Shown piece by piece: positions 1-64,000 of a DNA stretch of 64,000 nt (position 1 is the stretch's first letter; each line of letters opens with the position of its first letter). Below the pieces are notes generated by a model, which saw nothing but the letters and a program-made list of their open reading frames with translations, made no database searches and was not told the origin of the DNA. The position numbers and the translations under genes are program-made. The stretch is from Dactylosporangium sp. AC04546 (GTDB taxonomy: Bacteria > Actinomycetota > Actinomycetes > Mycobacteriales > Micromonosporaceae): positions 53,377 through 117,376 of the forward strand of contig NZ_JAHYSG010000029.1 in NCBI RefSeq assembly GCF_022095675.1, written 5' to 3'.

Positions 1-2463
1 ATGCTCCTCGCCCAGGCGTACGGTGAGCGCGGGGTCCTGGCCCGAGCCCTAGGTGACGTCGAGACGGTGCTCCGGCTGCTCACCGACGAACGCGAGCACG
101 CCGAGCGCAGCGGAAGCCCCCGGGTGTTCATGCGATACCAGCTGTCGGCGGCCCAGGCGGCGGAGTCGGTCGACAACTGGGATGAGGCAGCGCGCCTGCG
201 CCGGGAACGCATCCGCACGCGGTTCCACCTCACGCTCGGCGTGGAGGTCGACGCTGCCGACCCGGCGTCCGTTCGCGCCCATCTCCCCACCCTCCTCGAC
301 GCCGCGAATCAGACCGACGCGACTGCGGTGGCGAACGATGCGTACGAAATCGCTCGCTATCTCTTCGCATCGGGTGCCGTGGAGACCGACCACGCCGCCC
401 GGGTCGAGGCCGGCGCGTGGATGGACGCGGCCGACGCAGGATGGAGCGACGTCGCCGTCAACGGCGACGTCGCGATCGGGTACCGCCGCCTGGAACTGGA
501 CGCGCTGGAGGGCCGCAGCAATCCGCTGACGATTGGTCGCGGCCTCGTGCACTACAGTCACAAATTCCGGCGAGCCGCAGGCCGTCGCCGGGCCGCCACC
601 TCTGCTGCCCACTACGGCGATCCGACGGATGCGGTGGTGCTCCAGCGCCTCCAGGAACTCCTCGTAGACGCTCCGCCTCTGGACGCCGCGCACCTGGCGG
701 TCGGCATGGCCCGCTGGCACCTGCGGCGCGGCGAGGCGATGCACGCCGAGGGCCAGCTGGATTCGGCTCAGCGGGATTGGACCGCCGCCGCAGACGAGGC
801 GGCGAACTCCGCGCAGGGACTGACCCTGTCCCGCCCAGGCGAGCCCGATGTGCCGCTCGACGCCGCTGCCGTAGTCGAGGCGCACCAGATTCGCGGGCGG
901 GCATTGCGACGCCTGCGCTCGCTCGGCGACAGCCCCGAGGCAGCCGCGGCGGAGCTCGACGCCCGGCTGGCGTCGCTGCCTGCGATCGCGCGCCGGTTCA
1001 TCGCCTGCGGCTCGCCTGGTCAACGTGCCGTCCTCGATCGACTGTATCGGCAATGGCTCGCCGAGACCCTCGAACTCGCCGTCGAGCTGTCGAACCCGGC
1101 CGCGTTCGACGCCACCGCGGAGGTGATGCGCCGTGACCTGGTCGGCACAGTGCTCTGCGCGATGGCTGCCGACGGCAACACCCCCGAGCAGATCGCCCGG
1201 CTGGCCGAGAAACTGCTTGCCACACTGCGCGCGACCGTGGGGGACCTCGAACACCGGGAAGGGGCCAGATCCGCGGACCGTGCCCCGGCCGACGAGGAGC
1301 AGACCGACCAGCCCGACATCGACCCGATGACCCGCGGCGGCAACCTCGCCGAGCAGGTCGACGAGGCGCTCGACGTCGTCGGCACGGTACTCGGCCCGGT
1401 CGCTCGGGACCTTTTCGACCCGCAAACGGCCACGCGGTACACCGCGATGACGGCCGCGACAGCGCTCTACGGCGACGGCCCCGGGGCGGTGCTCTCGCTG
1501 GTCCTGCTCGACGGGGGCGGCGAACGCCCCCGAGTGGCGCGCCACCTGTGCTGGCGAACCGAATCCGGCAGACCGCTGCGCAGCGAGCTCGATGTGGTGC
1601 TCGCCCCGGCCTGGCTCGCGGCGCTGTCGCCCGACCCGGACGCGGACGAGTTCTTCGGCCGCCTGGCCTGGCTCACCGAGGTCCTGCTGCCCGGGCCGCT
1701 CGTCGAGCTGCTGTCGGCGTTGAGCGAGGACCGGCCGCTGCCTCTGGCCGTGGTACCGACGGGGCTGCTCGCCGTGCCGTTCGCAGCGCTCCGTGCGGGC
1801 CCCACACTGGTGCTGGAGAAGGCCGTCGTATCCCTCGCGCAATCGCTACAGGCACTGACAAACTTGGCCGGCGACCGCACCGGCGACCGCGGCGTCGAGG
1901 TCGGCGTGTACGACACCGCCAACCTCCACCACGCCGACGCCGAGTGGAGGGCCCTGCAACGGCACCGGCCGGCGGTGCGTCAGGCCGACACCCTCGACGA
2001 CATCGCCGCCCTGCTCGCTGATCCCGCCGTGGGCCGCTCGCCGGGCCTGCTGGCGCTCGCGATCCACGGTTCGCGCGGGTCGGACGGCTGGACCCAGGCC
2101 AAACAGCTGCCCAGCGGCGAACTGCTCACGACGGGCCACGTCCTGCGCTGGTACATCCCGGCGCTGGTGGTCGGCGCTTCCTGCAACACCGATATCCGCC
2201 TCGACTCTGGCGGCGAGCTCGGCGGCTTCCCCCTCGCGTTCCAGCTCCGCGGCGCCGTCAACATCGTCGGTTCGCTCTACTACATCGAGGACAAGTCCAC
2301 CGCCCAGATCATGGGCCTCTTCTACGAGGAGACCAGTCGCGGCCTCGCCACGGCCGCCGCCCTGCGAATCGCGCAGCGACGGTGGCTCGCGGCGAACCGG
2401 CCGGGCCGGCTACCCGCCTACCAGCGCTGGGCGTACCTCGTCACCTACGGCCTCCCCGTATGA
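1..2463 (+). CDS. CHAT domain-containing protein (5' end probably outside window)
   Basis: This 820-residue reading frame is open from the first base, so the true start is probably upstream. The N-terminal two thirds is alpha-helical and TPR-like (pairs such as DEAARLRRERI), consistent with a repeat scaffold. The last ~260 residues match a CHAT (caspase-like) domain: a strand with PTGLLAVPFAALRAG, the catalytic His in LLALAIHGSRG (His689) and the catalytic Cys in VVGASCNTD (Cys728), followed by GAVNIVGSLYYIED. CHAT proteins are TPR-linked cysteine proteases used in regulated proteolysis and sometimes in defence. Both catalytic residues are present, so it is probably active. The substrate is unknown. 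The next gene is convergent, 16 bp away. Confidence 0.8.
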   Translation: MLLAQAYGERGVLARALGDVETVLRLLTDEREHAERSGSPRVFMRYQLSAAQAAESVDNWDEAARLRRERIRTRFHLTLGVEVDAADPASVRAHLPTLLDAANQTDATAVANDAYEIARYLFASGAVETDHAARVEAGAWMDAADAGWSDVAVNGDVAIGYRRLELDALEGRSNPLTIGRGLVHYSHKFRRAAGRRRAATSAAHYGDPTDAVVLQRLQELLVDAPPLDAAHLAVGMARWHLRRGEAMHAEGQLDSAQRDWTAAADEAANSAQGLTLSRPGEPDVPLDAAAVVEAHQIRGRALRRLRSLGDSPEAAAAELDARLASLPAIARRFIACGSPGQRAVLDRLYRQWLAETLELAVELSNPAAFDATAEVMRRDLVGTVLCAMAADGNTPEQIARLAEKLLATLRATVGDLEHREGARSADRAPADEEQTDQPDIDPMTRGGNLAEQVDEALDVVGTVLGPVARDLFDPQTATRYTAMTAATALYGDGPGAVLSLVLLDGGGERPRVARHLCWRTESGRPLRSELDVVLAPAWLAALSPDPDADEFFGRLAWLTEVLLPGPLVELLSALSEDRPLPLAVVPTGLLAVPFAALRAGPTLVLEKAVVSLAQSLQALTNLAGDRTGDRGVEVGVYDTANLHHADAEWRALQRHRPAVRQADTLDDIAALLADPAVGRSPGLLALAIHGSRGSDGWTQAKQLPSGELLTTGHVLRWYIPALVVGASCNTDIRLDSGGELGGFPLAFQLRGAVNIVGSLYYIEDKSTAQIMGLFYEETSRGLATAAALRIAQRRWLAANRPGRLPAYQRWAYLVTYGLPV

Positions 2464-2479
2464 GCCCGGCGGTCCAGCC

Positions 2480-2887
2480 CTACCACTCGCCATCGCACGG
2501 ACTCGACGGAAAGATCTCACGCCACACTTCCAGCTCCGCTGGGGCGATGTTCATGAGCCCGTAGTTCTGCTGCCGCAAGAACCGCAGCGCCGCCACAACC
2601 ATCGCCACGTAGCCGGGGTGCCGGATCCGTACGGTGATGAGATCTCGGACGCAGCGCTGCCCACCGTAGACCGCCCAGCCGCCAACCGGCAGAACCGCGT
2701 CGGCCAGCGCGGCGACGAACGCGTCCGGGTTGGCGGCGGCGACGGGGTACAGCGGCTGATAGATCAGGTCATTGACTCGACTCGCGGTGTCCGGCGGAGA
2801 TTGCTGCGGTGCGAACTCGTACCTTCCGTACATCGTCATGCGTTGCGCGATGTCGGCCGGCAGGAGCGTGGCCTCGGATGACGACAT
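2480..2887 (-). CDS. hypothetical protein, 135 aa
   Basis: I do not recognise the family. The 135-residue protein has no signal peptide or membrane segment. It has a soluble alpha/beta look, with an aromatic-rich N-terminal part (MTMYGRYEF), an internal GGWAVYGGQRCVRDL segment and a C-terminal EVWREIFPSS motif. The ATG at 2887 has a GGAG-type ribosome site about 10 nt upstream. It lies 33 bp downstream of the small gene ending at 2921 on the same strand, so the two may be one transcript. It ends close to the CHAT-protease gene, convergently. Confidence 0.65.
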   Translation of the reverse strand: MSSSEATLLPADIAQRMTMYGRYEFAPQQSPPDTASRVNDLIYQPLYPVAAANPDAFVAALADAVLPVGGWAVYGGQRCVRDLITVRIRHPGYVAMVVAALRFLRQQNYGLMNIAPAELEVWREIFPSSPCDGEW

Positions 2888-2920
2888 GAACGCTCCGTTC
2901 TCCCGGTGGGTGTCGGTCCG

Positions 2921-3139
2921 CTACCAACCTTCGGTTGGGTGCACCTGGAATGCGATCCATCGAGCGGCCGATCCTTGTAACCAGTTCGACTCGGTCGATG
3001 GACGAAACGCCAAGCAACTGTCCGCTGTCCATGCGATATCGAACGCCATCTGCGTTGCCCGCCGCTTCATCTTCAGGCTGCCCATCAGGGCGGTATCCGG
3101 CGGTGAGCGGACTTCCCCAATATTCCGCACCTGGACCAT
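2921..3139 (-). CDS. small hypothetical protein, 72 aa
   Basis: A 72-codon frame starts at an ATG preceded by AAGGAGG 11 nt upstream, one of the best Shine-Dalgarno matches in the window; this is the main reason to believe it. The product is Trp-rich (WTADSC, NWLQGSAARWIAF) with no membrane segment and no recognised family. It contains a TTA leucine codon, rare in high-GC actinomycetes, and third positions are less GC-rich than in neighbours, which suggests horizontal origin or a non-coding frame. It would sit directly upstream of the 135-residue gene on the same strand. Confidence 0.45.
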   Translation of the reverse strand: MVQVRNIGEVRSPPDTALMGSLKMKRRATQMAFDIAWTADSCLAFRPSTESNWLQGSAARWIAFQVHPTEGW

Positions 3140-3271
3140 GTCTCACCCCACCTCCTTCACCCGGAATGCGGACGACTTTTCGGGGCTGCGGTCATCATCC
3201 GTTCGCCGGAATGACCCCGCACAGCACGGCACCGTACCCTTCGTGACCACCCACTCACCTCGGGAGTTGCC

Positions 3272-3655
3272 ATGGAACTGTTCTGCGTCCTTGCGATCGC
3301 CGGACTTGCCGGCTTCATTGTCTGGCAGTTCCTTGAGACGAGGAACGCGGTGGACACGATGACCGTTCGATCGCCCCATGATCCGCAACAAACCGCCCGG
3401 ATCATCCACGACGCCTTCACCGGAGTGCGAGAGGTTCTGTGGACCGATACGTCCGGCCCAGGCGCGATCAATAAGCGTCGGCGGGGAAAGGACGGCGGGA
3501 TAACGATGTCCATCGACATTGATCCCCTCCCCGATGGCGGCGCGAAGGTGAGCATGTGGGCATCCCAGACAAACGTCTATTTCGGATTCCTGGTCAATTT
3601 TGCCGGCGTGGTCAACCGGCGCAAGAAGGCGATCGCGAGGTTGCTCGCAGCCTAG
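3272..3655 (+). CDS. small membrane-anchored hypothetical protein
   Basis: The 127-residue protein begins with one hydrophobic segment (about residues 4-20, LFCVLAIAGLAGFIVWQFL) that would anchor it in the membrane. About 105 residues follow with alternating strands (ITMSIDIDPLPDGGAKVSMWAS) and a final basic tail, NRRKKAIARLLAA. GGAG lies 7 nt before the ATG. No family is recognised; it resembles the small single-pass proteins common in actinomycetes. It is divergent from the 72-residue gene, with 132 bp between. Confidence 0.65.
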   Translation: MELFCVLAIAGLAGFIVWQFLETRNAVDTMTVRSPHDPQQTARIIHDAFTGVREVLWTDTSGPGAINKRRRGKDGGITMSIDIDPLPDGGAKVSMWASQTNVYFGFLVNFAGVVNRRKKAIARLLAA

Positions 3656-3703
3656 CCTCAGCTCTTCGGGAGCTCGGTGCGGGCGTCGACTGTGCTTTGC
3701 GGC

Positions 3704-3721
3704 GGCCCGCCGAGGCGGGCC
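3704..3721. terminator. GC-rich hairpin, possible terminator
   Basis: A perfect inverted repeat GGCCCGCC / GGCGGGCC separated by 2 nt lies 48 nt after the stop of the membrane-anchored protein gene and before the convergent reductase gene. There is no U-tract, as is usual in actinomycetes. The tiny loop means the real stem would be about 6-7 bp. Confidence 0.35.
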
Positions 3722-3809
3722 TCGCTGCGCGGTGGTGCGGGTGAATGCCACGTAGGGCACGGATGGTTCGGCGATGGTGGGCGCAGATCGGGTGTGCTGT
3801 GGCGTGTGG

Positions 3810-4715
3810 TCATCGCGCCGGGGTGGCGGTGCTGTTCAGGGTGGCGGCGAGGCGGGCGACGGCGTCCTCGGCGGTGGGCACCGGTCCGAACAGCTGGGCT
3901 TGGCGGCGGGTGTCGGCGACGTAGCGGCCGCTGTCGAACCACCGGAACATCGCCACCATGTCCTTGACCATTGGGACGAACGGCCCGGCGAGCAAGCCCG
4001 CGGTGCGGGTGACGGCGGACGGGATCGCCCGGACCTTGACGGGCCGGTTCGCTCGGGCGCTCATCAGGCCGGCGAGTTCCCGGACGCTGACCGGGCGGTC
4101 CCAGCCGATGTCGACTCGTTCGCTGCCGGTGATGTCGGCGTCGACGGCGGCGGCCAGGTAGGTGGCGAGGTCGCCGGTGAGGACGAAGGTGAGCGGGACG
4201 GTTGTCTTGCCCATCCACATCAGCCCTTTGTCGAAGGGGTTGCCGGTCATGGTGGCGATCTGGTCGAGGAACGCGCCGGGGCGCAGCGCGACGAACGGCA
4301 CCTTGCGGTCTTCGAGGTGGTCCTCGGCGAGTTTCTTGTGCCAGAAGTGGCTGACCTGCGGTGTCTGGTCGCTGGTCAGGATGCTGGTGAGGACGAACCG
4401 CCGGATGCCGGTGCGGTGGGCGGCCTCGGCGAGGTTGGCGTTGCCGACCGTGTCGATCGCGTGGGCGTTCTTGCCGCGCCGGGTGTAGCCGGCGGCGGTG
4501 CTGATGACCGCGTCGACACCCTGCATGGCGGTGACGAGGGAGTCGAGGTCGAGCATGTCGCCGCGGGCGATCTCGACGCCACGGGCTTGCAACCTGCTTG
4601 CGTCGGTGGCCGGCCGCACGAGCGCGCGGACGTGCTTGCCGTCGGCGAGCAGGGCGTCGACGACTCTTCCGCCGAGCGCGCCGGTGGCGCCGACGACGAG
4701 GACTGGGGCGGTCAT
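3810..4715 (-). CDS. NmrA-like NAD(P)H-binding oxidoreductase
   Basis: A 301-residue atypical short-chain dehydrogenase. The N-terminal Rossmann motif is GATGALGGR (residues 9-17), with the following LVRPATDASRL typical of NADP-binding NmrA/NAD(P)H-binding proteins. The next landmark is DAVISTAAG, then FVLTSIL. The usual YxxxK is replaced by a WHKKLAEDHL segment, as in NmrA-type proteins that use the fold for redox sensing or quinone/isoflavone-type reduction. It lies 129 bp downstream of an FMN reductase on the same strand, and both are probably controlled by the divergent MarR regulator. The substrate cannot be named. Confidence 0.8.
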   Translation of the reverse strand: MTAPVLVVGATGALGGRVVDALLADGKHVRALVRPATDASRLQARGVEIARGDMLDLDSLVTAMQGVDAVISTAAGYTRRGKNAHAIDTVGNANLAEAAHRTGIRRFVLTSILTSDQTPQVSHFWHKKLAEDHLEDRKVPFVALRPGAFLDQIATMTGNPFDKGLMWMGKTTVPLTFVLTGDLATYLAAAVDADITGSERVDIGWDRPVSVRELAGLMSARANRPVKVRAIPSAVTRTAGLLAGPFVPMVKDMVAMFRWFDSGRYVADTRRQAQLFGPVPTAEDAVARLAATLNSTATPAR

Positions 4716-4844
4716 GGGTTGGTCACTCCGTTTCGGCAGTCAGGGGGCGGCGGGGGTCGCCGGCGGCAAGGAGCCTGGTGAGGTCGAACGGTTGCCAGCA
4801 CTTGCTGCTCCTGTCCCGGTTGGCGAGTTCGGTTCCCGTGCGGG

Positions 4845-5423
4845 TCATGCGGCGGCGACCTGCTGCCTGGCGCGCAGCGGGGCCAGGACTTCGCTCCAGG
4901 CGATGACCTGGTCGAGCATCGTCGTGAGCACCGGGAGGTTGTAGTCGCCGGGCTTGAAGTCGCGGTACTGCACGAACTCGGTGGCGAAGTTCAGCACCAC
5001 CTGCGCGCGGACGTCGGCCATCATCAGCTCGCCGGCCATCACCCGGAGATGCTCCACGGCGCGGACGCCGCCGTGCGCGCCGTAGGAGATGAACCCGACC
5101 GCCTTGTGGTTCCACTCGGCGAACAGGAAGTCGATCGCGTTCTTCAACACGCCGCTGGTGCTGTGGTTGTACTCCGGGGTGACGATGACGAACCCGTCGA
5201 ACGAGGCGATCTTCTCGGCCCAGCGGTGGGTGTGCGCGTTCTGGTAACGCCCCAGCGACGGCGGCATGCCCTCGTCGAGGTGCGGCAGCGGATAGTCGCG
5301 CAGGTCGACGAGCTCGAACTCGGCGTCCGTGCGCTGCGACGCCAGGTCGAACGCCCAGCGGGCCACCGGCTCGCCCCGGCGGTTCGGCCGGGTACTTCCC
5401 AAGATCATCCCAATGCGGGTCAT
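4845..5423 (-). CDS. NADPH-dependent FMN reductase
   Basis: A 192-residue flavodoxin-fold reductase. The start at 5423 is chosen because the family begins right at MTRIGMILGSTRPNR and GAGGGAGA precedes that ATG; longer versions of the frame add non-homologous sequence. GSTRPNRRGEPVARW binds the FMN phosphate, and TPEYNHSTSGVLKNAIDFL is the hallmark second motif. Such enzymes reduce FMN, azo dyes or quinones with NAD(P)H. It is transcribed away from a MarR regulator across an 83-bp gap holding a long inverted repeat, so it is likely the MarR target. Confidence 0.9.
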   Translation of the reverse strand: MTRIGMILGSTRPNRRGEPVARWAFDLASQRTDAEFELVDLRDYPLPHLDEGMPPSLGRYQNAHTHRWAEKIASFDGFVIVTPEYNHSTSGVLKNAIDFLFAEWNHKAVGFISYGAHGGVRAVEHLRVMAGELMMADVRAQVVLNFATEFVQYRDFKPGDYNLPVLTTMLDQVIAWSEVLAPLRARQQVAAA

Positions 5424-5450
5424 CGTCCGTGTCTCCCTCGAGATCCCATG

Positions 5451-5481
5451 GTTCGTAGCATGGATAGTACATGCCATGAAC
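5451..5481. promoter_or_regulatory. putative MarR operator (interrupted palindrome)
   Basis: The 31-bp site reads GTTC-gta-GCATG, seven bases, CATGC-cat-GAAC, an exact two-block inverted repeat (9 of 9 paired positions). It sits between the divergent FMN reductase and MarR genes and covers the -35 area of the marR promoter. Position and symmetry fit a MarR-family operator. No footprint data exist here. Confidence 0.6.
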
Positions 5482-5494
5482 TGTCGTCGAGCTG

Positions 5495-5500
5495 TACCAT
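5495..5500 (+). promoter_or_regulatory. -10 hexamer, leaderless marR start
   Basis: TACCAT ends 6 nt before the ATG at 5507, so transcription would start at or next to the start codon. Confidence 0.5.
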
Positions 5501-5506
5501 AGCGCC

Positions 5507-6022
5507 ATGCCCGCCCCCGTACCAACCGGACCCGACGCTGCTCACCGGAACGCCAACGCGTCATCCGGCCCGGCCGCAGCGGCACCGGATGACGCGTTGG
5601 CGCTGATCGCGCTGTCGGGGCTGGTGCAGGGGACGTTCGCACGCGTCGCCGAGGGTCACGACCTGACACCGGTACAGGCGCGACTGCTGTGCGTGCTGGC
5701 CGAGCGGCCGCGCGGCATGGCGGAACTCGCCCGCGTCTTCGGTGTCGGCAAGGCGAACCTGACCGGCCTGATCGACCGGGCGGCCCAGCGTGGCCTGGTG
5801 AAACGCTCGGAAGTGCCGGGCGACCGCCGTGCGGTGCACGTGGTGCTGACGGAGGATGGCCGGCGCTCAGCGCTCGCCTTCCACCAGCAGGTCACCGACG
5901 AGCTCACCGCCGTCCTGGCGCCGTTGACGCAGACCGCTCGCGCGGCCTTCCACGACACCGTCATCACCATCACGCACGCAGCCGGCCATCACGGCACCTG
6001 GGGCCCCTGCCGCGCCTGCTAG
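5507..6022 (+). CDS. MarR family transcriptional regulator
   Basis: A 171-residue winged-helix regulator. After a low-complexity N-terminus (about 25 residues), the dimerisation helix (ALIALSGLVQGTFARVAE) is followed by LTPVQARLLCVLAERPRGMAELARVFGVGKANLTGLIDRA (helix-turn-helix) and the wing EVPGDRRAVHVVLTEDGR, where DRR is the conserved wing motif. MarR proteins usually repress a divergent gene and release DNA on binding a phenolic or oxidant. The divergent FMN reductase fits that pattern. The C-terminal HHGTWGPCRAC adds two Cys and two His, which could sense oxidants or metal. Confidence 0.88.
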   Translation: MPAPVPTGPDAAHRNANASSGPAAAAPDDALALIALSGLVQGTFARVAEGHDLTPVQARLLCVLAERPRGMAELARVFGVGKANLTGLIDRAAQRGLVKRSEVPGDRRAVHVVLTEDGRRSALAFHQQVTDELTAVLAPLTQTARAAFHDTVITITHAAGHHGTWGPCRAC

Positions 6023-6046
6023 CCGACGAATGTCCGGGCCGTCGGC

Positions 6047-7084
6047 TCACTCATCCGCGGTGCCAGCCGGCCGGTGGTGTTTCGCGAGCGGCTGCACTGC
6101 TGGTTCGAGGAGCGACAATGTCAGCTGCTGTGCATCAAGGCCGACGCGGATGCCGACAGGCATCGGCAGATTCGGGCCAGCATGGCCGACCTCAACGTTG
6201 CCCAGGACCGGGATGTCACGGTCGCCGAGGACGTCGAGGACTATCTCGGCAAGCGTCGGGGACGCGTTAGGAGGCTCAAGTCCAATGATCTCGCGCGGAA
6301 CGCCCACGACCATGCCGGAGATCCGATCGAGAATGCCACAGTGCCGCAGCACCTGCAGATAGCTCCACACGTAGGAAGCCTGGCCGCCCATCTCCTCCCA
6401 GAACAGCACCGCACCGTCGAACCATTCGAGCGGCACCGCGAACCGCGTAGCCTGCGCCAGCGCGATGCGATTGATCACCCCGCCGATCAGCCGGCCCTCG
6501 GCACGACCGGGGCGCCAGCACTCCCACGACGGGCTCGCAGGCAGCGCACCGATCGCCTCGGTGCCGGTCAGTAACCTGGAGTAGAGCTTCTCGAGTTCCG
6601 CTCGGCGTGTCGCTGGCGCAGCCTGCCAGTGCCCGCCGAAGCCAGGGACGGCCATGTCAGCGTGGAACCCGACCAGACCCGTGCGCGCATAGAGCACCAG
6701 ATGCAGCAGCGAGATGTCGCTGTAGCCGAGGATCGGCTTGGGGTCGGCCTTGATCGCCTCAATGTCGATCAGGTCGAGGTAGCCGAACGCCGTCTGTCCG
6801 CCGTCATTCGCGATGATCGCGCGCACCTCAGCATCACGGAGTAGACCGTTGAGCTCCGCGGCGATCTCTGCCGGCGTAGCCGCGCTCCACCAATGGTGGC
6901 GCCCTACTTCGAGGAGCGGTGCCCGACGCACGCGGAATCCCATCCGCTCGAGCACGACCACCGCCTGCTCGACATTGGGCTCGTAAGCGGCAGGGAGCGG
7001 CCCGGACAGCGCTGCGATAGCAACAACATCACCGGGCCTCAGGGCACGAGGTCGAAGCAGTTGCGGCATGGCAGAACCGGTCAT
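6047..7084 (-). CDS. S66 family LD-carboxypeptidase / MccF-like peptidase
   Basis: About 345 residues. The fold begins at PQLLRPRALRPGDVVAIAALSGP; starts at 7084 (MTGSAMPQ) or 7069 (MPQLL) are both possible. I take 7084 because GGGGA lies upstream. The S66 nucleophile is the Ser in ILGYSDIS, with the preceding IIANDGGQTAFGYLDLID; the catalytic Glu is in AVLFWEEMGG and the His in VEVGHAGPNLPMPVG. Family members cut LD-peptide bonds of murein tetrapeptides (recycling) or inactivate microcin C-like nucleotides (MccF). There is no signal peptide, so it acts in the cytoplasm. No operon partner is visible. Confidence 0.88.
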   Translation of the reverse strand: MTGSAMPQLLRPRALRPGDVVAIAALSGPLPAAYEPNVEQAVVVLERMGFRVRRAPLLEVGRHHWWSAATPAEIAAELNGLLRDAEVRAIIANDGGQTAFGYLDLIDIEAIKADPKPILGYSDISLLHLVLYARTGLVGFHADMAVPGFGGHWQAAPATRRAELEKLYSRLLTGTEAIGALPASPSWECWRPGRAEGRLIGGVINRIALAQATRFAVPLEWFDGAVLFWEEMGGQASYVWSYLQVLRHCGILDRISGMVVGVPREIIGLEPPNASPTLAEIVLDVLGDRDIPVLGNVEVGHAGPNLPMPVGIRVGLDAQQLTLSLLEPAVQPLAKHHRPAGTADE

Positions 7085-7306
7085 CGAGGCAGTGTCCCCA
7101 CAGGCGCACCAACTCGCCACGCATTTGCCGATCGGCAAGTCAGGAGGCATAGCCCGGACAGCCACCGACTGCACCTTGGGATTGCGTCATCGCCCACAGC
7201 CTTCGGTCACGAGGTGTCCAGCCCTCAAGGTGCAGTACTGTCCAGCGCGTGCAGTTCCGGTCGTGCCGGTTCGGCCTGTGTGCGCAACCGCGGGTGGAGG
7301 TCCGGC

Positions 7307-7870
7307 GTGTTTGTCGATGACGACCGGTTCCCGTTCCTGGCCGACCTTCGCCGCGCCTGGCGTGACATCCGGGAGGAGTGCCTGACACTCGACGACGAGT
7401 CGTTCGAGCCCTGGGTGCAACGCGAGATGTACGGAACCGGCTGGAGCGTCTACGGGCTCGTCGCGTTCGGCACCCGCATCGACGCGGCACTGGCGACATG
7501 CCCGCACACCGCAGCAGCGCTGAGCCGGATCCCGGGCCTCACGACCGCAGGTTTCTCCCGCATGGTTGCCGGGACTCACATCAGGCCCCACCGAGGCTGG
7601 GTGACGACCGTCTACCGCGCCCACCTGGGCTTGATCGTGCCGGATGGCGACTGCGCGTTGCGGGTCGGCTCGCAGATCCGGCCCTGGCGCGAAGGCGGGC
7701 TGTTCGTCTTCGACGACACAGTCGACCATGAAGCGTGGAACTATTCCGATAGCACGCGCACAGTGCTGCTGTTCGATTTCCTACGGCCCGGCCGGACCAT
7801 GGACGAACTCGACGAACTGCCGCCGGAAGTGGCCGCTGCTGTCCAGCGCCGGACCCGCGACCAGAAGTAA
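7307..7870 (+). CDS. aspartyl/asparaginyl beta-hydroxylase-like dioxygenase
   Basis: A 187-residue protein. The GTG at 7307 is chosen because GGAGG ends 6 nt before it and similarity begins there (FVDDDRFPFLADL). The core has the AspH cupin landmarks: GTHIRPHRGW (first metal His and the Arg/His for 2-oxoglutarate), LGLIVPDGDCALRVG, and FVFDDTVDHEAWNYSDSTRTVLLFDFLRP (second metal His, Arg for the co-substrate). Such Fe(II)/2-oxoglutarate enzymes hydroxylate Asp/Asn or free small molecules in natural-product pathways. The substrate is unknown and no cluster surrounds it. Confidence 0.82.
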   Translation: MFVDDDRFPFLADLRRAWRDIREECLTLDDESFEPWVQREMYGTGWSVYGLVAFGTRIDAALATCPHTAAALSRIPGLTTAGFSRMVAGTHIRPHRGWVTTVYRAHLGLIVPDGDCALRVGSQIRPWREGGLFVFDDTVDHEAWNYSDSTRTVLLFDFLRPGRTMDELDELPPEVAAAVQRRTRDQK

Positions 7871-8024
7871 CGGCCCGTCCCAACAACCGAAGCAGACGGG
7901 TGCGCCGATTCGTCCCGCTCGCGTGCGTTTGATCAATGCTCGACCTACGGAAGTCCTTGCGGCACCGTGCCCCAGTGTCAGACATCTGGCTCGATGGGCG
8001 ATCCCACGCGTTCGCAAGATCCGT

Positions 8025-8030
8025 TATTCT
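8025..8030 (+). promoter_or_regulatory. -10 hexamer, leaderless start at 8037
   Basis: TATTCT ends 6 nt before the GTG at 8037, the geometry of a leaderless actinobacterial transcript. Confidence 0.55.
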
Positions 8031-8036
8031 GCGCAC

Positions 8037-8327
8037 GTGATCGTTGTTGACGGGCAATCGAACGAGCGGCTTGTACTCGACGGTGGCTGGCTGGAGAAGC
8101 TGCGCGGCGGCCGGCCCGTCACCCGCACACCGGCGTCGTCGTTCCGAGGCGCGCAGTGGAAAGATCTGGAGCGCCGCGTCACGTTGTTCGGGCGCGAGAA
8201 GGAGCGGCTGGTCCAGGTCACCCTCACCTTCGACGGTGGGCCGTTCGTCGGGCTCATCGCCGACGCCGCCAAGCGGCCGGAGCTCGAGGCCATCGTCGAC
8301 GGGCTCGAGGCGGCGCGGTCCGCCTGA
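8037..8327 (+). CDS. small hypothetical protein, 96 aa
   Basis: The 96-codon frame starts at a GTG placed 6 nt after a TATTCT -10 box; there is no ribosome site, so it is probably leaderless. The product is soluble, with an N-terminal VVDGQSNERLVLDGGWLEKL segment, a central basic stretch (RGAQWKDLERRVTLFGREKER) and a C-terminal helix ELEAIVDGLEAAR. I recognise no family. Codon use is typical of the window. Confidence 0.6.
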   Translation: MIVVDGQSNERLVLDGGWLEKLRGGRPVTRTPASSFRGAQWKDLERRVTLFGREKERLVQVTLTFDGGPFVGLIADAAKRPELEAIVDGLEAARSA

Positions 8328-8990
8328 GTGACCCGCGCCTGACCTGCTCACCGCATGGCGGCGGGTTGGGTGTTCGCATGATCCCGGGCAAATGAAGACG
8401 TACAGCGAGTAGCCGCTCGCGACAGCGACCTCGGTGGAATTGAACAAGCCCATCCGGGGCTCCTCGCCGGGACGCCAGCTCCAGCCTGCGCCGACCCATT
8501 TACGGCCTGGTCATGTACGAGAACGCATACGTGACCCGGGAGGCGTTCGACCGGCTCCCGACTGCCCAGGGGTCCCGTCTCGTACGTGCTGCACACCGCG
8601 ACCGTCTGCGTACGGGCACACGACAACAGGCGACGGTGCGGCCCGCACCCCGCCACCGCCCTGCAGTGGGGTCCGCGCGACGCAGTCGACCAGCGTGCCG
8701 GCGTCGGTACGACTCCACGCATCGCATCGCCGCCGCGCAAACCCCATACCTGGAAGCTTCCAGGTTCCGCTCGGCAGGGATTTGCCTGAAAGTCGCCGGT
8801 GTCGGTGGCCATCACCTGGTGACCCATGCCTTCGATGGGTGCCGAACAGGGCTCAGGAGACCGGCTGGGAGGAGGTCGGTGGGCTCAACGATGTTGGCGC
8901 CGTCCCGCAGATCGCCGTCCGTGTCGAGAGCGGGGATTCAGTCCGTGGAGGCGGGGATGGCTTCCCGGATCGGTTTCTGATCGCCATTCG
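8328..8990. other. gene-poor stretch
   Basis: About 660 bp without a convincing gene. A frame from 8513 (MYENAYVTREAFDRL) looks coding for its first ~17 codons and then becomes Arg-rich out-of-frame sequence, so it may be the stub of a decayed gene. The only clear structure is an 18-bp perfect palindrome at 8748-8765. The last part probably holds the promoter of the secreted-protein gene at 9006. Confidence 0.4.
8748..8765. promoter_or_regulatory. 18-bp perfect palindrome
   Basis: ACCTGGAAGCTTCCAGGT is fully self-complementary and lies 240 bp upstream of the secreted-protein gene in a stretch with no other gene. It could be an operator or a relic; nothing nearby identifies a binding protein. 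Confidence 0.35.
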
Positions 8991-9005
8991 AGGGTTGGAG
9001 CAGAA

Positions 9006-9401
9006 ATGTCCGTACCAAAGAAGCTGGTATCCGGCCTCGCTGCGATCGCGGTGAGCCTGGCGATGGCGGTGGCCGTCAGCAGCCCCGCACAGGCCGCAGG
9101 CCCCAAGAACGGCTGTCCGTACGGTGCCGCGTGCATATACTCGGGTGTCACCGCGGAGGCGATCGCCCAGGGCCCCGTCGCGATCTGGTGGGACGGTGTC
9201 TACACCCTGAACAACGTGTTCAACCAGCGCGCCATTATCAACAACCAGTACGGCGGCTGGGTGATCCAGATCTGCTACGGCTGGTACGGCACCAACTGCC
9301 CGCCCGGCGGCGCCATCTACGAGGGCCTCGCCGGGTTCCCCGACATGACGCCGATCAACTCCGTATGGCTGCACCCCGGCCCGCCGGTGTTCACCTGGTA
9401 G
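9006..9401 (+). CDS. small secreted Cys-containing protein
   Basis: The 131-residue precursor starts at an ATG with GGAG 5 nt upstream. A signal peptide is clear (MSVPKKLVSGLAAIAVSLAMAVA..., cleavage near SPAQA-AGP). The mature part begins CPYGAACIYSG, then aromatic- and Asn-rich sequence with two further Cys (IQICYGWYGTNCPPGG), probably two disulfides. The opening CPxGxxCIY resembles secreted peptidase-inhibitor-like (I36) proteins of actinomycetes, but the match is only to that motif. A 16-bp stem terminator follows 12 nt after the stop. Confidence 0.7.
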   Translation: MSVPKKLVSGLAAIAVSLAMAVAVSSPAQAAGPKNGCPYGAACIYSGVTAEAIAQGPVAIWWDGVYTLNNVFNQRAIINNQYGGWVIQICYGWYGTNCPPGGAIYEGLAGFPDMTPINSVWLHPGPPVFTW

Positions 9402-9413
9402 GGCATCGACGCG

Positions 9414-9461
9414 CACCATCCGCTCGGTCAGTCAGCGAGGAGGCCGACCGAGCGGATGGTG
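9414..9461 (+). terminator. strong factor-independent hairpin
   Basis: A perfect 16-bp stem (CACCATCCGCTCGGTC and its complement) around a 16-nt loop begins 12 nt after the secreted-protein stop codon. No U-tract is present, as usual in GC-rich actinomycetes. Confidence 0.75.
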
Positions 9462-9506
9462 TACCACACGGGCAGGTCGAGGCCACGCAAGGCCGGCAAC
9501 GCTAAG

Positions 9507-9530
9507 GCGGCCGCCCGGTCCGGCGGCCGC
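9507..9530. terminator. second hairpin
   Basis: GCGGCCGCC, six-nt loop, GGCGGCCGC: a 9-bp GC stem in the 310-bp gap between the secreted-protein gene and the next gene. Possibly a back-up terminator. The rest of this gap shows only the promoter at 9700. Confidence 0.4.
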
Positions 9531-9699
9531 GGTCGACGGTGTGTCGGCGAACAGGTGGCTGCCCATCGATTGCGAGGGTCGCGGCACAAGCCTCACATCG
9601 ACGAAGACGGCGCCAGCCCGACCACCGGCGACCGCCTGCCCTCGGAAGTGACGGCTCGGCTCGCGCTTTTCGTGGTGTCCGGCGGTGGCGTGCATTGTG

Positions 9700-9705
9700 T
9701 AGTCT
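9700..9705 (+). promoter_or_regulatory. -10 hexamer, leaderless start at 9712
   Basis: TAGTCT ends 6 nt before the GTG at 9712. Confidence 0.5.
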
Positions 9706-9711
9706 CAATGC

Positions 9712-10362
9712 GTGACTACGGGGGAACAGCTCGTTGACGATTCGGTGTCCCGGCCGGTGCTGGGCCGCCGCCGGGTCGGGCGCGGGTTTGCCGCCGTGTC
9801 GCTCGCCGTCGCGGTCACCGCCGTGGCGACCGGTGACCAGGCTGCGCGTCCGGCCGTCGATCCGCTCGCGATCGCGGCCGCGACCTCCTACTACACGGAA
9901 GAACCGCCCGCCGGCGACGTCATCGTGCTCGCCGACCCGTCGACCCAGCACCGCGTGCCGCAACGCCTGCGGGTCACGTTCGTGGTCTGGTACTCGACGA
10001 CCGGCCGGCTCTGCGGGGTGTACGTCGACGCCAGCGAGCGCGCGAGCTTCTGCACGAAAGACGAATTCGTCGAGCTGACCTCTCGCGGGCAGCTGGATCA
10101 TATGATGTCCGCCGGCGGCGGGAACTTCTTCTGGTGTTTCGGCACCGTCCCGCCGGAGGTGACCACGGTCACCGCCGTCAGCGGGGCCGGCCGCCCGGTG
10201 ACGACGAGGGTGACGACGGCAGACCTCGGCGCCACCGCCCCGTTCCACTTCTACGCCATAACGCTGTACACCGGCGACCAGCACCTGGGTGTACTCCGCT
10301 TCAAAGGCACCGACGCCTCAGGCCGGGTGGTCGTCACCAGCAGCATCGACAAGTACGCCTAG
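9712..10362 (+). CDS. single-pass exported hypothetical protein
   Basis: A 216-residue product from a GTG start placed 6 nt after TAGTCT (leaderless). A basic N-terminus (GRRRVGRGF) precedes one hydrophobic segment (residues ~27-43, AAVSLAVAVTAVAT), giving a type II anchor or uncleaved signal. The outside domain is beta-rich with three Cys (LCGVYVD, ASFCTKDEF, FFWCFGTVPPEVT). No family is recognised. It ends convergently, 155 bp from the esterase gene. Confidence 0.6.
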   Translation: MTTGEQLVDDSVSRPVLGRRRVGRGFAAVSLAVAVTAVATGDQAARPAVDPLAIAAATSYYTEEPPAGDVIVLADPSTQHRVPQRLRVTFVVWYSTTGRLCGVYVDASERASFCTKDEFVELTSRGQLDHMMSAGGGNFFWCFGTVPPEVTTVTAVSGAGRPVTTRVTTADLGATAPFHFYAITLYTGDQHLGVLRFKGTDASGRVVVTSSIDKYA

Positions 10363-10517
10363 CACGAGAGCACCAGCGACACGGCAGCGCAGGGACTCGC
10401 TCGCACCTCGGCCGCGCGCATCCGCCCGGCGTCCAGCGTCCCTCCACCGCCGTACATCACGGAAAGTGCGCCAGAGCCTCGTTCTCGCGAACGAAGCCAC
10501 CGGGCGGGCCAGGGGCG

Positions 10518-11462
10518 TCAGCCCTGGAACCAGGCTCGCAGCTGCTGCGCCGCCTGGGCCAGCGCGACCTTGCCCGCGTCCAGGGCGTCGGACATGGCGA
10601 AGAAGCCGTGGACCATGCCCTCGTAGCGGGTGACGGCGACCGGGACACCGGCGCGGGCCAGCCGCGCCGCGTAGCGCTCACCCTGATCGCGCAAGGGATC
10701 GAATTCGGCGGTGATGACCAGCGCGGGCGGCAGCCCGGCCAGGCTCTCGGCCTGCAGCGGCGAGGCGAGCGGGTTGTAGGCGTCGTCAGGGTCGATCAGG
10801 TAGCGCGAGCGGCACCACGCGACCGAGTGGCGGTTGAACAGGTACGGATCGTTGCTGGTGCGCATCGACTCATCCGTGGCGGTCGCATCGGACAGGTCCG
10901 TGCTGGGACAGACCAGCAGCTGCCCGGCCAGCCGCGGGCCGCCGGCCTCCTGAGCCATCAGGGTCAGCGCGGCGGCCAGGTTGCCACCCGCGCCGTCGCC
11001 GCCCACCGCGACGCGGTGCGGATCGGCGCCGATCGCCGCCGCGTTGTCGGCCACCCACTCGGCGGCGGCCCAGCAGTCCTCGATCGCGGCCGGGAACGGG
11101 TGCTCGGGCGCGAGCCGGTAGTCGGTGACCGCGACGATGCAGCCGGCCGCGTTGGCCAGGCTGCGGGCGATGCCGTCGGCCGTGTCGATGGTGCCGAGGA
11201 CCCAGCCGCCGCCGAAGAAGTACATCAGCATCGGCAGCGACGGCTCGGCGCTGGGCCGGTAGACCCGCAGCAGCACCTTCCCGCCCGGTCCGGGCAGCCA
11301 GTGCTCGACAACCTCGTGCATCTTCTCCGGATTGCCGCCGGCCGCGCGGATCGAGGCCAGGTCGGCGGCCCGAGCCGCCTCCACGCTCATCGAGTACAGC
11401 GGGGCAACCTTGTCGCGCTCCTTGCCGGCGCGCATCTGCTGGACTTGCGGGTCAAGCGGCAT
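10518..11462 (-). CDS. HSL-family alpha/beta hydrolase lacking the nucleophile serine
   Basis: A 314-residue protein starting at 11462, where a GGGGGA site precedes the ATG (longer frames add unrelated sequence). It has the hormone-sensitive-lipase layout: oxyanion block MYFFGGGWVLGT, DYRLAPEHPFPAAIEDC, the nucleophile elbow, EFDPLRD (catalytic Asp) and EGMVHGF (catalytic His). The elbow reads GGDGAGGN where the family has GDSAGG, so the catalytic Ser is a Gly. The HGGG His is Phe, though Phe may be a subfamily trait. Asp and His remain. It is either a non-catalytic binding protein or a recently inactivated esterase; the frame is intact. Confidence 0.85.
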   Translation of the reverse strand: MPLDPQVQQMRAGKERDKVAPLYSMSVEAARAADLASIRAAGGNPEKMHEVVEHWLPGPGGKVLLRVYRPSAEPSLPMLMYFFGGGWVLGTIDTADGIARSLANAAGCIVAVTDYRLAPEHPFPAAIEDCWAAAEWVADNAAAIGADPHRVAVGGDGAGGNLAAALTLMAQEAGGPRLAGQLLVCPSTDLSDATATDESMRTSNDPYLFNRHSVAWCRSRYLIDPDDAYNPLASPLQAESLAGLPPALVITAEFDPLRDQGERYAARLARAGVPVAVTRYEGMVHGFFAMSDALDAGKVALAQAAQQLRAWFQG

Positions 11463-11706
11463 CGACTCATTTCCCCCGTTGTCGTTCACAGCTCGATCGA
11501 TAGCCTCCGCATCAAGCTGTAGCCGTGATCGTATTGCGGTGCGCCGTTCCGTGCTGCCCGTCCTCGCCCGGACGAGGGGATGCTCGACCCGCACGCGAGG
11601 TGACGTGTCGCATCCGGCCGGTCATCCCGGACGCGGGAGGAAACGTTTGCCGGCGCATGCTGCGGGAAGACGTCATAGATGCGTTGCGCCAGGACAGGAG
11701 TCAGCC

Positions 11707-11955
11707 ATGAGCCAGTCGGCGAACAACCAGACCGCGTATGAACAGGACACATATGAGAAGGGCGCGAACCGCGAGTCGTCGACAACCCGACGGGCCTGGC
11801 AGGAGGCCGCGGACCGCGACCCCGACGACTTCGATCCCTACGAGTTCGGCCCGGACGGCGAGAACGCCCACGAGGTGAACCCGGCCACCGGGACCGAATA
11901 CGGCGAGATCAACAGCGCCGCCCGGAGCGTCGTCGGAACCGCAGGGAGTGACTGA
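11707..11955 (+). CDS. small acidic hypothetical protein, 82 aa
   Basis: The 82-residue protein starts at an ATG with GGAG 6 nt upstream. It is hydrophilic, acidic and probably disordered (SQSANNQTAYEQDTYEKG..., DRDPDDFDPYEFGPDGENAHEVNPATG), with no membrane segment or Cys. No family is recognised. Composition and good ribosome site support it as a real small protein. Confidence 0.55.
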   Translation: MSQSANNQTAYEQDTYEKGANRESSTTRRAWQEAADRDPDDFDPYEFGPDGENAHEVNPATGTEYGEINSAARSVVGTAGSD

Positions 11956-12064
11956 CGGGTTATCCCTTCCCGAGCGGGGCAGGTCGCACATCGACCGGTG
12001 AGCGGCCGAGCCCAGCACGGACCCGGCCACAAAGGTGACTCTCTCGTAAAGGTAGGCCTTTGCC

Positions 12065-13036
12065 GTGCGGGCTTTTTGGGATGCGCTGGCAGCCAGCTTT
12101 GGTCGTTTGACGTTGGCCGAGGGGATTCAGATCATCGCAGCCATAGGTGCGGTCGCAGCGGCGGTTGCCGCCGCCTCGGCCGCTCGCTCGGGGCGCGGTG
12201 CGGCCCGAACCGCTGCCAAGCAGTTGCCGGAGTTGCAGAAACAGATCGAAATCAACGCGGCTCAGGCGAAAACCGCCGACGAGCAGGTCGCCCTCGCGCA
12301 AGAGGTGCTGAAAGTCGCCACGGCGGCGGTCCGGGAAGCGGCACGCGCCAGGACGGACGAGCGGGCTCCCCTCGTCGTCGCGCTGCTTGAGGCGCCGCAA
12401 TGGCCCCCGTTGATCGATGCGACGCGTGATCGGATGCCCTACGGGAGCGAGTTGCGGCTGCTTGACCATCGCTCGATGGCGCAGGCCGAAGCGGCCTCGC
12501 CGGCGCGGCTCTTCGCGCGAAATGGAGAGCGCAACGGGCTCCTGTGGTTTCAGACCCGGGGTGTACTGATCAACGAGGGCCCGACTACCGCACGGGTACG
12601 ACTCGATGATGAGGCCCAGTTCGTGGAGGCGACCGCCGCGAGGAGAGAGCGCCTCTTGCGACCGGGAGAGGTAGCCCCGTTCGAATGGGGCGCGGGTCAC
12701 ACGGTCGCGGAGTGGGCGGACGCCCGTGAGAAACCCGAACCGCCCAACCCGCTCGGCGCCTGCTTCTTGACGATCACCGTGTTCGACTCGTTCGAACAGG
12801 GCATCTTCGACCACATTCACGTCGTCATGAGCGGCCGGCCGATCCTCCCGGTGGACGACTCGTTCAACGAAGTGCGGCTCGCTTCCCGGGAGTCCGAGGC
12901 GGAGATGGGAGTCACGGTCTTCCCGACCCGGCGCACGTACCGCTCCGACGGTCCGCGAAGGGACCCTCTCCCCTGGGACAGCACGTACGCGGCATGGTGG
13001 CGGCAGAACGGACGGCGCACCGCGGAGCGCGCGTAA
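12065..13036 (+). CDS. membrane-anchored coiled-coil hypothetical protein
   Basis: A 323-residue product from a GTG 6 nt after a TAGGCC hexamer (leaderless geometry). One membrane segment at residues ~18-42 (GIQIIAAIGAVAAAVAAASAA) is followed by a predicted helix or coiled coil to about residue 95 (AARTAAKQLPELQKQIEINAAQAKTADEQVALAQEV). The C-terminal ~220 residues form a mixed domain with WFQTRGVLINEGPTTARVRL and ACFLTITVFDSFEQGIFDHIHV. This topology is seen in uncharacterised actinobacterial proteins; I cannot assign a role. Confidence 0.6.
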   Translation: MRAFWDALAASFGRLTLAEGIQIIAAIGAVAAAVAAASAARSGRGAARTAAKQLPELQKQIEINAAQAKTADEQVALAQEVLKVATAAVREAARARTDERAPLVVALLEAPQWPPLIDATRDRMPYGSELRLLDHRSMAQAEAASPARLFARNGERNGLLWFQTRGVLINEGPTTARVRLDDEAQFVEATAARRERLLRPGEVAPFEWGAGHTVAEWADAREKPEPPNPLGACFLTITVFDSFEQGIFDHIHVVMSGRPILPVDDSFNEVRLASRESEAEMGVTVFPTRRTYRSDGPRRDPLPWDSTYAAWWRQNGRRTAERA

Positions 13037-13090
13037 ACGCGGGTCCGGTCGGAACAGCAGGGTTGCGCAAGATCGCTATCGTGGCCGCCC

Positions 13091-14056
13091 ATGGGAGCAG
13101 TTGGCTATTCAGTACGCGTCAGCGGTGACGGGCACGTCGATGCGTTCCGGGAGTCGACCTGGAATCTTGTCCAGAATTTCGTGCACAACTACACGGCCGG
13201 GCCGCCGTACGCCGACCTGCACTCCTACCTGGACCACGCCGACCCGGCCGACAGCCCACAGGATGCCGGGGCCACGACCGCGGACTGGTGGTTTCCCGAC
13301 CTGACCGGTGTCTGCCATCGGTCGGCGAACGCGTGGCTGCATTGGTTCGGGCTCGCCGTCGCCGTCCGATGGCCGTATGTGCGGGGCGCGGCCCGCGAGC
13401 GTGGTGTGACCATCACGCAGGAGGGGCCCGAGCGGGGCGAGGCCGCGCCGACGGGTGACCGGTTCGTCGTGCTGCGTGGCGTGCTCTGGCAGATCGACGC
13501 CGACGGCCTCTACGCCGACGACAAGTGGCTCTCGATCGAGGAGCTCTCCGCGGACGAGCGGGCCGCCTACGAGGGCGCCCGGGAGTTGTGTGCGTGCGGC
13601 GTGTGCGACTTTCTGCGCCCCGACGAGGACGCGTTCGCCGCGGCCCTCGCGGAACTGCGCGACGGTGACGCCGAGGGCATCAGACGGTCGGCCGCGGTCC
13701 TGGGCTGGATGAACCGCACCACTGCGGAGGTCCTGGAAAGCCTGGTCCAGGCCGCGGTCAGGGTCGACGGTTCCGCCTTCTACCACTACCTCAGCGACCC
13801 GGTCGAGTACTGCGCGCTGATGCTGCCTGGTGCGTGGGAGCAACTGCTGGCGATGGCGCGGACAGTCGACGATCACCGGTGCATCACGTTGATCCTGGAA
13901 GCGCTTGCGGCCCTCTACTACCGCGAAGGCGAGCGCACCGCGGCCGAGAAGGCGGCGTTCCTGGCCGAGGTGCGCATCGCCGCCGACCCCGGCGGTCGCT
14001 GGAACCACGAATGGGCCCAGATGTTGCTGGCGGAGCTCGAACGGGAGGACGGCTGA
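13091..14056 (+). CDS. hypothetical protein, 321 aa
   Basis: No family is recognised. The protein is soluble and acidic, with aromatic clusters (DWWFPDLTG, NAWLHWFGLAVAVRWPY) and a CACGVCDFLRPDED segment with a CxCxxC-like spacing that could bind a metal. The C-terminal ~100 residues are helical (EYCALMLPGAWEQLLAMART, LEALAALYYREGERTAAEKAAFL), resembling a helical-repeat tail. TATCGT lies 8 nt before the ATG, so it may be leaderless. It runs toward the convergent tetR gene. Confidence 0.6.
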   Translation: MGAVGYSVRVSGDGHVDAFRESTWNLVQNFVHNYTAGPPYADLHSYLDHADPADSPQDAGATTADWWFPDLTGVCHRSANAWLHWFGLAVAVRWPYVRGAARERGVTITQEGPERGEAAPTGDRFVVLRGVLWQIDADGLYADDKWLSIEELSADERAAYEGARELCACGVCDFLRPDEDAFAAALAELRDGDAEGIRRSAAVLGWMNRTTAEVLESLVQAAVRVDGSAFYHYLSDPVEYCALMLPGAWEQLLAMARTVDDHRCITLILEALAALYYREGERTAAEKAAFLAEVRIAADPGGRWNHEWAQMLLAELEREDG

Positions 14057-14098
14057 CCAGGGTGTACCGATGCCGGCCCGCGGTTCGGGAAGCTGCGG

Positions 14099-14683
14099 CT
14101 ACCGGTCACTCGGCGCCGGTGTCGTGGCGCGGATGCCGTCGAGGAGCACCCGCAGGTAGCGGTCGACCCGCCCGGCCGGCTCGTCACCGATGCGCAGTGC
14201 GAAGACGATGCCGCAGACCAGGTGGCGCAGGTCCTCGTCGGTGAGACCGGGCCGCAGGCCCCCGTCGCGCCTGGCGCGCCCGAGCACGGTCCGGGCCAGC
14301 TGCCCGAACTCGTCGCGATGAGCGGTGGTACCCGGAGTGGCGTCCAGGTCCGGCCCGGTGGAGATGACCTCGGCGAAGGTCGGCTCGGCCAGCTGCCGGG
14401 TGAGCAGCGCCCGCAGCAGCAGCTCGACGCCGACCCAGGCGTCGTCGTGCCGGCTCGCGGCACGCGCGTCGTCGAGCAGCGCGGTGAAGGCGCCGTCGGC
14501 GAGGGCCTCGACGAGCGCCCGGCGGGTCGGAAAGTGCCGGTAGACGGTGCCGACGCCCATCCCGGCCCGGCGAGCGACGTCGTTGAGCTGCAGCGACAGA
14601 TCGCCCGCGGCCACCATCAGGCGGGCCGTGGCCAGCAACCGGTCACGGTTGCGGGCGGCGTCGGCGCGAAGCGTCGCGGTCAC
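14099..14683 (-). CDS. TetR family transcriptional regulator
   Basis: A 194-residue regulator read from a GTG at 14683; TAGACT lies exactly 6 nt upstream, so it is probably leaderless. The N-terminal helix-turn-helix is LSLQLNDVARRAGMGVGTVYRHFPTRRALVEAL. The rest is the helical ligand and dimer domain with a C-terminal DLRHLVCGIVFALRIGD segment. It is divergent from an SDR gene, and two matching 15-bp palindromes lie between them, so it very probably represses both itself and the SDR. Confidence 0.92.
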   Translation of the reverse strand: MTATLRADAARNRDRLLATARLMVAAGDLSLQLNDVARRAGMGVGTVYRHFPTRRALVEALADGAFTALLDDARAASRHDDAWVGVELLLRALLTRQLAEPTFAEVISTGPDLDATPGTTAHRDEFGQLARTVLGRARRDGGLRPGLTDEDLRHLVCGIVFALRIGDEPAGRVDRYLRVLLDGIRATTPAPSDR

Positions 14684-14701
14684 GGCGCCAGTCTACCGAA
14701 C

Positions 14702-14716
14702 CGGATTGACAATCCG
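14702..14716. promoter_or_regulatory. TetR operator 1
   Basis: CGGATTGACAATCCG, a 6+3+6 inverted repeat. It overlaps the TTGACA (14706-14711) that could be the -35 box for the SDR gene and lies just upstream of the tetR -10 box. Confidence 0.7.
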
Positions 14717-14734
14717 CTTCCGCTCCCCTTCAAT

Positions 14735-14749
14735 CGGATAGGTCATCCG
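14735..14749. promoter_or_regulatory. TetR operator 2
   Basis: CGGATAGGTCATCCG, sharing the CGGAT...ATCCG arms of operator 1. The centres are 33 bp apart, about three helical turns, so two dimers could bind the same DNA face. It covers the SDR start-site region. Confidence 0.7.
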
Positions 14750-14769
14750 TTTAAGGCCAAGGGGGACTC

Positions 14770-15702
14770 ATGACCGACACCACCACATGGAGCATCGCCG
14801 ATCTCGCCGACCAGACCGGCCGCACTCTCGTCGTCACCGGCGCCAGCAGCGGTCTCGGCGTGGCGATCACCCGCCACCTCGCCGCACGCGGCGCTCGGGT
14901 GATCATGGCGGTCCGCGACACCGGCAAGGGCGAGCACGTACGCAGCCAACTGCGGGCGGAGCACCCGAAGGCCGACCTCGAGGTCCGCCACGTCGACCTG
15001 CTGGACCTCGACACCGTGCGCCGGTTCGCCGATCACCTGCACGCCGACGGCGTCATACCCGACGTGCTCGTCAACAACGGCGGCATCGGAACGGCGCCCC
15101 GGCGCCTGAGCCCGCAGGGCGTGGAGAGCCAGCTCGCGACCAACCACCTCGGGCACTTCGCGCTCACCGGCCTGCTCCTCGGCCGGCTGGCCGCCGGGCG
15201 CGACCCGGCCGTGGTCACCGTCGCATCCGGCCTGTACCGCATGGGCCGCCTCGACCTGGACGACCTCGCCGCCGAACGCCGCTACTCGCCGGGCGGCGCC
15301 TACGCCACCTCAAAGCTCGCCAACGTCCTGTTCGGCCTGGAACTCGACCGCCGCCTGCGCGCCGCCGGGTCACCGGTGCGCAGCCTGCTCACCCATCCCG
15401 GCATGGCGAAGACCGACCTGGACCGCACGGCACCGCCCTCTGCCCGCGTGGTCGGGATGTTGCTCGGACTCGTCCTGCGCCGGCCGATCGACGACGCCGT
15501 GACGCCGATCCTCTACGCCGCCACCGAGACCGCCGCACCCACGGGCCGCCACATCGGTCCGGGCCGGCCGTTGCGCCGGGCCCGTCCGACCTTCGAGACA
15601 TTCTCCGGTACCGCAACCGACCGCGACCTGGCGGCACGTCTGTGGTCGCGGTCCGCGGAGCTGACCGGGGTCGACATCTCACCGGCCCTGCCCCGCCACT
15701 GA
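14770..15702 (+). CDS. short-chain dehydrogenase/reductase
   Basis: A 310-residue classical-type SDR similar to retinol-dehydrogenase/protochlorophyllide-reductase-like members. The cofactor loop is VTGASSGLGVAI (TGxxxGxG), followed by VRDTGKGEHV (NADP preference), the NNGGIG motif (NNAG-like), and the catalytic region with VASGLYRM and SPGGAYATSKLANVLFGLEL (YxxSK). GGGGGA lies 4 nt before the ATG. It is divergent from the TetR gene with twin operators between, suggesting induction by a ligand of that regulator, probably its own substrate or a toxic aldehyde or ketone. Confidence 0.9.
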   Translation: MTDTTTWSIADLADQTGRTLVVTGASSGLGVAITRHLAARGARVIMAVRDTGKGEHVRSQLRAEHPKADLEVRHVDLLDLDTVRRFADHLHADGVIPDVLVNNGGIGTAPRRLSPQGVESQLATNHLGHFALTGLLLGRLAAGRDPAVVTVASGLYRMGRLDLDDLAAERRYSPGGAYATSKLANVLFGLELDRRLRAAGSPVRSLLTHPGMAKTDLDRTAPPSARVVGMLLGLVLRRPIDDAVTPILYAATETAAPTGRHIGPGRPLRRARPTFETFSGTATDRDLAARLWSRSAELTGVDISPALPRH

Positions 15703-15861
15703 CGTCACTCGGGCCGCCCAGGTCGTCGTCGAGGACATGGTCATCGCCGAGCTCTGGGGCCTGTCCGCCCTGCGACGCGACTCCTGACGCGGAAACGTGT
15801 GCAGCTCGCCCCAAGAGCCGGAGAACCGAAAAGTGTCGTACCCCGCTGCGATGATCGCCGC

Positions 15862-16550
15862 ATGGTGGATGACGAGGAACTGGTGTTCGAGGCGGTCCGG
15901 GCCCGGGTCGTCGCCGGGGAGCATCTTGACCACATGCCCGGCCTGCCCGGCATGGACCTCGAGGGCGGCGGCTACTTCGAGTACGCGCCCGACGGGCGGC
16001 TGCAACGGATCCACGAGCGCGGGGAGGCGGGCTTCAGGGCCGCCCGCGACTCCGGCCGGATCCCGCCGCTGCCGCCGCTGACCCCGGCCACGCCGGAGGC
16101 GTTGCGCGTCGTCGAGGACGCCGCCAGCGTAGTGCTGCCGGCAGGTGCTATCTGGAGCTGGGCAACGGAGGGTTCGGCCCGGGCTACGGCCTACTGCCGG
16201 CGCCGGCGGGGGCAGGACCCGAGCCCGGGACGTTGATCAACGACTCCTCCGGCGGGCGGCGTGGGTGCCTCGTGAACGGGTCTTTGCTGGTGATTTGTGA
16301 CTGGGGCTGCGGGATCACGTCGCTCATCGACGTGCGCGACCCGGCGGGTCCGATGTGGGCGATCGACCCGAACGGCCCCAGCAACCCGAGCGACGCCCTG
16401 TTCCAGCAGGACTTCACCTTCACGGAATGGCTCGGCCGCTGGGTGGAGGGCGCGCTGGACCAGCCAGCCGCCGAGTACACCGGACAATGGGGCGAGGCCG
16501 AGACCGCCGACGACGACCTCTGGCGCGACCCCTGGCAAGTCAGGTTTTGA
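15862..16550 (+). pseudogene. frameshifted SMI1/KNR4-family gene
   Basis: The first part (ATG 15862, GATGAT 6 nt upstream) encodes MVDDEELVFEAVRARVV... and a SMI1/KNR4-like opening, TPATPEALRVVEDAASVVLP. From about 16146 similarity continues in another frame: CYLELGNGGFGPGYGLLPA, then GTLINDSSGG and LLVICDWGCG, to a stop at 16550. The join lacks the usual stretch between VLPP and LYLEVGNGGFG, so a small deletion has shifted the frame. The first frame would end out of register at 16236. SMI1/KNR4 proteins are often immunity partners of toxins. The 3' end overlaps the convergent gene by 11 bp. Confidence 0.7.
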
Positions 16551-16935
16551 TCTCTCCCTGCCACGTTTTGAGCGTCAGTATCTGGCCATCGAAGTCCAGC
16601 CTGATGCCGACCACCTCGTCGATCTCGTTGCGAATCTGCCCCAGGTCAGCGAGGGGCCTCGCGATGACTGAGGCGAACGGCGGTTCAGCCGATGCGTCCC
16701 GCGACAACCAACGCCCACCGTCGTAGTCATAGTTGTAGGGGTCGAGCCATGTGTCGTCGCCCGGGCAGGTCTCCACAAGTTTGAGGGTCCAGTCGCTGCG
16801 GCTGGCAACCAGCAGTCCTCGACCCTCATCGAACACAAGCTGCGCCGGCCCAACGCCGAGATCGTCGGGTTCGTCCGCCCAATGCCAGGCCAGCCGCACA
16901 ACCTTCACGAGCCGGCGACCGATCAGCGCATCCAT
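16540..16935 (-). CDS. hypothetical protein, 131 aa
   Basis: The start at 16935 is preferred: GGAAGG lies about 6 nt upstream, and the longer frame adds Arg-rich sequence antisense to another gene. The 131-residue soluble protein is beta-rich and acidic (LVKVVRLAWHWADEPDDLG, NYDYDGGRWLSRDAS, IRLDFDGQILTLKTWQGEIKT). No family is recognised; the size and neighbouring SMI1/KNR4 relic would suit an immunity-like protein, which is only inference. Confidence 0.6.
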   Translation of the reverse strand: MDALIGRRLVKVVRLAWHWADEPDDLGVGPAQLVFDEGRGLLVASRSDWTLKLVETCPGDDTWLDPYNYDYDGGRWLSRDASAEPPFASVIARPLADLGQIRNEIDEVVGIRLDFDGQILTLKTWQGEIKT

Positions 16936-17087
16936 CCGCGACCCTTCCTGCCGAATGGGCACGTTACCGGCCACGCCGGCAGCAGGAGCAGTCCACGCTC
17001 GTCGGCACGAGCGGATGCGGAGCCGTCGGTCCTCGCTGTGTTCGCGGCGGCGCTCGCAGGTGTGTGAGGTCGGCGTAGAGTCGCGCG

Positions 17088-17190
17088 GTGACCGTGTACG
17101 ACGTGGCCGCGAAGTTGCCACCGATCGACGTACTGCGCGACCGCTGCAAGGCTCTCGCGGTGCTGGAGCGCATCATCGACGGTGGCGAGC
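17088..17190 (+). pseudogene. 5' fragment of an actinobacterial hypothetical gene
   Basis: A GTG lies 6 nt after TAGAGT (leaderless geometry) and opens MTVYDVAAKLPPIDVLRDRCKALAVLERII, which resembles the N-terminus of a common actinobacterial protein family of about 180 residues (LPxIxxLRDRCRALAxLxxIL). After about 34 codons the frame runs into the 3' end of the convergent membrane-protein gene and stops at 17240. The rest of the gene is missing, so it appears cut by a deletion or rearrangement near 17190. The family match is from memory of the motif. Confidence 0.5.
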
Positions 17191-17212
17191 CGCTACTGAT
17201 ACGGCAAACGCT

Positions 17213-17920
17213 TCAGTTCGCCACCGGCGTCGGCGTGTGAACGGTTGGCGGCGCCTCGTCCAGTGCCTGCCGGCGCACGCCACGGAAGAGCAGGTAGCCG
17301 ACCATCCAGAACTCGCCGACGGACGCGGGGTACGCCAGTGCCTCGGCGACGACCTGCGCGTCGGGGGCGAGGTACCTGATGAACGCGCTGAGCATGTACC
17401 CGGCACCGCCGCCGACGAGGATCCATCCCAGGACGCGCGGCATCCAGCCCGAGCGCAGCACGCACCATCCCATGGGGACGAGCCACAGGCCGAAGAACAG
17501 TGCTCCCACGCCCCACAGGCCGTCGCTGACCAGGTAGAGCACCTGGACGTTGGCCGCCGCGTCGCCGACCGGGTCGACCGACACCCCGACCGCCGTGGCC
17601 AACACCGCCGCGCTCACGAGACCCACGACCGCGTTGACCAGTCCGAAGGCGGCGATACCGCTCGCGGCTAGCGGGTCTGCGGTACGGAACAGGCGATAGA
17701 ACCAGACAGCGGCGAGGGTCTGGGTGAGGACCATGCCCAGTTCCAAGCCAACGCCGGCGCGGGCGAGCGACTCGTGCGCGACCAGGTTGGCCAGCGTCGC
17801 ATTGGGGTCGTCGGCTGCGAAGAGCTGCGGGCGGACAATGAGAAACCCGAGTACCCCGGTGATGGCGTTGCCGAGGTAGAACAGCCCGGCCATGCGGGCG
17901 GTACGTGTCAGCGCGTGCAT
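17213..17920 (-). CDS. DUF4386-like integral membrane protein
   Basis: A 235-residue protein with about six hydrophobic segments and the opening RTARMAGLFYLGNAITGVLGF, typical of DUF4386. A conserved YRLFRTADPLAASGIAAFGLV loop and WVLRS-like GWMPRVLGWILVGGGAGY segment support this. AGAAGGAG precedes the ATG by 5 nt. It lies downstream of an XRE regulator on the same strand (101 bp gap). The role of the family is unknown. Confidence 0.75.
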   Translation of the reverse strand: MHALTRTARMAGLFYLGNAITGVLGFLIVRPQLFAADDPNATLANLVAHESLARAGVGLELGMVLTQTLAAVWFYRLFRTADPLAASGIAAFGLVNAVVGLVSAAVLATAVGVSVDPVGDAAANVQVLYLVSDGLWGVGALFFGLWLVPMGWCVLRSGWMPRVLGWILVGGGAGYMLSAFIRYLAPDAQVVAEALAYPASVGEFWMVGYLLFRGVRRQALDEAPPTVHTPTPVAN

Positions 17921-18021
17921 CGGTGCTCCTTCTCGATCCGAGCGAGGCGTTGAGAGGATTTCGGGTGCGTGGAACCGGGCCGCGAGGCGGTTGCCTGGCG
18001 CGCCGAGTCACGTTGTGGGGT

Positions 18022-18246
18022 CTACTCGTGGGTGTCGGGGTATCCGAAGACGTCGTCGAGTGGCACCCGGAATACCCGCGCGATCTGGAAGGCCACCTCC
18101 AATGACGGCGAGTAGCGGCCCTGTTCGATGGCGATGATGGTCTGGCGGGTCACCCCGATGTGGTCGGCCAGCTCCGCCTGGGTCATCTCCCCGTGGGCGA
18201 AGCGCAGCGCCCGGATCGAGTTGGTGACCCTGGTCGCCTTACCCAT
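18022..18246 (-). CDS. XRE-family small helix-turn-helix regulator
   Basis: A 74-residue regulator that is almost only a DNA-binding domain: MTQAELADHIGVTRQTIIAIEQGRYSPSLEVAFQIARVFRVPLDDVF. This compact type (YozG/Cro-like) commonly pairs with a small membrane protein and regulates the shared operon. The upstream membrane gene ends 5 bp before it. The operon promoter at 18704-18732 is embedded in an inverted repeat that is a good candidate for its operator. Confidence 0.9.
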   Translation of the reverse strand: MGKATRVTNSIRALRFAHGEMTQAELADHIGVTRQTIIAIEQGRYSPSLEVAFQIARVFRVPLDDVFGYPDTHE

Positions 18247-18251
18247 GGCTG

Positions 18252-18668
18252 TCAGCCCCGCCGGTACGCGACGATCTTCACCACCGCAGAGGCCAGCGTG
18301 GCCAGGACGAACGCCAGATAGAGCGCGTGAGCGATCCAGAAGTGCTCGACCTTCGCCATCGCCAGGACCAGCGGCACGATCGCGGCGATGCTCATGACGT
18401 AGAACCCGACGTACTCACCCCGCCGGTTGATCTCCCGATCGCGCTCGTCGGTCCTGTCGGCGTCCTTGGGTGAGGCGATGGCGACCACGATGGCCAGGAC
18501 GATACCCACGCCGATCCCGACGCCGATCGACGTGAGCATCGGCCCCACGTAGGCGATCCTCGCCACGTCCGTACCCGGCACCTTGGACAGGACGATCGCG
18601 AGGTAGGCGACCGACACGACGACGCCGACCAGGGCCGAGATCCAGGTGCGCTTCTCCTCGGAGGACAT
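18252..18668 (-). CDS. four-helix membrane protein (DUF2178-like)
   Basis: A 138-residue protein. The start at 18668 (MSSEEKRTW) is chosen because the family begins there and upstream sequence is promoter. Four hydrophobic segments are visible (ALVGVVVSVAYLAIVLS, GVGIGVGIVLAIVVAIA, FYVMSIAAIVPLVLAMA, AHALYLAFVLATLASAVVKI), with a cytoplasmic basic/acidic loop ASPKDADRTDERDREINRRGEYV between segments 2 and 3. That loop is typical of DUF2178-type proteins encoded next to XRE regulators. Transcribed with the regulator. Confidence 0.75.
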   Translation of the reverse strand: MSSEEKRTWISALVGVVVSVAYLAIVLSKVPGTDVARIAYVGPMLTSIGVGIGVGIVLAIVVAIASPKDADRTDERDREINRRGEYVGFYVMSIAAIVPLVLAMAKVEHFWIAHALYLAFVLATLASAVVKIVAYRRG

Positions 18669-18691
18669 GTCCCGCTCCCGTGTAAGAAAAA

Positions 18692-18733
18692 CTTGACACA
18701 CCGAAGGTAAAGAAGTTCCGACATGGTGTCAAG
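18692..18733 (-). promoter_or_regulatory. promoter within an inverted repeat (membrane protein-XRE operon)
   Basis: On the minus strand TTGACA (18732-18727), a 17-bp spacer and TACCTT (18709-18704) form a near-consensus promoter. It lies between CTTGACACACC (18692-18702) and GGTGTCAAG (18725-18733), whose 9-bp ends are exact complements. An XRE protein binding both ends would cover -35 and the start site, so autoregulation is likely. Confidence 0.65.
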
Positions 18734-18789
18734 AATCTTTAACACAACCAAGGGCCGTGTGCTGGCCACGCTCGGGTTCACCGAGACCG

Positions 18790-18834
18790 CGCGGAGAGAG
18801 GTGGACCCGGTCTACGGGACCACCTCTCTCCGCG
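18790..18834 (-). terminator. very strong terminator hairpin
   Basis: A perfect 15-bp stem (CGCGGAGAGAGGTGG and complement) encloses 15 nt that themselves pair CCCG/CGGG around a 5-nt loop. It begins 23 nt after the FAD oxidoreductase stop codon. Confidence 0.85.
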
Positions 18835-18857
18835 AGACGGCTCTGATGGTCGCGGAC

Positions 18858-20465
18858 TCAGCCTGGTTGAACGGACAGCCCGTGCTGGAACACGTTGCGG
18901 GGGTCCCAGCGGGCCTTCGCCCGTTGCAGGCGGGGATAGTTCGCGCCGTAGTACAGGGTGTGCCAGGGCACGCCGGAGGTGTTCCACGCCGGGTCGGTGA
19001 GGTCGACGTCCGGATAGTTGATGTACGAGCCGTCGTTGACCGCGCCGGGCACCGGCACCCCGCCGGTGTCGGCGTACACGTCGCGGTAGAACTCGCGGAT
19101 CCAGGCCAGATGCCGGGCGTCCTCGGCCGGGTCGGCCCACCCGGCGAGGTAGAACAGCTTGACCACCGAGTCGCGCTGGGCCGTCGCGGTCGCCGCCGGC
19201 GACACGGCGTTGATCTGCCCGCCGTACGTGTTGAGGCTCAACGACCCGACCGGGTTCTCGTAGTCGGCGCGGGTCAGGTGGTGGTGGACGGCGGCGAGCT
19301 GCCGGTCGGTGAAGCCGCCGCGCAGGTACCCCGCCTTGGTCTTCAGCCGCCACTGCTTGCCGTCGTCACCGTTGCCCCGCAACGCCGACGCGAGCCACGG
19401 CACGGTCTGCCGGGTCACCACCGGTGTGACGCCGACACCGCGGCGCAGCATCGCGACGTGCTCGTCGAGCAGCCGCGCACCGTCGGCGCCGCCGGCCACC
19501 TGCCCGATCAGCGAATGACCGCCGGCGGGACGGCGCGACAGCACCAGCTCGCCGTACAGTCTGGCCTGCGGCGCGCCGGGTGCGCCGTACCGCACGCACC
19601 AGTCGGTGAAGTTCCGGGCCAGCCTGGCGAAGCCCCGCTCGTCCATGCCCTCCCACGGCCACCACACCGTGAAGGTCAGCACCGACCCGGGCGGCCGGGG
19701 CAGCAGGCGGCCCGGGTCGTTGCCGGCGACGCCGGGCGACCGGAACCAGTACCGCGTGACGACGCCGAAGTTGCCGCCCCCGCCACCGGTGTGCGCCCAC
19801 CACAGGTCCCGGCCGGGGTCCGACGGCTCGCGGGTGGCGACCACGGTGCGGGCCGTGCCGTCGCGGTCCACGACCACCACCTCGACGGCGTACAGATGGT
19901 CGACGACCAGGCCGTGCAGGCGGGACAGCGGCCCGTACCCGCCGCCGGCGACATGGCCACCGGCACCCACGCCGGGGCACGAGCCGCCAGGCAGGGTCAC
20001 GCCCCAGCCGAGATGGAGCCTGCGGTACACCTCGCCGAGCGTGGCGCCCGCCTCGACGGCGAACGCGCCCCGCAGCGGGTCGTAGTGGACGCCGGTCATG
20101 CCGGACAGGTCGACGACCATCCGGACGCTCGGGTCGTCGACGAAGTCCTCGAAGCAGTGCCCGCCGCTGCGGACGGCGATGCGCCGCCCGGCGCGCACCG
20201 CTTCCTGTACCGCCGCGACCACCTGCGCCGTCGAGCCCACCACCCGGACCTCGTCGGGGGTGCCCACGAACCGCCGGTTGCCCCGGCTGACCAGATGTTC
20301 GTAGCGCGGATCGTCCGGACCCACCCGGACCGGGCCCAGCGGTGGCGGGCAGTCGCCCGGTGGTGCGGCGAACGCGGGCGCCGCTCCCCGATCGATGACC
20401 ACCCCGGCGGCCACGGCCGCGACGGCAGTGGCGCGGAGCAGGTCTCTACGGCGGTGTTCAACCAT
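18858..20465 (-). CDS. Tat-exported bicovalent FAD oxidoreductase (BBE-like)
   Basis: A 535-residue enzyme. The start at 20465 gives a twin-arginine signal at once (MVEHRRRDLLRATAVAAVAAG..., cleavage near APAFA-APP). The FAD domain has the two covalent anchors: His in RSGGHCFEDF and Cys in PGGSCPGVGAGGHVAGGGYGPLSR, as in berberine-bridge and gluco-oligosaccharide oxidases with 8-alpha-histidyl, 6-S-cysteinyl FAD. The C-terminal YPRLQRAKARWDPRNVFQHGLSV is the BBE domain. Such enzymes oxidise sugars or alkaloid/phenolic substrates outside the cell and make H2O2. A strong terminator follows. Confidence 0.9.
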   Translation of the reverse strand: MVEHRRRDLLRATAVAAVAAGVVIDRGAAPAFAAPPGDCPPPLGPVRVGPDDPRYEHLVSRGNRRFVGTPDEVRVVGSTAQVVAAVQEAVRAGRRIAVRSGGHCFEDFVDDPSVRMVVDLSGMTGVHYDPLRGAFAVEAGATLGEVYRRLHLGWGVTLPGGSCPGVGAGGHVAGGGYGPLSRLHGLVVDHLYAVEVVVVDRDGTARTVVATREPSDPGRDLWWAHTGGGGGNFGVVTRYWFRSPGVAGNDPGRLLPRPPGSVLTFTVWWPWEGMDERGFARLARNFTDWCVRYGAPGAPQARLYGELVLSRRPAGGHSLIGQVAGGADGARLLDEHVAMLRRGVGVTPVVTRQTVPWLASALRGNGDDGKQWRLKTKAGYLRGGFTDRQLAAVHHHLTRADYENPVGSLSLNTYGGQINAVSPAATATAQRDSVVKLFYLAGWADPAEDARHLAWIREFYRDVYADTGGVPVPGAVNDGSYINYPDVDLTDPAWNTSGVPWHTLYYGANYPRLQRAKARWDPRNVFQHGLSVQPG

Positions 20466-20700
20466 GTCGCGGACACTCCGTTCCGGTTGTCGGCGCCCCG
20501 CTGCGGCGGGCCCGCCGACAACGCTATGGACGCCGGCCGGCGGACGACATCCCGCTGACCACCGCGTCCGTACTGAGGAAAGCCCCACCCGAGCCCTGAC
20601 AGCTCACGGAGAAGCTGCCCAAATGGGCAGGACTACCCGGTGCGGTCGCCGTCGTACCGCATTGACTAGGATGCTGTCTTCCGACCGGGAGGCTGTGACA

Positions 20701-21498
20701 ATGGACAAGCTCGACACCGGAGTCCCGCACCCGGCCAGGCGATACAACTACTGGCTCGGCGGGAAGGACAACTTCGCCGCCGACCGGGAGTCCGGTGACC
20801 TGCTGGCGAAGTCCTATCCGGCGGCCCGGATCGCCGCTCGCGCCAACCGCGCGTTCCTGCAGCGTGCCGTGCGGTATCTGGCCGGCGAAGTCGGCATCCG
20901 CCAGTTCCTGGACGTCGGCACCGGGCTGCCGACCGCCGACAACACGCACGAGGTGGCGCAGCGCGTCGCCCCGGACGCTCGAATTGTGTACGTCGACAAC
21001 GACCCCATGGTGATGGCCCACGCCAGGGCGTTGTTGAGCAGCACGCCGGAAGGGCACACCCGGTACATCGAGGAAGACCTGCGCAACCCGGAGCGGATCC
21101 TCTCCGACCCCGCGGTGAAGGAGACCCTCGATCTGGGCCGGCCGGTGGCGCTGATGCTCGTCGCGATCGTGCACTTCCTGCCCGACCAGGCGGCCGCCCG
21201 CGGCGTCGTGGGGACGCTGCTGGACGCGCTGCCGTCGGGCAGCTACCTGACCATGTCATGTGCCACGAAAGAGTTCCTCACCCCGGCGCTGGCCGCCAAC
21301 TGGGACGAGACGTTGCGCACCGGTAAGTCCGACGTGTATCCGCGGGACCGGGCCGAGTTCAGCGAGTTCTTCGCCGGGCTCGACCTCGTGGAGCCCGGCA
21401 TCGTGGCGGTCAGCGACTGGCGGGACGACCCGGACGCCGAGGAGCATCCGCTGCCGGTGGACGCGTCGATCTTCGGCGCGGTGGGCAGGAAGCCCTGA
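20701..21498 (+). CDS. SAM-dependent methyltransferase, PF04672 (DUF574) type
   Basis: A 265-residue protein with GGGAGG 8 nt before the ATG. It carries the family signature PHPARRYNYWLGGKDNFAADR, then SAM motif I as FLDVGTGLPTADNTHEVAQ and acidic loop VYVDNDPMVMAHARALL. MLVAIVHFLPD and FFAGLDLVEPGIV complete the pattern. These proteins are abundant in actinomycetes and their substrates are unknown. It is 146 bp upstream of the kinase gene, same strand. Confidence 0.9.
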   Translation: MDKLDTGVPHPARRYNYWLGGKDNFAADRESGDLLAKSYPAARIAARANRAFLQRAVRYLAGEVGIRQFLDVGTGLPTADNTHEVAQRVAPDARIVYVDNDPMVMAHARALLSSTPEGHTRYIEEDLRNPERILSDPAVKETLDLGRPVALMLVAIVHFLPDQAAARGVVGTLLDALPSGSYLTMSCATKEFLTPALAANWDETLRTGKSDVYPRDRAEFSEFFAGLDLVEPGIVAVSDWRDDPDAEEHPLPVDASIFGAVGRKP

Positions 21499-21644
21499 CG
21501 ACGCGGCGGCGGGACCGGTCCCGGGCGGAGCGCGGTATGTTCCGCTCGTGACCGGGGACTTCGCGCCGCAGGTGTTGCCTTCCTCCATGCGCAGCCGCAC
21601 CTGCGGGGCGCCACCCGACCCGCAGGTCAGCCGGCTGCCCGGCG

Positions 21645-24600
21645 ATGCCTGAGCCCGCCGCGGTGTGGCGCGTCGGCGACGTCGTCGACGGCCGCTACGA
21701 GGTCCTCAGGGTGCATGAGCAGGGTGGCATGGGTCTGGTGTACCGCGTCCGCCACCGCGAGTGGGCCGTCGACCTGGCCGTGAAGAGCCCCCGCCCGGAG
21801 GTTCCCCAGGACGCCTTCGTGGCCGAGGCCGAGACGTGGGTGTCGCTCGGCCTGCACCCGCACGTCTGCTCCTGCTACTACGTCCGCGTGCTCGACGGCG
21901 TCCCGCGGGCCTTCGCCGAGTACGTCGCGGGTGGAAGCCTCCGGGACTGGATCGACGACCGCCGCCTGTACCGTGGCAGCGAGACCACCGCCGTGGAACG
22001 CATCCTCGACGCGGCCGTCCAGACCGCCTGGGCCCTCGCCCACGCCCATGACCGCTCCGTCACCCACCGCGACGTGAAGCCCGCCAACATCCTCCTCGAC
22101 GACACTGATGGCGCCTTCGTCGCGAAGCTCACCGACTTCGGCCTGGCCGCGGGCGGCGGCATGACCTTGGCCTACGCCTCCCCCGAGCAGGCGTCGGGCG
22201 CCCCGGCCGGCCCGCCGAGCGACGTCTACAGCCTCGCGGTGTCGATCCTGGAGATGTTCACCGGCGGCGTGACCTGGATGGCCGGCCCGGCCGCCCGCCA
22301 CGCCCTGTCCGACCACCGCGCCCGCAACCCGCGCCCCGCCCCGCCCGCCGTCCCGGAGCGCGCCCACGACCCGGGACACGCGTCGATCACCGATGGGGCC
22401 GGCGATCGCCGGCCCGCGGCGGCAACGCACCCGGCCCGAGGCCCCCACCTCGCGACGGCCGCCCAGCCGACGCGTGAGCGCCACGAGCCCGATGGCCGTC
22501 ACGACCACGAGCACCGCGACGTCGGACCGGCCATGCCCACGGAGGTGGCCGATCTGCTGGACCGGTGTCTGGCCGAGGCGCCAGGCGACCGGCCCGCGTC
22601 GGCGGCCGAGGTCGCCGGCGCGCTCGTCACGGCGTACGAGCGGCACACCGGCCGGGCCTACCCGCGGGCCGCTCCCGTGGCGGCCGTGCTGCGGGCCGAC
22701 GAGCTCAGCAACCGGGGCCTGTCGCTGCTCGACCTCGACCGCCCGGCCGAGGCCGAGCAGGCGTTCGCCCGGGCCCTCGCCGCCGACCCGCAGCATGTGG
22801 CGGCCACCTACAACGCGGGCCTTCACCGGTGGCGCCGTGGTGCGGTCACCGACGACCGGCTGGTCGCCGAGGTCGAGGGCCTCCGCGCCGACACCGGCGA
22901 CGTGCTCGCCCAGATCCACCTCGAGCGCGGCGACCTCACCGCCGCCCGCGGGCTGCTCGGCGAGGCGGGGCTGCGGGCGGGGCTGCCGACGGCCGGCACG
23001 CTCGTCGACGCGGGCGTCGTCGCCGCGTGGACCGCGCCCTGGACGCCCGTCGACGACGTACCCGGGCGAGTGCCGCTGGCGGGCGACCCCGGCGGGCGGC
23101 TCGCCCTCACCGGCGAACCCGACGGCGCGCTGAGGCTCTGGGACATCCGCAGCGGACGGGTGCGTCACCGGCTCACCGGACACCGCCGCCGGGTGCACGC
23201 TGCCGGGCTCACGCCGGACGGGCGGTACGCCGTCTCGGTGTGCGAGGACGAGACCGTGCGGCACTGGGACCTGACCCCGAGACGTCCGCGGGGCCGGCTC
23301 CTCTACGCCAGCCCCAACCCGCCCCGCTGGGGCGGCGGTGACGGGCTCGGCGAGCTGGCCCTGCGCACCCAGTCCACCGCCGTCGGTCTGAGCCCCGACG
23401 GACGCCTCGTCCTCTTCGCGGGCCTCGACGGGGTACTGCGGGTCAGGGACATGCGCGGCGGGCCGCCACGGACGCTCGACGAGCACGCGGGCGCGCGGCT
23501 GGTGGCGGTCAGCGCCGACGGCCGCAGCGCCGTCTCCGTCGGGCTGGGGCACGTCGCGCGGGTGTGGGACCTGCCGGCCGGGCGGTGCCGGCGCGAGCTG
23601 GCCCTGCATCCGTCCCCGGTCGCCGCCCTCGGTCTCGGCGCCGACGGCCGGTTCGCGGCCGTCGGGTACCTCGACGGCACCATCGGCGTCTGGGACCTCG
23701 GTGACGGCCGGCGGATCCGCGTCCTGACCGGCGGTGCCCCGGCCGACGCCCTGTCCCTCGACGACCGGGTCCTGGTCTCCGCCGAGCGGTACCACGGCAC
23801 CGTCCGATACTGGGACCTCGACAGCGGCCGGTGCCTGCGCACCTTCCCCGGGCACACCGGCGGCGCCGCAGTGGTCCACCTCGACGCGGATTCGCGGTCG
23901 GTGCTGTCGGCCGGCCGGGACGGGGCGGTCCGCCGATGGCGGCTGCCCGGCGAGTACCGCGCCGCGCCCCGGCTGAGCCGGCCGCGCCGGACGGACGAGC
24001 TGCACCGGCTGGGCACCCGGGTCGAGGCGCTGGTCGCGGAGGCGGAGCGCGCGGCGGCGGACGGGCGGCTGGCGACCGCGCTCGACCGGCTGCGCCAGGC
24101 CCGAGCCGTCCCCGGCCACGAGCGGGCGTCGCGGGTCATGGCCGCCTGGTGGGCGCTGGGCCGCGGGGCCGTCCGCACGGGCCTGCGGACGGCGTGGTCG
24201 TCGCGGTACCTCACCGGCCACACCCGCGACGTGGGCGCCGTCGACCTGTCGGCCGACGGCCGGATCGCGGTCTCCGGGGGCTGCGACGCCACGGTCCGCC
24301 TGTGGGACCTCGACGACGGCGCCTGCGTGCGGATCCTCGCCGGTCACGAGCACATGGTGGAGGCGGTCTGCCTGAGCGGCGACGGCCGGCGGGCGCTCTC
24401 GTCGAGCCGGGACGGCACCGTCCGGCTGTGGGACCTCGGTACCGGCGAATGCCTGCGCGTCATGACCGGCAACGTCCACATGAGAGAGTCGGTACCGGTC
24501 CGGTTCACCGCCGGCGACTCGCAGGCCATCGTCGCCGGCCGCGACGGCCGCATCCGGATCTGGGACCTGGACACCGGCGACCTGCGGCACGAGCTGCGTG

Positions 24601-25118
24601 GCGGCGCCGCCTTCCGCGCGCTGCGGCTCGGCTCCGGCGACCGGCTCGCCGCGGCCGCGCGCGGCGACATGGTGCAGCTGTGGGACCTGCACACCGGCCA
24701 GTGCCTGCACCGGCTCCGCGGCGGCTTCCTGCACACCATGCGGTCGGTGTCGCTCAGCGCCGACGGCCGCCTGGCCCTCACCGGAGAGAACGACGAGGGC
24801 CTGCGGCTGTGGGACACCACGACCGGCACCGTCGTGCGCACGTTCGGCGGGGCACAGAACACGCCCGACGCGGTCGCCCTGACGGCGGACGGACGTGTCG
24901 CGGTCTCCTGCGGTTACACCGACTTCGTCTCCGTGTGGGACGCAACCGACGGACGCCGCCTGCGCGTCCTCGACGGCCACGAGCGGGGCGCCACGTGCCT
25001 CGCGCTGACCCCGGACGGGCGCTACGTCCTGTCCGGCCACCGCGACGGCGGCCTGCGGCGGTGGGAGCTCGACTGGGACCTGGAGATGCCCGCCGGGCAG
25101 CGCCGCATCGCGACCTGA
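21645..25118 (+). CDS. Ser/Thr protein kinase with TPR and two WD40 propellers
   Basis: 1157 residues. Kinase domain, about residues 18-325: Lys47 in LAVKSPR, THRDVKPANI (Asp143), TDFGLA (Asp164), YASPEQ, PSDVYSLAVSILEMF. The stretch between residues ~235 and 290 is Pro/His/Arg-rich and unlike a kinase; the last kinase helix is DLLDRCLAEAPGDRPASAAEV. A TPR-like pair follows (NRGLSLLDLDRPAEAEQAFARALAADP). From about residue 480 there are 14 WD-type repeats (e.g. TVRLWDLDDG), seven before and seven after a helical linker (about 780-865), i.e. two seven-bladed propellers. No transmembrane segment is seen, so it is cytoplasmic. Confidence 0.92.
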   Translation: MPEPAAVWRVGDVVDGRYEVLRVHEQGGMGLVYRVRHREWAVDLAVKSPRPEVPQDAFVAEAETWVSLGLHPHVCSCYYVRVLDGVPRAFAEYVAGGSLRDWIDDRRLYRGSETTAVERILDAAVQTAWALAHAHDRSVTHRDVKPANILLDDTDGAFVAKLTDFGLAAGGGMTLAYASPEQASGAPAGPPSDVYSLAVSILEMFTGGVTWMAGPAARHALSDHRARNPRPAPPAVPERAHDPGHASITDGAGDRRPAAATHPARGPHLATAAQPTRERHEPDGRHDHEHRDVGPAMPTEVADLLDRCLAEAPGDRPASAAEVAGALVTAYERHTGRAYPRAAPVAAVLRADELSNRGLSLLDLDRPAEAEQAFARALAADPQHVAATYNAGLHRWRRGAVTDDRLVAEVEGLRADTGDVLAQIHLERGDLTAARGLLGEAGLRAGLPTAGTLVDAGVVAAWTAPWTPVDDVPGRVPLAGDPGGRLALTGEPDGALRLWDIRSGRVRHRLTGHRRRVHAAGLTPDGRYAVSVCEDETVRHWDLTPRRPRGRLLYASPNPPRWGGGDGLGELALRTQSTAVGLSPDGRLVLFAGLDGVLRVRDMRGGPPRTLDEHAGARLVAVSADGRSAVSVGLGHVARVWDLPAGRCRRELALHPSPVAALGLGADGRFAAVGYLDGTIGVWDLGDGRRIRVLTGGAPADALSLDDRVLVSAERYHGTVRYWDLDSGRCLRTFPGHTGGAAVVHLDADSRSVLSAGRDGAVRRWRLPGEYRAAPRLSRPRRTDELHRLGTRVEALVAEAERAAADGRLATALDRLRQARAVPGHERASRVMAAWWALGRGAVRTGLRTAWSSRYLTGHTRDVGAVDLSADGRIAVSGGCDATVRLWDLDDGACVRILAGHEHMVEAVCLSGDGRRALSSSRDGTVRLWDLGTGECLRVMTGNVHMRESVPVRFTAGDSQAIVAGRDGRIRIWDLDTGDLRHELRGGAAFRALRLGSGDRLAAAARGDMVQLWDLHTGQCLHRLRGGFLHTMRSVSLSADGRLALTGENDEGLRLWDTTTGTVVRTFGGAQNTPDAVALTADGRVAVSCGYTDFVSVWDATDGRRLRVLDGHERGATCLALTPDGRYVLSGHRDGGLRRWELDWDLEMPAGQRRIAT

Positions 25119-25161
25119 CCGCCTGGGCACCCGTTCATGCAGGACCTCCGCCCAGGACACC

Positions 25162-26067
25162 TCAGTCGATGAAGACGCTCCACGCGACGGCGTTGAGGTT
25201 GTCGGCGAGGAAGATGTCGGTCCCTCCGAGCCGCTTGTCCCAGGACGGCATCAGCTCTGCCGCGCGGGCGACGACCGCCTCCATCCACACTTTCAGCTCG
25301 GCCTGCTTGTTGTTCGACGGCACCCTGGCGGCGGCCGCGGCCTCTTTCAGGTCGACCGTCTGGATCGCCTCGGTCGCGGACCTCCGCAGGTCGTTGATGT
25401 ACTCGCGGTTCGTCACCACGTCCTCCCGTGTGCCGTACAGTGCCATGTGACCGGTCACGATGGTGTCGAAGTCGTACTCGAGCATCTGATCCATGGCCTC
25501 GAAGTACGCGGGGACGTGAGCGGAGAAGACCAGGCGGAAGAACGGCGGATTCGGGGTGAAGCTGTCGATCGCCGCGAAGAGCCGTCTCTCGGGGACGTGG
25601 ATGAACAGGTTGCCCGCCATGTGCCAGTCACCTGTGTAGTCCAGGACGAACCGCGTCCCGTCGATGTCCAGCGCCTTGTGCGGACCGCTGAAGGTCACGT
25701 TGGGCGGTGGACGGCGGTAGTCGTGCGCCGCCTCGATGAACTGACCGGTTCTCTCGTGGGCGATGATCTGCAGACCGTTCCGCTTGAGCTGGTGGGCCGC
25801 ACCGAGGTGATCGGCGTGGGCGTGGCTGTAGATCAGGTGCGTGAGCGGCTTGGAGGTGACCGACTCGATCGCCGCCAGCAGCTTGTCGCCCCCCAGGTGC
25901 AGCGGGGCGTCCACGAGGAGGACACCATTCCTGGCCTCCAGGAACATCGTGTTGACCATGCCCTGGGTGACGCCGTAGGCACCGTCGCCCAGATCGGTCA
26001 CGACGAACCCGGACTCCGGGATGTCCGGACCCAGGGCGAACTCGGGCATGGCCTTGAGCGCGATCAT
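25162..26067 (-). CDS. MBL-fold metallo-hydrolase
   Basis: 301 residues from the ATG at 26067, which has GGAGG 5 nt upstream; an ATG at 26151 would add 28 residues without a ribosome site. The zinc motif is YSHAHADHLGAA (HxHxDH), with further ligands in GDWHMAGN and VTGHMALYG. The family covers lactonases, beta-lactamase-like and alkylsulfatase-like hydrolases. The substrate is unknown; the C-terminal ~70 residues (EAIQTVDLKEAAAAARVPSN) are helical. It ends convergently, 43 bp from the kinase gene. Confidence 0.85.
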   Translation of the reverse strand: MIALKAMPEFALGPDIPESGFVVTDLGDGAYGVTQGMVNTMFLEARNGVLLVDAPLHLGGDKLLAAIESVTSKPLTHLIYSHAHADHLGAAHQLKRNGLQIIAHERTGQFIEAAHDYRRPPPNVTFSGPHKALDIDGTRFVLDYTGDWHMAGNLFIHVPERRLFAAIDSFTPNPPFFRLVFSAHVPAYFEAMDQMLEYDFDTIVTGHMALYGTREDVVTNREYINDLRRSATEAIQTVDLKEAAAAARVPSNNKQAELKVWMEAVVARAAELMPSWDKRLGGTDIFLADNLNAVAWSVFID

Positions 26068-26217
26068 CGTGACCTCCGTTTCGAGCCACCCGTCCGGGTA
26101 GATGCCCGGAGCGAAGATGCCCAAGCTCCGGACATAGATGACAAACGGCATGATTCAACTGCTCCGAAAGTGGGGTTGGAAAGGTACGACGCGAGGCGCG
26201 GCCCGGCCCGGTCCGCC

Positions 26218-26223
26218 TACGCT
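26218..26223 (+). promoter_or_regulatory. -10 hexamer, leaderless start at 26230
   Basis: TACGCT ends 6 nt before the ATG at 26230. Confidence 0.5.
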
Positions 26224-26229
26224 GTCGCC

Positions 26230-26622
26230 ATGATCGAACGCTTGACCCATCAATGGCGGCAAGAGACGGCGGAGCAGGAGGCGGCGGTCGCCGCAGGGAC
26301 CCTGCCGGCGAACGAGGCGTATGCGCGGGTGTTCTTCCCACCGGCGTTCGTCGCCGCGGTTGACGCGGCCCTGGCGGCCTACGAGCAGGAGATCGCAAGC
26401 CTGGATCCGCCGACGGACGAGGCGGTGTGGGTCGCGGTCGAACGGGTCGTGCTCGCGCTCAATGACGTCGACCTGGACTTCGGTCAGCACATCGAGACCA
26501 TGACCCGGGAGGAGCTGAGCGAGTACATCGAGGATGTACTCGCCGCCGCCGGTATCGACGTCGAGGCGTTGCTGAAGCGCCGTGGCGTCGACGAAGCCGC
26601 CGGCGAATGGCGCGACTGGTGA
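26230..26622 (+). CDS. hypothetical protein, 130 aa, acidic helical
   Basis: A leaderless gene (TACGCT 6 nt before ATG) encoding a soluble, acidic, largely helical protein: ERLTHQWRQETAEQEAAVAAG, FVAAVDAALAAYEQEIASLD, and a C-terminal helix TREELSEYIEDVLAAAGIDVEALLKRRG. No family is recognised. Its stop codon lies inside a hairpin shared with the convergent tetR gene. Confidence 0.65.
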   Translation: MIERLTHQWRQETAEQEAAVAAGTLPANEAYARVFFPPAFVAAVDAALAAYEQEIASLDPPTDEAVWVAVERVVLALNDVDLDFGQHIETMTREELSEYIEDVLAAAGIDVEALLKRRGVDEAAGEWRDW

Positions 26623-26668
26623 TCCGCCCCGCAGGTAGACGCGTTCGTCTACCTGCGGGGGCGGATCA
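26620..26668. terminator. bidirectional terminator containing both stop codons
   Basis: A long hairpin (arms 26620-26640 and 26647-26668, loop GCGTTC, one bulged G) separates two convergent genes. The TGA at 26620-26622 and the tetR TAG at 26651-26649 both lie inside the stem, so each message ends within the structure that terminates it. Confidence 0.75.
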
Positions 26669-27218
26669 CGGCCTGACAGGCGCGTAAGAAGGAGCCGGCC
26701 GCGGCCGCCGGGTCGCCGAGGTAGCCGGCGACCATGGCGCCGTCGCGCAGCAGCATCAACTCGTCGGTGACGGCGGCCTGGTCCGGCAGTTCGAGCGGGG
26801 CGATGAGCTGCTCGAACGTCTTCCGATACCAGGCCCGGTGCGCGTCGACCACCCGGCGCACGGGGCTGTCGGGGTCGGGGTATTCGGCCGCGGCGTTGAT
26901 GAACGGGCAGCCGCGGAACCCTGGACTGCAGGCCACCGCACCGAGCCCCTCCGAGATCAGGCGCAGCGCCGTGCCGGCGTCGCCTCCGGCGCGGGCGACC
27001 GCGCCGCCGACGCCCTCGCGCTCGATCGCCGCCCGGCCTTCCAAGTACGCCACGACCAGGTCGTCCTTGGTGCGGAAGTGGCGGTAGAAGGTGACCTTCG
27101 TGGTGCCGACCCGCTCGATGATCTTGTCGGCGCTCACCGCGCGCAGGCCCTGCGCGTAGAAGAGGTCGGAAGCGGCCTCGATCAGGCGCTCCCGTACCGG
27201 CGATGTCACGGTCCCCAT
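26649..27218 (-). CDS. TetR family transcriptional regulator
   Basis: A 189-residue regulator. The N-terminal domain is RERLIEAASDLFYAQGLRAVSADKIIERVGTTKVTFYRHFRTKDDLVVAYL. The C-terminal domain contains CSPGFRGCPFINAAAEYPDPDSPVRRVVDAHRAWY, the CPFxNAAAE motif of the YxaF/LmrA-like TetR group. It faces a small membrane-protein gene across 104 bp carrying two palindromes and probably represses that gene. Confidence 0.9.
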   Translation of the reverse strand: MGTVTSPVRERLIEAASDLFYAQGLRAVSADKIIERVGTTKVTFYRHFRTKDDLVVAYLEGRAAIEREGVGGAVARAGGDAGTALRLISEGLGAVACSPGFRGCPFINAAAEYPDPDSPVRRVVDAHRAWYRKTFEQLIAPLELPDQAAVTDELMLLRDGAMVAGYLGDPAAAAGSFLRACQAVIRPRR

Positions 27219-27261
27219 GATACGGACCTCACACTCCCCTTGCGCCGAGCCGCGTCGGCGA

Positions 27262-27292
27262 GCACCATGGTGCCTGCTAGTAGAGTTACTAG
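27262..27292. promoter_or_regulatory. two palindromes in the tetR divergent promoter
   Basis: GCACCATGGTGC (27262-27273, perfect) and CTAGTAGAGTTACTAG (27277-27292, six-base arms, four-base centre). The second overlaps a TAGTCT -10 candidate at 27294-27299 and is the better TetR operator candidate. Confidence 0.55.
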
Positions 27293-27322
27293 TTAGTCTA
27301 CCCTGACCCGACAGGAACGCTC

Positions 27323-27865
27323 ATGACCACTGTTGCTCCCACCGCCGCCGGCATTGCCGCGGTGCTCCGGCGGCTGTACCTCGTACGCTTCGGGTTCGCT
27401 CTCGTCTGGGCGGTACTGCTGTTCGCGTCCGCGTCCACTCTTGGGCCGCTGAGCGTGTCGCTGCTGGTGCTGTATCCACTCTTCGACGTGGCCGCCGCCG
27501 TTCTCGACGCCCGTTCGTCCCGGGCGGCCAGCCTCTACGTGAACATCGCGATCAGCTCGCTCGCCGCGATCGGCCTGGCCGTCGCCTCGTCGGACGGCAT
27601 TCCGGCAGTCCTGCGGGTCTGGGGAGTCTGGGCGATCGTGTCGGGACTCGTGCAGCTCGTCGTCGGCGCCAGCCGGCGTCGCCTGGGCGGCCAGTGGGCG
27701 ATGATCATCAGCGGTGCCATCTCCACGGTCGCGGGGACGTCCTTCGTCCTGCAAGCCGCCCAGGACGGTGCTTCGCTGCGGAGCCTGGCGGGCTACGCCC
27801 TGCTCGGCGGCATCTTCTTCCTCGTCTCGGCCCTGCGCCTCGGCCGCACCGCCGGCGGGCGATGA
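27323..27865 (+). CDS. HdeD/DUF308-like membrane protein
   Basis: A 180-residue protein with about six short hydrophobic segments in the DUF308 pattern (LYLVRFGFALVWAVLLF, SLLVLYPLFDVAAAVLDARSS, VWGVWAIVSGLVQLVVGASRRRLGGQWAMIISGAISTVAGTSF). AGGA precedes the ATG. DUF308 proteins such as HdeD are inner-membrane stress proteins of unclear mechanism. The divergent TetR and its palindromes probably control it. It is followed, 46 bp later, by the chromate-resistance genes, which have their own promoter. Confidence 0.75.
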   Translation: MTTVAPTAAGIAAVLRRLYLVRFGFALVWAVLLFASASTLGPLSVSLLVLYPLFDVAAAVLDARSSRAASLYVNIAISSLAAIGLAVASSDGIPAVLRVWGVWAIVSGLVQLVVGASRRRLGGQWAMIISGAISTVAGTSFVLQAAQDGASLRSLAGYALLGGIFFLVSALRLGRTAGGR

Positions 27866-27891
27866 CACGGCTGCCACCATGCGCATGTGCA

Positions 27892-27916
27892 ACCACGGTT
27901 ACACTAGAACCGTGGT
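27892..27916. promoter_or_regulatory. inverted repeat over the chrB-N promoter and start codon
   Basis: ACCACGGTT, seven bases, AACCGTGGT: nine-base perfect arms. The centre contains most of the -10 hexamer TACACT (27900-27905) and the right arm contains the GTG at 27912. A protein bound here would block RNA polymerase; ChrB-type autoregulation by chromate is the likely reading. Confidence 0.6.
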
Positions 27917-28403
27917 GCAGTGGGTGATGTTGTGCTACCGGCTGCCGCGGGAGCCGTCCACACCGCGGATCACCCTGTGGCGCAAGCTCAAACGGCTCGG
28001 GGTGGCGCAGCTCGCGGACGGGCTCGTCACGCTGCCTGCCGACGCCCGCACTCGTGAGCAGCTGGAGTGGATCGCCGACGAGGTCCTCGAGGCCGGCGGC
28101 GAGGCGTCGATCTGGTTGGCCCGGCCCGCCTCCGCGACGCAGGAGCGCGAGCTGGCGGCGCGGATGGCCGCTGCCCGCGCCGCCGAGTACGACGCGGTGA
28201 CCGCCGAGGCGCGGACCGCGTCGGCGGCGGGGGCACGCGGGGCCCGCCGCACGGGCGAGCGGCTGCGGAGCGAGTTGCACCGCATCGGCCGCCGCGACTT
28301 CTTCCCGCCGCCGCAGCGGGACACCGCCCACGCCGCGGTCCGGGCCCTGCTGGCCGACGCCACGCCACAGGACGCGGACATCGATGTACAGGAGGTGCCG
28401 TGA
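27912..28403 (+). CDS. chromate resistance regulator, ChrB N-terminal domain protein
   Basis: A 163-residue protein from a GTG 6 nt after TACACT. It matches the ChrB N-terminal domain: VMLCYRLPREPSTPRITLWRKLKRLGVAQLADGLVTLPADARTREQLEWIADEV, then GEASIWLARPAS. In many proteobacteria this is fused to the C-terminal ChrB domain as a chromate-sensing regulator; actinobacteria such as Arthrobacter are known to carry the halves separately, as here. Its TGA overlaps the ATG of the C-terminal half. Autoregulation through the inverted repeat over the start is inferred. Confidence 0.85.
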   Translation: MVQWVMLCYRLPREPSTPRITLWRKLKRLGVAQLADGLVTLPADARTREQLEWIADEVLEAGGEASIWLARPASATQERELAARMAAARAAEYDAVTAEARTASAAGARGARRTGERLRSELHRIGRRDFFPPPQRDTAHAAVRALLADATPQDADIDVQEVP

Positions 28404-28849
28404 TGAGATGGGCCACCCGCGCTGGGATCCACATCGACCGGGCGGCGTGCGCCTGGCTGATCCGCCGGTTCCTCGACCCGGACGCCGAGTTCATCTTCGT
28501 CACCGACCCCGGCGATCTGCCGCCGGGCGCGATCGGGTTCGACATGCGTGGGGTGGACCTGTCCCACCATGTCGGTCCGGCCGGTGCGGCCGACTGCAGC
28601 TTCGAGACGATCCTGCGCCGCCACGACCTGACCGACCCGGTGCTGTGGCGCATCGGGCAGATCGTGCACGAGGCCGACCTGGACGACGAGCGCTACGACG
28701 CTCCCGAGGCGCCCGGCCTGGACGTGGTCCTGCGCGGGCTGTCCATGGTGTGCGACGACGAGCGGATGCTGGAGGTGACCGGACCGATCTTCGACGGCCT
28801 GTACGAGTACCAGCGCCGCGCCCTGCTGTTGGGCCGGGAGCCGGCATGA
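28403..28849 (+). CDS. ChrB C-terminal domain protein
   Basis: 148 residues: MRWATRAGIHIDRAACAWLIRRFLDPDAEFIFV is the classic start of the ChrB C-terminal domain, followed by FDMRGVDLSHHVGPAGAADCSFETILRRHDLTDPVLWRIGQIVHEADL with conserved His/Cys/Asp residues, likely metal or oxyanion binding. GGAGG lies 7 nt upstream, inside the previous gene. The start overlaps the chrB-N stop (TGATG) and the stop overlaps the chrA start (ATGA), so the three are translationally coupled. Confidence 0.88.
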   Translation: MRWATRAGIHIDRAACAWLIRRFLDPDAEFIFVTDPGDLPPGAIGFDMRGVDLSHHVGPAGAADCSFETILRRHDLTDPVLWRIGQIVHEADLDDERYDAPEAPGLDVVLRGLSMVCDDERMLEVTGPIFDGLYEYQRRALLLGREPA

Positions 28850-30078
28850 GCTACCTCGACCCACCGAAGCGTGCCGGGCCGGTGACCGGTGGCCGGGCTG
28901 CCGGACCCGATGTGCGGGCCGTGCCACGGAGGGAGTTCCTGGGGTACTTCGTGGGCCTGGGTACCTGGGGGTTCGGCGGACCGATCGCCAGCGTCGGCTA
29001 CATGCAACGCGACCTGGTCGAGCGGCGGGCGTGGCTGTCGCGGCAGGACTTTCTCGACGGCGTCGCACTGGGCCAGACCATGCCCGGCCCCCTCGCCGCG
29101 CAGGTCGTGATGTGGCTCGGGTACCTGCGGGGCCGCACCATCGGCGCGCTGGTCACCGCGGCGGCGTTCATCGCCCCGTCGTTTCTGCTCGTGCTCGCCG
29201 TCGCCGTCGCCTACGCCCACTACCAGGGTCTGCCCGTGGTGCAGGCGCTGTTCCACGGCATCGCCCCCGCCGTGATGGCCATCATCACGGTGGCCGCCTA
29301 CAAGCTGGCCCGGATGACCAACCACCGCGACCTGCGACTGTGGGCGATCAGCTTCGTTCTCGCCGTCGTCACCGCGCTGACCGGCGCGGAGATCGCGCTG
29401 CTGTTCATCGCCGCCGGGCTGCTCATGATCGTTCTCGACGCGCGTCCCGGCTGGCTGCGTCACCCCACCCACGTGGCCTTCGTCGCGGGACAAGGCCTCG
29501 GACCCTCGGCGGGCAAGGCAGTGGCGGGCAAGGCGCTGGCGGCCGTCGGCGGCGGCACCCTGCTGGCCCTCGGCTGGTTCTTCCTCAAGGCCGGCGCGTT
29601 CATCTTCGGCAGCGGCCTGGCCATCGTGCCGTTCCTGCGCGAAGGCGTGGTCCACCAGCACCACTGGCTGACCGACGGGCAGTTCCTCGACGCCGTCGCC
29701 ATGGGCCTGATCACCCCGGGACCGGTCGTCATCACCGCCACCTTCATCGGGTACCTCGTCGCCGGCTGGCAAGGCGCCATCGTCGCCACCGTAGCGATCT
29801 TCACCCCGATCTTCCTCGGCGTGGTGCTACCCGGCCGATGGTTCATCCGCCACCGCGACAACCCACAGATCCAAGCCTTCGTCAAAGGCGCCACCGCCGC
29901 CGCGGCCGGCGCGATCGCCGGCGCCGTGGTGGTGCTGTCCCGCCAGACCATCACCGACTGGCCCTCCCTCGCCATCGCGGTGCTCGCGCTCGGGCTACTG
30001 CTCAAGTGGAAGATCAAGGAGCCGATCCTGGTCGGGCTCGGTGCGGCCGCCGGGCTTGCCATGCACTGGCCCTGGTGA
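28846..30078 (+). CDS. chrA: chromate efflux transporter ChrA
   Basis: A 410-residue CHR-superfamily transporter with two homologous halves. Half one: FVGLGTWGFGGPIASVGYMQRDLV and GVALGQTMPGPLAAQVVMWLGYLRG. Half two: LKAGAFIFGSGLAIVPFLREGVV and AVAMGLITPGPVVITATFIGYLVAG. The paired GxFGGP/GSG and PGP motifs are the family hallmark. About ten to twelve membrane segments. ChrA exports chromate in exchange for or driven by proton motive force. It is last in the chrB-N/chrB-C/chrA operon with a 4-bp overlap. A weak hairpin (GGTCCC.../GGGACC, ~30129-30148) may end the transcript. Confidence 0.93.
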   Translation: MSYLDPPKRAGPVTGGRAAGPDVRAVPRREFLGYFVGLGTWGFGGPIASVGYMQRDLVERRAWLSRQDFLDGVALGQTMPGPLAAQVVMWLGYLRGRTIGALVTAAAFIAPSFLLVLAVAVAYAHYQGLPVVQALFHGIAPAVMAIITVAAYKLARMTNHRDLRLWAISFVLAVVTALTGAEIALLFIAAGLLMIVLDARPGWLRHPTHVAFVAGQGLGPSAGKAVAGKALAAVGGGTLLALGWFFLKAGAFIFGSGLAIVPFLREGVVHQHHWLTDGQFLDAVAMGLITPGPVVITATFIGYLVAGWQGAIVATVAIFTPIFLGVVLPGRWFIRHRDNPQIQAFVKGATAAAAGAIAGAVVVLSRQTITDWPSLAIAVLALGLLLKWKIKEPILVGLGAAAGLAMHWPW

Positions 30079-30263
30079 ACGCGTGGAGCCCCGATGAGCA
30101 CAGTGCCGGCCGGGTGAATCAGGGGGTGGTCCCCGGCCCCCGGGACCGAGACGACTCCGGCGTTCGCTGCCCGCCGCCCTAGCATCAACTCGTTGCCTCC
30201 ACTCGACCGGTTTGTCTGCCCTGATGCGGCGGCAACCGACGTGTTCGAGAAGAGGACCGACTG

Positions 30264-32147
30264 ATGCACGGACGGCTTGCGGCGTGGCTGGTACGGCTCA
30301 GTCCGCCGCCATTCGCGGTAGGGGTCGCGGTCGGCTTTGGGTTCGTCGCCGTGGAGACCCTGTTGGTCTACCCGTTGCGTCAGATCGCTCCCATCGGAGC
30401 GCTGGCCATCGTCTACCTGCCCGGCGTGCTCGTCGTCGCCACGGTGTGGGGCTTGTGGCTGGGCGTCGCGACGTCGATCGCCAGCGCGGTCGCGTTCGAC
30501 TTCTTCCACACCCCGCCGTTCTGGCGCTTCGAGACGGAGGACTGGCGGGACTGGCTCGGGCTCTCGGTGTACCTCATGGTCGCCGGGATCGCCAGCTCCC
30601 TGGCGCAACTGGCCCGCGCGCGGGCGGCCGAGACCATCGAACGGCGCCGGGAGACCGACGCGGTCGCCGAGCTGACCCAGCTCATCCTCGGCGCCGACAA
30701 CGTCCGGGCGGTACTTCCCGACGTCTCCGACCGGATCGCCCATGCCATGCGGCTGCCGTACGCGGCGATCGAGCTCGACGCGGTCCCGCCCCGTGAGGAC
30801 CAGATCCAGCTGCCGCTGCGGCCCGGCGCGCTCGTCGTGCCCGCCGACCTGCCGGACCGCGTCGTGGAACGGCTGCGGGACGGGGTCGTGCCCGGGTTGG
30901 CGACCGTGTTGCGGGCCGGCAGCTCGCTGCAGGCCAGCCGGACCGAACTGGAGGCGCTCCTCACACAACAGGCAGCGCTGCGGCGGGTGGCGGAGCTCGT
31001 GGCCCGCGGCGTCGCGCCCGCCGAACTCACCGCCGCGGTCGCCGCCGAGGCCGCCGAGCTGTTCGACGCGGACTCCACACAGGTACAGCGCCGGGAGGAT
31101 GCCAGCACCGTGACCGTCGTCGCCGAGTACCGCAGGAACCCGCAAACCGAGCCGAGGCTGGGCAGGCGGCTCGACACCGCCGGCGGCGTCGCGTCGCTGG
31201 TGCTGCGCGAATCCCGCCCGGCCCGGCTGGACTCGTACGAGGACAGCGTCGGCACGCTCGCCGACCTCGCCCGCGCCGCGGGCATCCACGCCTCCGCCGG
31301 CGCGCCGATCATCGTCGACGGCCAGGTCTGGGGCGTTCTCGTCGCCCTGTGGAGCCGGCCCGTCGCGCTGCCACCCGGCACCGAGCACGAGCTTGCCCGG
31401 TTCACCGGACTCGTCGCGACCGCGATCGGCAACTCCGAGAGCCGTGCGGAGCTCACCGCGTCACGCGCCCGGCTCGTCTTCGCCGCGGACGAAGCCCGCC
31501 GCGGCATCGAACGCGACCTGCACGACAGCGTGCAGCAACGACTCATCTCGCTCGGGCTCGAACTCCGCTTCGCCGAGGCGCTGGTGCCCAAGGAGCTCGG
31601 CGAGGTACGGTCCCGGCTGCTGGACACCGCCGCCGGACTGTCCGGCGCCTTCGACGACCTCCAGCGGATCGTCCGCGGGATCCATCCGGCGCTGCTCTCC
31701 CAGGGCGGGCTGGGCTCCGCGATCAAGGCGCTCGCCCGCCGCTGCCCGGTGCCGGTGGCGGTCCACTCCTGGCCGAACCATCGCCTGCCCGGCTACGTCG
31801 AGGTCGCCGCCTACTACGTGGTCACCGAGGCGCTCGCCAACTCGGCCAAGCACGCCAACGCCTCGATCATCGACGTGGAACTCGACATCCTCGCCGACGG
31901 ACCGGGCTCGGACGGATCGTCGCAGGGCGAGGTCCTCAGCGTGACCGTCCGCGACGACGGCGGTGGTGGCGCGGACCTGCGTCAGGGCACCGGCCTGGCC
32001 GCCGTGCGCGACCGCGTCGAGGCACTCGGCGGCACGCTGTCGCTGACCAGCCCGGCCGGCCGCGGCACCTCCCTCAGCGTGCAACTGCCGCTGGACGTCC
32101 AAGACCGGCAGGCCGCGGAGGCCTACTGGTCGTTCGGTGGGACGTGA
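30264..32147 (+). CDS. sensor histidine kinase, DUF4118-GAF-HisKA_3-HATPase
   Basis: 627 residues. N-terminal membrane unit of about four helices (residues ~15-115, KdpD-like DUF4118) with a coiled-coil exit; a GAF domain at about 270-400; HisKA_3 block IERDLHDSVQQRLISLGLELR with phospho-accepting His420; and a HATPase domain (TEALANSAKHANAS, VRDDGGGGADLRQGTGLAAVRDRVEALGG). This is the NarL-type kinase class that pairs with LuxR-type response regulators. No response regulator lies in the window, so it is an orphan. Its stimulus may relate to the preceding chromate genes only by position. Confidence 0.9.
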   Translation: MHGRLAAWLVRLSPPPFAVGVAVGFGFVAVETLLVYPLRQIAPIGALAIVYLPGVLVVATVWGLWLGVATSIASAVAFDFFHTPPFWRFETEDWRDWLGLSVYLMVAGIASSLAQLARARAAETIERRRETDAVAELTQLILGADNVRAVLPDVSDRIAHAMRLPYAAIELDAVPPREDQIQLPLRPGALVVPADLPDRVVERLRDGVVPGLATVLRAGSSLQASRTELEALLTQQAALRRVAELVARGVAPAELTAAVAAEAAELFDADSTQVQRREDASTVTVVAEYRRNPQTEPRLGRRLDTAGGVASLVLRESRPARLDSYEDSVGTLADLARAAGIHASAGAPIIVDGQVWGVLVALWSRPVALPPGTEHELARFTGLVATAIGNSESRAELTASRARLVFAADEARRGIERDLHDSVQQRLISLGLELRFAEALVPKELGEVRSRLLDTAAGLSGAFDDLQRIVRGIHPALLSQGGLGSAIKALARRCPVPVAVHSWPNHRLPGYVEVAAYYVVTEALANSAKHANASIIDVELDILADGPGSDGSSQGEVLSVTVRDDGGGGADLRQGTGLAAVRDRVEALGGTLSLTSPAGRGTSLSVQLPLDVQDRQAAEAYWSFGGT

Positions 32148-32245
32148 CGCCGCGGAGCCGTGCTCCTTCGAACCTTTCCAGGGCCATTGGTGTACGACGA
32201 TGTAGCGCGCGCCGCGCGCCGTTGCCGTCCACCAGGGAGGCCCGC

Positions 32246-33151
32246 ATGCGACGCCTTGCCGTCCTCGCCACCTTGTCCGTCACCACACTCCTGCTCGTCC
32301 ATCCGGCCAGCGCCTCGGCCGAGGGCATCATCTCCTCGCTGTCGGTCTCCCCCTCCACGGTCCGCGACGGTGCGTCCGCACAGGGAACCGTGACGCTGCT
32401 CCCCGACGCGACCCCCACGACGGTGCTGCTCTTCAGCAGCGACCCGTCGGTCGCCACGGTGCCGTCCTCCGTCGTCGCACCGGCCGGCCAGAGCACCGTC
32501 TCGTTCACGATCACCACGAACGCCGCCGCCCCGCCGACCATCGTGCAGATCACCGCCGCCGTCCAGAACATTCCGCGTACGGCCAACCTCTCGGTGAACG
32601 CGGCGACCCCGCCGGGCCCGTCACTGTCGTCGGTGTCCGTCAGCCCGTCCAGTCTCACCGGCGGCAGCCCGGCGACCGGGACGGTCACCTTCACCGGCGC
32701 CACGGACGGGGCGGTCGTGCAGTTGTCGAGCAGCGACCCGACCCTCGTCCAGGTCCCGTCGGAGACGGTCGTGAGCGGCGGGGCCTCGAGCGGCGCGTTC
32801 GCCGTGACCACGTCCGCGGTCGCCGCCACCACGACGGTCACCATCACCGCCAGGTGGTTCGCCGTCACCCGGACGACGACGATCACCCTCACCCCCGGCA
32901 CGCCGGCGCCCGCGGACCGGGTGGCCATCACGAAGGCCAGATGGAAGGCGCGGCTGCTCACGATCGAGGCGACGAGCACGAACCCGAACGCGATCCTGTC
33001 CGTCTACTCGCAGTCGGGCGCCTTCATGTTCACCCTGACCAACAAGGGCGGCGGCCGCTACGCCGACCAGCGCGGCTGGGTCTTCAACCCACAGGTCGTC
33101 ACGGTCCGCAGCAACCTCGGAGGCTCGGCAACGGCGACCCTCACCAGCTAG
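32246..33151 (+). CDS. secreted protein with two Ig-like beta-sandwich repeats
   Basis: A 301-residue precursor; AGGGAGG precedes the ATG at 32246. Signal peptide MRRLAVLATLSVTTLLLVHP..., cleavage near SASA-EGI. Two homologous ~90-residue repeats begin ISSLSVSPSTVRDGASAQGTVTL and LSSVSVSPSSLTGGSPATGTVTF, each with SSDPxxxxVPS and a final TVTI-type strand. A ~65-residue C-terminal domain, ITKARWKARLLTIEATSTNPNA, follows. Such repeats usually mediate surface or carbohydrate contacts; no catalytic motif is seen. Its stop overlaps the stop of the convergent gene at CTAG. Confidence 0.75.
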   Translation: MRRLAVLATLSVTTLLLVHPASASAEGIISSLSVSPSTVRDGASAQGTVTLLPDATPTTVLLFSSDPSVATVPSSVVAPAGQSTVSFTITTNAAAPPTIVQITAAVQNIPRTANLSVNAATPPGPSLSSVSVSPSSLTGGSPATGTVTFTGATDGAVVQLSSSDPTLVQVPSETVVSGGASSGAFAVTTSAVAATTTVTITARWFAVTRTTTITLTPGTPAPADRVAITKARWKARLLTIEATSTNPNAILSVYSQSGAFMFTLTNKGGGRYADQRGWVFNPQVVTVRSNLGGSATATLTS

Positions 33152-35670
33152 TCACGCACTGACGCTCGGGAGCGTCGGGTGAGACGTCGTCCCACGGCGG
33201 CGAGCTGGCGCTCCGTGCGGGTGGCGATCGCCGCGAACGCGATGCCGACGGCGAGCGACGCGACGAGCGCGAGATGGCGGGAGACGTCGTCGAAGCGGGG
33301 GAACACCTGCCAGTGGGCGAGGTAGATGTACAGCGAGCTGCTGGCGAGGATTCCGGCCACCCGGTTGATCGAGGCCAGGCTGGGCACCGTCGGCACCCAG
33401 ACGAGCAGGACGAGCCCGGCGGCGACGAGCGCCTCGCGTTGCGGGTCGCCGAAGAAGCCGGGCACGGTGGCCAGCGTGGCAGCGGTCACGAGGAGCCGCT
33501 GCCACGTGGTCGTGGCTTTGGCGGCGGCCCAGCCGAGGGCGAAGAGCCAGAACACGACGAGGGCCGGTGGGACCTTGCCGTGTGCCGCGAGGTTCGGCAG
33601 GTCGTAGCGGGTGACGAGGCCGGCCGCCATGAGCAGCATGGGCGTGGCGAACGGGAAGCGCCGTTCGGTGCGGTCGACGGCTGGGATGCTCGTCAGGGCG
33701 AGCATCGCCAGCAGGATGTACACGATGGCCTCGACAAACCAGAAGTGCCAGTCGGCGCTGGCGGGCCGCTGCCCGACGATGCTGCTGAGCAGGGCGATGT
33801 TCGCGGGTGCGTAGTCGGCGGTGAGCAGCACGGCGAGCGCGATCCACGCCATGCTCGGCACGGCGATGCGGGCGACGCTGCCGCCGAGGTGCCGGGCACG
33901 GAGTCGCCGTGCGGCGGAGGTGAGGGTGAAGCGGGCGAAGTTGTAGCCGGCGACCGCGAGCAGCAGGTGAGCGCCGCCCTTGATCATGAAGACGGGGATG
34001 TGCGAGCCGACGATGAGGACGATCGCGATGGCCCGCAGGGCGACGGTCGTGTCGAGCTTGCGCCACCGGGACGCGGGCCGCGGTGCCGGCCCGGTCAGGT
34101 CGCGGGTCAGCTCGCGGATCGGCAGGGTGTGCCAGTCGGCGGGCAGGGTGCCGAGGGCCTGTTCGAGCCGGATCGACATCTCGACGTACGACAGCGAGTC
34201 ACCGCCCAGCCGTACGAAGCTGTCGTCCGGTGTCACGCCGGGGTGGTCGAGGATCTCGGCGTAGAGCTGGCAGAGGTCGGCCCGGGCGGGTGCCGGCCGG
34301 GCGCCGGCGAGGTCCCCTACGGCATTGCCCAGGGCCTGGTAGTCGGGTTTGCCGTTGGGCAGCCTCGGCAGCTCGGCGAGGCGGTGGACGCGGACGGCGC
34401 GCGCCGGGAGCCCGCAGTGGCGTGCGACGAGCCGCCGGACCCTGGCCTCGCCGGCGGTCGTGGCGACGACAAGCTCGCTGTCGTCGCCCCGGCAGAGCGC
34501 CGCGATGCCGTCCTGGGCGAGCAGGTGCTCGACGCGGTGCGGGTCGATGCGCAGGCCGAAGATCTTGACGAACCCGCTGCGCCGCCCGACGATCTCGTAG
34601 AGTCCGCTGGTCGTGCACCGGGCGACGTCGCCGGTGCGCAGCTCGTCGACGGTGCGCCCGAGCGCGAGGTCGGCGGGGCTGCCGGCATAGCCGAGCATGA
34701 CGTTCGGGCCGCAGTACACGAGCTCGCCGGTGTCGCTGCCGGGCTGGTCGGGGACCGGGTCGAGGCGGAACGCGCCGCCGGGGACCGGCACCCCGATCGC
34801 CGCCGGGTGCGCTTCGGCCAGGTCGGGGGGCAGGTACGCCATTCTTGCCGTGGCCTCGGTCTGCCCGTACATGACGAAGAACTTCCAGCCGCGCCGCCGG
34901 CCGGTGGCCGCGTAGTGGGCGACGCGTTCGGGTGCGAGCCGGCCGCCGGCCTGGGTCACGTATCTCAGGCCCGGCAGGCTCATCCCGGCGAACCCGACCC
35001 GGTCGAGCAGGTCGAAGGTGTACGGGACCCCGGCGAGGCTCGTGCCCCGGCCGGTGCGGAACAGCTCCCAGAAGCCGGGGTCGGTGACGGACCGGTCCGT
35101 CAGGATCAGGCCGGCGCCCCGCAGCAGGTGGCTGTTGACGACCGAGAGGCCGTAGCAGTAGTGCATCGGCAGGGCGGTCGGTGCCCGGTCGGATTGGCGG
35201 ATGTCGAGGTACTCGGCGATCGACTCGGCGTTGGCCTGGAGGTTCTCGTGCGAGAGCCGCACCAGCTTGGGTGAGCCGGTCGAGCCGGACGTACTGAGCA
35301 GCAGCGCGAGGTCGGGGTGCAGGTCGTGGGCCGACGTGGTGTGCCGGATCTCCAGGTGCCCGCCGCCGCGCGCGATCACATCGGGCTCGTACGCGTCGAT
35401 GAGCGCATCGGCGTGTTCGGCCGGGACCAGCAGGACCGGGTGGCCGCCCGCCAGCGCGGCGAGGTAGGTCACCAGCGAGTCGAGGCTGTTGGCGCAGGCC
35501 AGGAGCACAAGCCGCCGCCGCTCGCCGAGCCGCCGGGCCATCGCCGCGACCTGCTCGGCCAGCGCGACGTAGGACAGCTCACCATCGGCGGTGATGACTG
35601 CCGTCCGGTCGCCGTGGACCGCGAGCCGGCTGGCGAAGGGGACGGTGCGGGTATCGAGGGGCACGGGCAT
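33148..35670 (-). CDS. adenylation-carrier-membrane acyltransferase fusion protein
   Basis: 840 residues with three parts. (1) Adenylation domain, 1-450: A3 LLLSTSGSTGSPK (124-136), A5 MYGQTEATARM, A7 ELRTGDVA, A8 VGRRSGFVKIFGLRIDPHR, A10 PNGKPDY with Lys441. (2) Carrier domain, ~465-530, with phosphopantetheine serine in LGGDSLS (Ser492). (3) Acyltransferase-3 membrane domain, ~540-825, with about ten hydrophobic segments and the R-x10-H motif (Arg546, His557). It could activate an acid, load it on its own carrier and pass it to an acceptor at the membrane, like DltA-DltC-DltB in one chain. Iron boxes upstream and the divergent iron transporter suggest an iron-limitation role. Substrate unknown. 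Confidence 0.9.
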   Translation of the reverse strand: MPVPLDTRTVPFASRLAVHGDRTAVITADGELSYVALAEQVAAMARRLGERRRLVLLACANSLDSLVTYLAALAGGHPVLLVPAEHADALIDAYEPDVIARGGGHLEIRHTTSAHDLHPDLALLLSTSGSTGSPKLVRLSHENLQANAESIAEYLDIRQSDRAPTALPMHYCYGLSVVNSHLLRGAGLILTDRSVTDPGFWELFRTGRGTSLAGVPYTFDLLDRVGFAGMSLPGLRYVTQAGGRLAPERVAHYAATGRRRGWKFFVMYGQTEATARMAYLPPDLAEAHPAAIGVPVPGGAFRLDPVPDQPGSDTGELVYCGPNVMLGYAGSPADLALGRTVDELRTGDVARCTTSGLYEIVGRRSGFVKIFGLRIDPHRVEHLLAQDGIAALCRGDDSELVVATTAGEARVRRLVARHCGLPARAVRVHRLAELPRLPNGKPDYQALGNAVGDLAGARPAPARADLCQLYAEILDHPGVTPDDSFVRLGGDSLSYVEMSIRLEQALGTLPADWHTLPIRELTRDLTGPAPRPASRWRKLDTTVALRAIAIVLIVGSHIPVFMIKGGAHLLLAVAGYNFARFTLTSAARRLRARHLGGSVARIAVPSMAWIALAVLLTADYAPANIALLSSIVGQRPASADWHFWFVEAIVYILLAMLALTSIPAVDRTERRFPFATPMLLMAAGLVTRYDLPNLAAHGKVPPALVVFWLFALGWAAAKATTTWQRLLVTAATLATVPGFFGDPQREALVAAGLVLLVWVPTVPSLASINRVAGILASSSLYIYLAHWQVFPRFDDVSRHLALVASLAVGIAFAAIATRTERQLAAVGRRLTRRSRASVRD

Positions 35671-35677
35671 GACTAGC

Positions 35678-35683
35678 AGCCTA
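35678..35683 (-). promoter_or_regulatory. -10 hexamer of the fusion gene
   Basis: On the minus strand TAGGCT ends 7 nt before the ATG at 35670, giving a leaderless or near-leaderless transcript immediately next to iron box 1. Confidence 0.45.
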
Positions 35684-35685
35684 AA

Positions 35686-35704
35686 TAAGGTTACCCTAAC
35701 CAGA
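35686..35704. promoter_or_regulatory. putative IdeR/DtxR iron box 1
   Basis: TAAGGTTACCCTAACCAGA matches 14 of 19 positions of the TTAGGTTAGGCTAACCTAA consensus. It sits just upstream of the -10 box of the fusion gene. Confidence 0.65.
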
Positions 35705-35727
35705 CAGTCTTGCGTAATGTTGTCGAG

Positions 35728-35746
35728 TAAGGTAAGCCTCTCCTAT
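35728..35746. promoter_or_regulatory. putative IdeR/DtxR iron box 2
   Basis: TAAGGTAAGCCTCTCCTAT matches 13 of 19 positions of the iron-box consensus, covering the TAAGGT -10 candidate and the ATG of the iron-binding protein gene. With box 1 (42 bp away, four turns) it suggests joint iron repression of both divergent units. Confidence 0.6.
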
Positions 35747-36782
35747 GAATCTGCGCCGTGTCGTGTCCGGGTGTCTTGCCGTCACCGTTGTGGTCGGGTT
35801 GTCCGCCTGCGGCGGCTCGGACCAGGCCGCGAACGTCGCCGGCGACAAGAAGATCACCGTGTACAGCGGCCGAAGCGAAACGCTGGTCAAGCCGCTGCTG
35901 GAGAAGTTCCAGCAGCAGACCGGGATCACAGTGCAGGTGCGCTACGGCACCTCGGCGCAGATGGCCGCCCAACTGGCGGAGGAGGGCGAGCGCAGCCCGG
36001 CCGACCTGTTCTTCTCCCAGGACGCCGGTGCGCTCGGTGCGGTCGCCAAGGCCGGTGACCTCGCGGCGCTGCCCACCGAGGTGCTCGGCAAGGTGCCGGA
36101 GGTGTACCGCTCCCGCGCCGGACTGTGGGTCGGGGTCAGCGGGCGCTCGCGCGTGCTGGTCTACAACACCGAGTTGGTGCCCACCGCCGAGCTGCCCACG
36201 TCGGTCTTCGAGCTCGCCGACCCGGCCTGGAAGGGCAAGATCGGGGTGGCGCCCACCAACGGTTCGTTCCAGTCGTTCGTCACCGCGCTGCGGGTCCAGC
36301 ACGGCGACACGAAGGCCAAGCAGTTCCTCACCCAGCTGAAGGCCAACGACCCGGCGACCCGCGACGGCAACGTCCAGATCGTGGCCGACGTCGACGCGGG
36401 CAAGCTCGCGGTCGGTCTGGTCAACCACTACTACGTGTACGAGCTGGCCAAAGAGCAGGGCACCGCGCCGGACAAGCTCAAGGCCCGGCTGCACTTCTTC
36501 CCGGACGGCGACACCGGCGCACTGGTCAACGTGGCCGGCGTCGGCGTGCTCAAGCGCTCCGCCACCGACCCGGACACCCGGGCGTTCGTGGACTACCTGC
36601 TCGGCACCGAGGGACAGGCGTACTTCGCCGAGCAGACGTACGAGTACCCGCTGATCGCCGGGGTGGCCGCTCCGGCCGGCCTGCCCGCACTGGGCTCGCT
36701 CGCCGCGCCCCGCATCGACCTCAACGACCTCGACACCCTCGACGCGACCATCGCGATGATCAAAGAGGCGGGGCTCGCCTGA
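35745..36782 (+). CDS. ferric iron ABC transporter substrate-binding lipoprotein
   Basis: 345 residues with a lipoprotein signal (MNLRRVVSGCLAVTVVVGLSACGG, lipid on the Cys of LSAC). The mature part is a FbpA/FutA-class class II binding protein: ITVYSGRSETLVKPLLEKFQQQTGITVQVRYG, ADLFFSQDAGALGAV, and the ligand Tyr pair in GLVNHYYVYEL, which with another Tyr holds Fe3+ directly. No clear ribosome site; start is fixed by the signal peptide. First gene of an ABC operon, divergent from the fusion protein, with an iron box over its start. Confidence 0.92.
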   Translation: MNLRRVVSGCLAVTVVVGLSACGGSDQAANVAGDKKITVYSGRSETLVKPLLEKFQQQTGITVQVRYGTSAQMAAQLAEEGERSPADLFFSQDAGALGAVAKAGDLAALPTEVLGKVPEVYRSRAGLWVGVSGRSRVLVYNTELVPTAELPTSVFELADPAWKGKIGVAPTNGSFQSFVTALRVQHGDTKAKQFLTQLKANDPATRDGNVQIVADVDAGKLAVGLVNHYYVYELAKEQGTAPDKLKARLHFFPDGDTGALVNVAGVGVLKRSATDPDTRAFVDYLLGTEGQAYFAEQTYEYPLIAGVAAPAGLPALGSLAAPRIDLNDLDTLDATIAMIKEAGLA

Positions 36783-36796
36783 ACACGCCAAGGCCC

Positions 36797-38293
36797 ATGC
36801 TGCTCGCCGCGTCGACGGCGGCGGTCGGCGTGGCCATGCTGCCGCTGGTCTACCTCGCCGTGCGCACCGGCGAGGCGGGCTGGCCACGGATCGCCGACGA
36901 GGTGTTCACCTCACGGGTCGCCGTGCTCGCCGGGCGCAGCCTCGCGCTGGCCGCCGTGGTGACCATTGCGTGCGTCGTCGTCGGCGTCGGCGTGGCGTTC
37001 CTGCTCGTCCGCACCGACCTGCCCGGCCGCAGGGTGTTCGGCGTGCTCGCCGCGCTGCCGCTCGCGGTGCCCACCTACGTCGCGGGCTTCGCCTGGGTGT
37101 CCACCGTGGATGACTTCGAGGGGTTCTGGCCCGCCGCGCTGGTGCTCACGCTCTGCTCGTACCCCTACGTGCTGCTGCCGGTGACGGCGGCGCTCGCCGG
37201 CGCGGACCCGGCGCAGGAGGAGGTGGCCCGGTCGCTCGGGCGCGGCCAGTGGCGCACGTTCACCAGCGTCACGCTGCATCAGGTACGCCCCGCCGTCACG
37301 GCCGGTGGACTGCTGGTCGCGCTCTACGTGCTCTCCGACTTCGGGGCGGTGTCGATCGTGCGGCTCGACACGTTCACCCGGGCCATCTTCACCGCGTTCA
37401 ACCTCGGCTTCGACCGCACCGGCGCGCTCGTGCTGTCCAACGTCCTGGTGGTGCTCACCGCGCTGATCATCGCCGGCGAGCTGGCCACCAGGGCACGAGG
37501 CGCCCGGTACTCCCGATCCGGCGGCGCGGGCCGCCCGCCCACGCGGCTGCGGCTGCGCGCGGCGCGCTGGCCCGCGACGCTCGCCCTCTGCGGCGTCGCC
37601 GTCCTGGCCCTCGGCGTCCCCGCGGCCAGCCTCGTGCGCTGGCTCGCCGCAGGCGTCTCGCGACCCGGCCCATGGGGCGAGCTGGTGGTCGCGGCGGGCA
37701 ACTCGCTGCTCGTCTCGCTCGCCGGGGCGGCACTCACGATGCTGCTCGGGCTCCCGGTCGGGCTGCTCACCGCCCGGGCGCCCGGGCCCCTCGCGACGCT
37801 GCTGGACCGGTTGACCTACGCCACGCACGCCCTGCCCGGCGTGGTCATCGGGCTCTCACTGGTGTTCTTCGGGATCAACGTGGCGTACTCGCTCTACCAG
37901 ACCGTGTGGCTGCTCGCGCTCGCCTATGCGGCGCTGTTCCTGCCCCTCGCGGTCGGCGCGGTGGCGGGTGCGGCCCTGCAGAGCCCGCCGTCGCTGGAGG
38001 AGGTCGCCCGCTCGCTGGGGCGCGGCCCGTTCGCGGTGCTGCGCACCGTCACCCTGCCGCTCACGCTGCCCGGGATCGGGGCCGGCGCCGCGCTGGTGTT
38101 CCTCACCTGCGTCAAGGAGCTGCCCGCCACCCTGCTGCTACGACCGACCGGTATGGACACCCTCGCCACCGAACTGTGGACGCACACCTCCACCGCCGCG
38201 TACGCCGCCGCCGCACCCTATGCCGCGCTGCTCGTCGTCGTCGCCGCCGTTCCCACCTGGCTGCTCGCCACGCGCACCGGACTGGCGACGTGA
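36797..38293 (+). CDS. ferric iron ABC transporter permease (two-domain)
   Basis: 498 residues, about twelve membrane helices, in the FbpB/ThiP arrangement with two permease domains. Both EAA loops are visible: EEVARSLGRGQWRTFTSVTL and EEVARSLGRGPFAVLRTVTLPLTLPGIG. The ATG at 36797 is used (AAGG shortly upstream); the frame stays open into the binding-protein gene but has no better start. 14 bp after the binding-protein stop, and its stop overlaps the ATPase start (TGATG). Confidence 0.92.
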   Translation: MLLAASTAAVGVAMLPLVYLAVRTGEAGWPRIADEVFTSRVAVLAGRSLALAAVVTIACVVVGVGVAFLLVRTDLPGRRVFGVLAALPLAVPTYVAGFAWVSTVDDFEGFWPAALVLTLCSYPYVLLPVTAALAGADPAQEEVARSLGRGQWRTFTSVTLHQVRPAVTAGGLLVALYVLSDFGAVSIVRLDTFTRAIFTAFNLGFDRTGALVLSNVLVVLTALIIAGELATRARGARYSRSGGAGRPPTRLRLRAARWPATLALCGVAVLALGVPAASLVRWLAAGVSRPGPWGELVVAAGNSLLVSLAGAALTMLLGLPVGLLTARAPGPLATLLDRLTYATHALPGVVIGLSLVFFGINVAYSLYQTVWLLALAYAALFLPLAVGAVAGAALQSPPSLEEVARSLGRGPFAVLRTVTLPLTLPGIGAGAALVFLTCVKELPATLLLRPTGMDTLATELWTHTSTAAYAAAAPYAALLVVVAAVPTWLLATRTGLAT

Positions 38294-39315
38294 TGCTGAG
38301 CGTCACCGGACTGCGCAAGGTGTACGGCAGAGTGCCGGCAGTGGACGGCGTCGACCTCGACGTTCCCGCCGGCACCCTCACCGCGGTGCTCGGCCCCTCC
38401 GGCTGCGGCAAGACCACGCTGCTGCGGTGCGTCGCCGGGTTCGAACGCGTCGACGCCGGCGCGATCACCCTGGCCGGTCGCCCGATCACCGGCGTCCCCG
38501 CGCACCGGCGCCGGATCGCCGTCGTACCACAGGAAGGCGCGCTGTTCCCGCACCTGTCCGTCGCCGGCAACGTCGGTTACGGCCTCGACCGGGCCGAGCG
38601 CCGTTCCGGGCGGGTCGAAGAGGTCCTCGCGCTGGTCGGCCTGGACGGCTACGGCGCCCGCATGCCGCACCAGCTCTCCGGTGGCCAGCAACAACGCGTC
38701 GCCGTCGCCCGTGCCCTCGCCCCGCGCCCGCCCCTCGTGCTGCTCGACGAGCCGTTCAGCGCGCTCGACGCCGCGCTGCGCACCGAACTGCGCCGCGACG
38801 TCCGGCAGGCCCTGCACGCCGACGGGGCGACCGCCGTCCTGGTCACCCACGACCAGGCCGAAGCCCTGTCGATCGCCGACCAGGTCGCGGTCATGAACGC
38901 CGGCCGCATCGAACAGTCCGGGCCACCCACCACCGTGTACCAGCAGCCGGCGAACCCGTGGGTCGCCACCTTCGTCGGCGAGGCCGTCCTGCTCCCCGGC
39001 ACCACGCACGGCGCAACGGTCGAGACCGCGCTCGGCCGGCTACCGCTGCAGAACCCCGCCGCAGACCCGGCCCGGCGCACCACGACGGTACTCGTCCGGC
39101 CGGAGCAGATCGACCTGCACACCGACGGATCGGGCGTCACGGCAACGGTGCTCCGCCACGACTTCCACGGCCACGACGCACTGGTGGCGCTGCGGCTGCA
39201 CGACGGTACCGAAGTCTCCGCCCGGGTCAACAACGGCGCCGGCGCCCTGGGCGTCGGCCGGCAGGTCGGTGTCGCGGTGCGCGGCACGGCCCGCGCCTTC
39301 GACCCGGCCACGTAG
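38293..39315 (+). CDS. ferric iron ABC transporter ATP-binding protein
   Basis: 340 residues: Walker A GPSGCGKTT, Q-loop VVPQEGALFPHLSV, signature QLSGGQQQR, Walker B LVLLDEPFSALD, H-loop VLVTHDQAEAL. A C-terminal TOBE-like domain follows (TTVLVRPEQIDLHTDGSG, GTEVSARVNNG), as in FbpC-type ATPases. Overlaps the permease by 1 nt on TGATG, so the transporter genes form one operon. Confidence 0.93.
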   Translation: MLSVTGLRKVYGRVPAVDGVDLDVPAGTLTAVLGPSGCGKTTLLRCVAGFERVDAGAITLAGRPITGVPAHRRRIAVVPQEGALFPHLSVAGNVGYGLDRAERRSGRVEEVLALVGLDGYGARMPHQLSGGQQQRVAVARALAPRPPLVLLDEPFSALDAALRTELRRDVRQALHADGATAVLVTHDQAEALSIADQVAVMNAGRIEQSGPPTTVYQQPANPWVATFVGEAVLLPGTTHGATVETALGRLPLQNPAADPARRTTTVLVRPEQIDLHTDGSGVTATVLRHDFHGHDALVALRLHDGTEVSARVNNGAGALGVGRQVGVAVRGTARAFDPAT

Positions 39316-39331
39316 GTGGCCGCGGCCGTCG

Positions 39332-39337
39332 TAGGGT
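39332..39337 (+). promoter_or_regulatory. -10 hexamer, leaderless start at 39344
   Basis: TAGGGT ends 6 nt before the ATG at 39344, so this gene has its own promoter although it follows the ABC operon by only 28 bp. Confidence 0.5.
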
Positions 39338-39343
39338 TGCCGT

Positions 39344-40399
39344 ATGAGCCAGGCCAATACAGCGATCGTGTACACGGAGTTCGGGGACAGCTCGGTGCTG
39401 CGTGAGGTCGACCGGGTGGTCGCCGAGCCGGGCCCGGGGGAAATCCGAGTGCGGATGGTGGTCTCCGGGGTGAACCCCACCGACTGGAAGCAGCGCACCG
39501 GGGCCACGGCCACGTCGGACATCCCCGCCGAGGGCGCCGTGCCCAACCAGGACGGGTCCGGCATCGTCGACGCGGTCGGCGCCGGGGTGAGCGGGTTCGC
39601 CCCCGGAGACCGGGTGTGGCTGATGCTGGCGGCGTATCAGCGGCCGGGCAGCGGCACGGCGCAGCAGTACACCGTGGTGCCTGCCGACCGGGTGGTGCCC
39701 CTGCCCGACGGCGTTGGGTTCGAGGCCGGCGCCAGCGTCGGCGTGCCGGCGATGACCGCGCACCGGGCGCTCACCGTCCACGACGGCGCGCCGGCGCGAC
39801 TCGCTCCCGGCGCGCTCGACGGCGTCAACGTGCTCGTCGCGGGCGGGGCCGGTGCCGTCGGCAACGCCGCGATCCAGCTCGCCAGGTGGGCCGGCGCCTC
39901 GGTGGTCGCGACGGTCAGCGGCCCGGAGAAGGCCGCGCTGGCCCGCGCTGCCGGGGCGGAGCGGGTGGTGAACTACCGGGAGCCCGGCGCCGCCGCGCAG
40001 ATCCGCGACGCGTTCGGCGATGGGGTCGACGTGGTCGTGGAGGTCGCCGCCGCGCACAACGCCGAGCTGGATCTGGCGGTACTGCGGCCGGGCGGCACGA
40101 TCGCCGTGTACGCCGACGACGGCAGCGGTCGCCCGCTCACCGTCGACGTGCGCCGGCACATGGTGCTCAACGTCCGCTACCAGTTCGTGCTGCTGTACAC
40201 CGTGGGCCGGGACGCGCTCGCCAACGGCGCCGCCGCCGTCAACGCGGCCCTGGCCGGCGGGGGCCTGCGCTTCGGCGCGGACGCGGGCGTGCCGCTGCAC
40301 ACGTTCCCGCTGGCGGAGACGGCCGCCGCCCACGCCGCCGTCGAGGCCGGCGCGATCGGCAAGGTGCTGATCCGGGTCGACCCGTCCAGCATCGGCTGA
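39344..40399 (+). CDS. NADPH:quinone reductase-type medium-chain dehydrogenase
   Basis: 351 residues of the zinc-free MDR type. N-terminal GroES-like domain (VVSGVNPTDWKQRTG, QDGSGIVDAVGAGVSGFAPGDRVW) and Rossmann domain with VLVAGGAGAVGNAAIQLARWAGASVVATVSGPEKAALARAAGAERVVNY (GAGAVG). No structural-zinc Cys cluster. Such enzymes reduce quinones or enones with NADPH. A leaderless promoter of its own is likely. Confidence 0.88.
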   Translation: MSQANTAIVYTEFGDSSVLREVDRVVAEPGPGEIRVRMVVSGVNPTDWKQRTGATATSDIPAEGAVPNQDGSGIVDAVGAGVSGFAPGDRVWLMLAAYQRPGSGTAQQYTVVPADRVVPLPDGVGFEAGASVGVPAMTAHRALTVHDGAPARLAPGALDGVNVLVAGGAGAVGNAAIQLARWAGASVVATVSGPEKAALARAAGAERVVNYREPGAAAQIRDAFGDGVDVVVEVAAAHNAELDLAVLRPGGTIAVYADDGSGRPLTVDVRRHMVLNVRYQFVLLYTVGRDALANGAAAVNAALAGGGLRFGADAGVPLHTFPLAETAAAHAAVEAGAIGKVLIRVDPSSIG

Positions 40400-40414
40400 C
40401 CACCTGAAGAGGCC

Positions 40415-41401
40415 TCAGGCGAACGTGAACAGGACCTTTCCGCTGCGTCCCGGCGTCATCGCGTGTTCGATCGCCTCGTGGTAGTCGTCCAGGCGGTAGA
40501 CCGCGTCGACCGGGACGGTCAGCTCGCCGCCGGCGACGAGGTCGTTGAGCGCGTGATACGTCTGCTCGATCTCGGTGCGTGGGGCGTCGCGCAGCCAGTT
40601 GAGCAGCCAGAACCCGGTGTGCGTCACCTCGTTGAAGATGACGTCGTGGGCGCGGACGGCCGGGGGCGCTTCGGTCACGTAGGCGTAGCTGACGATCACG
40701 CCCCGGAACCGCAGCGCCGCGGCGAGGTCGGCGACGACCGGTCCGGCCGTGGCATCCAGCGCCAGGCCGAGCCGCGCACCGTCCAGCGCGTCGGCGATCT
40801 GCGCGGGCAGGTCGTCCCCGGCGACGATCACACGGTCTCCGCCGGCGTCACGCACCGTCTGCGCCGCGGCCTCGCGCCGCACGATGTTGAGCGTCCTGAG
40901 GCCCTGCAACCGAGCGAGGGCGATGACGCACAGGCCGACGGCGGAGTTGGCGGCGTTCAGGCCGACCCAGTCGCCGGGGGCCAGCTTGGCGAACTTGTGC
41001 AGCAACAGGTACGCGGTCGCCGGATTGATCGGCAGCATGGCGAGCTGCAGCGGGTCGCCGTCGTCCCGGATCGGCACGACATTGCGGTAGGACGTCGCCA
41101 CCTGGTCCGCCCAGGTGCCCTGCTCGTAGTTGGGCAGGATGACGACCCTCCGCCCGACCAGCTGCCGCCCCGCGCCCACGCCGGCGTCGACCACCCGCCC
41201 GACGCCCTCGCCGCCGAGCGGGCTCGGCAGCGGCGGCCGCACCCCGTAGGCGCCCCGGACGAGCAGGAGGTCGGACGGGTTGAGCGGTGCGGCCTCCATC
41301 TCGACCAGGATGTCGTCGGTACCCAGCACCGGATGGGGCGCCCGCTCCAGCGATACGGACTCGCGCGGATCGCCGTACGACGTGACGAGGAGCTGCGACA
41401 T
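40415..41401 (-). CDS. medium-chain dehydrogenase, enoyl reductase (MECR-like)
   Basis: 328 residues from the ATG at 41401 (longer frames are antisense noise). The layout matches trans-2-enoyl-CoA reductase/quinone-reductase-type MDRs: LERAPHPVLGTDDILVEMEAAPLNPSDLLLVRGAYG, GGEGVGRVVDAGVGAGRQLVGRRV, and the cofactor region WVGLNAANSAVGLCVIALARLQGLRTLNIVRR. NANSAVG-type binding loops with RR after it are typical of NADPH-using MECR. The substrate is not known. The last genes converge 15 bp apart. Confidence 0.82.
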   Translation of the reverse strand: MSQLLVTSYGDPRESVSLERAPHPVLGTDDILVEMEAAPLNPSDLLLVRGAYGVRPPLPSPLGGEGVGRVVDAGVGAGRQLVGRRVVILPNYEQGTWADQVATSYRNVVPIRDDGDPLQLAMLPINPATAYLLLHKFAKLAPGDWVGLNAANSAVGLCVIALARLQGLRTLNIVRREAAAQTVRDAGGDRVIVAGDDLPAQIADALDGARLGLALDATAGPVVADLAAALRFRGVIVSYAYVTEAPPAVRAHDVIFNEVTHTGFWLLNWLRDAPRTEIEQTYHALNDLVAGGELTVPVDAVYRLDDYHEAIEHAMTPGRSGKVLFTFA

Positions 41402-41474
41402 GCGCGGGAAGTGCCCCGCCGGCGCCGCATCATGCGCCGGAGGCGTGACGACTCCGGCGCGCCCTCGCTCCGAG

Positions 41475-42461
41475 TCACAGTGCTGTATGACGGGCCTCGA
41501 CGGCGGCGTGCAGGAATGCGTCGAGGTCGCCGTCGAGCACGCCCCACAGGTACTCGCGGACGTCCTGTGGCACGCCGCGCGCCACGAGCAGCCGGGAGCG
41601 GATGATCCGCAGTGCCTCCGCCCGGCGGTGCCAGGCACGGCGGTCGTTGACGACGCTCAACCCGATGCCGCTGGGCAGGTGCAGCACGTGCAGCGTCGAC
41701 CCGCTGCTGCCCGAGCGGCTCGGCCCGCGTGAGCAGTACAGACTGATGCGCACGTCCTCGTCGGCGAGCGCGATCGGGTCGTCGTCCTCGGCCAGCGGCG
41801 AGACCTCCACGAACGCGTGGCCGGTGCGCACCCGCCCCTGCCGGTCGAACGGGTCGGCGGCGGTCATCGTGTGCCGGCCGTCCTCGCCGCGCAGCAGGCC
41901 GTAGGCGTACGGCGAGGACACCGTCAGCGTCGCCTCACGCAGCCCCGCGACGAGGGCATGGTGCTCTGCCACGACCTCGGCGGGCAGGCCGTGCCGGTCC
42001 GCCCACCGGCGGTACACCCGCAGCAGGGTCTCGGCCAGGACGGTCGAGGCCGGGTCGTCGGGTACGGCGGCACGGACGAACACCACGGCGCCGTGCGTGT
42101 CGTAGGCGCCGTCGAGCAGCATCCGGATCCGCAGGGCGGTCACGTCGTCCTCGATGCCGGCCAGCTCCGCGGCCAGGTCCGCGAGCACCGCGGCGTCGCC
42201 CTCCTCCCGAGCCATCGCCAGCAGGCCGGCCGCGTCGGCGAGCCGCCCGCGCACCGCGGCGGCCCGGCGCAGCTCACCGGCGACGAAGGCGAGGCGGGTG
42301 GTGACGGCCCGGCCGCGGGCGAGATCCCTTCACAGGTCGGGTGCGGCGGCCTCGTCCAGCAGATCTCGCTCGAGCCGGCGGAGGCGCTCGAGACCGGGTT
42401 CGGCCGAGGCGGCGGCCGCGTCGAGGCGGCGCAGCTGCTCGGTCAGGTCGTCGGCGGGCAT
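41475..42461 (-). pseudogene. release factor 2-like gene with in-frame UGA and no GGQ
   Basis: From ATG 42461 (TATCCT 7 nt upstream) the frame reads MPADDLTEQLRRLDAA...LLDEAAAPDL, then TGA (42332-42330), then continues in the same frame RDLARGRAVTTRLAFVAGEL. Release factor 2 has PxLWxDxxxAQ here, so UGA replaces a Trp codon. The downstream 259 codons from 42254 are open: PCRF domain, YAYGLLRGEDGRHTM, ADPFDRQGRVRTGHAFVEV (DPF where RF2 has the stop-reading SPF), then CSRGPSRSGSSGSTLHVLHLPSGIGLSV, where RF2 has GAGGQHVN: the catalytic GGQ is lost. Either a decaying paralogue or a ribosome factor made only by UGA readthrough. Confidence 0.75.
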
Positions 42462-42510
42462 ACGACCCAGGATACGGTCCAGCCGCCACCGCCATCGAAC
42501 TTGCAGGCGG

Positions 42511-43197
42511 CTACTGGCGCAGCCGCAGCACGTCCATCTGGGTCAGTTCGGCGTCTGCGAAGCCGTCCCCGAGCGGCAGCTGGTAGGTAGCGACCGTCTG
42601 CATGCGGTCGCGGGGCAGATGTTCCCGGCCCGGATCACCGACGAGCACCTGGGCGCCGCGCGCCGCAACGCGTTCCAGGAAGGCCATCCCGCGCTGCGCC
42701 ATGAGCCCGGTGTAGAAGATGTCACCGGCCAGAACCGTTTCGGCGTCACCGCCGTCCCCGTCGAGCAGGTCCCCGAGACATTCGGTGACGAGCACAGCGT
42801 TGGCTTTCGCGTTGAGGGTGATCGCGGCGACGGCGTACGGGTCCACGTCATTTGCGGTCACAGCGGCCGCGCCGGCCTTTCCCGCCGCGATGGCGACCAA
42901 CCCGGAGCCGGCAGCCAGATCCAGGACCCGCCGGCCGGCCACTACCGCCGGATGGTCCAGGACATATCGGGCGATCGCCTTGCCCCCGGCCCACGCGGAC
43001 GACCAGAACGGCGGCGGCAGCTTCGCACCGGCCTGCGCTTCCATCCTGGCCCACCACACGATGGCGTCCTCAGCCAGATACAGCCGCACTTCGGGGATGT
43101 GGGGCACCTCGACGAGGCGGAGCCGGTCCAGGCCGGTGCCTGGCGTCGTCACCTCATGGCGTAGCTCGGCCAACGCCTGCCCAACCCGACTCATCAT
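42511..43197 (-). CDS. class I SAM methyltransferase (ETFKMT/PrmA-like)
   Basis: 228 residues. PPPFWSSAWAGGKAIARYVLDHP is the signature that precedes motif I in electron-transfer-flavoprotein lysine methyltransferase-like and PrmA-like enzymes; motif I is RVLDLAAGSGLVAIAAGKAGA and the acidic loop TANDVDPYAVAA. FYTGLMAQRGMAFLERV is also typical. The target is probably a protein lysine, by family. A CATGCT hexamer ends 6 nt before ATG 43197, so it may be leaderless; ATG 43194 is the alternative start. Confidence 0.85.
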   Translation of the reverse strand: MMSRVGQALAELRHEVTTPGTGLDRLRLVEVPHIPEVRLYLAEDAIVWWARMEAQAGAKLPPPFWSSAWAGGKAIARYVLDHPAVVAGRRVLDLAAGSGLVAIAAGKAGAAAVTANDVDPYAVAAITLNAKANAVLVTECLGDLLDGDGGDAETVLAGDIFYTGLMAQRGMAFLERVAARGAQVLVGDPGREHLPRDRMQTVATYQLPLGDGFADAELTQMDVLRLRQ

Positions 43198-43316
43198 TGA
43201 TCAAGCATGACGGATGAACGGGGCGGATCCCGGTCTTCTGCGCATTGTTGACCACCGCGTCACCCAACTGCCGCCCCGCAGGTTTCTGTCGTCACCAGTG
43301 GGGTAGATGTGCCCGC

Positions 43317-43340
43317 ACCAACGTTGGTTGGGGCCAACCA
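43317..43340. promoter_or_regulatory. overlapping palindromes in the cspA leader
   Basis: ACCAACGTTGGT (43317-43328) and TGGTTGGGGCCAACCA (43325-43340) share bases, so the RNA can fold into either of two hairpins ending 17 nt before the cold-shock gene start. A switch affecting access to the ribosome site is conceivable. Confidence 0.4.
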
Positions 43341-43357
43341 CTGTTCTGGAGGAACGC

Positions 43358-43561
43358 GTGGCAAGCGGTACCGTGAAATGGTTCAACTCGGAAAAGGGCT
43401 TCGGCTTCATCCAGCAGGACAACGGAGGTCCTGACGTCTTCGTGCACTATTCGGCCATCGCGAGCGGTGGCTACCGTGAGCTCAACGAGGGCCAGAAGGT
43501 CGAGTTCGAGGTGACACAGGGCCAGAAGGGCCCGCAGGCAGAGAACGTTCGAGCCGTCTGA
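43358..43561 (+). CDS. cspA: cold shock protein
   Basis: 67 residues from a GTG with GGAGG 5 nt upstream. It is a complete cold-shock domain: [31 protein letters not shown] carries RNP1 (KGFGFI) and RNP2 (VFVHY), followed by [23 protein letters not shown]. Such proteins bind single-stranded RNA and act as RNA chaperones; in actinomycetes several are constitutive. Alternative hairpins in the leader may regulate it. Confidence 0.96.
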
Positions 43562-43638
43562 CCAATCGGACAAGCGGCCGAGTCCGACGAGCCACACGGG
43601 CGCTGTTGCCGGGCCATCGGTCGCTGGATAGTGCAAGG

Positions 43639-44010
43639 ATGAAGGGCGTGGGAACTTCGAACGCTGCAATGCCCGCTATCTCGCCCCTTGCTGGCGAGCC
43701 GATTATGCGTGCCGACGCCGAGCGGCTCGCGGGAGTGCTGAAGGCAATCGCCGACCCCGCCCGGTTGCGACTGCTCAGTCTGATCCAGTCCGCTCCGGAC
43801 GGTGAGGCGTCCGTGAGTGACCTCACCGCGCCGCTCGGTCTCTCCCAGCCGACGGTGAGTCATCACCTTCGGATCCTCACCGAGGCCGGCCTGCTCGAGC
43901 GCGAGAAGCGCGGCGTCTGGGCGTACTACAGCCTGGTGCCGTCCGCGATCGGGGCGATCGCCGACCTGTTGACGCCGCCCCGCAAGCGGGCGACGAGGAG
44001 GGCCCGCTGA
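43639..44010 (+). CDS. ArsR family transcriptional regulator
   Basis: 123 residues. DAERLAGVLKAIADPARLRLLSLIQSAPDGEASVSDLTAPLGLSQPTVSHHLRILTEAGLLEREKRGVWAYYSLVP is a full ArsR/SmtB winged helix. The classical ELCVCDL metal site is replaced by EASVSDL (no Cys), so it is not an alpha3 thiol-type metal sensor; a Met/His/Asp site or a non-metal signal is possible. GATAGT lies 6 nt before ATG 43639 (leaderless). No adjacent metal-transport gene. A compact GC hairpin follows at once. Confidence 0.88.
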   Translation: MKGVGTSNAAMPAISPLAGEPIMRADAERLAGVLKAIADPARLRLLSLIQSAPDGEASVSDLTAPLGLSQPTVSHHLRILTEAGLLEREKRGVWAYYSLVPSAIGAIADLLTPPRKRATRRAR

Positions 44011-44032
44011 GCGGCGCCGGGGCCGGCGCCGC
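44011..44032 (+). terminator. hairpin terminator after arsR
   Basis: GCGGCGCCGG-GG-CCGGCGCCGC, a 10-bp perfect repeat starting on the base after the arsR stop codon. Confidence 0.6.
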
Positions 44033-44079
44033 GCAGCGGATGGAGAAGTCCGGCGACGCGGAGGAAACGGAGGAACCGG

Positions 44080-45366
44080 TCAGCGGAGTGGGTCGAACGG
44101 GGCCAGTTCCGGTGGGGCCTCGCCCTTGAGGACTGTCTGGGCCATCAACTGGCCGGTGACAGGTCCCAGCGCGACACCCCACATGCCGTGGCCGCCTGCG
44201 ACGAAGACCCGTGGGGCGGCGGTCACGCCGGCCAACGGCAGGCCGTCGGGAGTGCATGGGCGGGAACCGACCCACTCGTCGCGCCGGTCGTCGAGATCCA
44301 CACCGTGCAGAAACGGCCGCACGGCATCGACGATGGCGGTGATCCGCCGCGGGTCCAGCGGGTCCCCATGGCGGCGGAACTCCATCATTCCGGCCACGCG
44401 GAGCCGGTCGTCCAAGGGTGTGCAGGCCACCCGCTGCGTCGGGAAGTACAACGGGCCGCCGGGCATCCGTTCAGCCGGCACGCTGAAGCTGTAGCCGCGT
44501 CCGGCCTGCACCGGCTGCCGCACCCCGAAGCGCGTGACCAGTTCACCGAACGCCGCTCCGGTGGCGACCACGACCGCGTCGTGCCGCTCGTCCTGCCCGG
44601 AGCGGCACACCACGCCGACACCACCGGGGCCTGGTCGCAGATCGACCACGTCGGCGCCCTCGACGATCCGCCCACCGCGGGCGCGGACCGCCTCGGCCAG
44701 GGAACGAACGAACTGCGGCGGGTGCAGGTAGCGTTGTCCGTAGATCTGGATGGCGGCGCCCACCCGCTCGGTCAGCACCGGCTCCAGGACCCGGGCCCGC
44801 AGCCCGGGCACCGGATGGAAGCGGACGTCCTGACCGGCGGCGCGGATGTGGGCCAGCTCGGCCAGGAGTCCGCGCCGGTCGCGCTCCCGGGCGTAGCAGG
44901 CCAGGAAGTTGCCCGCCTCGGTCGTGGTCGCGGCCACACCGCCGGCGGCCAGCACATCGAACGCCTCCAGCGACCGCTCGTTGAGCGGAACATAGGCGGC
45001 CATGCCCCGGCGCCATCGCCGCGCGGTGCTGTGCGCCACGAACGACACCAGGAACCGCAGCAGGCTGCGGTCGGCGCGCAGCGGCAGGTACACCGGTGAC
45101 CGAGAGCTGAGCACGGCCCGCAGCCCGTAGCGCAGCACCGCCGGCTCGGGCAACGGCGCGGCCAGTCCCGGCGTCAGCCAGCCCGCGTTGCCCCACGACG
45201 CGCCGGCGCCCACGCGGCTGCGCTCGTACACGGTGACGTGCACGCCGGCCTCCTGCAGGAACCACGCGGTGGACAGTCCGACCATCCCAGCGCCGATCAC
45301 CGCCACAGTGCCTGGTGCGTGCCCCAGGAACGCGGGACCGTCCTGCCGGTCGGGCTGAGACGACAT
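44080..45366 (-). CDS. FAD-dependent D-amino acid dehydrogenase (DadA-like)
   Basis: 428 residues; GGAAGGAG lies 5 nt before ATG 45366. DAO-family layout: dinucleotide motif TVAVIGAGMVGLSTAWFLQEAGVHVTVYER, then GAGASWGNAGWLTPGLAAPLPEP (DadA signature), AVVVATGAAFGEL, AGRGYSFSV, and the C-terminal FAD loop GSRPCTPDGLPLAGV ... VFVAGGHGMWGVALGPVTGQLMA. It oxidises D-amino acids to 2-oxo acids, passing electrons to the membrane. It is divergent from the acyl-CoA ligase (222 bp between). Confidence 0.9.
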   Translation of the reverse strand: MSSQPDRQDGPAFLGHAPGTVAVIGAGMVGLSTAWFLQEAGVHVTVYERSRVGAGASWGNAGWLTPGLAAPLPEPAVLRYGLRAVLSSRSPVYLPLRADRSLLRFLVSFVAHSTARRWRRGMAAYVPLNERSLEAFDVLAAGGVAATTTEAGNFLACYARERDRRGLLAELAHIRAAGQDVRFHPVPGLRARVLEPVLTERVGAAIQIYGQRYLHPPQFVRSLAEAVRARGGRIVEGADVVDLRPGPGGVGVVCRSGQDERHDAVVVATGAAFGELVTRFGVRQPVQAGRGYSFSVPAERMPGGPLYFPTQRVACTPLDDRLRVAGMMEFRRHGDPLDPRRITAIVDAVRPFLHGVDLDDRRDEWVGSRPCTPDGLPLAGVTAAPRVFVAGGHGMWGVALGPVTGQLMAQTVLKGEAPPELAPFDPLR

Positions 45367-45588
45367 GTCGCTCCTTCCTGCGATACGTCGCGAGGCAGTG
45401 GGTCAGCACTGCCGTGCTTGCGGCATGTCCAGCCTCGGCCAGCACCCACCGAGGTACACCAGCACCGGTCGGCAACCTCCCGCCGGCCCCGTTGCCGATC
45501 AACAGCAATGTCGAGTCGCCGCCCGTCTTGACCCGCGCCAGCCCGGCCGATCATGCTTTTCGGCAATACTCCGGCGTGGGGGGCGGCG

Positions 45589-47169
45589 ATGATCTACAAC
45601 AGCAGGTATCCGGACGTGGCCGTGGTCGACGAGCTCATCCACGACCGGGTGCTCGGCCGGGCCGCCGCCCGAGGGGCGCTGCCCGCGCTGGTCGACGCGG
45701 TCTCCGGGCGCACGATCACCTACGGGGAGCTGGCCGTGCTCGTCGAGCGGCTCGCCGCCGGGCTGGCGGCCGAGGGCATCGGCGCCGGTGACGTCGTCGC
45801 CCTGCACTCGCCGAACACGGTGCTGTTCCCGGTCGTCTTCTACGCCACCACCCGTGCCGGCGGCACCGTCACGACGCTGTCGCCGCTTGCCACCGCGCCG
45901 GAGATGGCCAAGCAGCTCGTCGACTCCCAGGCGCGGCTGCTGGTGACGGTGTCGGCGCTGCTCCCGGTGGCGCGGGACGCGGCCGAGAGGGTGCGGGCCG
46001 AGACCGGCACGGCGATCGAGGTGCTCGTCTGCGACGAGGCCGAGGGGCACCGCTCGGTGCTCGGCCTGCTGCGCGACGGGGCGGCGCCGGTGCCGGCCGT
46101 CGACCCGGCCACGGGCGTCGCCGTGCTGCCGTACTCCAGCGGTACCACGGGCGTGCCCAAGGGCGTGATGCTCTCGCACCGCAACATCAGCACGAACCTG
46201 GAGCAGATCGCCGGACTGCACCGCATCGACGAGGGTGACCGCATCATCGCCATCCTGCCGTTCTTCCACATCTACGGCATGGCGGTGCTGCTGAACAACG
46301 CCCTCATGCGCGGCGCCACCGTCTACGTGCACCCGCGCTTCGACCTCGACGCGTTCCTCACCAGCCTGGAGCGCGACCGGATCACGCACGCCTACCTCGC
46401 GCCGCCGGTCATGCTGGTGCTCGCCAAGCACCCCAAGGTCGGCCAGCTCGACCTGTCGCACCTCAAGCGGATCATCTGCGCCGCAGCCCCGCTCGACGCC
46501 GCGTTGCAGGCCGCCGTCGCCGAGCGGCTCGGGGTGGAGATCGGCCAGGCGTACGGGATGACGGAGCTGTCGCCCGGCTCGCACATCCACGTCGACGGCG
46601 CCGCCGACGAGCCGCCGGCCTGCGTGGGCAGCCTGTTCCCGTCGACGCAGGCGCGCCTCGTCGACGTGGCCAGCGGCGCCGACACGGCCGCCGGCGAGCC
46701 CGGCGAGCTGTGGATCCGCGGCCCGCAGGTGATGCTGGGGTACTTCGGGCGCCCCGAGGACACCGACGCGATGATCGACGCCGACGGCTGGCTGCACACC
46801 GGCGACATCGCCCGCGTCGACGCCGACGGACACTGGTTCATCGTCGACCGGGTCAAGGAGCTCATCAAGTACAAGGGCTACCAGGTCGCCCCGGCCGAGC
46901 TGGAGGCGCTGCTGCTGGGCCACCCGGACATCGCCGACGCGGCCGTCATCGGTGTGTACGACGACGACAACGCCGAGATCCCGAAGGCGTTCGTGGTGCC
47001 CATGCCGGGCGCCGCGCTCACCGCGGAGGCGGTGATGGACTACGTGGCCGGGCTGGTCGCCCCGTACAAGAAGGTCCGCCGCGTGGAGCTCATCGAGGCG
47101 ATCCCGAAGGCGGCCTCCGGCAAGATCCTGCGCCGCGAGCTCCGCCAGCGCGAACGCGCGCGGTCCTGA
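45589..47169 (+). CDS. 4-coumarate-CoA ligase-like acyl-CoA synthetase
   Basis: 526 residues from ATG 45589, which follows a GGGGGG-rich site and begins MIYNSRYPDVAVVDEL as in actinobacterial 4CL-like proteins; an ATG at 45553 would add 12. AMP-binding motifs: LPYSSGTTGVPKGVMLSH, QAYGMTELSPGSH, GWLHTGDIA, VDRVKELIKYKGYQVAPAELE, and catalytic Lys in PKAASGKILRREL. It activates an aryl or acyl acid as adenylate and CoA thioester. No pathway genes are adjacent. Confidence 0.9.
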   Translation: MIYNSRYPDVAVVDELIHDRVLGRAAARGALPALVDAVSGRTITYGELAVLVERLAAGLAAEGIGAGDVVALHSPNTVLFPVVFYATTRAGGTVTTLSPLATAPEMAKQLVDSQARLLVTVSALLPVARDAAERVRAETGTAIEVLVCDEAEGHRSVLGLLRDGAAPVPAVDPATGVAVLPYSSGTTGVPKGVMLSHRNISTNLEQIAGLHRIDEGDRIIAILPFFHIYGMAVLLNNALMRGATVYVHPRFDLDAFLTSLERDRITHAYLAPPVMLVLAKHPKVGQLDLSHLKRIICAAAPLDAALQAAVAERLGVEIGQAYGMTELSPGSHIHVDGAADEPPACVGSLFPSTQARLVDVASGADTAAGEPGELWIRGPQVMLGYFGRPEDTDAMIDADGWLHTGDIARVDADGHWFIVDRVKELIKYKGYQVAPAELEALLLGHPDIADAAVIGVYDDDNAEIPKAFVVPMPGAALTAEAVMDYVAGLVAPYKKVRRVELIEAIPKAASGKILRRELRQRERARS

Positions 47170-47206
47170 GCGACGATTCCGGCGCCCGCGGGCAGTCGTA
47201 CCAGGC

Positions 47207-47830
47207 ATGAGCGACGACACGACCTGGGCCCGCATCTTCGCCGAGCGGGCGGAGCTGGCCGACGACCTCGCCGAGGTCGGCGCCGAGCGGTTCGCGACCC
47301 CGTCCCTGTGCGCCGGGCTGAGCGTGCGCGAGGTGCTCGCGCACCTCACCGCGGGCGCGAGCCTCAACGGGTGGCGGTGGCTGGCGGGCGTCATCCGCTG
47401 CCGGTTCGACTTCGACCGGCAGGTCCGGATGCGCCTCGACGAGCAGCTCGGCGCGGACGCCGACGAGACCCTGCGGCGGTTCCGTGGGGTCGTCACGAGC
47501 CGGACGATGCCGTGGCTGCCGCGGCCGGCGATGCTCGGCGAGACGATCGTGCACGGCGAGGACATCCGCCGCCCCCTCGGCATCGTGCGCGCGTACCCGA
47601 TCGAGACGCTCACCCAGCTGGCCGGCTACTACTGCCGCAGCGACCAGGTCGTGCTGGCCAAGGGCCGGATCCGCGGGCTGCGGCTGGCGGCGACCGACGG
47701 CCCGTTCGCGACCGGCGACGGCCCGCTGGTGAGCGGGCCGACACTGGCCCTGACGATGGCGATGACCGGGCGCGGCACGTACTGCGACGACCTGACCGGC
47801 GACGGGGTGGCCCTGCTGCGCGAGCGATGA
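47207..47830 (+). CDS. maleylpyruvate isomerase-like (mycothiol-dependent, DinB fold) protein
   Basis: 207 residues of the TIGR03083-type family. SLCAGLSVREVLAHLTAGASLNGWRW holds the metal-binding His of the N-terminal helix bundle and GETIVHGEDIRRPLGI the second metal motif (HxxD-like). Family members use mycothiol, the actinobacterial thiol, in transfer or isomerase reactions; many have unknown substrates. Lies 37 bp after the acyl-CoA ligase gene, same strand, so co-transcription is possible. Confidence 0.8.
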   Translation: MSDDTTWARIFAERAELADDLAEVGAERFATPSLCAGLSVREVLAHLTAGASLNGWRWLAGVIRCRFDFDRQVRMRLDEQLGADADETLRRFRGVVTSRTMPWLPRPAMLGETIVHGEDIRRPLGIVRAYPIETLTQLAGYYCRSDQVVLAKGRIRGLRLAATDGPFATGDGPLVSGPTLALTMAMTGRGTYCDDLTGDGVALLRER

Positions 47831-48188
47831 GCGCCATCAGGCCAGGCAGATACTTCGATGCAACGCTGCGCAACCGACGTGTGGCGATTCGCCAGAAAGC
47901 CGCGCCGAGTAGGTGATTCCACGAGATCAATGCGCACATCTGGCACGTACCGTGTTCCGGTCGGAGATCCACAGAACCGGACTGGCCGGACAATTCCCGA
48001 TCGCGGTTCGTCCAGTGCGCAACCACACCTCGTAGTGGGAGCGCTCCAATGCGAAATTGCTCACGCCAGTTGCGCGATCTCACGGTGAGTTTGGTTTAGC
48101 CTCTTCCGCCTGGCACACGGCCGGACCGTCAGAGCCCCGCTCCGCGACGGCCCGTCACAGCGTGTGGCCGCCACCATGGCACCCGGCC
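47831..48188. other. intergenic region upstream of the conservon
   Basis: About 360 bp with no supportable gene and lower GC than its neighbours, as expected for a promoter region. GGAGCGCTCC (48038-48047) is a perfect 10-bp palindrome. GTTTAGCCTC near 48096 contains a TAGCCT -10 candidate about 100 bp before the first conservon-region gene. Confidence 0.45.
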
Positions 48189-48200
48189 GGAGGCTTGACG

Positions 48201-49325
48201 ATGGCACAACACGCGACGCGGTCCCGCTCATCGACGACCGTCCTGCTGCGCTGCCTGCTGGCGCTGGCGCTGCTCGCGCCGTCCGGCGTGCTCTTCGTCC
48301 AGCTGTGGACCTCGGTCGGCGACCGGCTCGCGGTCGCCCGGCTGGAGCGGCAGGGGCTCGAGTACCTCAACCGTCTCGGCCAGCTCACGATCGCCATGAC
48401 CGACGCGCAGTCCGCGGCGATCGCCGGGCAGCCGTTCCCCAGGGACGCGATCACCCGCGCGGTCGAGGCCGTCGGCTCGGTCGACACGAGCATCGGCGGC
48501 GAACTGCGCACCCACGAGCGCTGGTCCGCGCTGCGGGCCAAGGTCGAGGCGCTGGCGTCGATGAGCATCACCGACCCCACGTCCGCCTACGCCACCTACA
48601 GTGAGGCGACCGACCTGCTGCTCGCGCTCTACGAGAAGGTACGCGACAACTCCCAGCTCATCCGCGACCAGGATGCCGACGCGTACTACCTGCAGGACGG
48701 CGCGGCCCAGGAACTGCCCGAGGCCGTGGTGGCCGCCGGACGGTTCGCCGACCTGGCGGTCATGGCCGTCGGGCGGCCCCGCTCCGACGCGGCGACCACG
48801 ACCGCCAACCTGCTCAACGCCCGCGACGCGGTGATCTCGCCGGCCAACGACCTCGCGGCCGACCTGCAGGCCGCGGTCGACGGGACCAGCAGCCGCACGC
48901 TGAGCAGCAACCTGCTGAGCCGGCTGGACCGGTTCCGGCGCAGCATGGACACGCTCACGGCGACGACCGTGCCGGTCGACGGGCGGACCCCGGTCGACGT
49001 CGGCGCGCTGCAGCGCGTGCGGGCCGAGGTCCAGGCATCGGCCTCGGAGCTCGCGACCGCCATCCTGGCGGAGCTCGACGGGCTCATCAGCGCCCGGATC
49101 GACAACCTCGACCGGCAGCGGCTGATCGCGGCCGGCACGCTGGCGGCGGCCGGCCTGCTGGCGCTCATCCCGGTGGGCGCGCTGTTCGGGCGGCCGCGCC
49201 GGCGACCGGACGCCGAGCCGCCCACGCCGCCCACGCCGCCGTACGCGGCCGGGGACGGCCGGCCGCTCGACGGGCTCGAGCCCGCGGTCGAGCTGAGCCG
49301 GCGGGAGCCGACCGGTGCTCGGTAG
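48201..49325 (+). CDS. membrane sensor-like protein preceding the conservon
   Basis: 374 residues with GGAGG upstream of ATG 48201. One helix at ~13-33 (VLLRCLLALALLAPSGVLFVQLW), an external helical domain of about 280 residues, a second helix at ~312-332 (LIAAGTLAAAGLLALIPVGALF), then a short Pro-rich cytoplasmic tail. The external part resembles the helical nitrate-sensor-like input domain of the following kinase (LYEKVRDNSQLIRDQDADAYYLQDG). It has no kinase or HAMP domain. The end overlaps the cvnA start by 11 nt, so the two are translationally coupled; I infer a co-receptor or ligand-binding partner. Confidence 0.75.
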   Translation: MAQHATRSRSSTTVLLRCLLALALLAPSGVLFVQLWTSVGDRLAVARLERQGLEYLNRLGQLTIAMTDAQSAAIAGQPFPRDAITRAVEAVGSVDTSIGGELRTHERWSALRAKVEALASMSITDPTSAYATYSEATDLLLALYEKVRDNSQLIRDQDADAYYLQDGAAQELPEAVVAAGRFADLAVMAVGRPRSDAATTTANLLNARDAVISPANDLAADLQAAVDGTSSRTLSSNLLSRLDRFRRSMDTLTATTVPVDGRTPVDVGALQRVRAEVQASASELATAILAELDGLISARIDNLDRQRLIAAGTLAAAGLLALIPVGALFGRPRRRPDAEPPTPPTPPYAAGDGRPLDGLEPAVELSRREPTGAR

Positions 49326-51834
49326 GCTGCGCATCCGCGGCAAGCTCGCCGTACTCCTCGTCGCCCCGCTGGTCGCGGTCGTCCTGCTGACCGTCGTCGT
49401 CGTGGTCAACCGCGTCGGGCAGGCCGGCCGGGCCGCCGCCACCGCCCGGACCGCCCAGGTCGCCGGCCAGGTCGGCGCGCTGGTCCAGGATCTGCAGCAG
49501 GAGCGGCTGCTCGCGGTCGGGTACCTCGTCCACGCCGTCGACCGCTCGCGGCTGCTGCTGCAGGCGGCGGCGGTCACCGACCGCGTCACCGCCCTGCGCA
49601 GCGACCTGGCCGGCGAGCTGACGCCCGACGTGTCGGCCGCGATCGACGAGGTACGCAGCCTCGCCGGGCTGCGCGCCTCGCTGGTGGCCGGCAGCGCCGA
49701 CATCGACCAGGTGCTGACGCAGTTCACCGCGGTCACCGGTCGGCTCATCGACGCACTGCGGCTGGTGAACGCGGCCGACGCGACCACCGCCGAGGGGCGG
49801 CAGCTGGTGGCGCTGGACGCATTGCTGCGCGTCGACGAGGGCAACAGCGCCGGCGCGGCGCTGCTGACCGCCATGGTCGCCACCCGCAGTCAGCGCTACA
49901 TCGCCGGCTACGCCGCCAACACCGCCGCCGTGCGACCGGACCTGAACCGGTTCGCCGCCTACGCCACCCCCTCGCAGGTCGACCTCTACCGCCTGGTCAC
50001 GGCGGCCTTCACCACGCGCGTCGGCGACGGCTTCGCCGCCGGCTTCGACGCCGACCCGGCCCGGGCGATCGCCGGCCTGCAGGTCGGCACGCTGTTCCCG
50101 TCGCTCGAGTCGTACATCGTGCTCGGCCGGTTCGTGGAGAAGCGCATCGTCACCGACGTGACGGCGGCGGTGACCGGCCAGCAGCAGCGGCAGACGGCCA
50201 CCGCGTACGGCCTCACCGGCGTCACCCTCGCCCTGCTGCTCTTCGTGATCGTGCTGAGCACGGTCACCGCCCGCGCCGTCGCGCGGCCGCTGACCCGGCT
50301 GACCGCGTCCGCCACGCGCGTGGCCAAGGTCGCCGAGGACGAGCTCATCCGGGTCACGGACGAGGAAACCGAAACCCCCGATGTCGTACGCCTGGAAAGC
50401 ATCGACGTGGGCGGCCGGGACGAGATCGGCGACCTCGCGCGCGCGTTCGAGCGGGTGCAGCAGACCGCCGCGCAGCTCGTGGAGCGGCAGGTCAACAGCC
50501 GGCGCAACGTGGCCCAGATGTTCGGCCACGTCGGCCGCCGCACGCAGAACCTGGTCGGCCGGCAGCTCGGCCTGATCGACCGGCTCGAGCGCGACGAGAC
50601 CGAGCCGGTCCGGCTGCGGCAGCTGTACCGGTTGGACCACGTGTCCAGCCGCCTGCGCCGCAACGCGAGCAGCCTGGTCGTGCTGTCCGGCGGCACCGGA
50701 ACCGACCCGCATCTGGCGCCGCTGCCGCTGGTCGACGCGGTCCGGCTCGGGCTGGGCGAGATCGAGGAGTACGACCGCGTCGACGTCCGCATCGGCGGCG
50801 AGCTCGTCCTGGTGCCGGCGATCATCAGCGACCTGGTGCTGATGATCGCCGAGCTGATGGAGAACGCCGCCACGAACTCACCGCCGCACACCCGGGTGAC
50901 CGTCACCGCGGTCGAGACCGCCGAGGACGTGCGCGTGTCGATCGTCGATCACGGCATCGGCATGCCGGCCGACCGCCTCGAGGTGGAGAACGCCCGGCTG
51001 ACCCGCCGCGAGCGCATCGACCTCGCCCCGACCGAGGTGCTGGGCCTGTTCGTGGTCGGCCGGCTGGCCCGCCGGCACGGCCTGCGGGTGTCACTGAGCG
51101 AGACACCCGGCGGCGGGGTCACCGCGACCGTGGTGCTCGGGCGGGACATGCTCCAGCTGGCTGGTACCGCCGGGATCGAACCGGCCTCGGGGATCGCTCC
51201 GGTGATCGACATCGCCGCGCTGACCCGGGCCACCCGCTCGATCGACGGGCGCCGACCGTGGAACGCGTTCGCCGCCGCGCCACGCGAGATCGCCGCGCCG
51301 CCGGCGGGCCGGGCCACCGCCGAGCTGTCCGCGGAGGTCACCGCCGAGATCCCCGTCCTGCACGGCCCGGCGCTGCGCCGCCGCGTCCCCGGCGCGCAGT
51401 TGCCGAGCGACACCGTCGCCGCCCGCGGGGCGCCCCGGCTCGCGACCGCGCCGGTGGTCGACCCGGACGGGGCGCAGGCCCTCGTGGAGGCGTTCGAGGA
51501 CGGCGTGCGCAGAGCCCAGCAGCAGGCCCAGCAGCAGGCCCAGGAGCAGGCCCAGGAGCAGGCCCAGGAGCAGGCTCAACAGCCGGTCCGGCCGCATGCC
51601 ACGAGCGATGCGCCGCTCGCCGCACGGCCGCGGCCGGCCACCGCCGGTCAGCACCTGACCAGGCGGGTACCGGGCGCCACGCTGGGCGACTCCGGCCCCG
51701 CACCCCGGCCCGGGCTCCACCTCGTGGACAACCGGCCCCCCGATCCCGACAGCGCACGGGACCTTGTCGAGCAGTTCGAATCCGGCGTCCTGCGCGCGCT
51801 GCGCGAGGTCAGACGAGAAGGATCACCAGAATGA
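49315..51834 (+). CDS. cvnA: conservon sensor kinase-like protein CvnA
   Basis: 839 residues from a GTG. N-terminal helix LRIRGKLAVLLVAPLVAVVLLTVVVVV, a ~270-residue external nitrate-sensor-like helical domain, second helix ~299-320, HAMP-like segment, then RRTQNLVGRQLGLIDRLERDE and LYRLDHVSSRLRRNASSLVVLSG, where the LDH His is the likely phospho-acceptor, and an ATPase domain (MENAATNSPPHT, DHGIGM). The C-terminal ~230 residues are disordered with an imperfect Gln/Ala repeat. Conservon A proteins sit at the membrane and signal to CvnB-D rather than to a response regulator. Stop overlaps cvnB (ATGA). Confidence 0.9.
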   Translation: MLGRLRIRGKLAVLLVAPLVAVVLLTVVVVVNRVGQAGRAAATARTAQVAGQVGALVQDLQQERLLAVGYLVHAVDRSRLLLQAAAVTDRVTALRSDLAGELTPDVSAAIDEVRSLAGLRASLVAGSADIDQVLTQFTAVTGRLIDALRLVNAADATTAEGRQLVALDALLRVDEGNSAGAALLTAMVATRSQRYIAGYAANTAAVRPDLNRFAAYATPSQVDLYRLVTAAFTTRVGDGFAAGFDADPARAIAGLQVGTLFPSLESYIVLGRFVEKRIVTDVTAAVTGQQQRQTATAYGLTGVTLALLLFVIVLSTVTARAVARPLTRLTASATRVAKVAEDELIRVTDEETETPDVVRLESIDVGGRDEIGDLARAFERVQQTAAQLVERQVNSRRNVAQMFGHVGRRTQNLVGRQLGLIDRLERDETEPVRLRQLYRLDHVSSRLRRNASSLVVLSGGTGTDPHLAPLPLVDAVRLGLGEIEEYDRVDVRIGGELVLVPAIISDLVLMIAELMENAATNSPPHTRVTVTAVETAEDVRVSIVDHGIGMPADRLEVENARLTRRERIDLAPTEVLGLFVVGRLARRHGLRVSLSETPGGGVTATVVLGRDMLQLAGTAGIEPASGIAPVIDIAALTRATRSIDGRRPWNAFAAAPREIAAPPAGRATAELSAEVTAEIPVLHGPALRRRVPGAQLPSDTVAARGAPRLATAPVVDPDGAQALVEAFEDGVRRAQQQAQQQAQEQAQEQAQEQAQQPVRPHATSDAPLAARPRPATAGQHLTRRVPGATLGDSGPAPRPGLHLVDNRPPDPDSARDLVEQFESGVLRALREVRREGSPE
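51517..51578 (+). repeat. 12-nt tandem repeat in cvnA
   Basis: About five imperfect copies of CAGGCCCAGGAG encode QAQ/QAQE units in the disordered tail. Such a repeat can change length by slippage without frameshift. Confidence 0.7.
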
Positions 51835-52277
51835 CCAGTCCGTTCATCCAGGACAGCGCCGCACTGAGCGCCGAGGCGAAGACCTTCAACTGGCTGCTCG
51901 ACTCGTTCACATCAGGCACGGCCGGTGTCGTGGAGGCCATCGCGGTCTCCTCCGACGGCCTGCTGATGGCGATGTCGGCCACCAAGGACCGGGCCAACGC
52001 CGAGCGCCTGGCCGCGATCGTCTCCGGCATGACCAGCCTGGCCGGCGGCGCGTCCGCCTGGTACTCGCTGGGCGGCCTCAACCGGGTCATCGTCGACATG
52101 GCCGACGGCTACCTCCTGATCACGTCGATCAGCGCCGGCTCGGTCCTCGGCGTCATCGCGAGCCGGTCGGCCAACCTGGGCACCGTGGCGTACGAGATGA
52201 CGCTCTTCGCCAACCGGGCCGGCGCGGCACTCAGTCCGCGGCTCATCGCGGAGCTGAAGAGCGCGGTCCAGCGGTGA
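51831..52277 (+). CDS. cvnB: conservon roadblock/LC7 protein CvnB
   Basis: 148 residues with the roadblock/LC7 fold: NWLLDSFTSGTAGVVEAIAVSSDGLLMAMS, LAAIVSGMTSLAGGASAWYSLGGLNRVIVDMADGYLLITSISAGSVLGVIAS. Roadblock proteins act as partners or regulators of small GTPases; here the partner is CvnD. Start overlaps cvnA and stop overlaps cvnC (GTGA). Confidence 0.94.
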   Translation: MTSPFIQDSAALSAEAKTFNWLLDSFTSGTAGVVEAIAVSSDGLLMAMSATKDRANAERLAAIVSGMTSLAGGASAWYSLGGLNRVIVDMADGYLLITSISAGSVLGVIASRSANLGTVAYEMTLFANRAGAALSPRLIAELKSAVQR

Positions 52278-52696
52278 CCGCCGAGCCCCCGCGGGGGATA
52301 CGCCCGTACCTGCACGCGCCGGTCGCGCCCGTCTCCCCCGCCCACCCGGCGCAACCCTCCGGCGACCTGCGGCCATACGTGCTCACCTCCGGACGGGTAC
52401 AGCACGCGGACCCGAGCATCAGCCTGGAAACCCAGGTCACGGCCCGCCCGGGCGCCCCGCCCGAGGCCGTCCGCATCATGCCCACCGAAATGCAGGCCAT
52501 CCTGGCGGCGTGCGCGCTGCCGGCCTCGGTCGCCGAAATCTCCGCCCGCGTCCGCCTGCACCTGGGCGTGACCAAGATCCTCGTCACCGACCTGTGCGCC
52601 GCCGGCTACCTCGACATCCACCGCCTCGACGCCAGCCCAGTCAACAACCCCGACGTCATTTTGCGAGTGATCCATGGACTCCGTGCGATCTCCTGA
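52274..52696 (+). CDS. cvnC: conservon DUF742 protein CvnC
   Basis: 140 residues from a GTG overlapping the cvnB stop. DUF742 pattern: DLRPYVLTSGRVQHADPSISLETQV, then a winged-helix-like part EMQAILAACALPASVAEISARVRLHLGVTKILVTDLCAAGYL and RVIHGLRAI at the end. DUF742 proteins bridge the kinase-like and GTPase components. Overlaps cvnD by 23 nt. Confidence 0.94.
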   Translation: MTAEPPRGIRPYLHAPVAPVSPAHPAQPSGDLRPYVLTSGRVQHADPSISLETQVTARPGAPPEAVRIMPTEMQAILAACALPASVAEISARVRLHLGVTKILVTDLCAAGYLDIHRLDASPVNNPDVILRVIHGLRAIS

Positions 52697-53261
52697 CGCC
52701 GCGGCCGCCCAGGCCCCGGTTCCCGTCAAGATCGTCATCGCCGGCGGGTTCGGCGTGGGCAAGACCACCACCGTGGGCGCGATCTCCGAGATCGAGCCGC
52801 TGACGACGGAGGCGGAGATGACGTCGGCCGGGGTCGGCATCGACGATCCCGGCCACCGGGTGGACAAGGTGACCACCACGGTGGCCATGGACTTCGGCTG
52901 CGTCACGATCGACCGGGCCCTGAAGCTCTACCTGTTCGGTACTCCCGGTCAGGGCCGGTTCGGCTTCATGTGGGACGACCTGGCGCTCGGCGCGCTCGGC
53001 GCGCTCGTGGTCGTCGACAGCGCCCGGCTCGACGACTGCTATCCGGCGGTCGACTACTTCGAGCAGCTCGGGTTGCCGTTCGTGGTCGCCGTCAACGCCT
53101 TCGACGGGCACCTGGCCAACGACCTGGAGACCGTGCGCTGGGCCCTGGCCGTCGCCGACGGGGTGCCGGTGATCGCCTTCGACGCCCGCGACCGCCTGTC
53201 GGTGCGCGACGCGCTGCTCGTCGTGCTCGACCAGGCCCTGGACCGCGCCGTCAACGCCTGA
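52674..53261 (+). CDS. cvnD: conservon small GTPase CvnD
   Basis: 195 residues of the Ras-like MglA/CvnD group. P-loop IAGGFGVGKTTTVGAI, switch/G3 region LYLFGTPGQGRFGFMWDDLALGALGALVVVDSARLDDCYPAVDYFE, G4 as VAVNAFDG (NKxD replaced by NxFD, usual in this group). With CvnA-C it forms a membrane GTPase switch known in Streptomyces to affect development and antibiotic production. A long hairpin terminator follows. Confidence 0.95.
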   Translation: MDSVRSPDAAAAQAPVPVKIVIAGGFGVGKTTTVGAISEIEPLTTEAEMTSAGVGIDDPGHRVDKVTTTVAMDFGCVTIDRALKLYLFGTPGQGRFGFMWDDLALGALGALVVVDSARLDDCYPAVDYFEQLGLPFVVAVNAFDGHLANDLETVRWALAVADGVPVIAFDARDRLSVRDALLVVLDQALDRAVNA

Positions 53262-53291
53262 ACGCTCGACGGCGGCACGCAAGCATGTGTG

Positions 53292-53338
53292 ACGCGGACC
53301 GGCGGCCGCCCGACGATCGGGCCGCAGCCGGTCCGCGT
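53292..53338. terminator. bidirectional hairpin terminator
   Basis: ACGCGGACCGGC (53292-53303) pairs perfectly with 53327-53338, and inside it GCCCGA pairs with TCGGGC around CGA. It lies 31 nt after cvnD and 13 nt after the convergent lipoprotein stop, so it can serve both. Confidence 0.8.
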
Positions 53339-53350
53339 GCAGGTGCTGGC

Positions 53351-54163
53351 TCAGCCGCCGAGCGAGTCGTACACGTTGTCCGGCGCCTCGACGTACTCGC
53401 CGGCGGCCGGCTTGGCCGGGACGGTCGCGGTGCCGTACTTGCTCAGCGAGAGCTTGAGCTGGTGCGCCGGGTTGTCGCCCGCGACCGGCACGTCGAGGAC
53501 CAGCTCGGTGAGCCGGCCCTCGCTGTCCAGCGTCGCGATGAACGGCACAGCCTTCGCCTTGTCGCCCAGCGCCTTGATCACGTCCTCATGGACGCTCACC
53601 ATTGACTCCTGGGTCTTGGTCACGTCGACCGTGCCGGTGTACCTGCGGTCACCGGACACCTGCACCCCTTGAGCGCCGGCCAGCAGCTCCTTCAGGCCGA
53701 GCGCATCGGCGGCGTCACCTTTGAGGGGCAGGCCCTCCGTGTCCTTCACCTTGGCGCGGTCGATGTGCATCCACTTCTTGCCGGTGAGCAGCTCCGAGCC
53801 CGGCAGGCCGTCCATCGGCCCAAGGTCGCCGACGTTCAGCTTCGCGAACGCGTCCGGCTCGACGATGAGCATCTCCATCTCGAACGTGGGACCGGGGTCG
53901 CTCACACCCATCTTGGTGTACAACTGCTGCTTCGCGGTGTCGGCAAGCACCTGCCCGACGCCGTTGGGCATCGTGAACTCGGCCGCGTAGTTGCCCTTGT
54001 CGTACGCCGCCGTGGACGCGGCGAGCACGTCCTTCGGATCGGCCGGCGCGCTGCTGGCCCCCGTCGCCGACGACCCGCCGTTCGCGTCGCCGCAGGCTCC
54101 CGCACCGAACAGCACAACGGTCGCGACGATCAACGCCGCGACCCTTCCCCGTGAACGCTTCAT
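53351..54163 (-). CDS. LppX/LprG-like lipoprotein
   Basis: 270 residues from ATG 54163 with a lipoprotein signal (MKRSRGRVAALIVATVVLFGAGACGD, lipidated Cys in AGAC). A Ser/Ala-rich linker precedes a domain with alternating strands (AAEFTMPNGVGQVLADTAKQQLYTKMG, GKKWMHIDRAKVK, YTGTVDVTKTQESM, IATLDSEGRLTELVLDVPVAG), like the half-barrel lipid-binding LppX/LprAFG lipoproteins. It may carry lipids or glycolipids between membrane and envelope. Single gene, closed by the bidirectional terminator. Confidence 0.8.
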   Translation of the reverse strand: MKRSRGRVAALIVATVVLFGAGACGDANGGSSATGASSAPADPKDVLAASTAAYDKGNYAAEFTMPNGVGQVLADTAKQQLYTKMGVSDPGPTFEMEMLIVEPDAFAKLNVGDLGPMDGLPGSELLTGKKWMHIDRAKVKDTEGLPLKGDAADALGLKELLAGAQGVQVSGDRRYTGTVDVTKTQESMVSVHEDVIKALGDKAKAVPFIATLDSEGRLTELVLDVPVAGDNPAHQLKLSLSKYGTATVPAKPAAGEYVEAPDNVYDSLGG

Positions 54164-54307
54164 GTAGGTCTTTCTCTGAGGTGGTGGTACAGCGCGACGA
54201 GCGTACTCAATGCGGGGCGATTCCGCAGGCCCGGCCGCTCCGGGCCGGCCAGGGGCGGTGGTTCGACACCGATCCCCCGGCCGCGCCGTGCGCATGGACG
54301 AGATGGT

Positions 54308-55099
54308 TCAGGCTTCCAGGCGATGACCGATGCGGTCGAGGGTCTCCTTGCCCCAGTACGCGCTGAGCTGCGTCGCCAGGCCGCTGGACGCCCGCGCGGT
54401 GGTGACGAGGTCGACGAGCAGGTCGTCGCTGGCCGCCCACAGGTAACACTGGCCGGTGGGGCCCCACGCGTCCTTCTCCAGCAGGACCCGCTGGTCGTCG
54501 GCGCTTCCGGCGAACCGGTACCGCTGGCTGTCGCTGTCCGCGGGCCGCTCCTCCAACTGCGTGCCGAGGCCCGCCCAGGTGGCCGGGTCGAAGCTCGTGA
54601 CCGGCGCCCGGAGTGTCAGGGCACCGAACATCGTCTGGTGGTCCCAGATCCGGGTGTACACCAGATCCGAGAACGAAGCCGCGAGCATCTTCCACTCGTC
54701 GGTGGGGTACAGATCGTCGAACGAGATCATCACGGGCGGGTCGTCGGTGCCGTCGAGCACGACCGCCCAGTAGCAGACTCCCTGATTCTCGATCATGAAC
54801 GGCAGGAGCTGCCGCTCGGCGACCGGATCCCACTCGCGTTCCTGGTCGGGGTCGCCGCCGGGCCAGTACTGCTGGAGCCGGCCCAGCTCGTGGGCCGCGT
54901 ACACGCGGTCCTCGTTGCTGAACCTGCGCAGCGTCTCCTGTCCGGCGGCGAGTGAGTACCACTCCCGCACCGACGCGGGCAACGGGAAGCCGCGCACGGC
55001 GGCGAACCTCTCGATTGCCGCAACGGCCTCGGGTGACGTCTCCGCGGTTCGCCCGGCCAGGGCCAGCGAACGCGCGTGATACTGCGGCTGGGACATCAT
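54308..55099 (-). CDS. SMI1/KNR4 family protein
   Basis: 263 residues from ATG 55099 (GGAG about 10 nt upstream; ATG 55096 is equally possible). AVAAIERFAAVRGFPLPASVREWYSLAAGQETLRRF is the SMI1/KNR4 opening; ENQGVCYWAVVLDGTDDPPVMI is the usual central strand pair. In bacteria this superfamily often gives immunity to contact-dependent or polymorphic toxins. No toxin gene lies beside it. Confidence 0.78.
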   Translation of the reverse strand: MMSQPQYHARSLALAGRTAETSPEAVAAIERFAAVRGFPLPASVREWYSLAAGQETLRRFSNEDRVYAAHELGRLQQYWPGGDPDQEREWDPVAERQLLPFMIENQGVCYWAVVLDGTDDPPVMISFDDLYPTDEWKMLAASFSDLVYTRIWDHQTMFGALTLRAPVTSFDPATWAGLGTQLEERPADSDSQRYRFAGSADDQRVLLEKDAWGPTGQCYLWAASDDLLVDLVTTARASSGLATQLSAYWGKETLDRIGHRLEA

Positions 55100-55205
55100 A
55101 TGTGCAGAGCTCCTGACTGCCTTGTGGAGTTGATGCAATGCGATCTTGAAATCGCGCGGTGCATCGTACAGAGGCGGTTCAAGCGGTGCCGGACGGAAGA
55201 CAGGC

Positions 55206-55245
55206 GCGGTGGCCGGCCCCGCCCGTCCGCGGAGCCGGCCACCGC
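55206..55245 (-). terminator. hairpin terminator
   Basis: GCGGTGGCCGGC, 16-nt loop, GCCGGCCACCGC: a perfect 12-bp stem starting 17 nt after the stop of the secreted-protein gene. Confidence 0.75.
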
Positions 55246-55262
55246 TGGGGGGAAGAGTCAGG

Positions 55263-55778
55263 TCAGCGGAAGCCGGGCACGGTCGGCTTGTTGGGGTTGA
55301 ACACCACGTACCGGTCGTACGTGCCGGTGTACTTGTACGGCGTGCCGGCCCAGGTCTCGCCGTGGTCGACGTCCACGGCCCAGATCGGGTGGCTGAAGTC
55401 CTCGTAGACGGTCTCGCAGCCGCCGTCCTTGAACTTGCCCCGGTCGATCTCCGTGCTGGAGTTCGTGCCGTGCTTGACCATGAGCCGCGCGATGACCCCC
55501 CGGCCGTTGCCGAGCGTGTCCCAGACGCAGATCCTCACCTCCACCGAGTACATCGACATGTGGTAGTAGTTCACCCACAGCTCGTACCAGCCGATCTGCT
55601 GGCCGGCGGCGTTCTTCATCGCGCGCACGCCGGTGCCGTCCACCCACTCGTTGCTGTAGGCCCGCAGGATCTTGCTGGGGTACGGCAGATCGGTCGCCGC
55701 GTGTGCCGGCGCCGCGGCACCGACGGCCAGGCCCGCCGTGACGAGCAGCGCGGCGAGCGCCCGGGAGAGTCGTCTCAA
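55263..55778 (-). CDS. secreted hypothetical protein (TTG start)
   Basis: 171-residue precursor. A TTG at 55778 with AAAGGGA upstream opens a clean signal peptide (residues 1-27, RRLSRALAALLVTAGLAVG, cleavage near PAHA-ATD); the ATGs further up add Arg-rich sequence before it and are unlikely. The mature domain has one Cys pair (RICVWD, GCETVYEDF), NYYHMSMYSVEVRI and DVDHGETWAGTPYKYTGTYD. No family is recognised. Confidence 0.7.
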   Translation of the reverse strand: MRRLSRALAALLVTAGLAVGAAAPAHAATDLPYPSKILRAYSNEWVDGTGVRAMKNAAGQQIGWYELWVNYYHMSMYSVEVRICVWDTLGNGRGVIARLMVKHGTNSSTEIDRGKFKDGGCETVYEDFSHPIWAVDVDHGETWAGTPYKYTGTYDRYVVFNPNKPTVPGFR

Positions 55779-55982
55779 GGCTGGTCCCTTTCGTGAGATG
55801 CGCGGCGCCGTCCGCCGCGACTCTCCTGACCATGCGTTCGTCCGTCGTTGTCCGGCAGGGCGACGCCGGTCGGACAATCAACCCCGGACAACTCCAGTGA
55901 CGCCGAACCACAGGTCACCGATGAGTTCGACCGGCTCGCCGAGTCATACCCAGCACAACGAACCCACGGAAAGGACAATCCG

Positions 55983-56375
55983 ATGACCGAGCTGAACGCG
56001 GAACTTGCCCGGCGAGCGATCGTCGAACACACCCGACGCCTGGCGGAAGCAGCGGCCGCGGCCGGACCTGACGCCGCCGTGCCGACAGCCCCGGAGTGGA
56101 CCATCGCCGACCTGGTCGAGCACGTGGGCCAGACCCAGCACTGGGTCGCGGAGATCATCGAGCGGCGCATCACCGACCCCACACAGCTGCCCACGGAGAT
56201 GGCCGTACTCCCCACCGACCCCCGCGAGTGGCAGGCGTGGCTGTCGGGGTCCGCGCAGCGGGTCGCGACCGCGTGCTCCGACGACGCGCTCGACGCGCCG
56301 GTGTTCAACGCCGCAGGCGACGGGCGGACCGGGGCGCGATTCTGGATGTCCAGCACCGCCCACGCCAGCGACTGA
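55983..56375 (+). pseudogene. C-terminally truncated maleylpyruvate isomerase-like gene
   Basis: The frame from ATG 55983 (GGAAAGGA upstream) encodes the N-terminal domain of a TIGR03083-like protein: TAPEWTIADLVEHVGQTQHWVAEIIERR, PREWQAWLSGSAQRVATAC, and TGARFWMSSTAHASD, where the family continues FWxxRMAHETxVHRxDA with its second metal motif. The protein stops at 130 residues, about two thirds of normal, just after this point. It is probably an inactive remnant, though a short functional form cannot be excluded. Confidence 0.6.
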
Positions 56376-56398
56376 CCGGCACCGGCGTCTGGTCACGG

Positions 56399-57220
56399 CT
56401 ACTTGACTGCGCCCATGGTCAATCCCGAGGACAGCAGCCGCAGGCTGGCCACGTACACCACGAGCACAGGCACCGCGGCGACGACGGCGAACGCCATCAT
56501 CGCGGGCCAGTCGGCGCCGTAGGCACCGGACTGCACCGCGATCAATGACGACAGCGGGTACTTCTCGGGCGAGAGCATGAACGTGATGCCGTAGAGGAAC
56601 TCGCCCCACGAGACGAGGAAGATCACCGAGGACACGGTGAGGATCCCGTTTCGGGCGAGCGGCAGCGCCACCGACCAGAACGTGCGGATCGTGGAGCCCC
56701 CGTCGACCCGTGCGGCCTCCTCGATCGCGGTCGGGATCTGGCCGAAGAACGGGCGCAGCAGCAGGATCGCCCAGGGCAGGAACATCGCCGCGTCCGCGAG
56801 CACGAGGCCGAACGTCGTGTCGAGCAGGCCCCACTTCGACAGCAGCCAGAACATCGGGATGAGATTCGCGGTCTGCGGCACCATCTGGAGCACGACGAGC
56901 AGCGTGAGCGCCGGTACGACGATCGCGCTGCGCATTCTGGCGAGCGCGTACGCGGCTGGCGTCGCGAACGCGAGACACATGGCCGTCGTGCCGATCGCCA
57001 CGGTCGCCGACTGACGAACAGCGGCACCGAGCGCCGGATCGGCGATGGCAGCGCGATACGCCTCCAGCGTCGGGCGGAACACGATCGAGGCCTGGCTCGA
57101 CAGCACGTCGCCCTGGCTCTTGAGGGAGGTGAGGACAATCCACAGCAACGGAAGCCCGTAGAGCACATAGAGCACGGAGCGGAACGAGAACGCGATCGGC
57201 TCGCGGCGGCGGCGGATCAT
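56399..57220 (-). CDS. carbohydrate ABC transporter permease (MalG-like)
   Basis: 273 residues, six membrane helices, with the EAA loop EEAARVDGGSTIRTFWSVALPLARNG typical of CUT1 sugar permeases. Start ATG overlaps the stop of the upstream permease gene by 4 bp. Last gene of the binding protein-permease-permease operon; no ATPase is encoded, so a shared MsiK-type ATPase elsewhere is likely. Confidence 0.92.
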   Translation of the reverse strand: MIRRRREPIAFSFRSVLYVLYGLPLLWIVLTSLKSQGDVLSSQASIVFRPTLEAYRAAIADPALGAAVRQSATVAIGTTAMCLAFATPAAYALARMRSAIVVPALTLLVVLQMVPQTANLIPMFWLLSKWGLLDTTFGLVLADAAMFLPWAILLLRPFFGQIPTAIEEAARVDGGSTIRTFWSVALPLARNGILTVSSVIFLVSWGEFLYGITFMLSPEKYPLSSLIAVQSGAYGADWPAMMAFAVVAAVPVLVVYVASLRLLSSGLTMGAVK

Positions 57221-58179
57221 GCCTCCCCCTCGGTTCGGCGGACATCACGGGAGTAGATCAGCGCGAGCACGACGACAACGGCGAGCGCGATGAGCGCCGT
57301 GGCGGCTCCCCGTCCGTAGTCGAGCGTCAGGAACGCCTCGGAGTAGGCGAGGAACGGCAGTGTCGTGGATGCCGTCCCGGGCCCGCCGGACGTCATGACG
57401 TAGATGAAGTCGAAGCTGCGGAAGGCGTACACGATCGTCAAGATCGTGAGGACGGTCGCCGCGGTGCGGCCCGCAGGTGCCAGGACATGCCACACGCGCC
57501 TCCAGGGCCGCGCCCCATCGAGCTCCGCGGCCTCCAGCACCTGCGGGTCGACGCCGAGCAGGGCCGCGCGCAGCACGAGCGCGTTGAACGGCACGACCGC
57601 CCAGGCATTGACCAGTGCGACCGACCATAGGGCGAACTTGGAGTCGTAGAGGAAGCCCAGCCCGTCACCGCCCAGGGCTCGAAGGATCTCGTTGACCAGG
57701 CCCCGGTCGGCGAGGAGGAACTTCCAGATCGACCCGTTGACGACCGGCGGCAACGCCCAGACGAACACCATCAGCCCGAGCAGGAACGAGCCGCCGCGGG
57801 TCGAGGACAACACGGCGACCGCGACCATGAAGCCGCCGACCATCCCGATCACGGTCACGATCAGGACGAACGCCAACGTGTTGACCACGACCCGACCGAA
57901 GTCAGGCCCGCGCAGCATCGTCGCGTAGTTGTCGAGACCGACGAGGTCCCACTCGGAGTTGAGGGTCGCCGCACTCACCGCGTGCAGGCTCATGCTGCCG
58001 AGCTGCAGGAGCGGCCAGACGGCCAGCGCGAGCAACAGGGCACCAGCGGGAGTCGCCAGGGCAATACGCCGGTCGACTGCGCGGCCGCGCCGCCGGCCTC
58101 TCCGCACCCGTGCGGACGCGGAGAGGCCGGCGGCGCTCGTGCTCGTCGGCGCGGACACCGGGGGCACGCTCGAACTCAT
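57217..58179 (-). CDS. carbohydrate ABC transporter permease (MalF-like)
   Basis: 320 residues with an N-terminal basic extension (SARVRRGRRRGRAVDRR) and six helices; the EAA loop is LEAAELDGARPWRRVWHVLAPAGR. Starts 6 bp after the binding-protein stop with GAGG before the ATG. Its codons ~15-31 lie in a perfect 19-bp inverted repeat. Confidence 0.92.
   Translation of the reverse strand: MSSSVPPVSAPTSTSAAGLSASARVRRGRRRGRAVDRRIALATPAGALLLALAVWPLLQLGSMSLHAVSAATLNSEWDLVGLDNYATMLRGPDFGRVVVNTLAFVLIVTVIGMVGGFMVAVAVLSSTRGGSFLLGLMVFVWALPPVVNGSIWKFLLADRGLVNEILRALGGDGLGFLYDSKFALWSVALVNAWAVVPFNALVLRAALLGVDPQVLEAAELDGARPWRRVWHVLAPAGRTAATVLTILTIVYAFRSFDFIYVMTSGGPGTASTTLPFLAYSEAFLTLDYGRGAATALIALAVVVVLALIYSRDVRRTEGEA
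58087..58136 (-). promoter_or_regulatory. 19-bp stem hairpin inside the first permease gene
   Basis: GCGCCGCCGGCCTCTCCGC pairs perfectly with 58118-58136 around a 12-nt loop, 43-92 nt into the permease coding region and just downstream of the binding-protein gene. It may protect the upstream message from decay or partly stop transcription, giving more binding protein than permease. Confidence 0.55.
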
Positions 58180-58185
58180 GCGACC

Positions 58186-59439
58186 TCAGCCCTTCAAGAG
58201 GGGCTTGAGCTGGTCGATCAGCTCGTTGGCGAGTTGCTCCGGCTTGCCCTGACCCGAGATCGCCTTGGACCAGGAGTTGCCGACGAGCGTCTCGACCTTG
58301 TCGACATTCTTGGACGGCACCTGCGGGCTCGGCGACGGGCGGCCCTGCTGCTGCACGATCTTGCCGAACATGCTGAGGATCGGGTCACTGCTGATCTTCG
58401 CTGACGCGGCGGCGTCGGCGCGGGCCGGGATCGAGCCGAACGCGTCGAGCAGCGTGAGCTCGCCGTCAACCGAGAAGAACGAGTTCTCGAGGAACTCCTT
58501 CGCCAGGTCGGGGTGCTTCGAGAACGCCCCCACGTTCTGTACCTCGCCGCCCAGCAGGACGCCGCCCTGCGACGTGATCGGCAGCGGCGCGACGCCGTAC
58601 TTGAACTTCGCCTGGGCCGCGGCGGTGATCTGCCAGTTGCCGTTGACCGCGAACACCGACGAGCCCGCGGCGAAGTGCTGGAACGGGACCACCTGGTCCC
58701 ACGCCGCCGCCTCCTTGGACAGGTACCCCTTGGCCGTCCAGTCCTGGAGCATCGCGTACGTCCGCGCCATGGGCGCGGCCTGTGCGTCGCCGTAGGTGAA
58801 CCCGTTCGACGTGAACCAGGGGAAGCCCTGCCACTGGCTCTCGAGGCCCGGCTTGCCGGTCAGCGTGATGCCCTGCTTGCCGGCCTTGACGGCCTTGGCC
58901 ATCACGTCCTCCATCTCGGGGATCGTGGTGGGAATCTGGGCGCCGAGCTGGTCGAGGAGGTCCTTGTTGTACCAGAGGCCCAGCAGGTTGACGTAGCCCT
59001 GGACGCCGTACAGCTTGCCGTCGATCTTCTGCAGCACGCCGTCGGGGAACTGCTTGGCGTCGGAGTACGCGGACCACCAGTCGTCCATCGGCTTGATCGC
59101 GCCGGACTGTGCCAGCGGGTAGGTACCCGAGGCACCGAAGACCAGCACGTCGGGGCCCGTCTTGGCGCCCGCGGCGGTGACGGCCTTCGTCGTCATCTGC
59201 TCGACCGGCACGTACTGGAACTGGACGTGCACGCCGGAGTGCTTGGCCTCGAACGCGGACGCAAGCCGCTCCAGGCCCTGCACCTGCCCGTCGGTGTTGT
59301 AGTAGTGCCAGACCGTCAGCGTGGTCGAGCCGCCGTCGGTGCCCCCACCACCCGGGTCACCGGACGAGCAGGCCGCCAGGCTGAGCGTTACGGCCCCCAC
59401 CAGCGCGACGAGCGCGCGAGCGAGGCGTGCGTTCCTCAT
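58186..59439 (-). CDS. sugar ABC transporter substrate-binding lipoprotein
   Basis: 417 residues; AGGGAGA precedes the ATG. Lipoprotein signal MRNARLARALVALVGAVTLSLAACSS. Mature part is a CUT1 binding protein: TLTVWHYYNTDGQVQGLERLASAFEAKHSGVHVQFQYVP, GPDVLVFGASG, VQGYVNLLGLWYNKDLLDQLG, GNWQITAAAQAKFKYGVAPLP. Placed with a GH51 enzyme and LacI regulator, it probably binds arabinose-containing oligosaccharides. Confidence 0.92.
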   Translation of the reverse strand: MRNARLARALVALVGAVTLSLAACSSGDPGGGGTDGGSTTLTVWHYYNTDGQVQGLERLASAFEAKHSGVHVQFQYVPVEQMTTKAVTAAGAKTGPDVLVFGASGTYPLAQSGAIKPMDDWWSAYSDAKQFPDGVLQKIDGKLYGVQGYVNLLGLWYNKDLLDQLGAQIPTTIPEMEDVMAKAVKAGKQGITLTGKPGLESQWQGFPWFTSNGFTYGDAQAAPMARTYAMLQDWTAKGYLSKEAAAWDQVVPFQHFAAGSSVFAVNGNWQITAAAQAKFKYGVAPLPITSQGGVLLGGEVQNVGAFSKHPDLAKEFLENSFFSVDGELTLLDAFGSIPARADAAASAKISSDPILSMFGKIVQQQGRPSPSPQVPSKNVDKVETLVGNSWSKAISGQGKPEQLANELIDQLKPLLKG

Positions 59440-59496
59440 GAGCTGTCTCCCTCTGTCGCCATTGACCGTGCGGCGGCGCCGCCGAACCCCAGGTTT

Positions 59497-59512
59497 GTTT
59501 CATCGATGAATC
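59497..59512. promoter_or_regulatory. LacI operator 1
   Basis: GTTTCATCGATGAATC with the perfect palindrome TTCATCGATGAA (59499-59510) and the central CG typical of LacI-family sites. 57 bp upstream of the binding-protein gene. Confidence 0.75.
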
Positions 59513-59541
59513 GAGCCTGTTAGGGCAGTGACTCTGCACGC

Positions 59542-59555
59542 CGAAAAGCTTTTCG
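59542..59555. promoter_or_regulatory. 14-bp palindrome
   Basis: CGAAAAGCTTTTCG, perfect, lies between the two LacI operators. It has a GC centre rather than CG and may be the site of a second regulator. Confidence 0.35.
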
Positions 59556-59596
59556 TCAAGCACTCGCCCCAAGACCATTGCCGATCGCTGTTCACG

Positions 59597-59625
59597 TTGA
59601 CGCTGCCAGCCGCTTCGCCTAGTTT
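59597..59625 (+). promoter_or_regulatory. promoter of the GH51 gene
   Basis: TTGACG (59597-59602), 17-bp spacer, TAGTTT (59620-59625). The predicted transcription start (~59632) lies inside LacI operator 2, so repressor binding would block it. Confidence 0.65.
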
Positions 59626-59636
59626 CATCGATGAAC
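59622..59636. promoter_or_regulatory. LacI operator 2
   Basis: GTTTCATCGATGAAC, a perfect palindrome apart from the central base count, sharing the TTCATCGATGAA core with operator 1; cores are 125 bp apart, about twelve turns, suiting a DNA loop by a repressor tetramer or two dimers. Confidence 0.75.
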
Positions 59637-59660
59637 AAACGAGAGAGGAAGATCGTCGAC

Positions 59661-61163
59661 GTGGATGACCACACCCCCGCCGCGCCCGTGATGCTCCGGC
59701 TGGCCCGCCGGATCGGCACTGCGAACCCGCGCCTGTTCGGCTCCTTCGTCGAGCACCTGGGCCGCGGCGTCTACGGCGGGCTGTACGCCCCCGACGACCC
59801 TTCCGCGACCCCTGAGGGCTTCCGCGGCGACGTGCTCGAGCTCGTCCGCGAGCTCGGCGTCACCGTGGTGCGCTATCCCGGCGGGAACTTCGTCTCCGGC
59901 TACGACTGGCGCGACGGCGTCGGCCCGCGAGACGCCCGCCCACGCCGCCTCGACCTCGCCTGGAAGACCATCGAGCCGAACACGTTCGGCACCGACGAGT
60001 TCGTGGCGTGGTGCCGGCACGCCGACGTCGAACCGATGCTGGCGCTCAACCTCGGCCTCGGCGACACACGTTCGGCGCTCGAGCTGCTCGAGTACACCAA
60101 CCACCCCGCCGGCACGACGCTCTCCGACGCCCGCGTCGCGAACGGTTCACCGCAGCCGCACGGCGTGCGCCTGTGGTGCCTCGGCAACGAGGCCGACGGG
60201 CCGTGGCAGCTCGGCCACCGCTCCGCTGCCGCCTACGCCGAGCAGGCGGCCGTGACCGCCGCGGCGATGCGCCGCTTCGACCCCACGCTCGAGCTCGTCG
60301 TGGTCGGCAGCTCACACGAGCGGATGCCCACGTTCGGCACATGGGAACGCGAAGTGCTGACGCGCACGATCGACCTCGTCGACCACCTGTCGTGCCACAT
60401 CTACGTCTACGACCAGGGCGACCGCGCACGGTTCCTGCGCTCGTCCGATGTGCTCGACGGGTTCCTCGACGACGTCGCCGCGACCATCGCGCACGTGCGG
60501 GCCGCGACCCACAGCACACGCGACGTCCGCATCAGCCTCGACGAGTGGAACGTGTGGAACTACACGTCGTACGACACGATCGAGCCACACCGCGTGTTCG
60601 AGGAGGCGCCGCGCATCCTCGAAGAGCAGTACACGCTCGCCGACGCCGTCGTGGTCGGCACGCTGCTGCAGAGCATCCTGCGCCACGCAGACGTCGTCGC
60701 CATCGCCGCGATGGCGCAGCTCGTCAACGTGATCGGCCCGATCCGCGCTGAGCCCGGCCGGCCCGCCTGGCGGCAGACCACGTTCCACCCGTTCGCCGCC
60801 GTCGCCCGCAGCGCGGGCCACACCGTGCTGGACACCGAGACGGCCACGGCGGACGACGCCGACGCGACGTGCGTCGTGACCGTCTCCCCCGGCGGTGACC
60901 ACGCGCTCGTCCACCTGGCCAACCGTTCGACGGTCACGGTCGCCGACATCGCGCTCGACCTCCGCGAGCTGAACCCGCGCTGCGTCGACCACGCCGAACT
61001 GTTGTGGACACCGGACCCCACGGCGACCAACACGGCCGACAACCCCGACGCCGTCGCGCCGCGGCCGCTCGACACGCACCTGGCCGACGGGACGCTCGCG
61101 CTTCGGCTGCCGCCTGTATCGTGGGCCACTGTCCGCGTCAGCTGCACAACCGAAGGTAGGTGA
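59661..61163 (+). CDS. abfA: alpha-N-arabinofuranosidase, GH51
   Basis: 500 residues from the GTG at 59661. The in-frame ATG at 59631 falls within the operator and at the predicted transcription start, so it cannot be well translated; AGAGGAAG precedes the GTG. GH51 landmarks: GSFVEHLGRGVYGGLY, VRYPGGNFVSGYDWRDG, acid/base Glu177 in CLGNEADGPWQ, nucleophile Glu295 in SLDEWNVW; these positions agree with Glu175/Glu294 of the well-studied Geobacillus enzyme. No signal peptide, so it cuts imported arabino-oligosaccharides in the cytoplasm to release L-arabinose. Confidence 0.93.
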   Translation: MDDHTPAAPVMLRLARRIGTANPRLFGSFVEHLGRGVYGGLYAPDDPSATPEGFRGDVLELVRELGVTVVRYPGGNFVSGYDWRDGVGPRDARPRRLDLAWKTIEPNTFGTDEFVAWCRHADVEPMLALNLGLGDTRSALELLEYTNHPAGTTLSDARVANGSPQPHGVRLWCLGNEADGPWQLGHRSAAAYAEQAAVTAAAMRRFDPTLELVVVGSSHERMPTFGTWEREVLTRTIDLVDHLSCHIYVYDQGDRARFLRSSDVLDGFLDDVAATIAHVRAATHSTRDVRISLDEWNVWNYTSYDTIEPHRVFEEAPRILEEQYTLADAVVVGTLLQSILRHADVVAIAAMAQLVNVIGPIRAEPGRPAWRQTTFHPFAAVARSAGHTVLDTETATADDADATCVVTVSPGGDHALVHLANRSTVTVADIALDLRELNPRCVDHAELLWTPDPTATNTADNPDAVAPRPLDTHLADGTLALRLPPVSWATVRVSCTTEGR

Positions 61164-61167
61164 GCAG

Positions 61168-62184
61168 ATGGCAGGAAAGGGCGAGAACGTCACGATGGCC
61201 GACGTCGGCGCCCGCGCCGGCGTCACGGCCCGAACCGTGTCCAACGTGCTCTCCGGGCACACCTCGGTGCGGCCCGAGACGCGTGACCGCGTGCTGCGCG
61301 CCGTCAACGACCTCGGCTACCGCATGAACACGTCGGCGCGCAGCCTGCGTACCGGACGGACCGGCACGATCACGCTCGCCATCCCCGACCTCATGATCGA
61401 CTACTTCACCGAGCTCGCCCGGCGCATCATGACCGAGGCCGAGCGGCACGACTGGACCGTCGTCATCCAGCAGACCGGTGCACGCCGCGAGAACGAGATC
61501 GCGATCCTCTCCGGCGCACGCCGCCAGCACTCCGACGGCCTGATCTTCCAGCCCCACGCGCTCGGGCCGGGCGACGAGCGGTACCTCACGGGCAACGACC
61601 GGCTGGTCATCCTGGGCGAGCGGATCTTCCGCGGACCCGTCGACCACGTCACGATGGCCAACACCGAGGCGGCCCAGCTCGCGACGCAGTACCTCGTCGA
61701 CCGCGGCCACCGCCGGATCGCCGCGATCGGCGCGAACCCGCGCGTCGCGACCACGTCGGCCGCGTCGCTGCGCCTCGAGGCATTCCGCGACACGCTCGCC
61801 AAGAACGACCTGTCGGTGCCCCCCGAGTACGTCATCACCGCCGAGGAGTGGCACCTGCGCGACGGCGCCGCCGGCATGGCACGCCTGCTCGGCCTGCCAC
61901 AGCCGCCTGATGCGGTCTTCTGCTTCAACGACACGATGGCGTTCGGCGCGCTCCACACGCTCGCGGCTCGCGGCGTGCGCGTGCCCGATGACGTGGCCGT
62001 CATCGGATTCGACAACGTGGCGATGGCGGAGTTCACCACACCGCCGCTCACCACGATCGAGCCAGGCACCGCACAGGTCGCCAAGCACGCCGTCGACCTC
62101 CTCGCGGCACGCGTCGCCGGCCGCGACGCGCCGCCGACCGAGTTGTTCACGGACTGCTCGCTCGTGGTGCGCAAGTCGGCCTGA
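61168..62184 (+). CDS. LacI family transcriptional regulator
   Basis: 338 residues starting 4 bp after the GH51 stop, with AGGTGAG upstream. Helix-turn-helix VTMADVGARAGVTARTVSNVLSGHTSVRPETRDRVLRAVNDLGYRMNTSARSLRTGRTGTI, followed by a periplasmic-binding-protein-like sugar domain (RRIAAIGANPR, DAVFCFNDTMAFGALHTLAARGVRVPDDVAVIGFDNVAMAEFTTPPLTTI). Probably represses the divergent transporter and GH51 operons at the two TTCATCGATGAA sites and is released by an arabinose-type sugar. Confidence 0.93.
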   Translation: MAGKGENVTMADVGARAGVTARTVSNVLSGHTSVRPETRDRVLRAVNDLGYRMNTSARSLRTGRTGTITLAIPDLMIDYFTELARRIMTEAERHDWTVVIQQTGARRENEIAILSGARRQHSDGLIFQPHALGPGDERYLTGNDRLVILGERIFRGPVDHVTMANTEAAQLATQYLVDRGHRRIAAIGANPRVATTSAASLRLEAFRDTLAKNDLSVPPEYVITAEEWHLRDGAAGMARLLGLPQPPDAVFCFNDTMAFGALHTLAARGVRVPDDVAVIGFDNVAMAEFTTPPLTTIEPGTAQVAKHAVDLLAARVAGRDAPPTELFTDCSLVVRKSA

Positions 62185-62185
62185 C

Positions 62186-62218
62186 GACGCTGCCCTGTCG
62201 CCGCACAGCGGCAGCGTC
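62186..62218 (+). terminator. terminator after lacI-type gene
   Basis: GACGCTGCCCTGT, six-nt loop, ACAG-c-GGCAGCGTC: 13 paired bases with one bulge, starting right after the stop codon. Confidence 0.75.
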
Positions 62219-62324
62219 CGGGTGGCGTTGCGAGTGATCTTGCGAGCGTTCCGACTTCTTCGCGCGAGGTCGTCAGTGCGCGGGGTATCAGACGCTGACA
62301 CCTGGTCCGGCCAGAGGAGAGGTC

Positions 62325-63320
62325 ATGAGGATCTCCAGCCAGTTCCCGACGTCCCTCGACGCGCCAGCGCACATCGCCGTCTCCGAGCAACTGGGCTACG
62401 ACCGAGCCTGGCTGTTCGACACCCCACACCAGAGCCCGGACGTGTGGATGATGCTGGCACTGGCCGCGGAGCGCACCCAGCGCATCGGGCTGGGACCGGG
62501 GGTACTGGTGCCCAGCCTCCGTCATCCGATGGTCAACGCTTCGGGCGCCGCCGCCCTGACCGCTCTGGCACCGGGGCGGGTCGCCGTCGCCTTCGGCACC
62601 GGATTCGCCGGAGCCCGCGCCATGGGCGCCAAGCCCACCACCTGGGCCTATCTCGGCGAATACGTCCGCGTCTTCCGCGCCCTGCTGCGCGGCGAGACCG
62701 TCGACTGGAAGGGCGGCCGCATGCGCATGCTGCATCCGGCCGGCCACGCCCCGGCCAGGCCGATCGACGTGCCCGTGCTGATCTCGGCGCTCGGCCCCAA
62801 GGGTGTCGCCGTCGCGAAGGAACTGGCCGACGGGCTGTTCACCGTCAACGACGAGACCAGGTTCGCCAAAGAGTTCAACTGGGCGGCGCTCGGCGTGCAC
62901 GGCACGGTGCTGGCCGAGGGCGAGGCCCTGGACTCGCCCCGAGTCCGCGCCGCCGCCGGGCCCGGCAACGCCCTGGCGTACCACGCCGCCTACGAGTTCG
63001 GCGGCGACGTGACCGCGCTGCCCGGCGGGCAAGCATGGCTGGACGCGGTCAACCAGGCTCCCGAACGGGAGCGGCACCTGGCGGTCCACGACCACCATCT
63101 GGTCGCCCTCAACGCCGCCGACCGGGCCGCCTGGGCAGCCGGCAGCTGGGCCGCGATCCCGACCACGACGGTGACCGGATCGGCCGCACGACTGGCAGAC
63201 CGCCTCGCCGGATACGCCGAGCAGGGCATCACCGAGATCCTCTACCAGCCGACCGGACCGGACATCGCCCACGAGTTGGAGGCGTTCATCACCGCCGCCC
63301 GCAGGGTGCCCGTCGGCTGA
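62325..63320 (+). CDS. LLM-class flavin-dependent oxidoreductase
   Basis: 331 residues with GAGGAGAGG before the ATG. Luciferase-like TIM barrel: VSEQLGYDRAWLFDTPHQSPDVWMMLALAAERTQRIGLGPGVLVPSLRHPMVNASGAAALTALAPGRVAVAFGTGF is the typical F420/FMN-binding start, followed by VPVLISALGPKGVAVAKELADGLF. In actinomycetes such proteins often use F420. The substrate is unknown; it stands alone between two terminated genes. Confidence 0.88.
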   Translation: MRISSQFPTSLDAPAHIAVSEQLGYDRAWLFDTPHQSPDVWMMLALAAERTQRIGLGPGVLVPSLRHPMVNASGAAALTALAPGRVAVAFGTGFAGARAMGAKPTTWAYLGEYVRVFRALLRGETVDWKGGRMRMLHPAGHAPARPIDVPVLISALGPKGVAVAKELADGLFTVNDETRFAKEFNWAALGVHGTVLAEGEALDSPRVRAAAGPGNALAYHAAYEFGGDVTALPGGQAWLDAVNQAPERERHLAVHDHHLVALNAADRAAWAAGSWAAIPTTTVTGSAARLADRLAGYAEQGITEILYQPTGPDIAHELEAFITAARRVPVG

Positions 63321-63335
63321 GCCTGGTTCCACGCA

Positions 63336-63833
63336 TCAGAAGCATTCGAAGGACAGGTCGCTGCTGACCGGCTCCGCGCGCCACATGGCGTGCAGTTGTG
63401 GGTGCCGCAGCATGTTGAGCCGCATCTCGGCCAGCTTGGCGGCTCGTGACGGGCCGATCGGGTCGAAGCTGATGTCGATGTCACTGGGCCTCGGGCTGTC
63501 GATGCCGATCAGGTCCGGTCCGTCGTCGAAGCACATCTGCAGGTCGACATGCCAGATCTCCGCCTGCCTACCGCGGTCGCCGGTATCGATCACGGCGAGC
63601 TGCCGTGTGAACGACAGGGAGGGCCGCCTGTTGTTCCAGGAGTAGCGGCCCCATTGAATCATGAAGCCGTCAGCGTCGGTGTCGGGCTGGTCGATGCCGT
63701 CGACCTCGACCTGCGCAAACTCGGCGAACGCCTGCCAGGCCGTTTCGACGTCGGCTGCCGCGCTGGGGTCGACACCGTGTCGCCGCAGGATCTGGGCGAA
63801 CACCTCAGCGCTGGACCGCCAGGGAGTGGGCAT
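63336..63833 (-). CDS. hypothetical protein, 165 aa
   Basis: Start at 63833 (MPTPWRSSAEVF) is preferred over 63878, whose extra codons are Cys/Arg-rich; neither has a strong ribosome site. The soluble acidic protein has strand-rich GFMIQWGRYSWNNRRPSLSFTRQLAVIDTG, DVDLQ-like HVDLQMCFDDGPDL and a C-terminal helix AAKLAEMRLNMLRHPQLHAMW. I recognise no family. Confidence 0.6.
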   Translation of the reverse strand: MPTPWRSSAEVFAQILRRHGVDPSAAADVETAWQAFAEFAQVEVDGIDQPDTDADGFMIQWGRYSWNNRRPSLSFTRQLAVIDTGDRGRQAEIWHVDLQMCFDDGPDLIGIDSPRPSDIDISFDPIGPSRAAKLAEMRLNMLRHPQLHAMWRAEPVSSDLSFECF

Positions 63834-63880
63834 GGCGAACGGTACCAAGAAGGATGCCCGGCATCGCCCGTGCATCAAGA

Positions 63881-63916
63881 AGCCGGGGGCTGACGTGGTT
63901 GGGTCAGCCCCCGGCT
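63881..63916 (-). terminator. strong hairpin terminator
   Basis: AGCCGGGGGCTGAC and its perfect 14-bp complement around an 8-nt loop, 15 nt beyond the stop of the gene entering from the right. Confidence 0.8.
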
Positions 63917-63931
63917 CACTGCGTCGCGACC

Positions 63932-64000
63932 TCAGCCGGTGAAGGTGGCCGTGATCTGGGTGAACTGCCAGTTGTTCTGTGAGATGCCGCTGCAGTTGGA
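63932..64000 (-). CDS. C-terminal end of a gene running in from the right (partial)
   Basis: The last 22 codons, reading SNCSGISQNNWQFTQITATFTG, then TGA at 63934-63932, followed by the strong terminator. The Ser/Asn/Gln/Thr-rich sequence is typical of a secreted carbohydrate-active enzyme or binding domain, but too little is present to name it. Confidence 0.55.
   Translation of the reverse strand, partial: SNCSGISQNNWQFTQITATFTG

Follow-up and report, generated by a model that had tools for sequence, protein, structure and literature searches.

In Dactylosporangium sp. AC04546, a single three-domain protein, which we name ATA, is divergently encoded from a ferric-ion transporter across two iron-box-like sites. 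We hold with moderate confidence that it would act as a self-contained enzyme for acyl transfer across the membrane, repressed by iron, and as a dedicated accessory of FbpABC in Actinobacteria; its gene context across related bacteria suggests that it helps iron uptake in a way not described before. The window analysed is a stretch of 64,000 nt (NZ_JAHYSG010000029.1, positions 53,377-117,376), in which ATA occupies 33148-35670 on the minus strand as a single open reading frame of 840 residues with an ATG start. Three Pfam families were matched above cut-off along this one chain: AMP-binding (PF00501, E 4.7e-39), PP-binding (PF00550, E 1.2e-7) and Acyl_transf_3 (AT3; PF01757, E 2.9e-10, 40.1 bits against a gathering score of 31). 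The adenylation (ANL) domain covers residues ~1-450 (34321-35670, minus strand; putative outer limits), with the A3 motif STSGSTGSPK at 126 and the A10 lysine at 441, while NCBIfam PRK08043, PRK06814 and PRK08633 are among its matches lying far below cut-off. The carrier domain covers residues ~465-525 (34096-34278, minus strand; Pfam 465-508, putative end) and carries a GGDSL motif with Ser492 (codon 34195-34197), completing an NRPS-type adenylation-carrier module, and hydropathy and charge, the sole grounds here, suggest that this half of the protein is cytosolic. The membrane domain covers residues ~540-820 (33211-34053, minus strand; Pfam 544-814), where AT3 is the sole transferase found by Pfam and MBOAT, as in DltB, is absent. 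Its AT3-type R-x10-H at 546-557 (Arg546 codon 34033-34035, His557 codon 34000-34002) is accompanied by about 10 hydrophobic segments, merged by eye from 14 fragments over the hydropathy threshold after residue 540. Arg591 and Arg601, candidates for the published TM3 RxxR of AT3, are nearly invariant.

The originally predicted architecture for activation, carrier loading and membrane transfer in one chain is supported by the conservation of the residues involved. Far from being missing in most members, a possibility the prediction had itself raised, Ser492, Arg546 and His557 are invariant in 76/76 aligned actinobacterial rows (L136 was left out of both the alignment and the tree) and are kept in 4/4 full-length proteobacterial rows, with the carrier motif present in 117 of 120 homologues by regex count. 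Amino-acid-activating adenylation domains typically carry an aspartate at the amino-recognising pocket position. Mapped by hand, this position is Cys172 in the window's ATA, and in 50 aligned members, placed by hand on what we take to be the GrsA numbering, it holds cysteine in 28, serine in 20 and valine in 2. The prediction had allowed for an acid or an amino acid as substrate; because aspartate is found in 0/50 members, the latter is unsupported and amino-acid activation is disfavoured. The donor is probably a carboxylic acid rather than an alpha-amino acid, and the same pocket argues against D-alanine. Arg276, invariant in 50/50 aligned members, could bind a second carboxylate if it lines the pocket; no substrate is deduced from it.

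Divergent from ATA, a solute-binding protein, a permease and an ATPase are encoded at 35745-39315 on the plus strand. The binding protein (35745-36782) is an FbpA-type ferric-binding lipoprotein by Pfam, alignment and structure match (FbpA/HitA structures; 7w3w, E 9e-86), and its iron-binding pair, Tyr229 and Tyr230, is kept in 53/53 ATA-adjacent FbpA proteins. The FbpB-type permease (36779-38293, start approximate; PF00528) and the FbpC-type ATPase with a TOBE domain (38293-39315; PF00005, PF08402) follow on the same strand. Transporters of the FbpABC type are thought to need no siderophore, and the usual ligand of FbpA-type proteins is Fe(III), either bare or held by an anion, and not a siderophore. 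Between the divergent genes lie two iron-box-like sites, TAAGGTTACCCTAACCAGA at 35686-35704 and TAAGGTAAGCCTCTCCTAT at 35728-35746, the second of which runs into the binding-protein start codon. These score 15/19 and 14/19, respectively, against what we take to be the DtxR/IdeR/DmdR consensus. They are the only sites of at least 14/19 in the 64-kb window, whereas ten windows simulated by a first-order Markov model contained none, and AGGTTANNNTAACC was found once against an expectation of 0.00. The observation that a three-domain protein diverges from a ferric transporter was thus confirmed by the reading frame, the Pfam domains, the FbpA/HitA match and the two boxes.

Boxes recur among 77 distinct actinobacterial loci, counted after 7 duplicates had been dropped, with 6 weak loci (L035-L040) excluded and 8 non-actinobacterial loci kept outside the 77. 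At a threshold of 13/19, chosen after viewing the score distributions, 55 of the 77 loci have a box upstream of ATA, and in 14 more a box heads a same-strand run of Fbp genes leading into ATA, giving 69/77. The Fbp-side boxes of L096 and L105 were not counted toward the 14, because a box located between ATA and the FbpA gene downstream of it is unable to drive ATA; together with L101, L108, L111, L112, L127 and L137, these make up the 8/77 loci with no box of at least 13/19 placed to drive ATA. Of 3000 random 380-base pieces drawn from these loci, 72 reached this score, and 300 permuted palindromes gave a mean of 1.2 and a maximum of 36 of 77, the next highest being 15. A chance origin of the boxes is rejected by the permuted-palindrome, Markov-window and occurrence counts. 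We infer that ATA and FbpABC are under iron repression of the DtxR/IdeR type (DmdR in Streptomyces).

The association with FbpA extends to whole genomes. In a class-wide sample of 394 genomes, 66 encode ATA, and all 66 encode an FbpA-type binding protein, against 52/328 of the others (without phylogenetic correction). FbpA lies nearby, meaning within ~10 kb on each side of ATA, or within a shorter stretch where a contig ends (as in L009 and L137, among others), in 53/77 loci and in five arrangements, and at least 21 changes of arrangement are required over a FastTree of 76 loci, in which 11 of 73 inner branches have support under 80. Where FbpA is absent from the neighbourhood, it is encoded elsewhere in the genome in 24/24 cases, compared with 6/40 ATA-negative genomes of our choosing. 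A permease and an ATPase were each matched beside 23 of these 24 distant FbpA genes, 22 of which have a box of their own, and ATA itself is boxed in 21/24 of the corresponding loci; FbpA genes are likewise boxed in 5 of 6 ATA-negative genomes inspected. The FbpA-positive and ATA-positive sets are identical in two genera, g28 (at least 39 genomes sampled, 5 of them positive, all in the same divergent arrangement) and g48 (10 of at least 14). Where ATA adjoins FbpA, the pair could spread together. In 52 genomes FbpA is present and ATA is not, also within genera having both (2 genomes each in g3 and g73, 1 each in g46, g36 and g96), and therefore FbpABC does not need ATA.

Other neighbours are less constant. 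When open reading frames from 84 loci were clustered, ATA came first. Next were three clusters judged by eye to be Fbp genes, or frames overlying such genes, ahead of SDR proteins in 14 loci and a cluster of binding proteins in 10; no other cluster reached more than 9 loci. Among 20 neighbour proteins run against Pfam from the 24 loci lacking a nearby FbpA, picked from gene lists of which one comprised 90 proteins, no common partner was seen; four were GT4 glycosyltransferases, one an MFS protein and one a phosphopantetheinyl transferase (PPTase), and a gene for the latter follows ATA in L131. In 19 proteobacterial loci, queries for TonB receptors, PepSY and Fbp proteins found no general iron context, in stretches of which some were only 5-6 kb, and Pfam runs there covered 10 neighbours in L024-L027 and 10 proteins from six other loci. 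By these queries L024 alone has an iron-type neighbourhood, a TonB receptor and a PepSY_TM gene preceding ATA. Asked whether homologues might prove scattered with no iron link, the data answer differently by phylum: the link holds among Actinobacteria (box 69/77; FbpA near in 53/77, elsewhere in 24/24, and in 66/66 genomes) and not as a general feature of the proteobacterial homologues.

From these features a five-step mechanism can be proposed. Low iron would free the boxes of a DtxR/IdeR-type repressor (DmdR in Streptomyces), so that ATA and FbpABC are made together. As its motifs indicate, the cytosolic adenylation domain would then activate a carboxylic acid (an alpha-amino acid being improbable), and the acyl group would be loaded onto a phosphopantetheine arm on the conserved Ser492. 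By analogy with the AT3 family, the carrier may insert this arm into the AT3 pore, replacing acyl-CoA, where the Arg546/His557 site would transfer the acyl group to an acceptor outside. Because the co-occurrence of ATA with FbpA is strict, the acylated product, whether released from the cell or retained in the envelope, is predicted to bind Fe(III) or present it to FbpA. We tentatively suggest that ATA and FbpABC form a two-part iron acquisition system, in which ATA produces a ligand that feeds Fe(III) to the transporter; this could be a siderophore made by one enzyme or an iron trap anchored in the envelope.

Alternative roles were weighed against the same evidence. ATA might remodel the envelope by acylating a lipid, glycan or wall polymer, as an adaptation to low iron instead of a means of iron capture, much as the metal-starvation-induced AT3 protein AimS of Acinetobacter may do; characterised AT3 enzymes mostly acylate surface carbohydrates. 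We consider this unlikely, since it does not predict that ATA should be missing from all sampled FbpA-less genomes (66/66 versus 52/328), nor that FbpA should still be present in 24/24 genomes where it is not adjacent. A role in making or tailoring a conventional siderophore, such as the acylation of desferrioxamine, would fit the placement of the iron boxes at ATA, the L024 neighbourhood and an excess of the NIS synthetase family (PF04183, IucA/IucC-type, also present in the window's own genome) in ATA genomes (37/66 against 118/328; odds ratio 2.3 and p 0.0035, uncorrected for phylogeny). However, 29/66 ATA genomes have no NIS synthetase, which weakens desferrioxamine tailoring, no siderophore biosynthesis family recurs beside ATA among the partly annotated neighbours, and the partner is of the ferric-ion FbpA type, making this role improbable.

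The remaining two explanations concern FbpA directly. ATA could be a maturation enzyme that acylates the lipoprotein FbpA, as might be expected from its absence from every sampled genome without FbpA and from a lipobox-like motif, by a lax pattern, in 51/53 adjacent FbpA proteins, but the same motif is found in 6/6 FbpA proteins from ATA-negative genomes, and no column ahead of Tyr40 is conserved at 95% in the ATA-linked proteins; we regard this as highly improbable. Finally, the iron link could reflect nothing more than hitch-hiking on a mobile ATA-FbpABC unit without shared function, a picture drawn from g28, where one set of 5 genomes has both, always in the same divergent layout. It becomes barely credible given five arrangements with at least 21 changes, FbpA present in 24/24 genomes where the two are separate, and ATA having its own box in 21 of those 24 loci.

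To our knowledge, little is known of how FbpA-type Fe(III) importers are supplied in Gram-positive bacteria. ATA, an iron-boxed single enzyme found in our sample only with an FbpA importer, offers a handle on this supply. If the proposed mechanism is true, a carrier-tethered phosphopantetheine arm stands in for acyl-CoA in the AT3 pore, for which one purified protein would be enough as a test. ATA may also lead to a novel small molecule that binds iron, or to a novel modification of the surface, which cluster-mining rules built for larger pathways could miss.

Several known systems share parts of this design. DltA, DltC, DltB and DltD carry out D-alanylation of teichoic acid, and, as proposed for ATA, couple adenylation and the loading of a carrier to acyl transfer at the membrane, with the acceptor outside; unlike ATA, they are separate proteins, use an MBOAT transferase, and act on D-alanine with the amino-recognising aspartate. 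We know of no iron link for this system, and the Dlt analogy drawn originally holds for the logic and fails for the transferase, which is AT3 here and MBOAT in DltB. AlmE, AlmF and AlmG, responsible for lipid A glycylation in Vibrio, likewise join adenylation, a carrier and a transferase for an envelope molecule, although as three proteins, with glycine and another transferase family. Aas, an acyl-ACP synthetase/2-acylglycerophosphoethanolamine acyltransferase to which the weak NCBIfam matches of the adenylation domain point, is one chain that both activates an acid and transfers the acyl group at the membrane, but with a PlsC-type transferase, no fused carrier and no known iron link. Pls, the epsilon-poly-L-lysine synthetase of Streptomyces, has the adenylation-carrier-membrane order in one protein, but makes a lysine polymer with condensation-like domains and without AT3. 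ATA's partner transporter is of the same kind as in FbpABC/HitABC ferric uptake, for which our literature search turned up no acyltransferase partner. Nor did the search, with most subscription papers outside its scope, find any described system or pathway with the ATA architecture, in keeping with the original claim of novelty.

Iron-linked precedents exist on both the regulatory and the enzymatic side. In Streptomyces coelicolor, DmdR-type iron boxes exposed a new iron-linked enzyme locus, desJGH, in the DmdR1 regulon; this locus differs from ATA in comprising the DesG amidase and the DesH acetyltransferase, and the regulon section of that paper (section 3) names no ATA-like gene (PMC12161575). 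AimS of Acinetobacter baumannii is an AT3 protein that is induced when iron is scarce and contributes necessary fitness under that condition, although it is an AT3 domain alone and acts independently of cellular metal content (PMC13345540, preprint). The main text of the 2022 AT3 review (among PMC12423673, PMC9558356) contains "AMP-binding", "adenylation", "acyl carrier" and "iron" 0 times, and passages of it name SGNH and alanine-racemase fusions. In the AT3/TmAT superfamily (OafB, OatA, HGSNAT), a 10-TM domain carries the acyl group across the membrane, as proposed for ATA, but the donor in the published model is acyl-CoA (PMC12423673, PMC9558356).

ATA (33148-35670, minus strand), which joins adenylation, carrier and acyltransferase-3 (AT3) domains, is the three-domain single chain of the original prediction, with Pfam AMP-binding, PP-binding and Acyl_transf_3 all above cut-off in 840 residues. 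No other full-length match was found in its own genome, where the next relative is an adenylation-type ligase (42% identity over residues 54-468); the closest homologue among the matches listed, from Dactylosporangium sp. NPDC000555, is 87% identical. Among the best 120 of 7989 homologues, in which every organism named is an actinobacterium, precomputed annotation assigns all three domains to 96, with the carrier label absent in 20 and the AT3 label in 4. An absent label is not necessarily an absent domain, because two proteins without the AT3 label (P0085 and P0112) show the R-x10-H motif. Conservation held where the prediction had asked for it: the carrier serine (Ser492) and the motif residues Arg546 and His557 are kept in 76/76 actinobacterial rows (L136, one further locus, is not in this alignment), in all four full-length proteobacterial rows and throughout a broader 50-row alignment. 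The AT3 half contains about 10 hydrophobic segments, and the placement of basic loops (behind segments 2, 4 and 10) predicts a cytosolic adenylation-carrier half, from hydropathy only. At one locus in the family sampled around Defluviimonas (L164, 8795-11771), an ATA-like protein is split into adjacent genes for AMP-binding and AT3 proteins, the first with no carrier by Pfam, as if the domains can function as separate chains. At another (L131:8308-8700), a phosphopantetheinyl transferase gene lies directly 3′ of ATA on the same strand.

Divergent from ATA lie genes for a binding protein, a permease and an ATPase (35745-39315). The top NCBIfam label of the binding protein, an aminoethylphosphonate binder, falls far below its cut-off (58.8 vs 310 bits). 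Its top matches among solved structures are ferric-binding proteins (7w3w, E 9e-86; HitA; FbpA), and the Tyr pair of the iron site is invariant in 53/53 ATA-adjacent homologues; by these matches the partner is therefore an FbpABC-type ferric importer, which bears out the neighbour originally proposed. A sensor histidine kinase with DUF4118 and GAF domains is encoded at 30264-32147.

The pairing recurs across the class, where ATA (E <= 1e-100) is present in 66 of 394 genomes, the window's own included. The 65 neighbourhoods besides the window's own, with 26 of 32 loci from a homologue search, gave 77 actinobacterial loci once 7 duplicates and 8 non-actinobacterial loci had been dropped and the window added; named carriers include Phytohabitans flavus, Kocuria rosea, Nocardia yamanashiensis, Nocardioides jiangsuensis and Sinomonas gamaensis. 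FbpA lies near ATA in 53/77 loci, upstream on the same strand (18), divergent (13), convergent (11), downstream on the same strand (8) or split (3), and with "none near" as a sixth state the arrangement changes at least 21 times on a FastTree tree of 76/77 ATA proteins. Control genes from the window (histidine kinase, chromate-type transporter, two oxidoreductases, metallo-beta-lactamase and DAO) turn up in no more than one of 91 loci; a FadD control was uninformative because FadD matches ATA itself. The remaining 24 loci all have FbpA elsewhere in the genome (six by weaker matches, E 1e-38 to 1e-42, with the Tyr pair retained), compared with 6 of 40 ATA-negative genomes that we chose from those listed. 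Across the 394 genomes, 66/66 with ATA also have FbpA (E <= 1e-25) vs 52/328 others (Fisher p 9e-43, uncorrected for phylogeny). FbpA and ATA mark identical sets of genomes in two genera, 5 of at least 39 sampled in g28 and 10 of at least 14 in g48. FbpA without ATA occurs in two genomes each of g3 and g73 and in one each of g46, g36 and g96. A GT4 glycosyltransferase is probably a lineage-specific neighbour of ATA, Pfam-confirmed at four loci (L009, L012, L032 and L142) and assigned at L100 because it falls in an ORF cluster spanning 6 loci, the member of which looks MshA-like by eye.

The iron boxes expected between ATA and the transporter appear as two candidate sites, at 35686-35704 (15/19) and 35728-35746 (14/19), matched to the DtxR/IdeR/DmdR consensus and located in the 74-base gap and at the start of the binding-protein gene. 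No other site reaches 14/19 in the 64-kb window, and ten Markov-1 windows gave 0. In 55/77 loci the 350 bases upstream of ATA include a box scoring 13/19 or better (300 permuted palindromes: mean 1.2, maximum 36), and in 14 of the remaining 22 it lies upstream of an FbpA gene heading a same-strand run into ATA, a putative operon by gene order and strand; a box is therefore placed to act on ATA in 69/77. In two loci (L096 and L105) the sole box separates ATA from an FbpA gene downstream of it; the other six of the 77 lack one at >=13/19. Away from FbpA, ATA keeps its own box in 21/24 loci, so the inferred control would apply to ATA independently; a box is also found at 22/24 of the distant FbpA genes and at 5/6 of those in ATA-negative genomes.

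As to what ATA activates, the prediction had allowed an acid or an amino acid. Mapped by hand via an LgrA alignment and GrsA numbering, the residue corresponding to Asp235 in amino-acid-activating domains is Cys, Ser or Val in 50/50 rows; this makes an acid lacking an alpha-amino group the likelier substrate and disfavours an amino acid. AT3 proteins are described as having a pore through which acyl-CoA gets to an outside acceptor (PMC12423673). The phosphopantetheine arm of a carrier is the same arm as in CoA, so the fused carrier would plausibly take the place of acyl-CoA there.

No sampled ATA genome lacks FbpA, yet FbpA occurs without ATA. This suggests a putative product that works for the importer, rather than an importer that works for the product; the product may be a secreted ligand, an iron trap at the surface or of another kind. 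Tailoring of a siderophore by ATA is weakened by the 29/66 ATA genomes without an NIS synthetase, although the window's own genome has one. The main rival is that ATA would serve envelope adaptation, by analogy with AimS (PMC13345540). Elsewhere on the window's contig, several NRPS-type adenylation matches occur in long open frames about 23 kb before the window start (C29:5431-30251), and there is a separate AT3 gene (C29:40202-41233).

A role in iron supply may belong to the actinobacterial branch, since by the queries used only 1 of 19 proteobacterial loci has iron-type genes; the proposed iron link stood in Actinobacteria and, by those queries, was not general in Proteobacteria. The exception, a Kiloniellaceae metagenome genome (L024:6035-12586), encodes a TonB-dependent receptor and a PepSY_TM protein immediately before the ATA-type gene. 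Proteobacterial homologues (E <= 1e-80) are rare (4/385 genomes in one class-wide sample, 12/295 in one family and 1/61 in one order), and eight non-actinobacterial loci show no iron box (best score 12/19), as expected under another regulator. A gene row that recurs at L143:6863-11320 (own genome, C18), L033:9887-13760 and L034:9228-13670 combines an adenylation-only relative of ATA with LuxE (acyl-protein synthetase) and LuxC (acyl reductase), and in the first and last also with an SDR gene.

In the portions of the literature searched, neither the architecture nor the ATA-FbpABC pairing is described and ATA's role was found nowhere described, and the pair may be a new kind of system for acquiring iron. 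The closest logic is that of Dlt, Alm and Aas, and the known principle common to ATA is carrier-fed transmembrane acyl transfer. The closest iron-linked AT3 protein found in that literature is AimS (PMC13345540).
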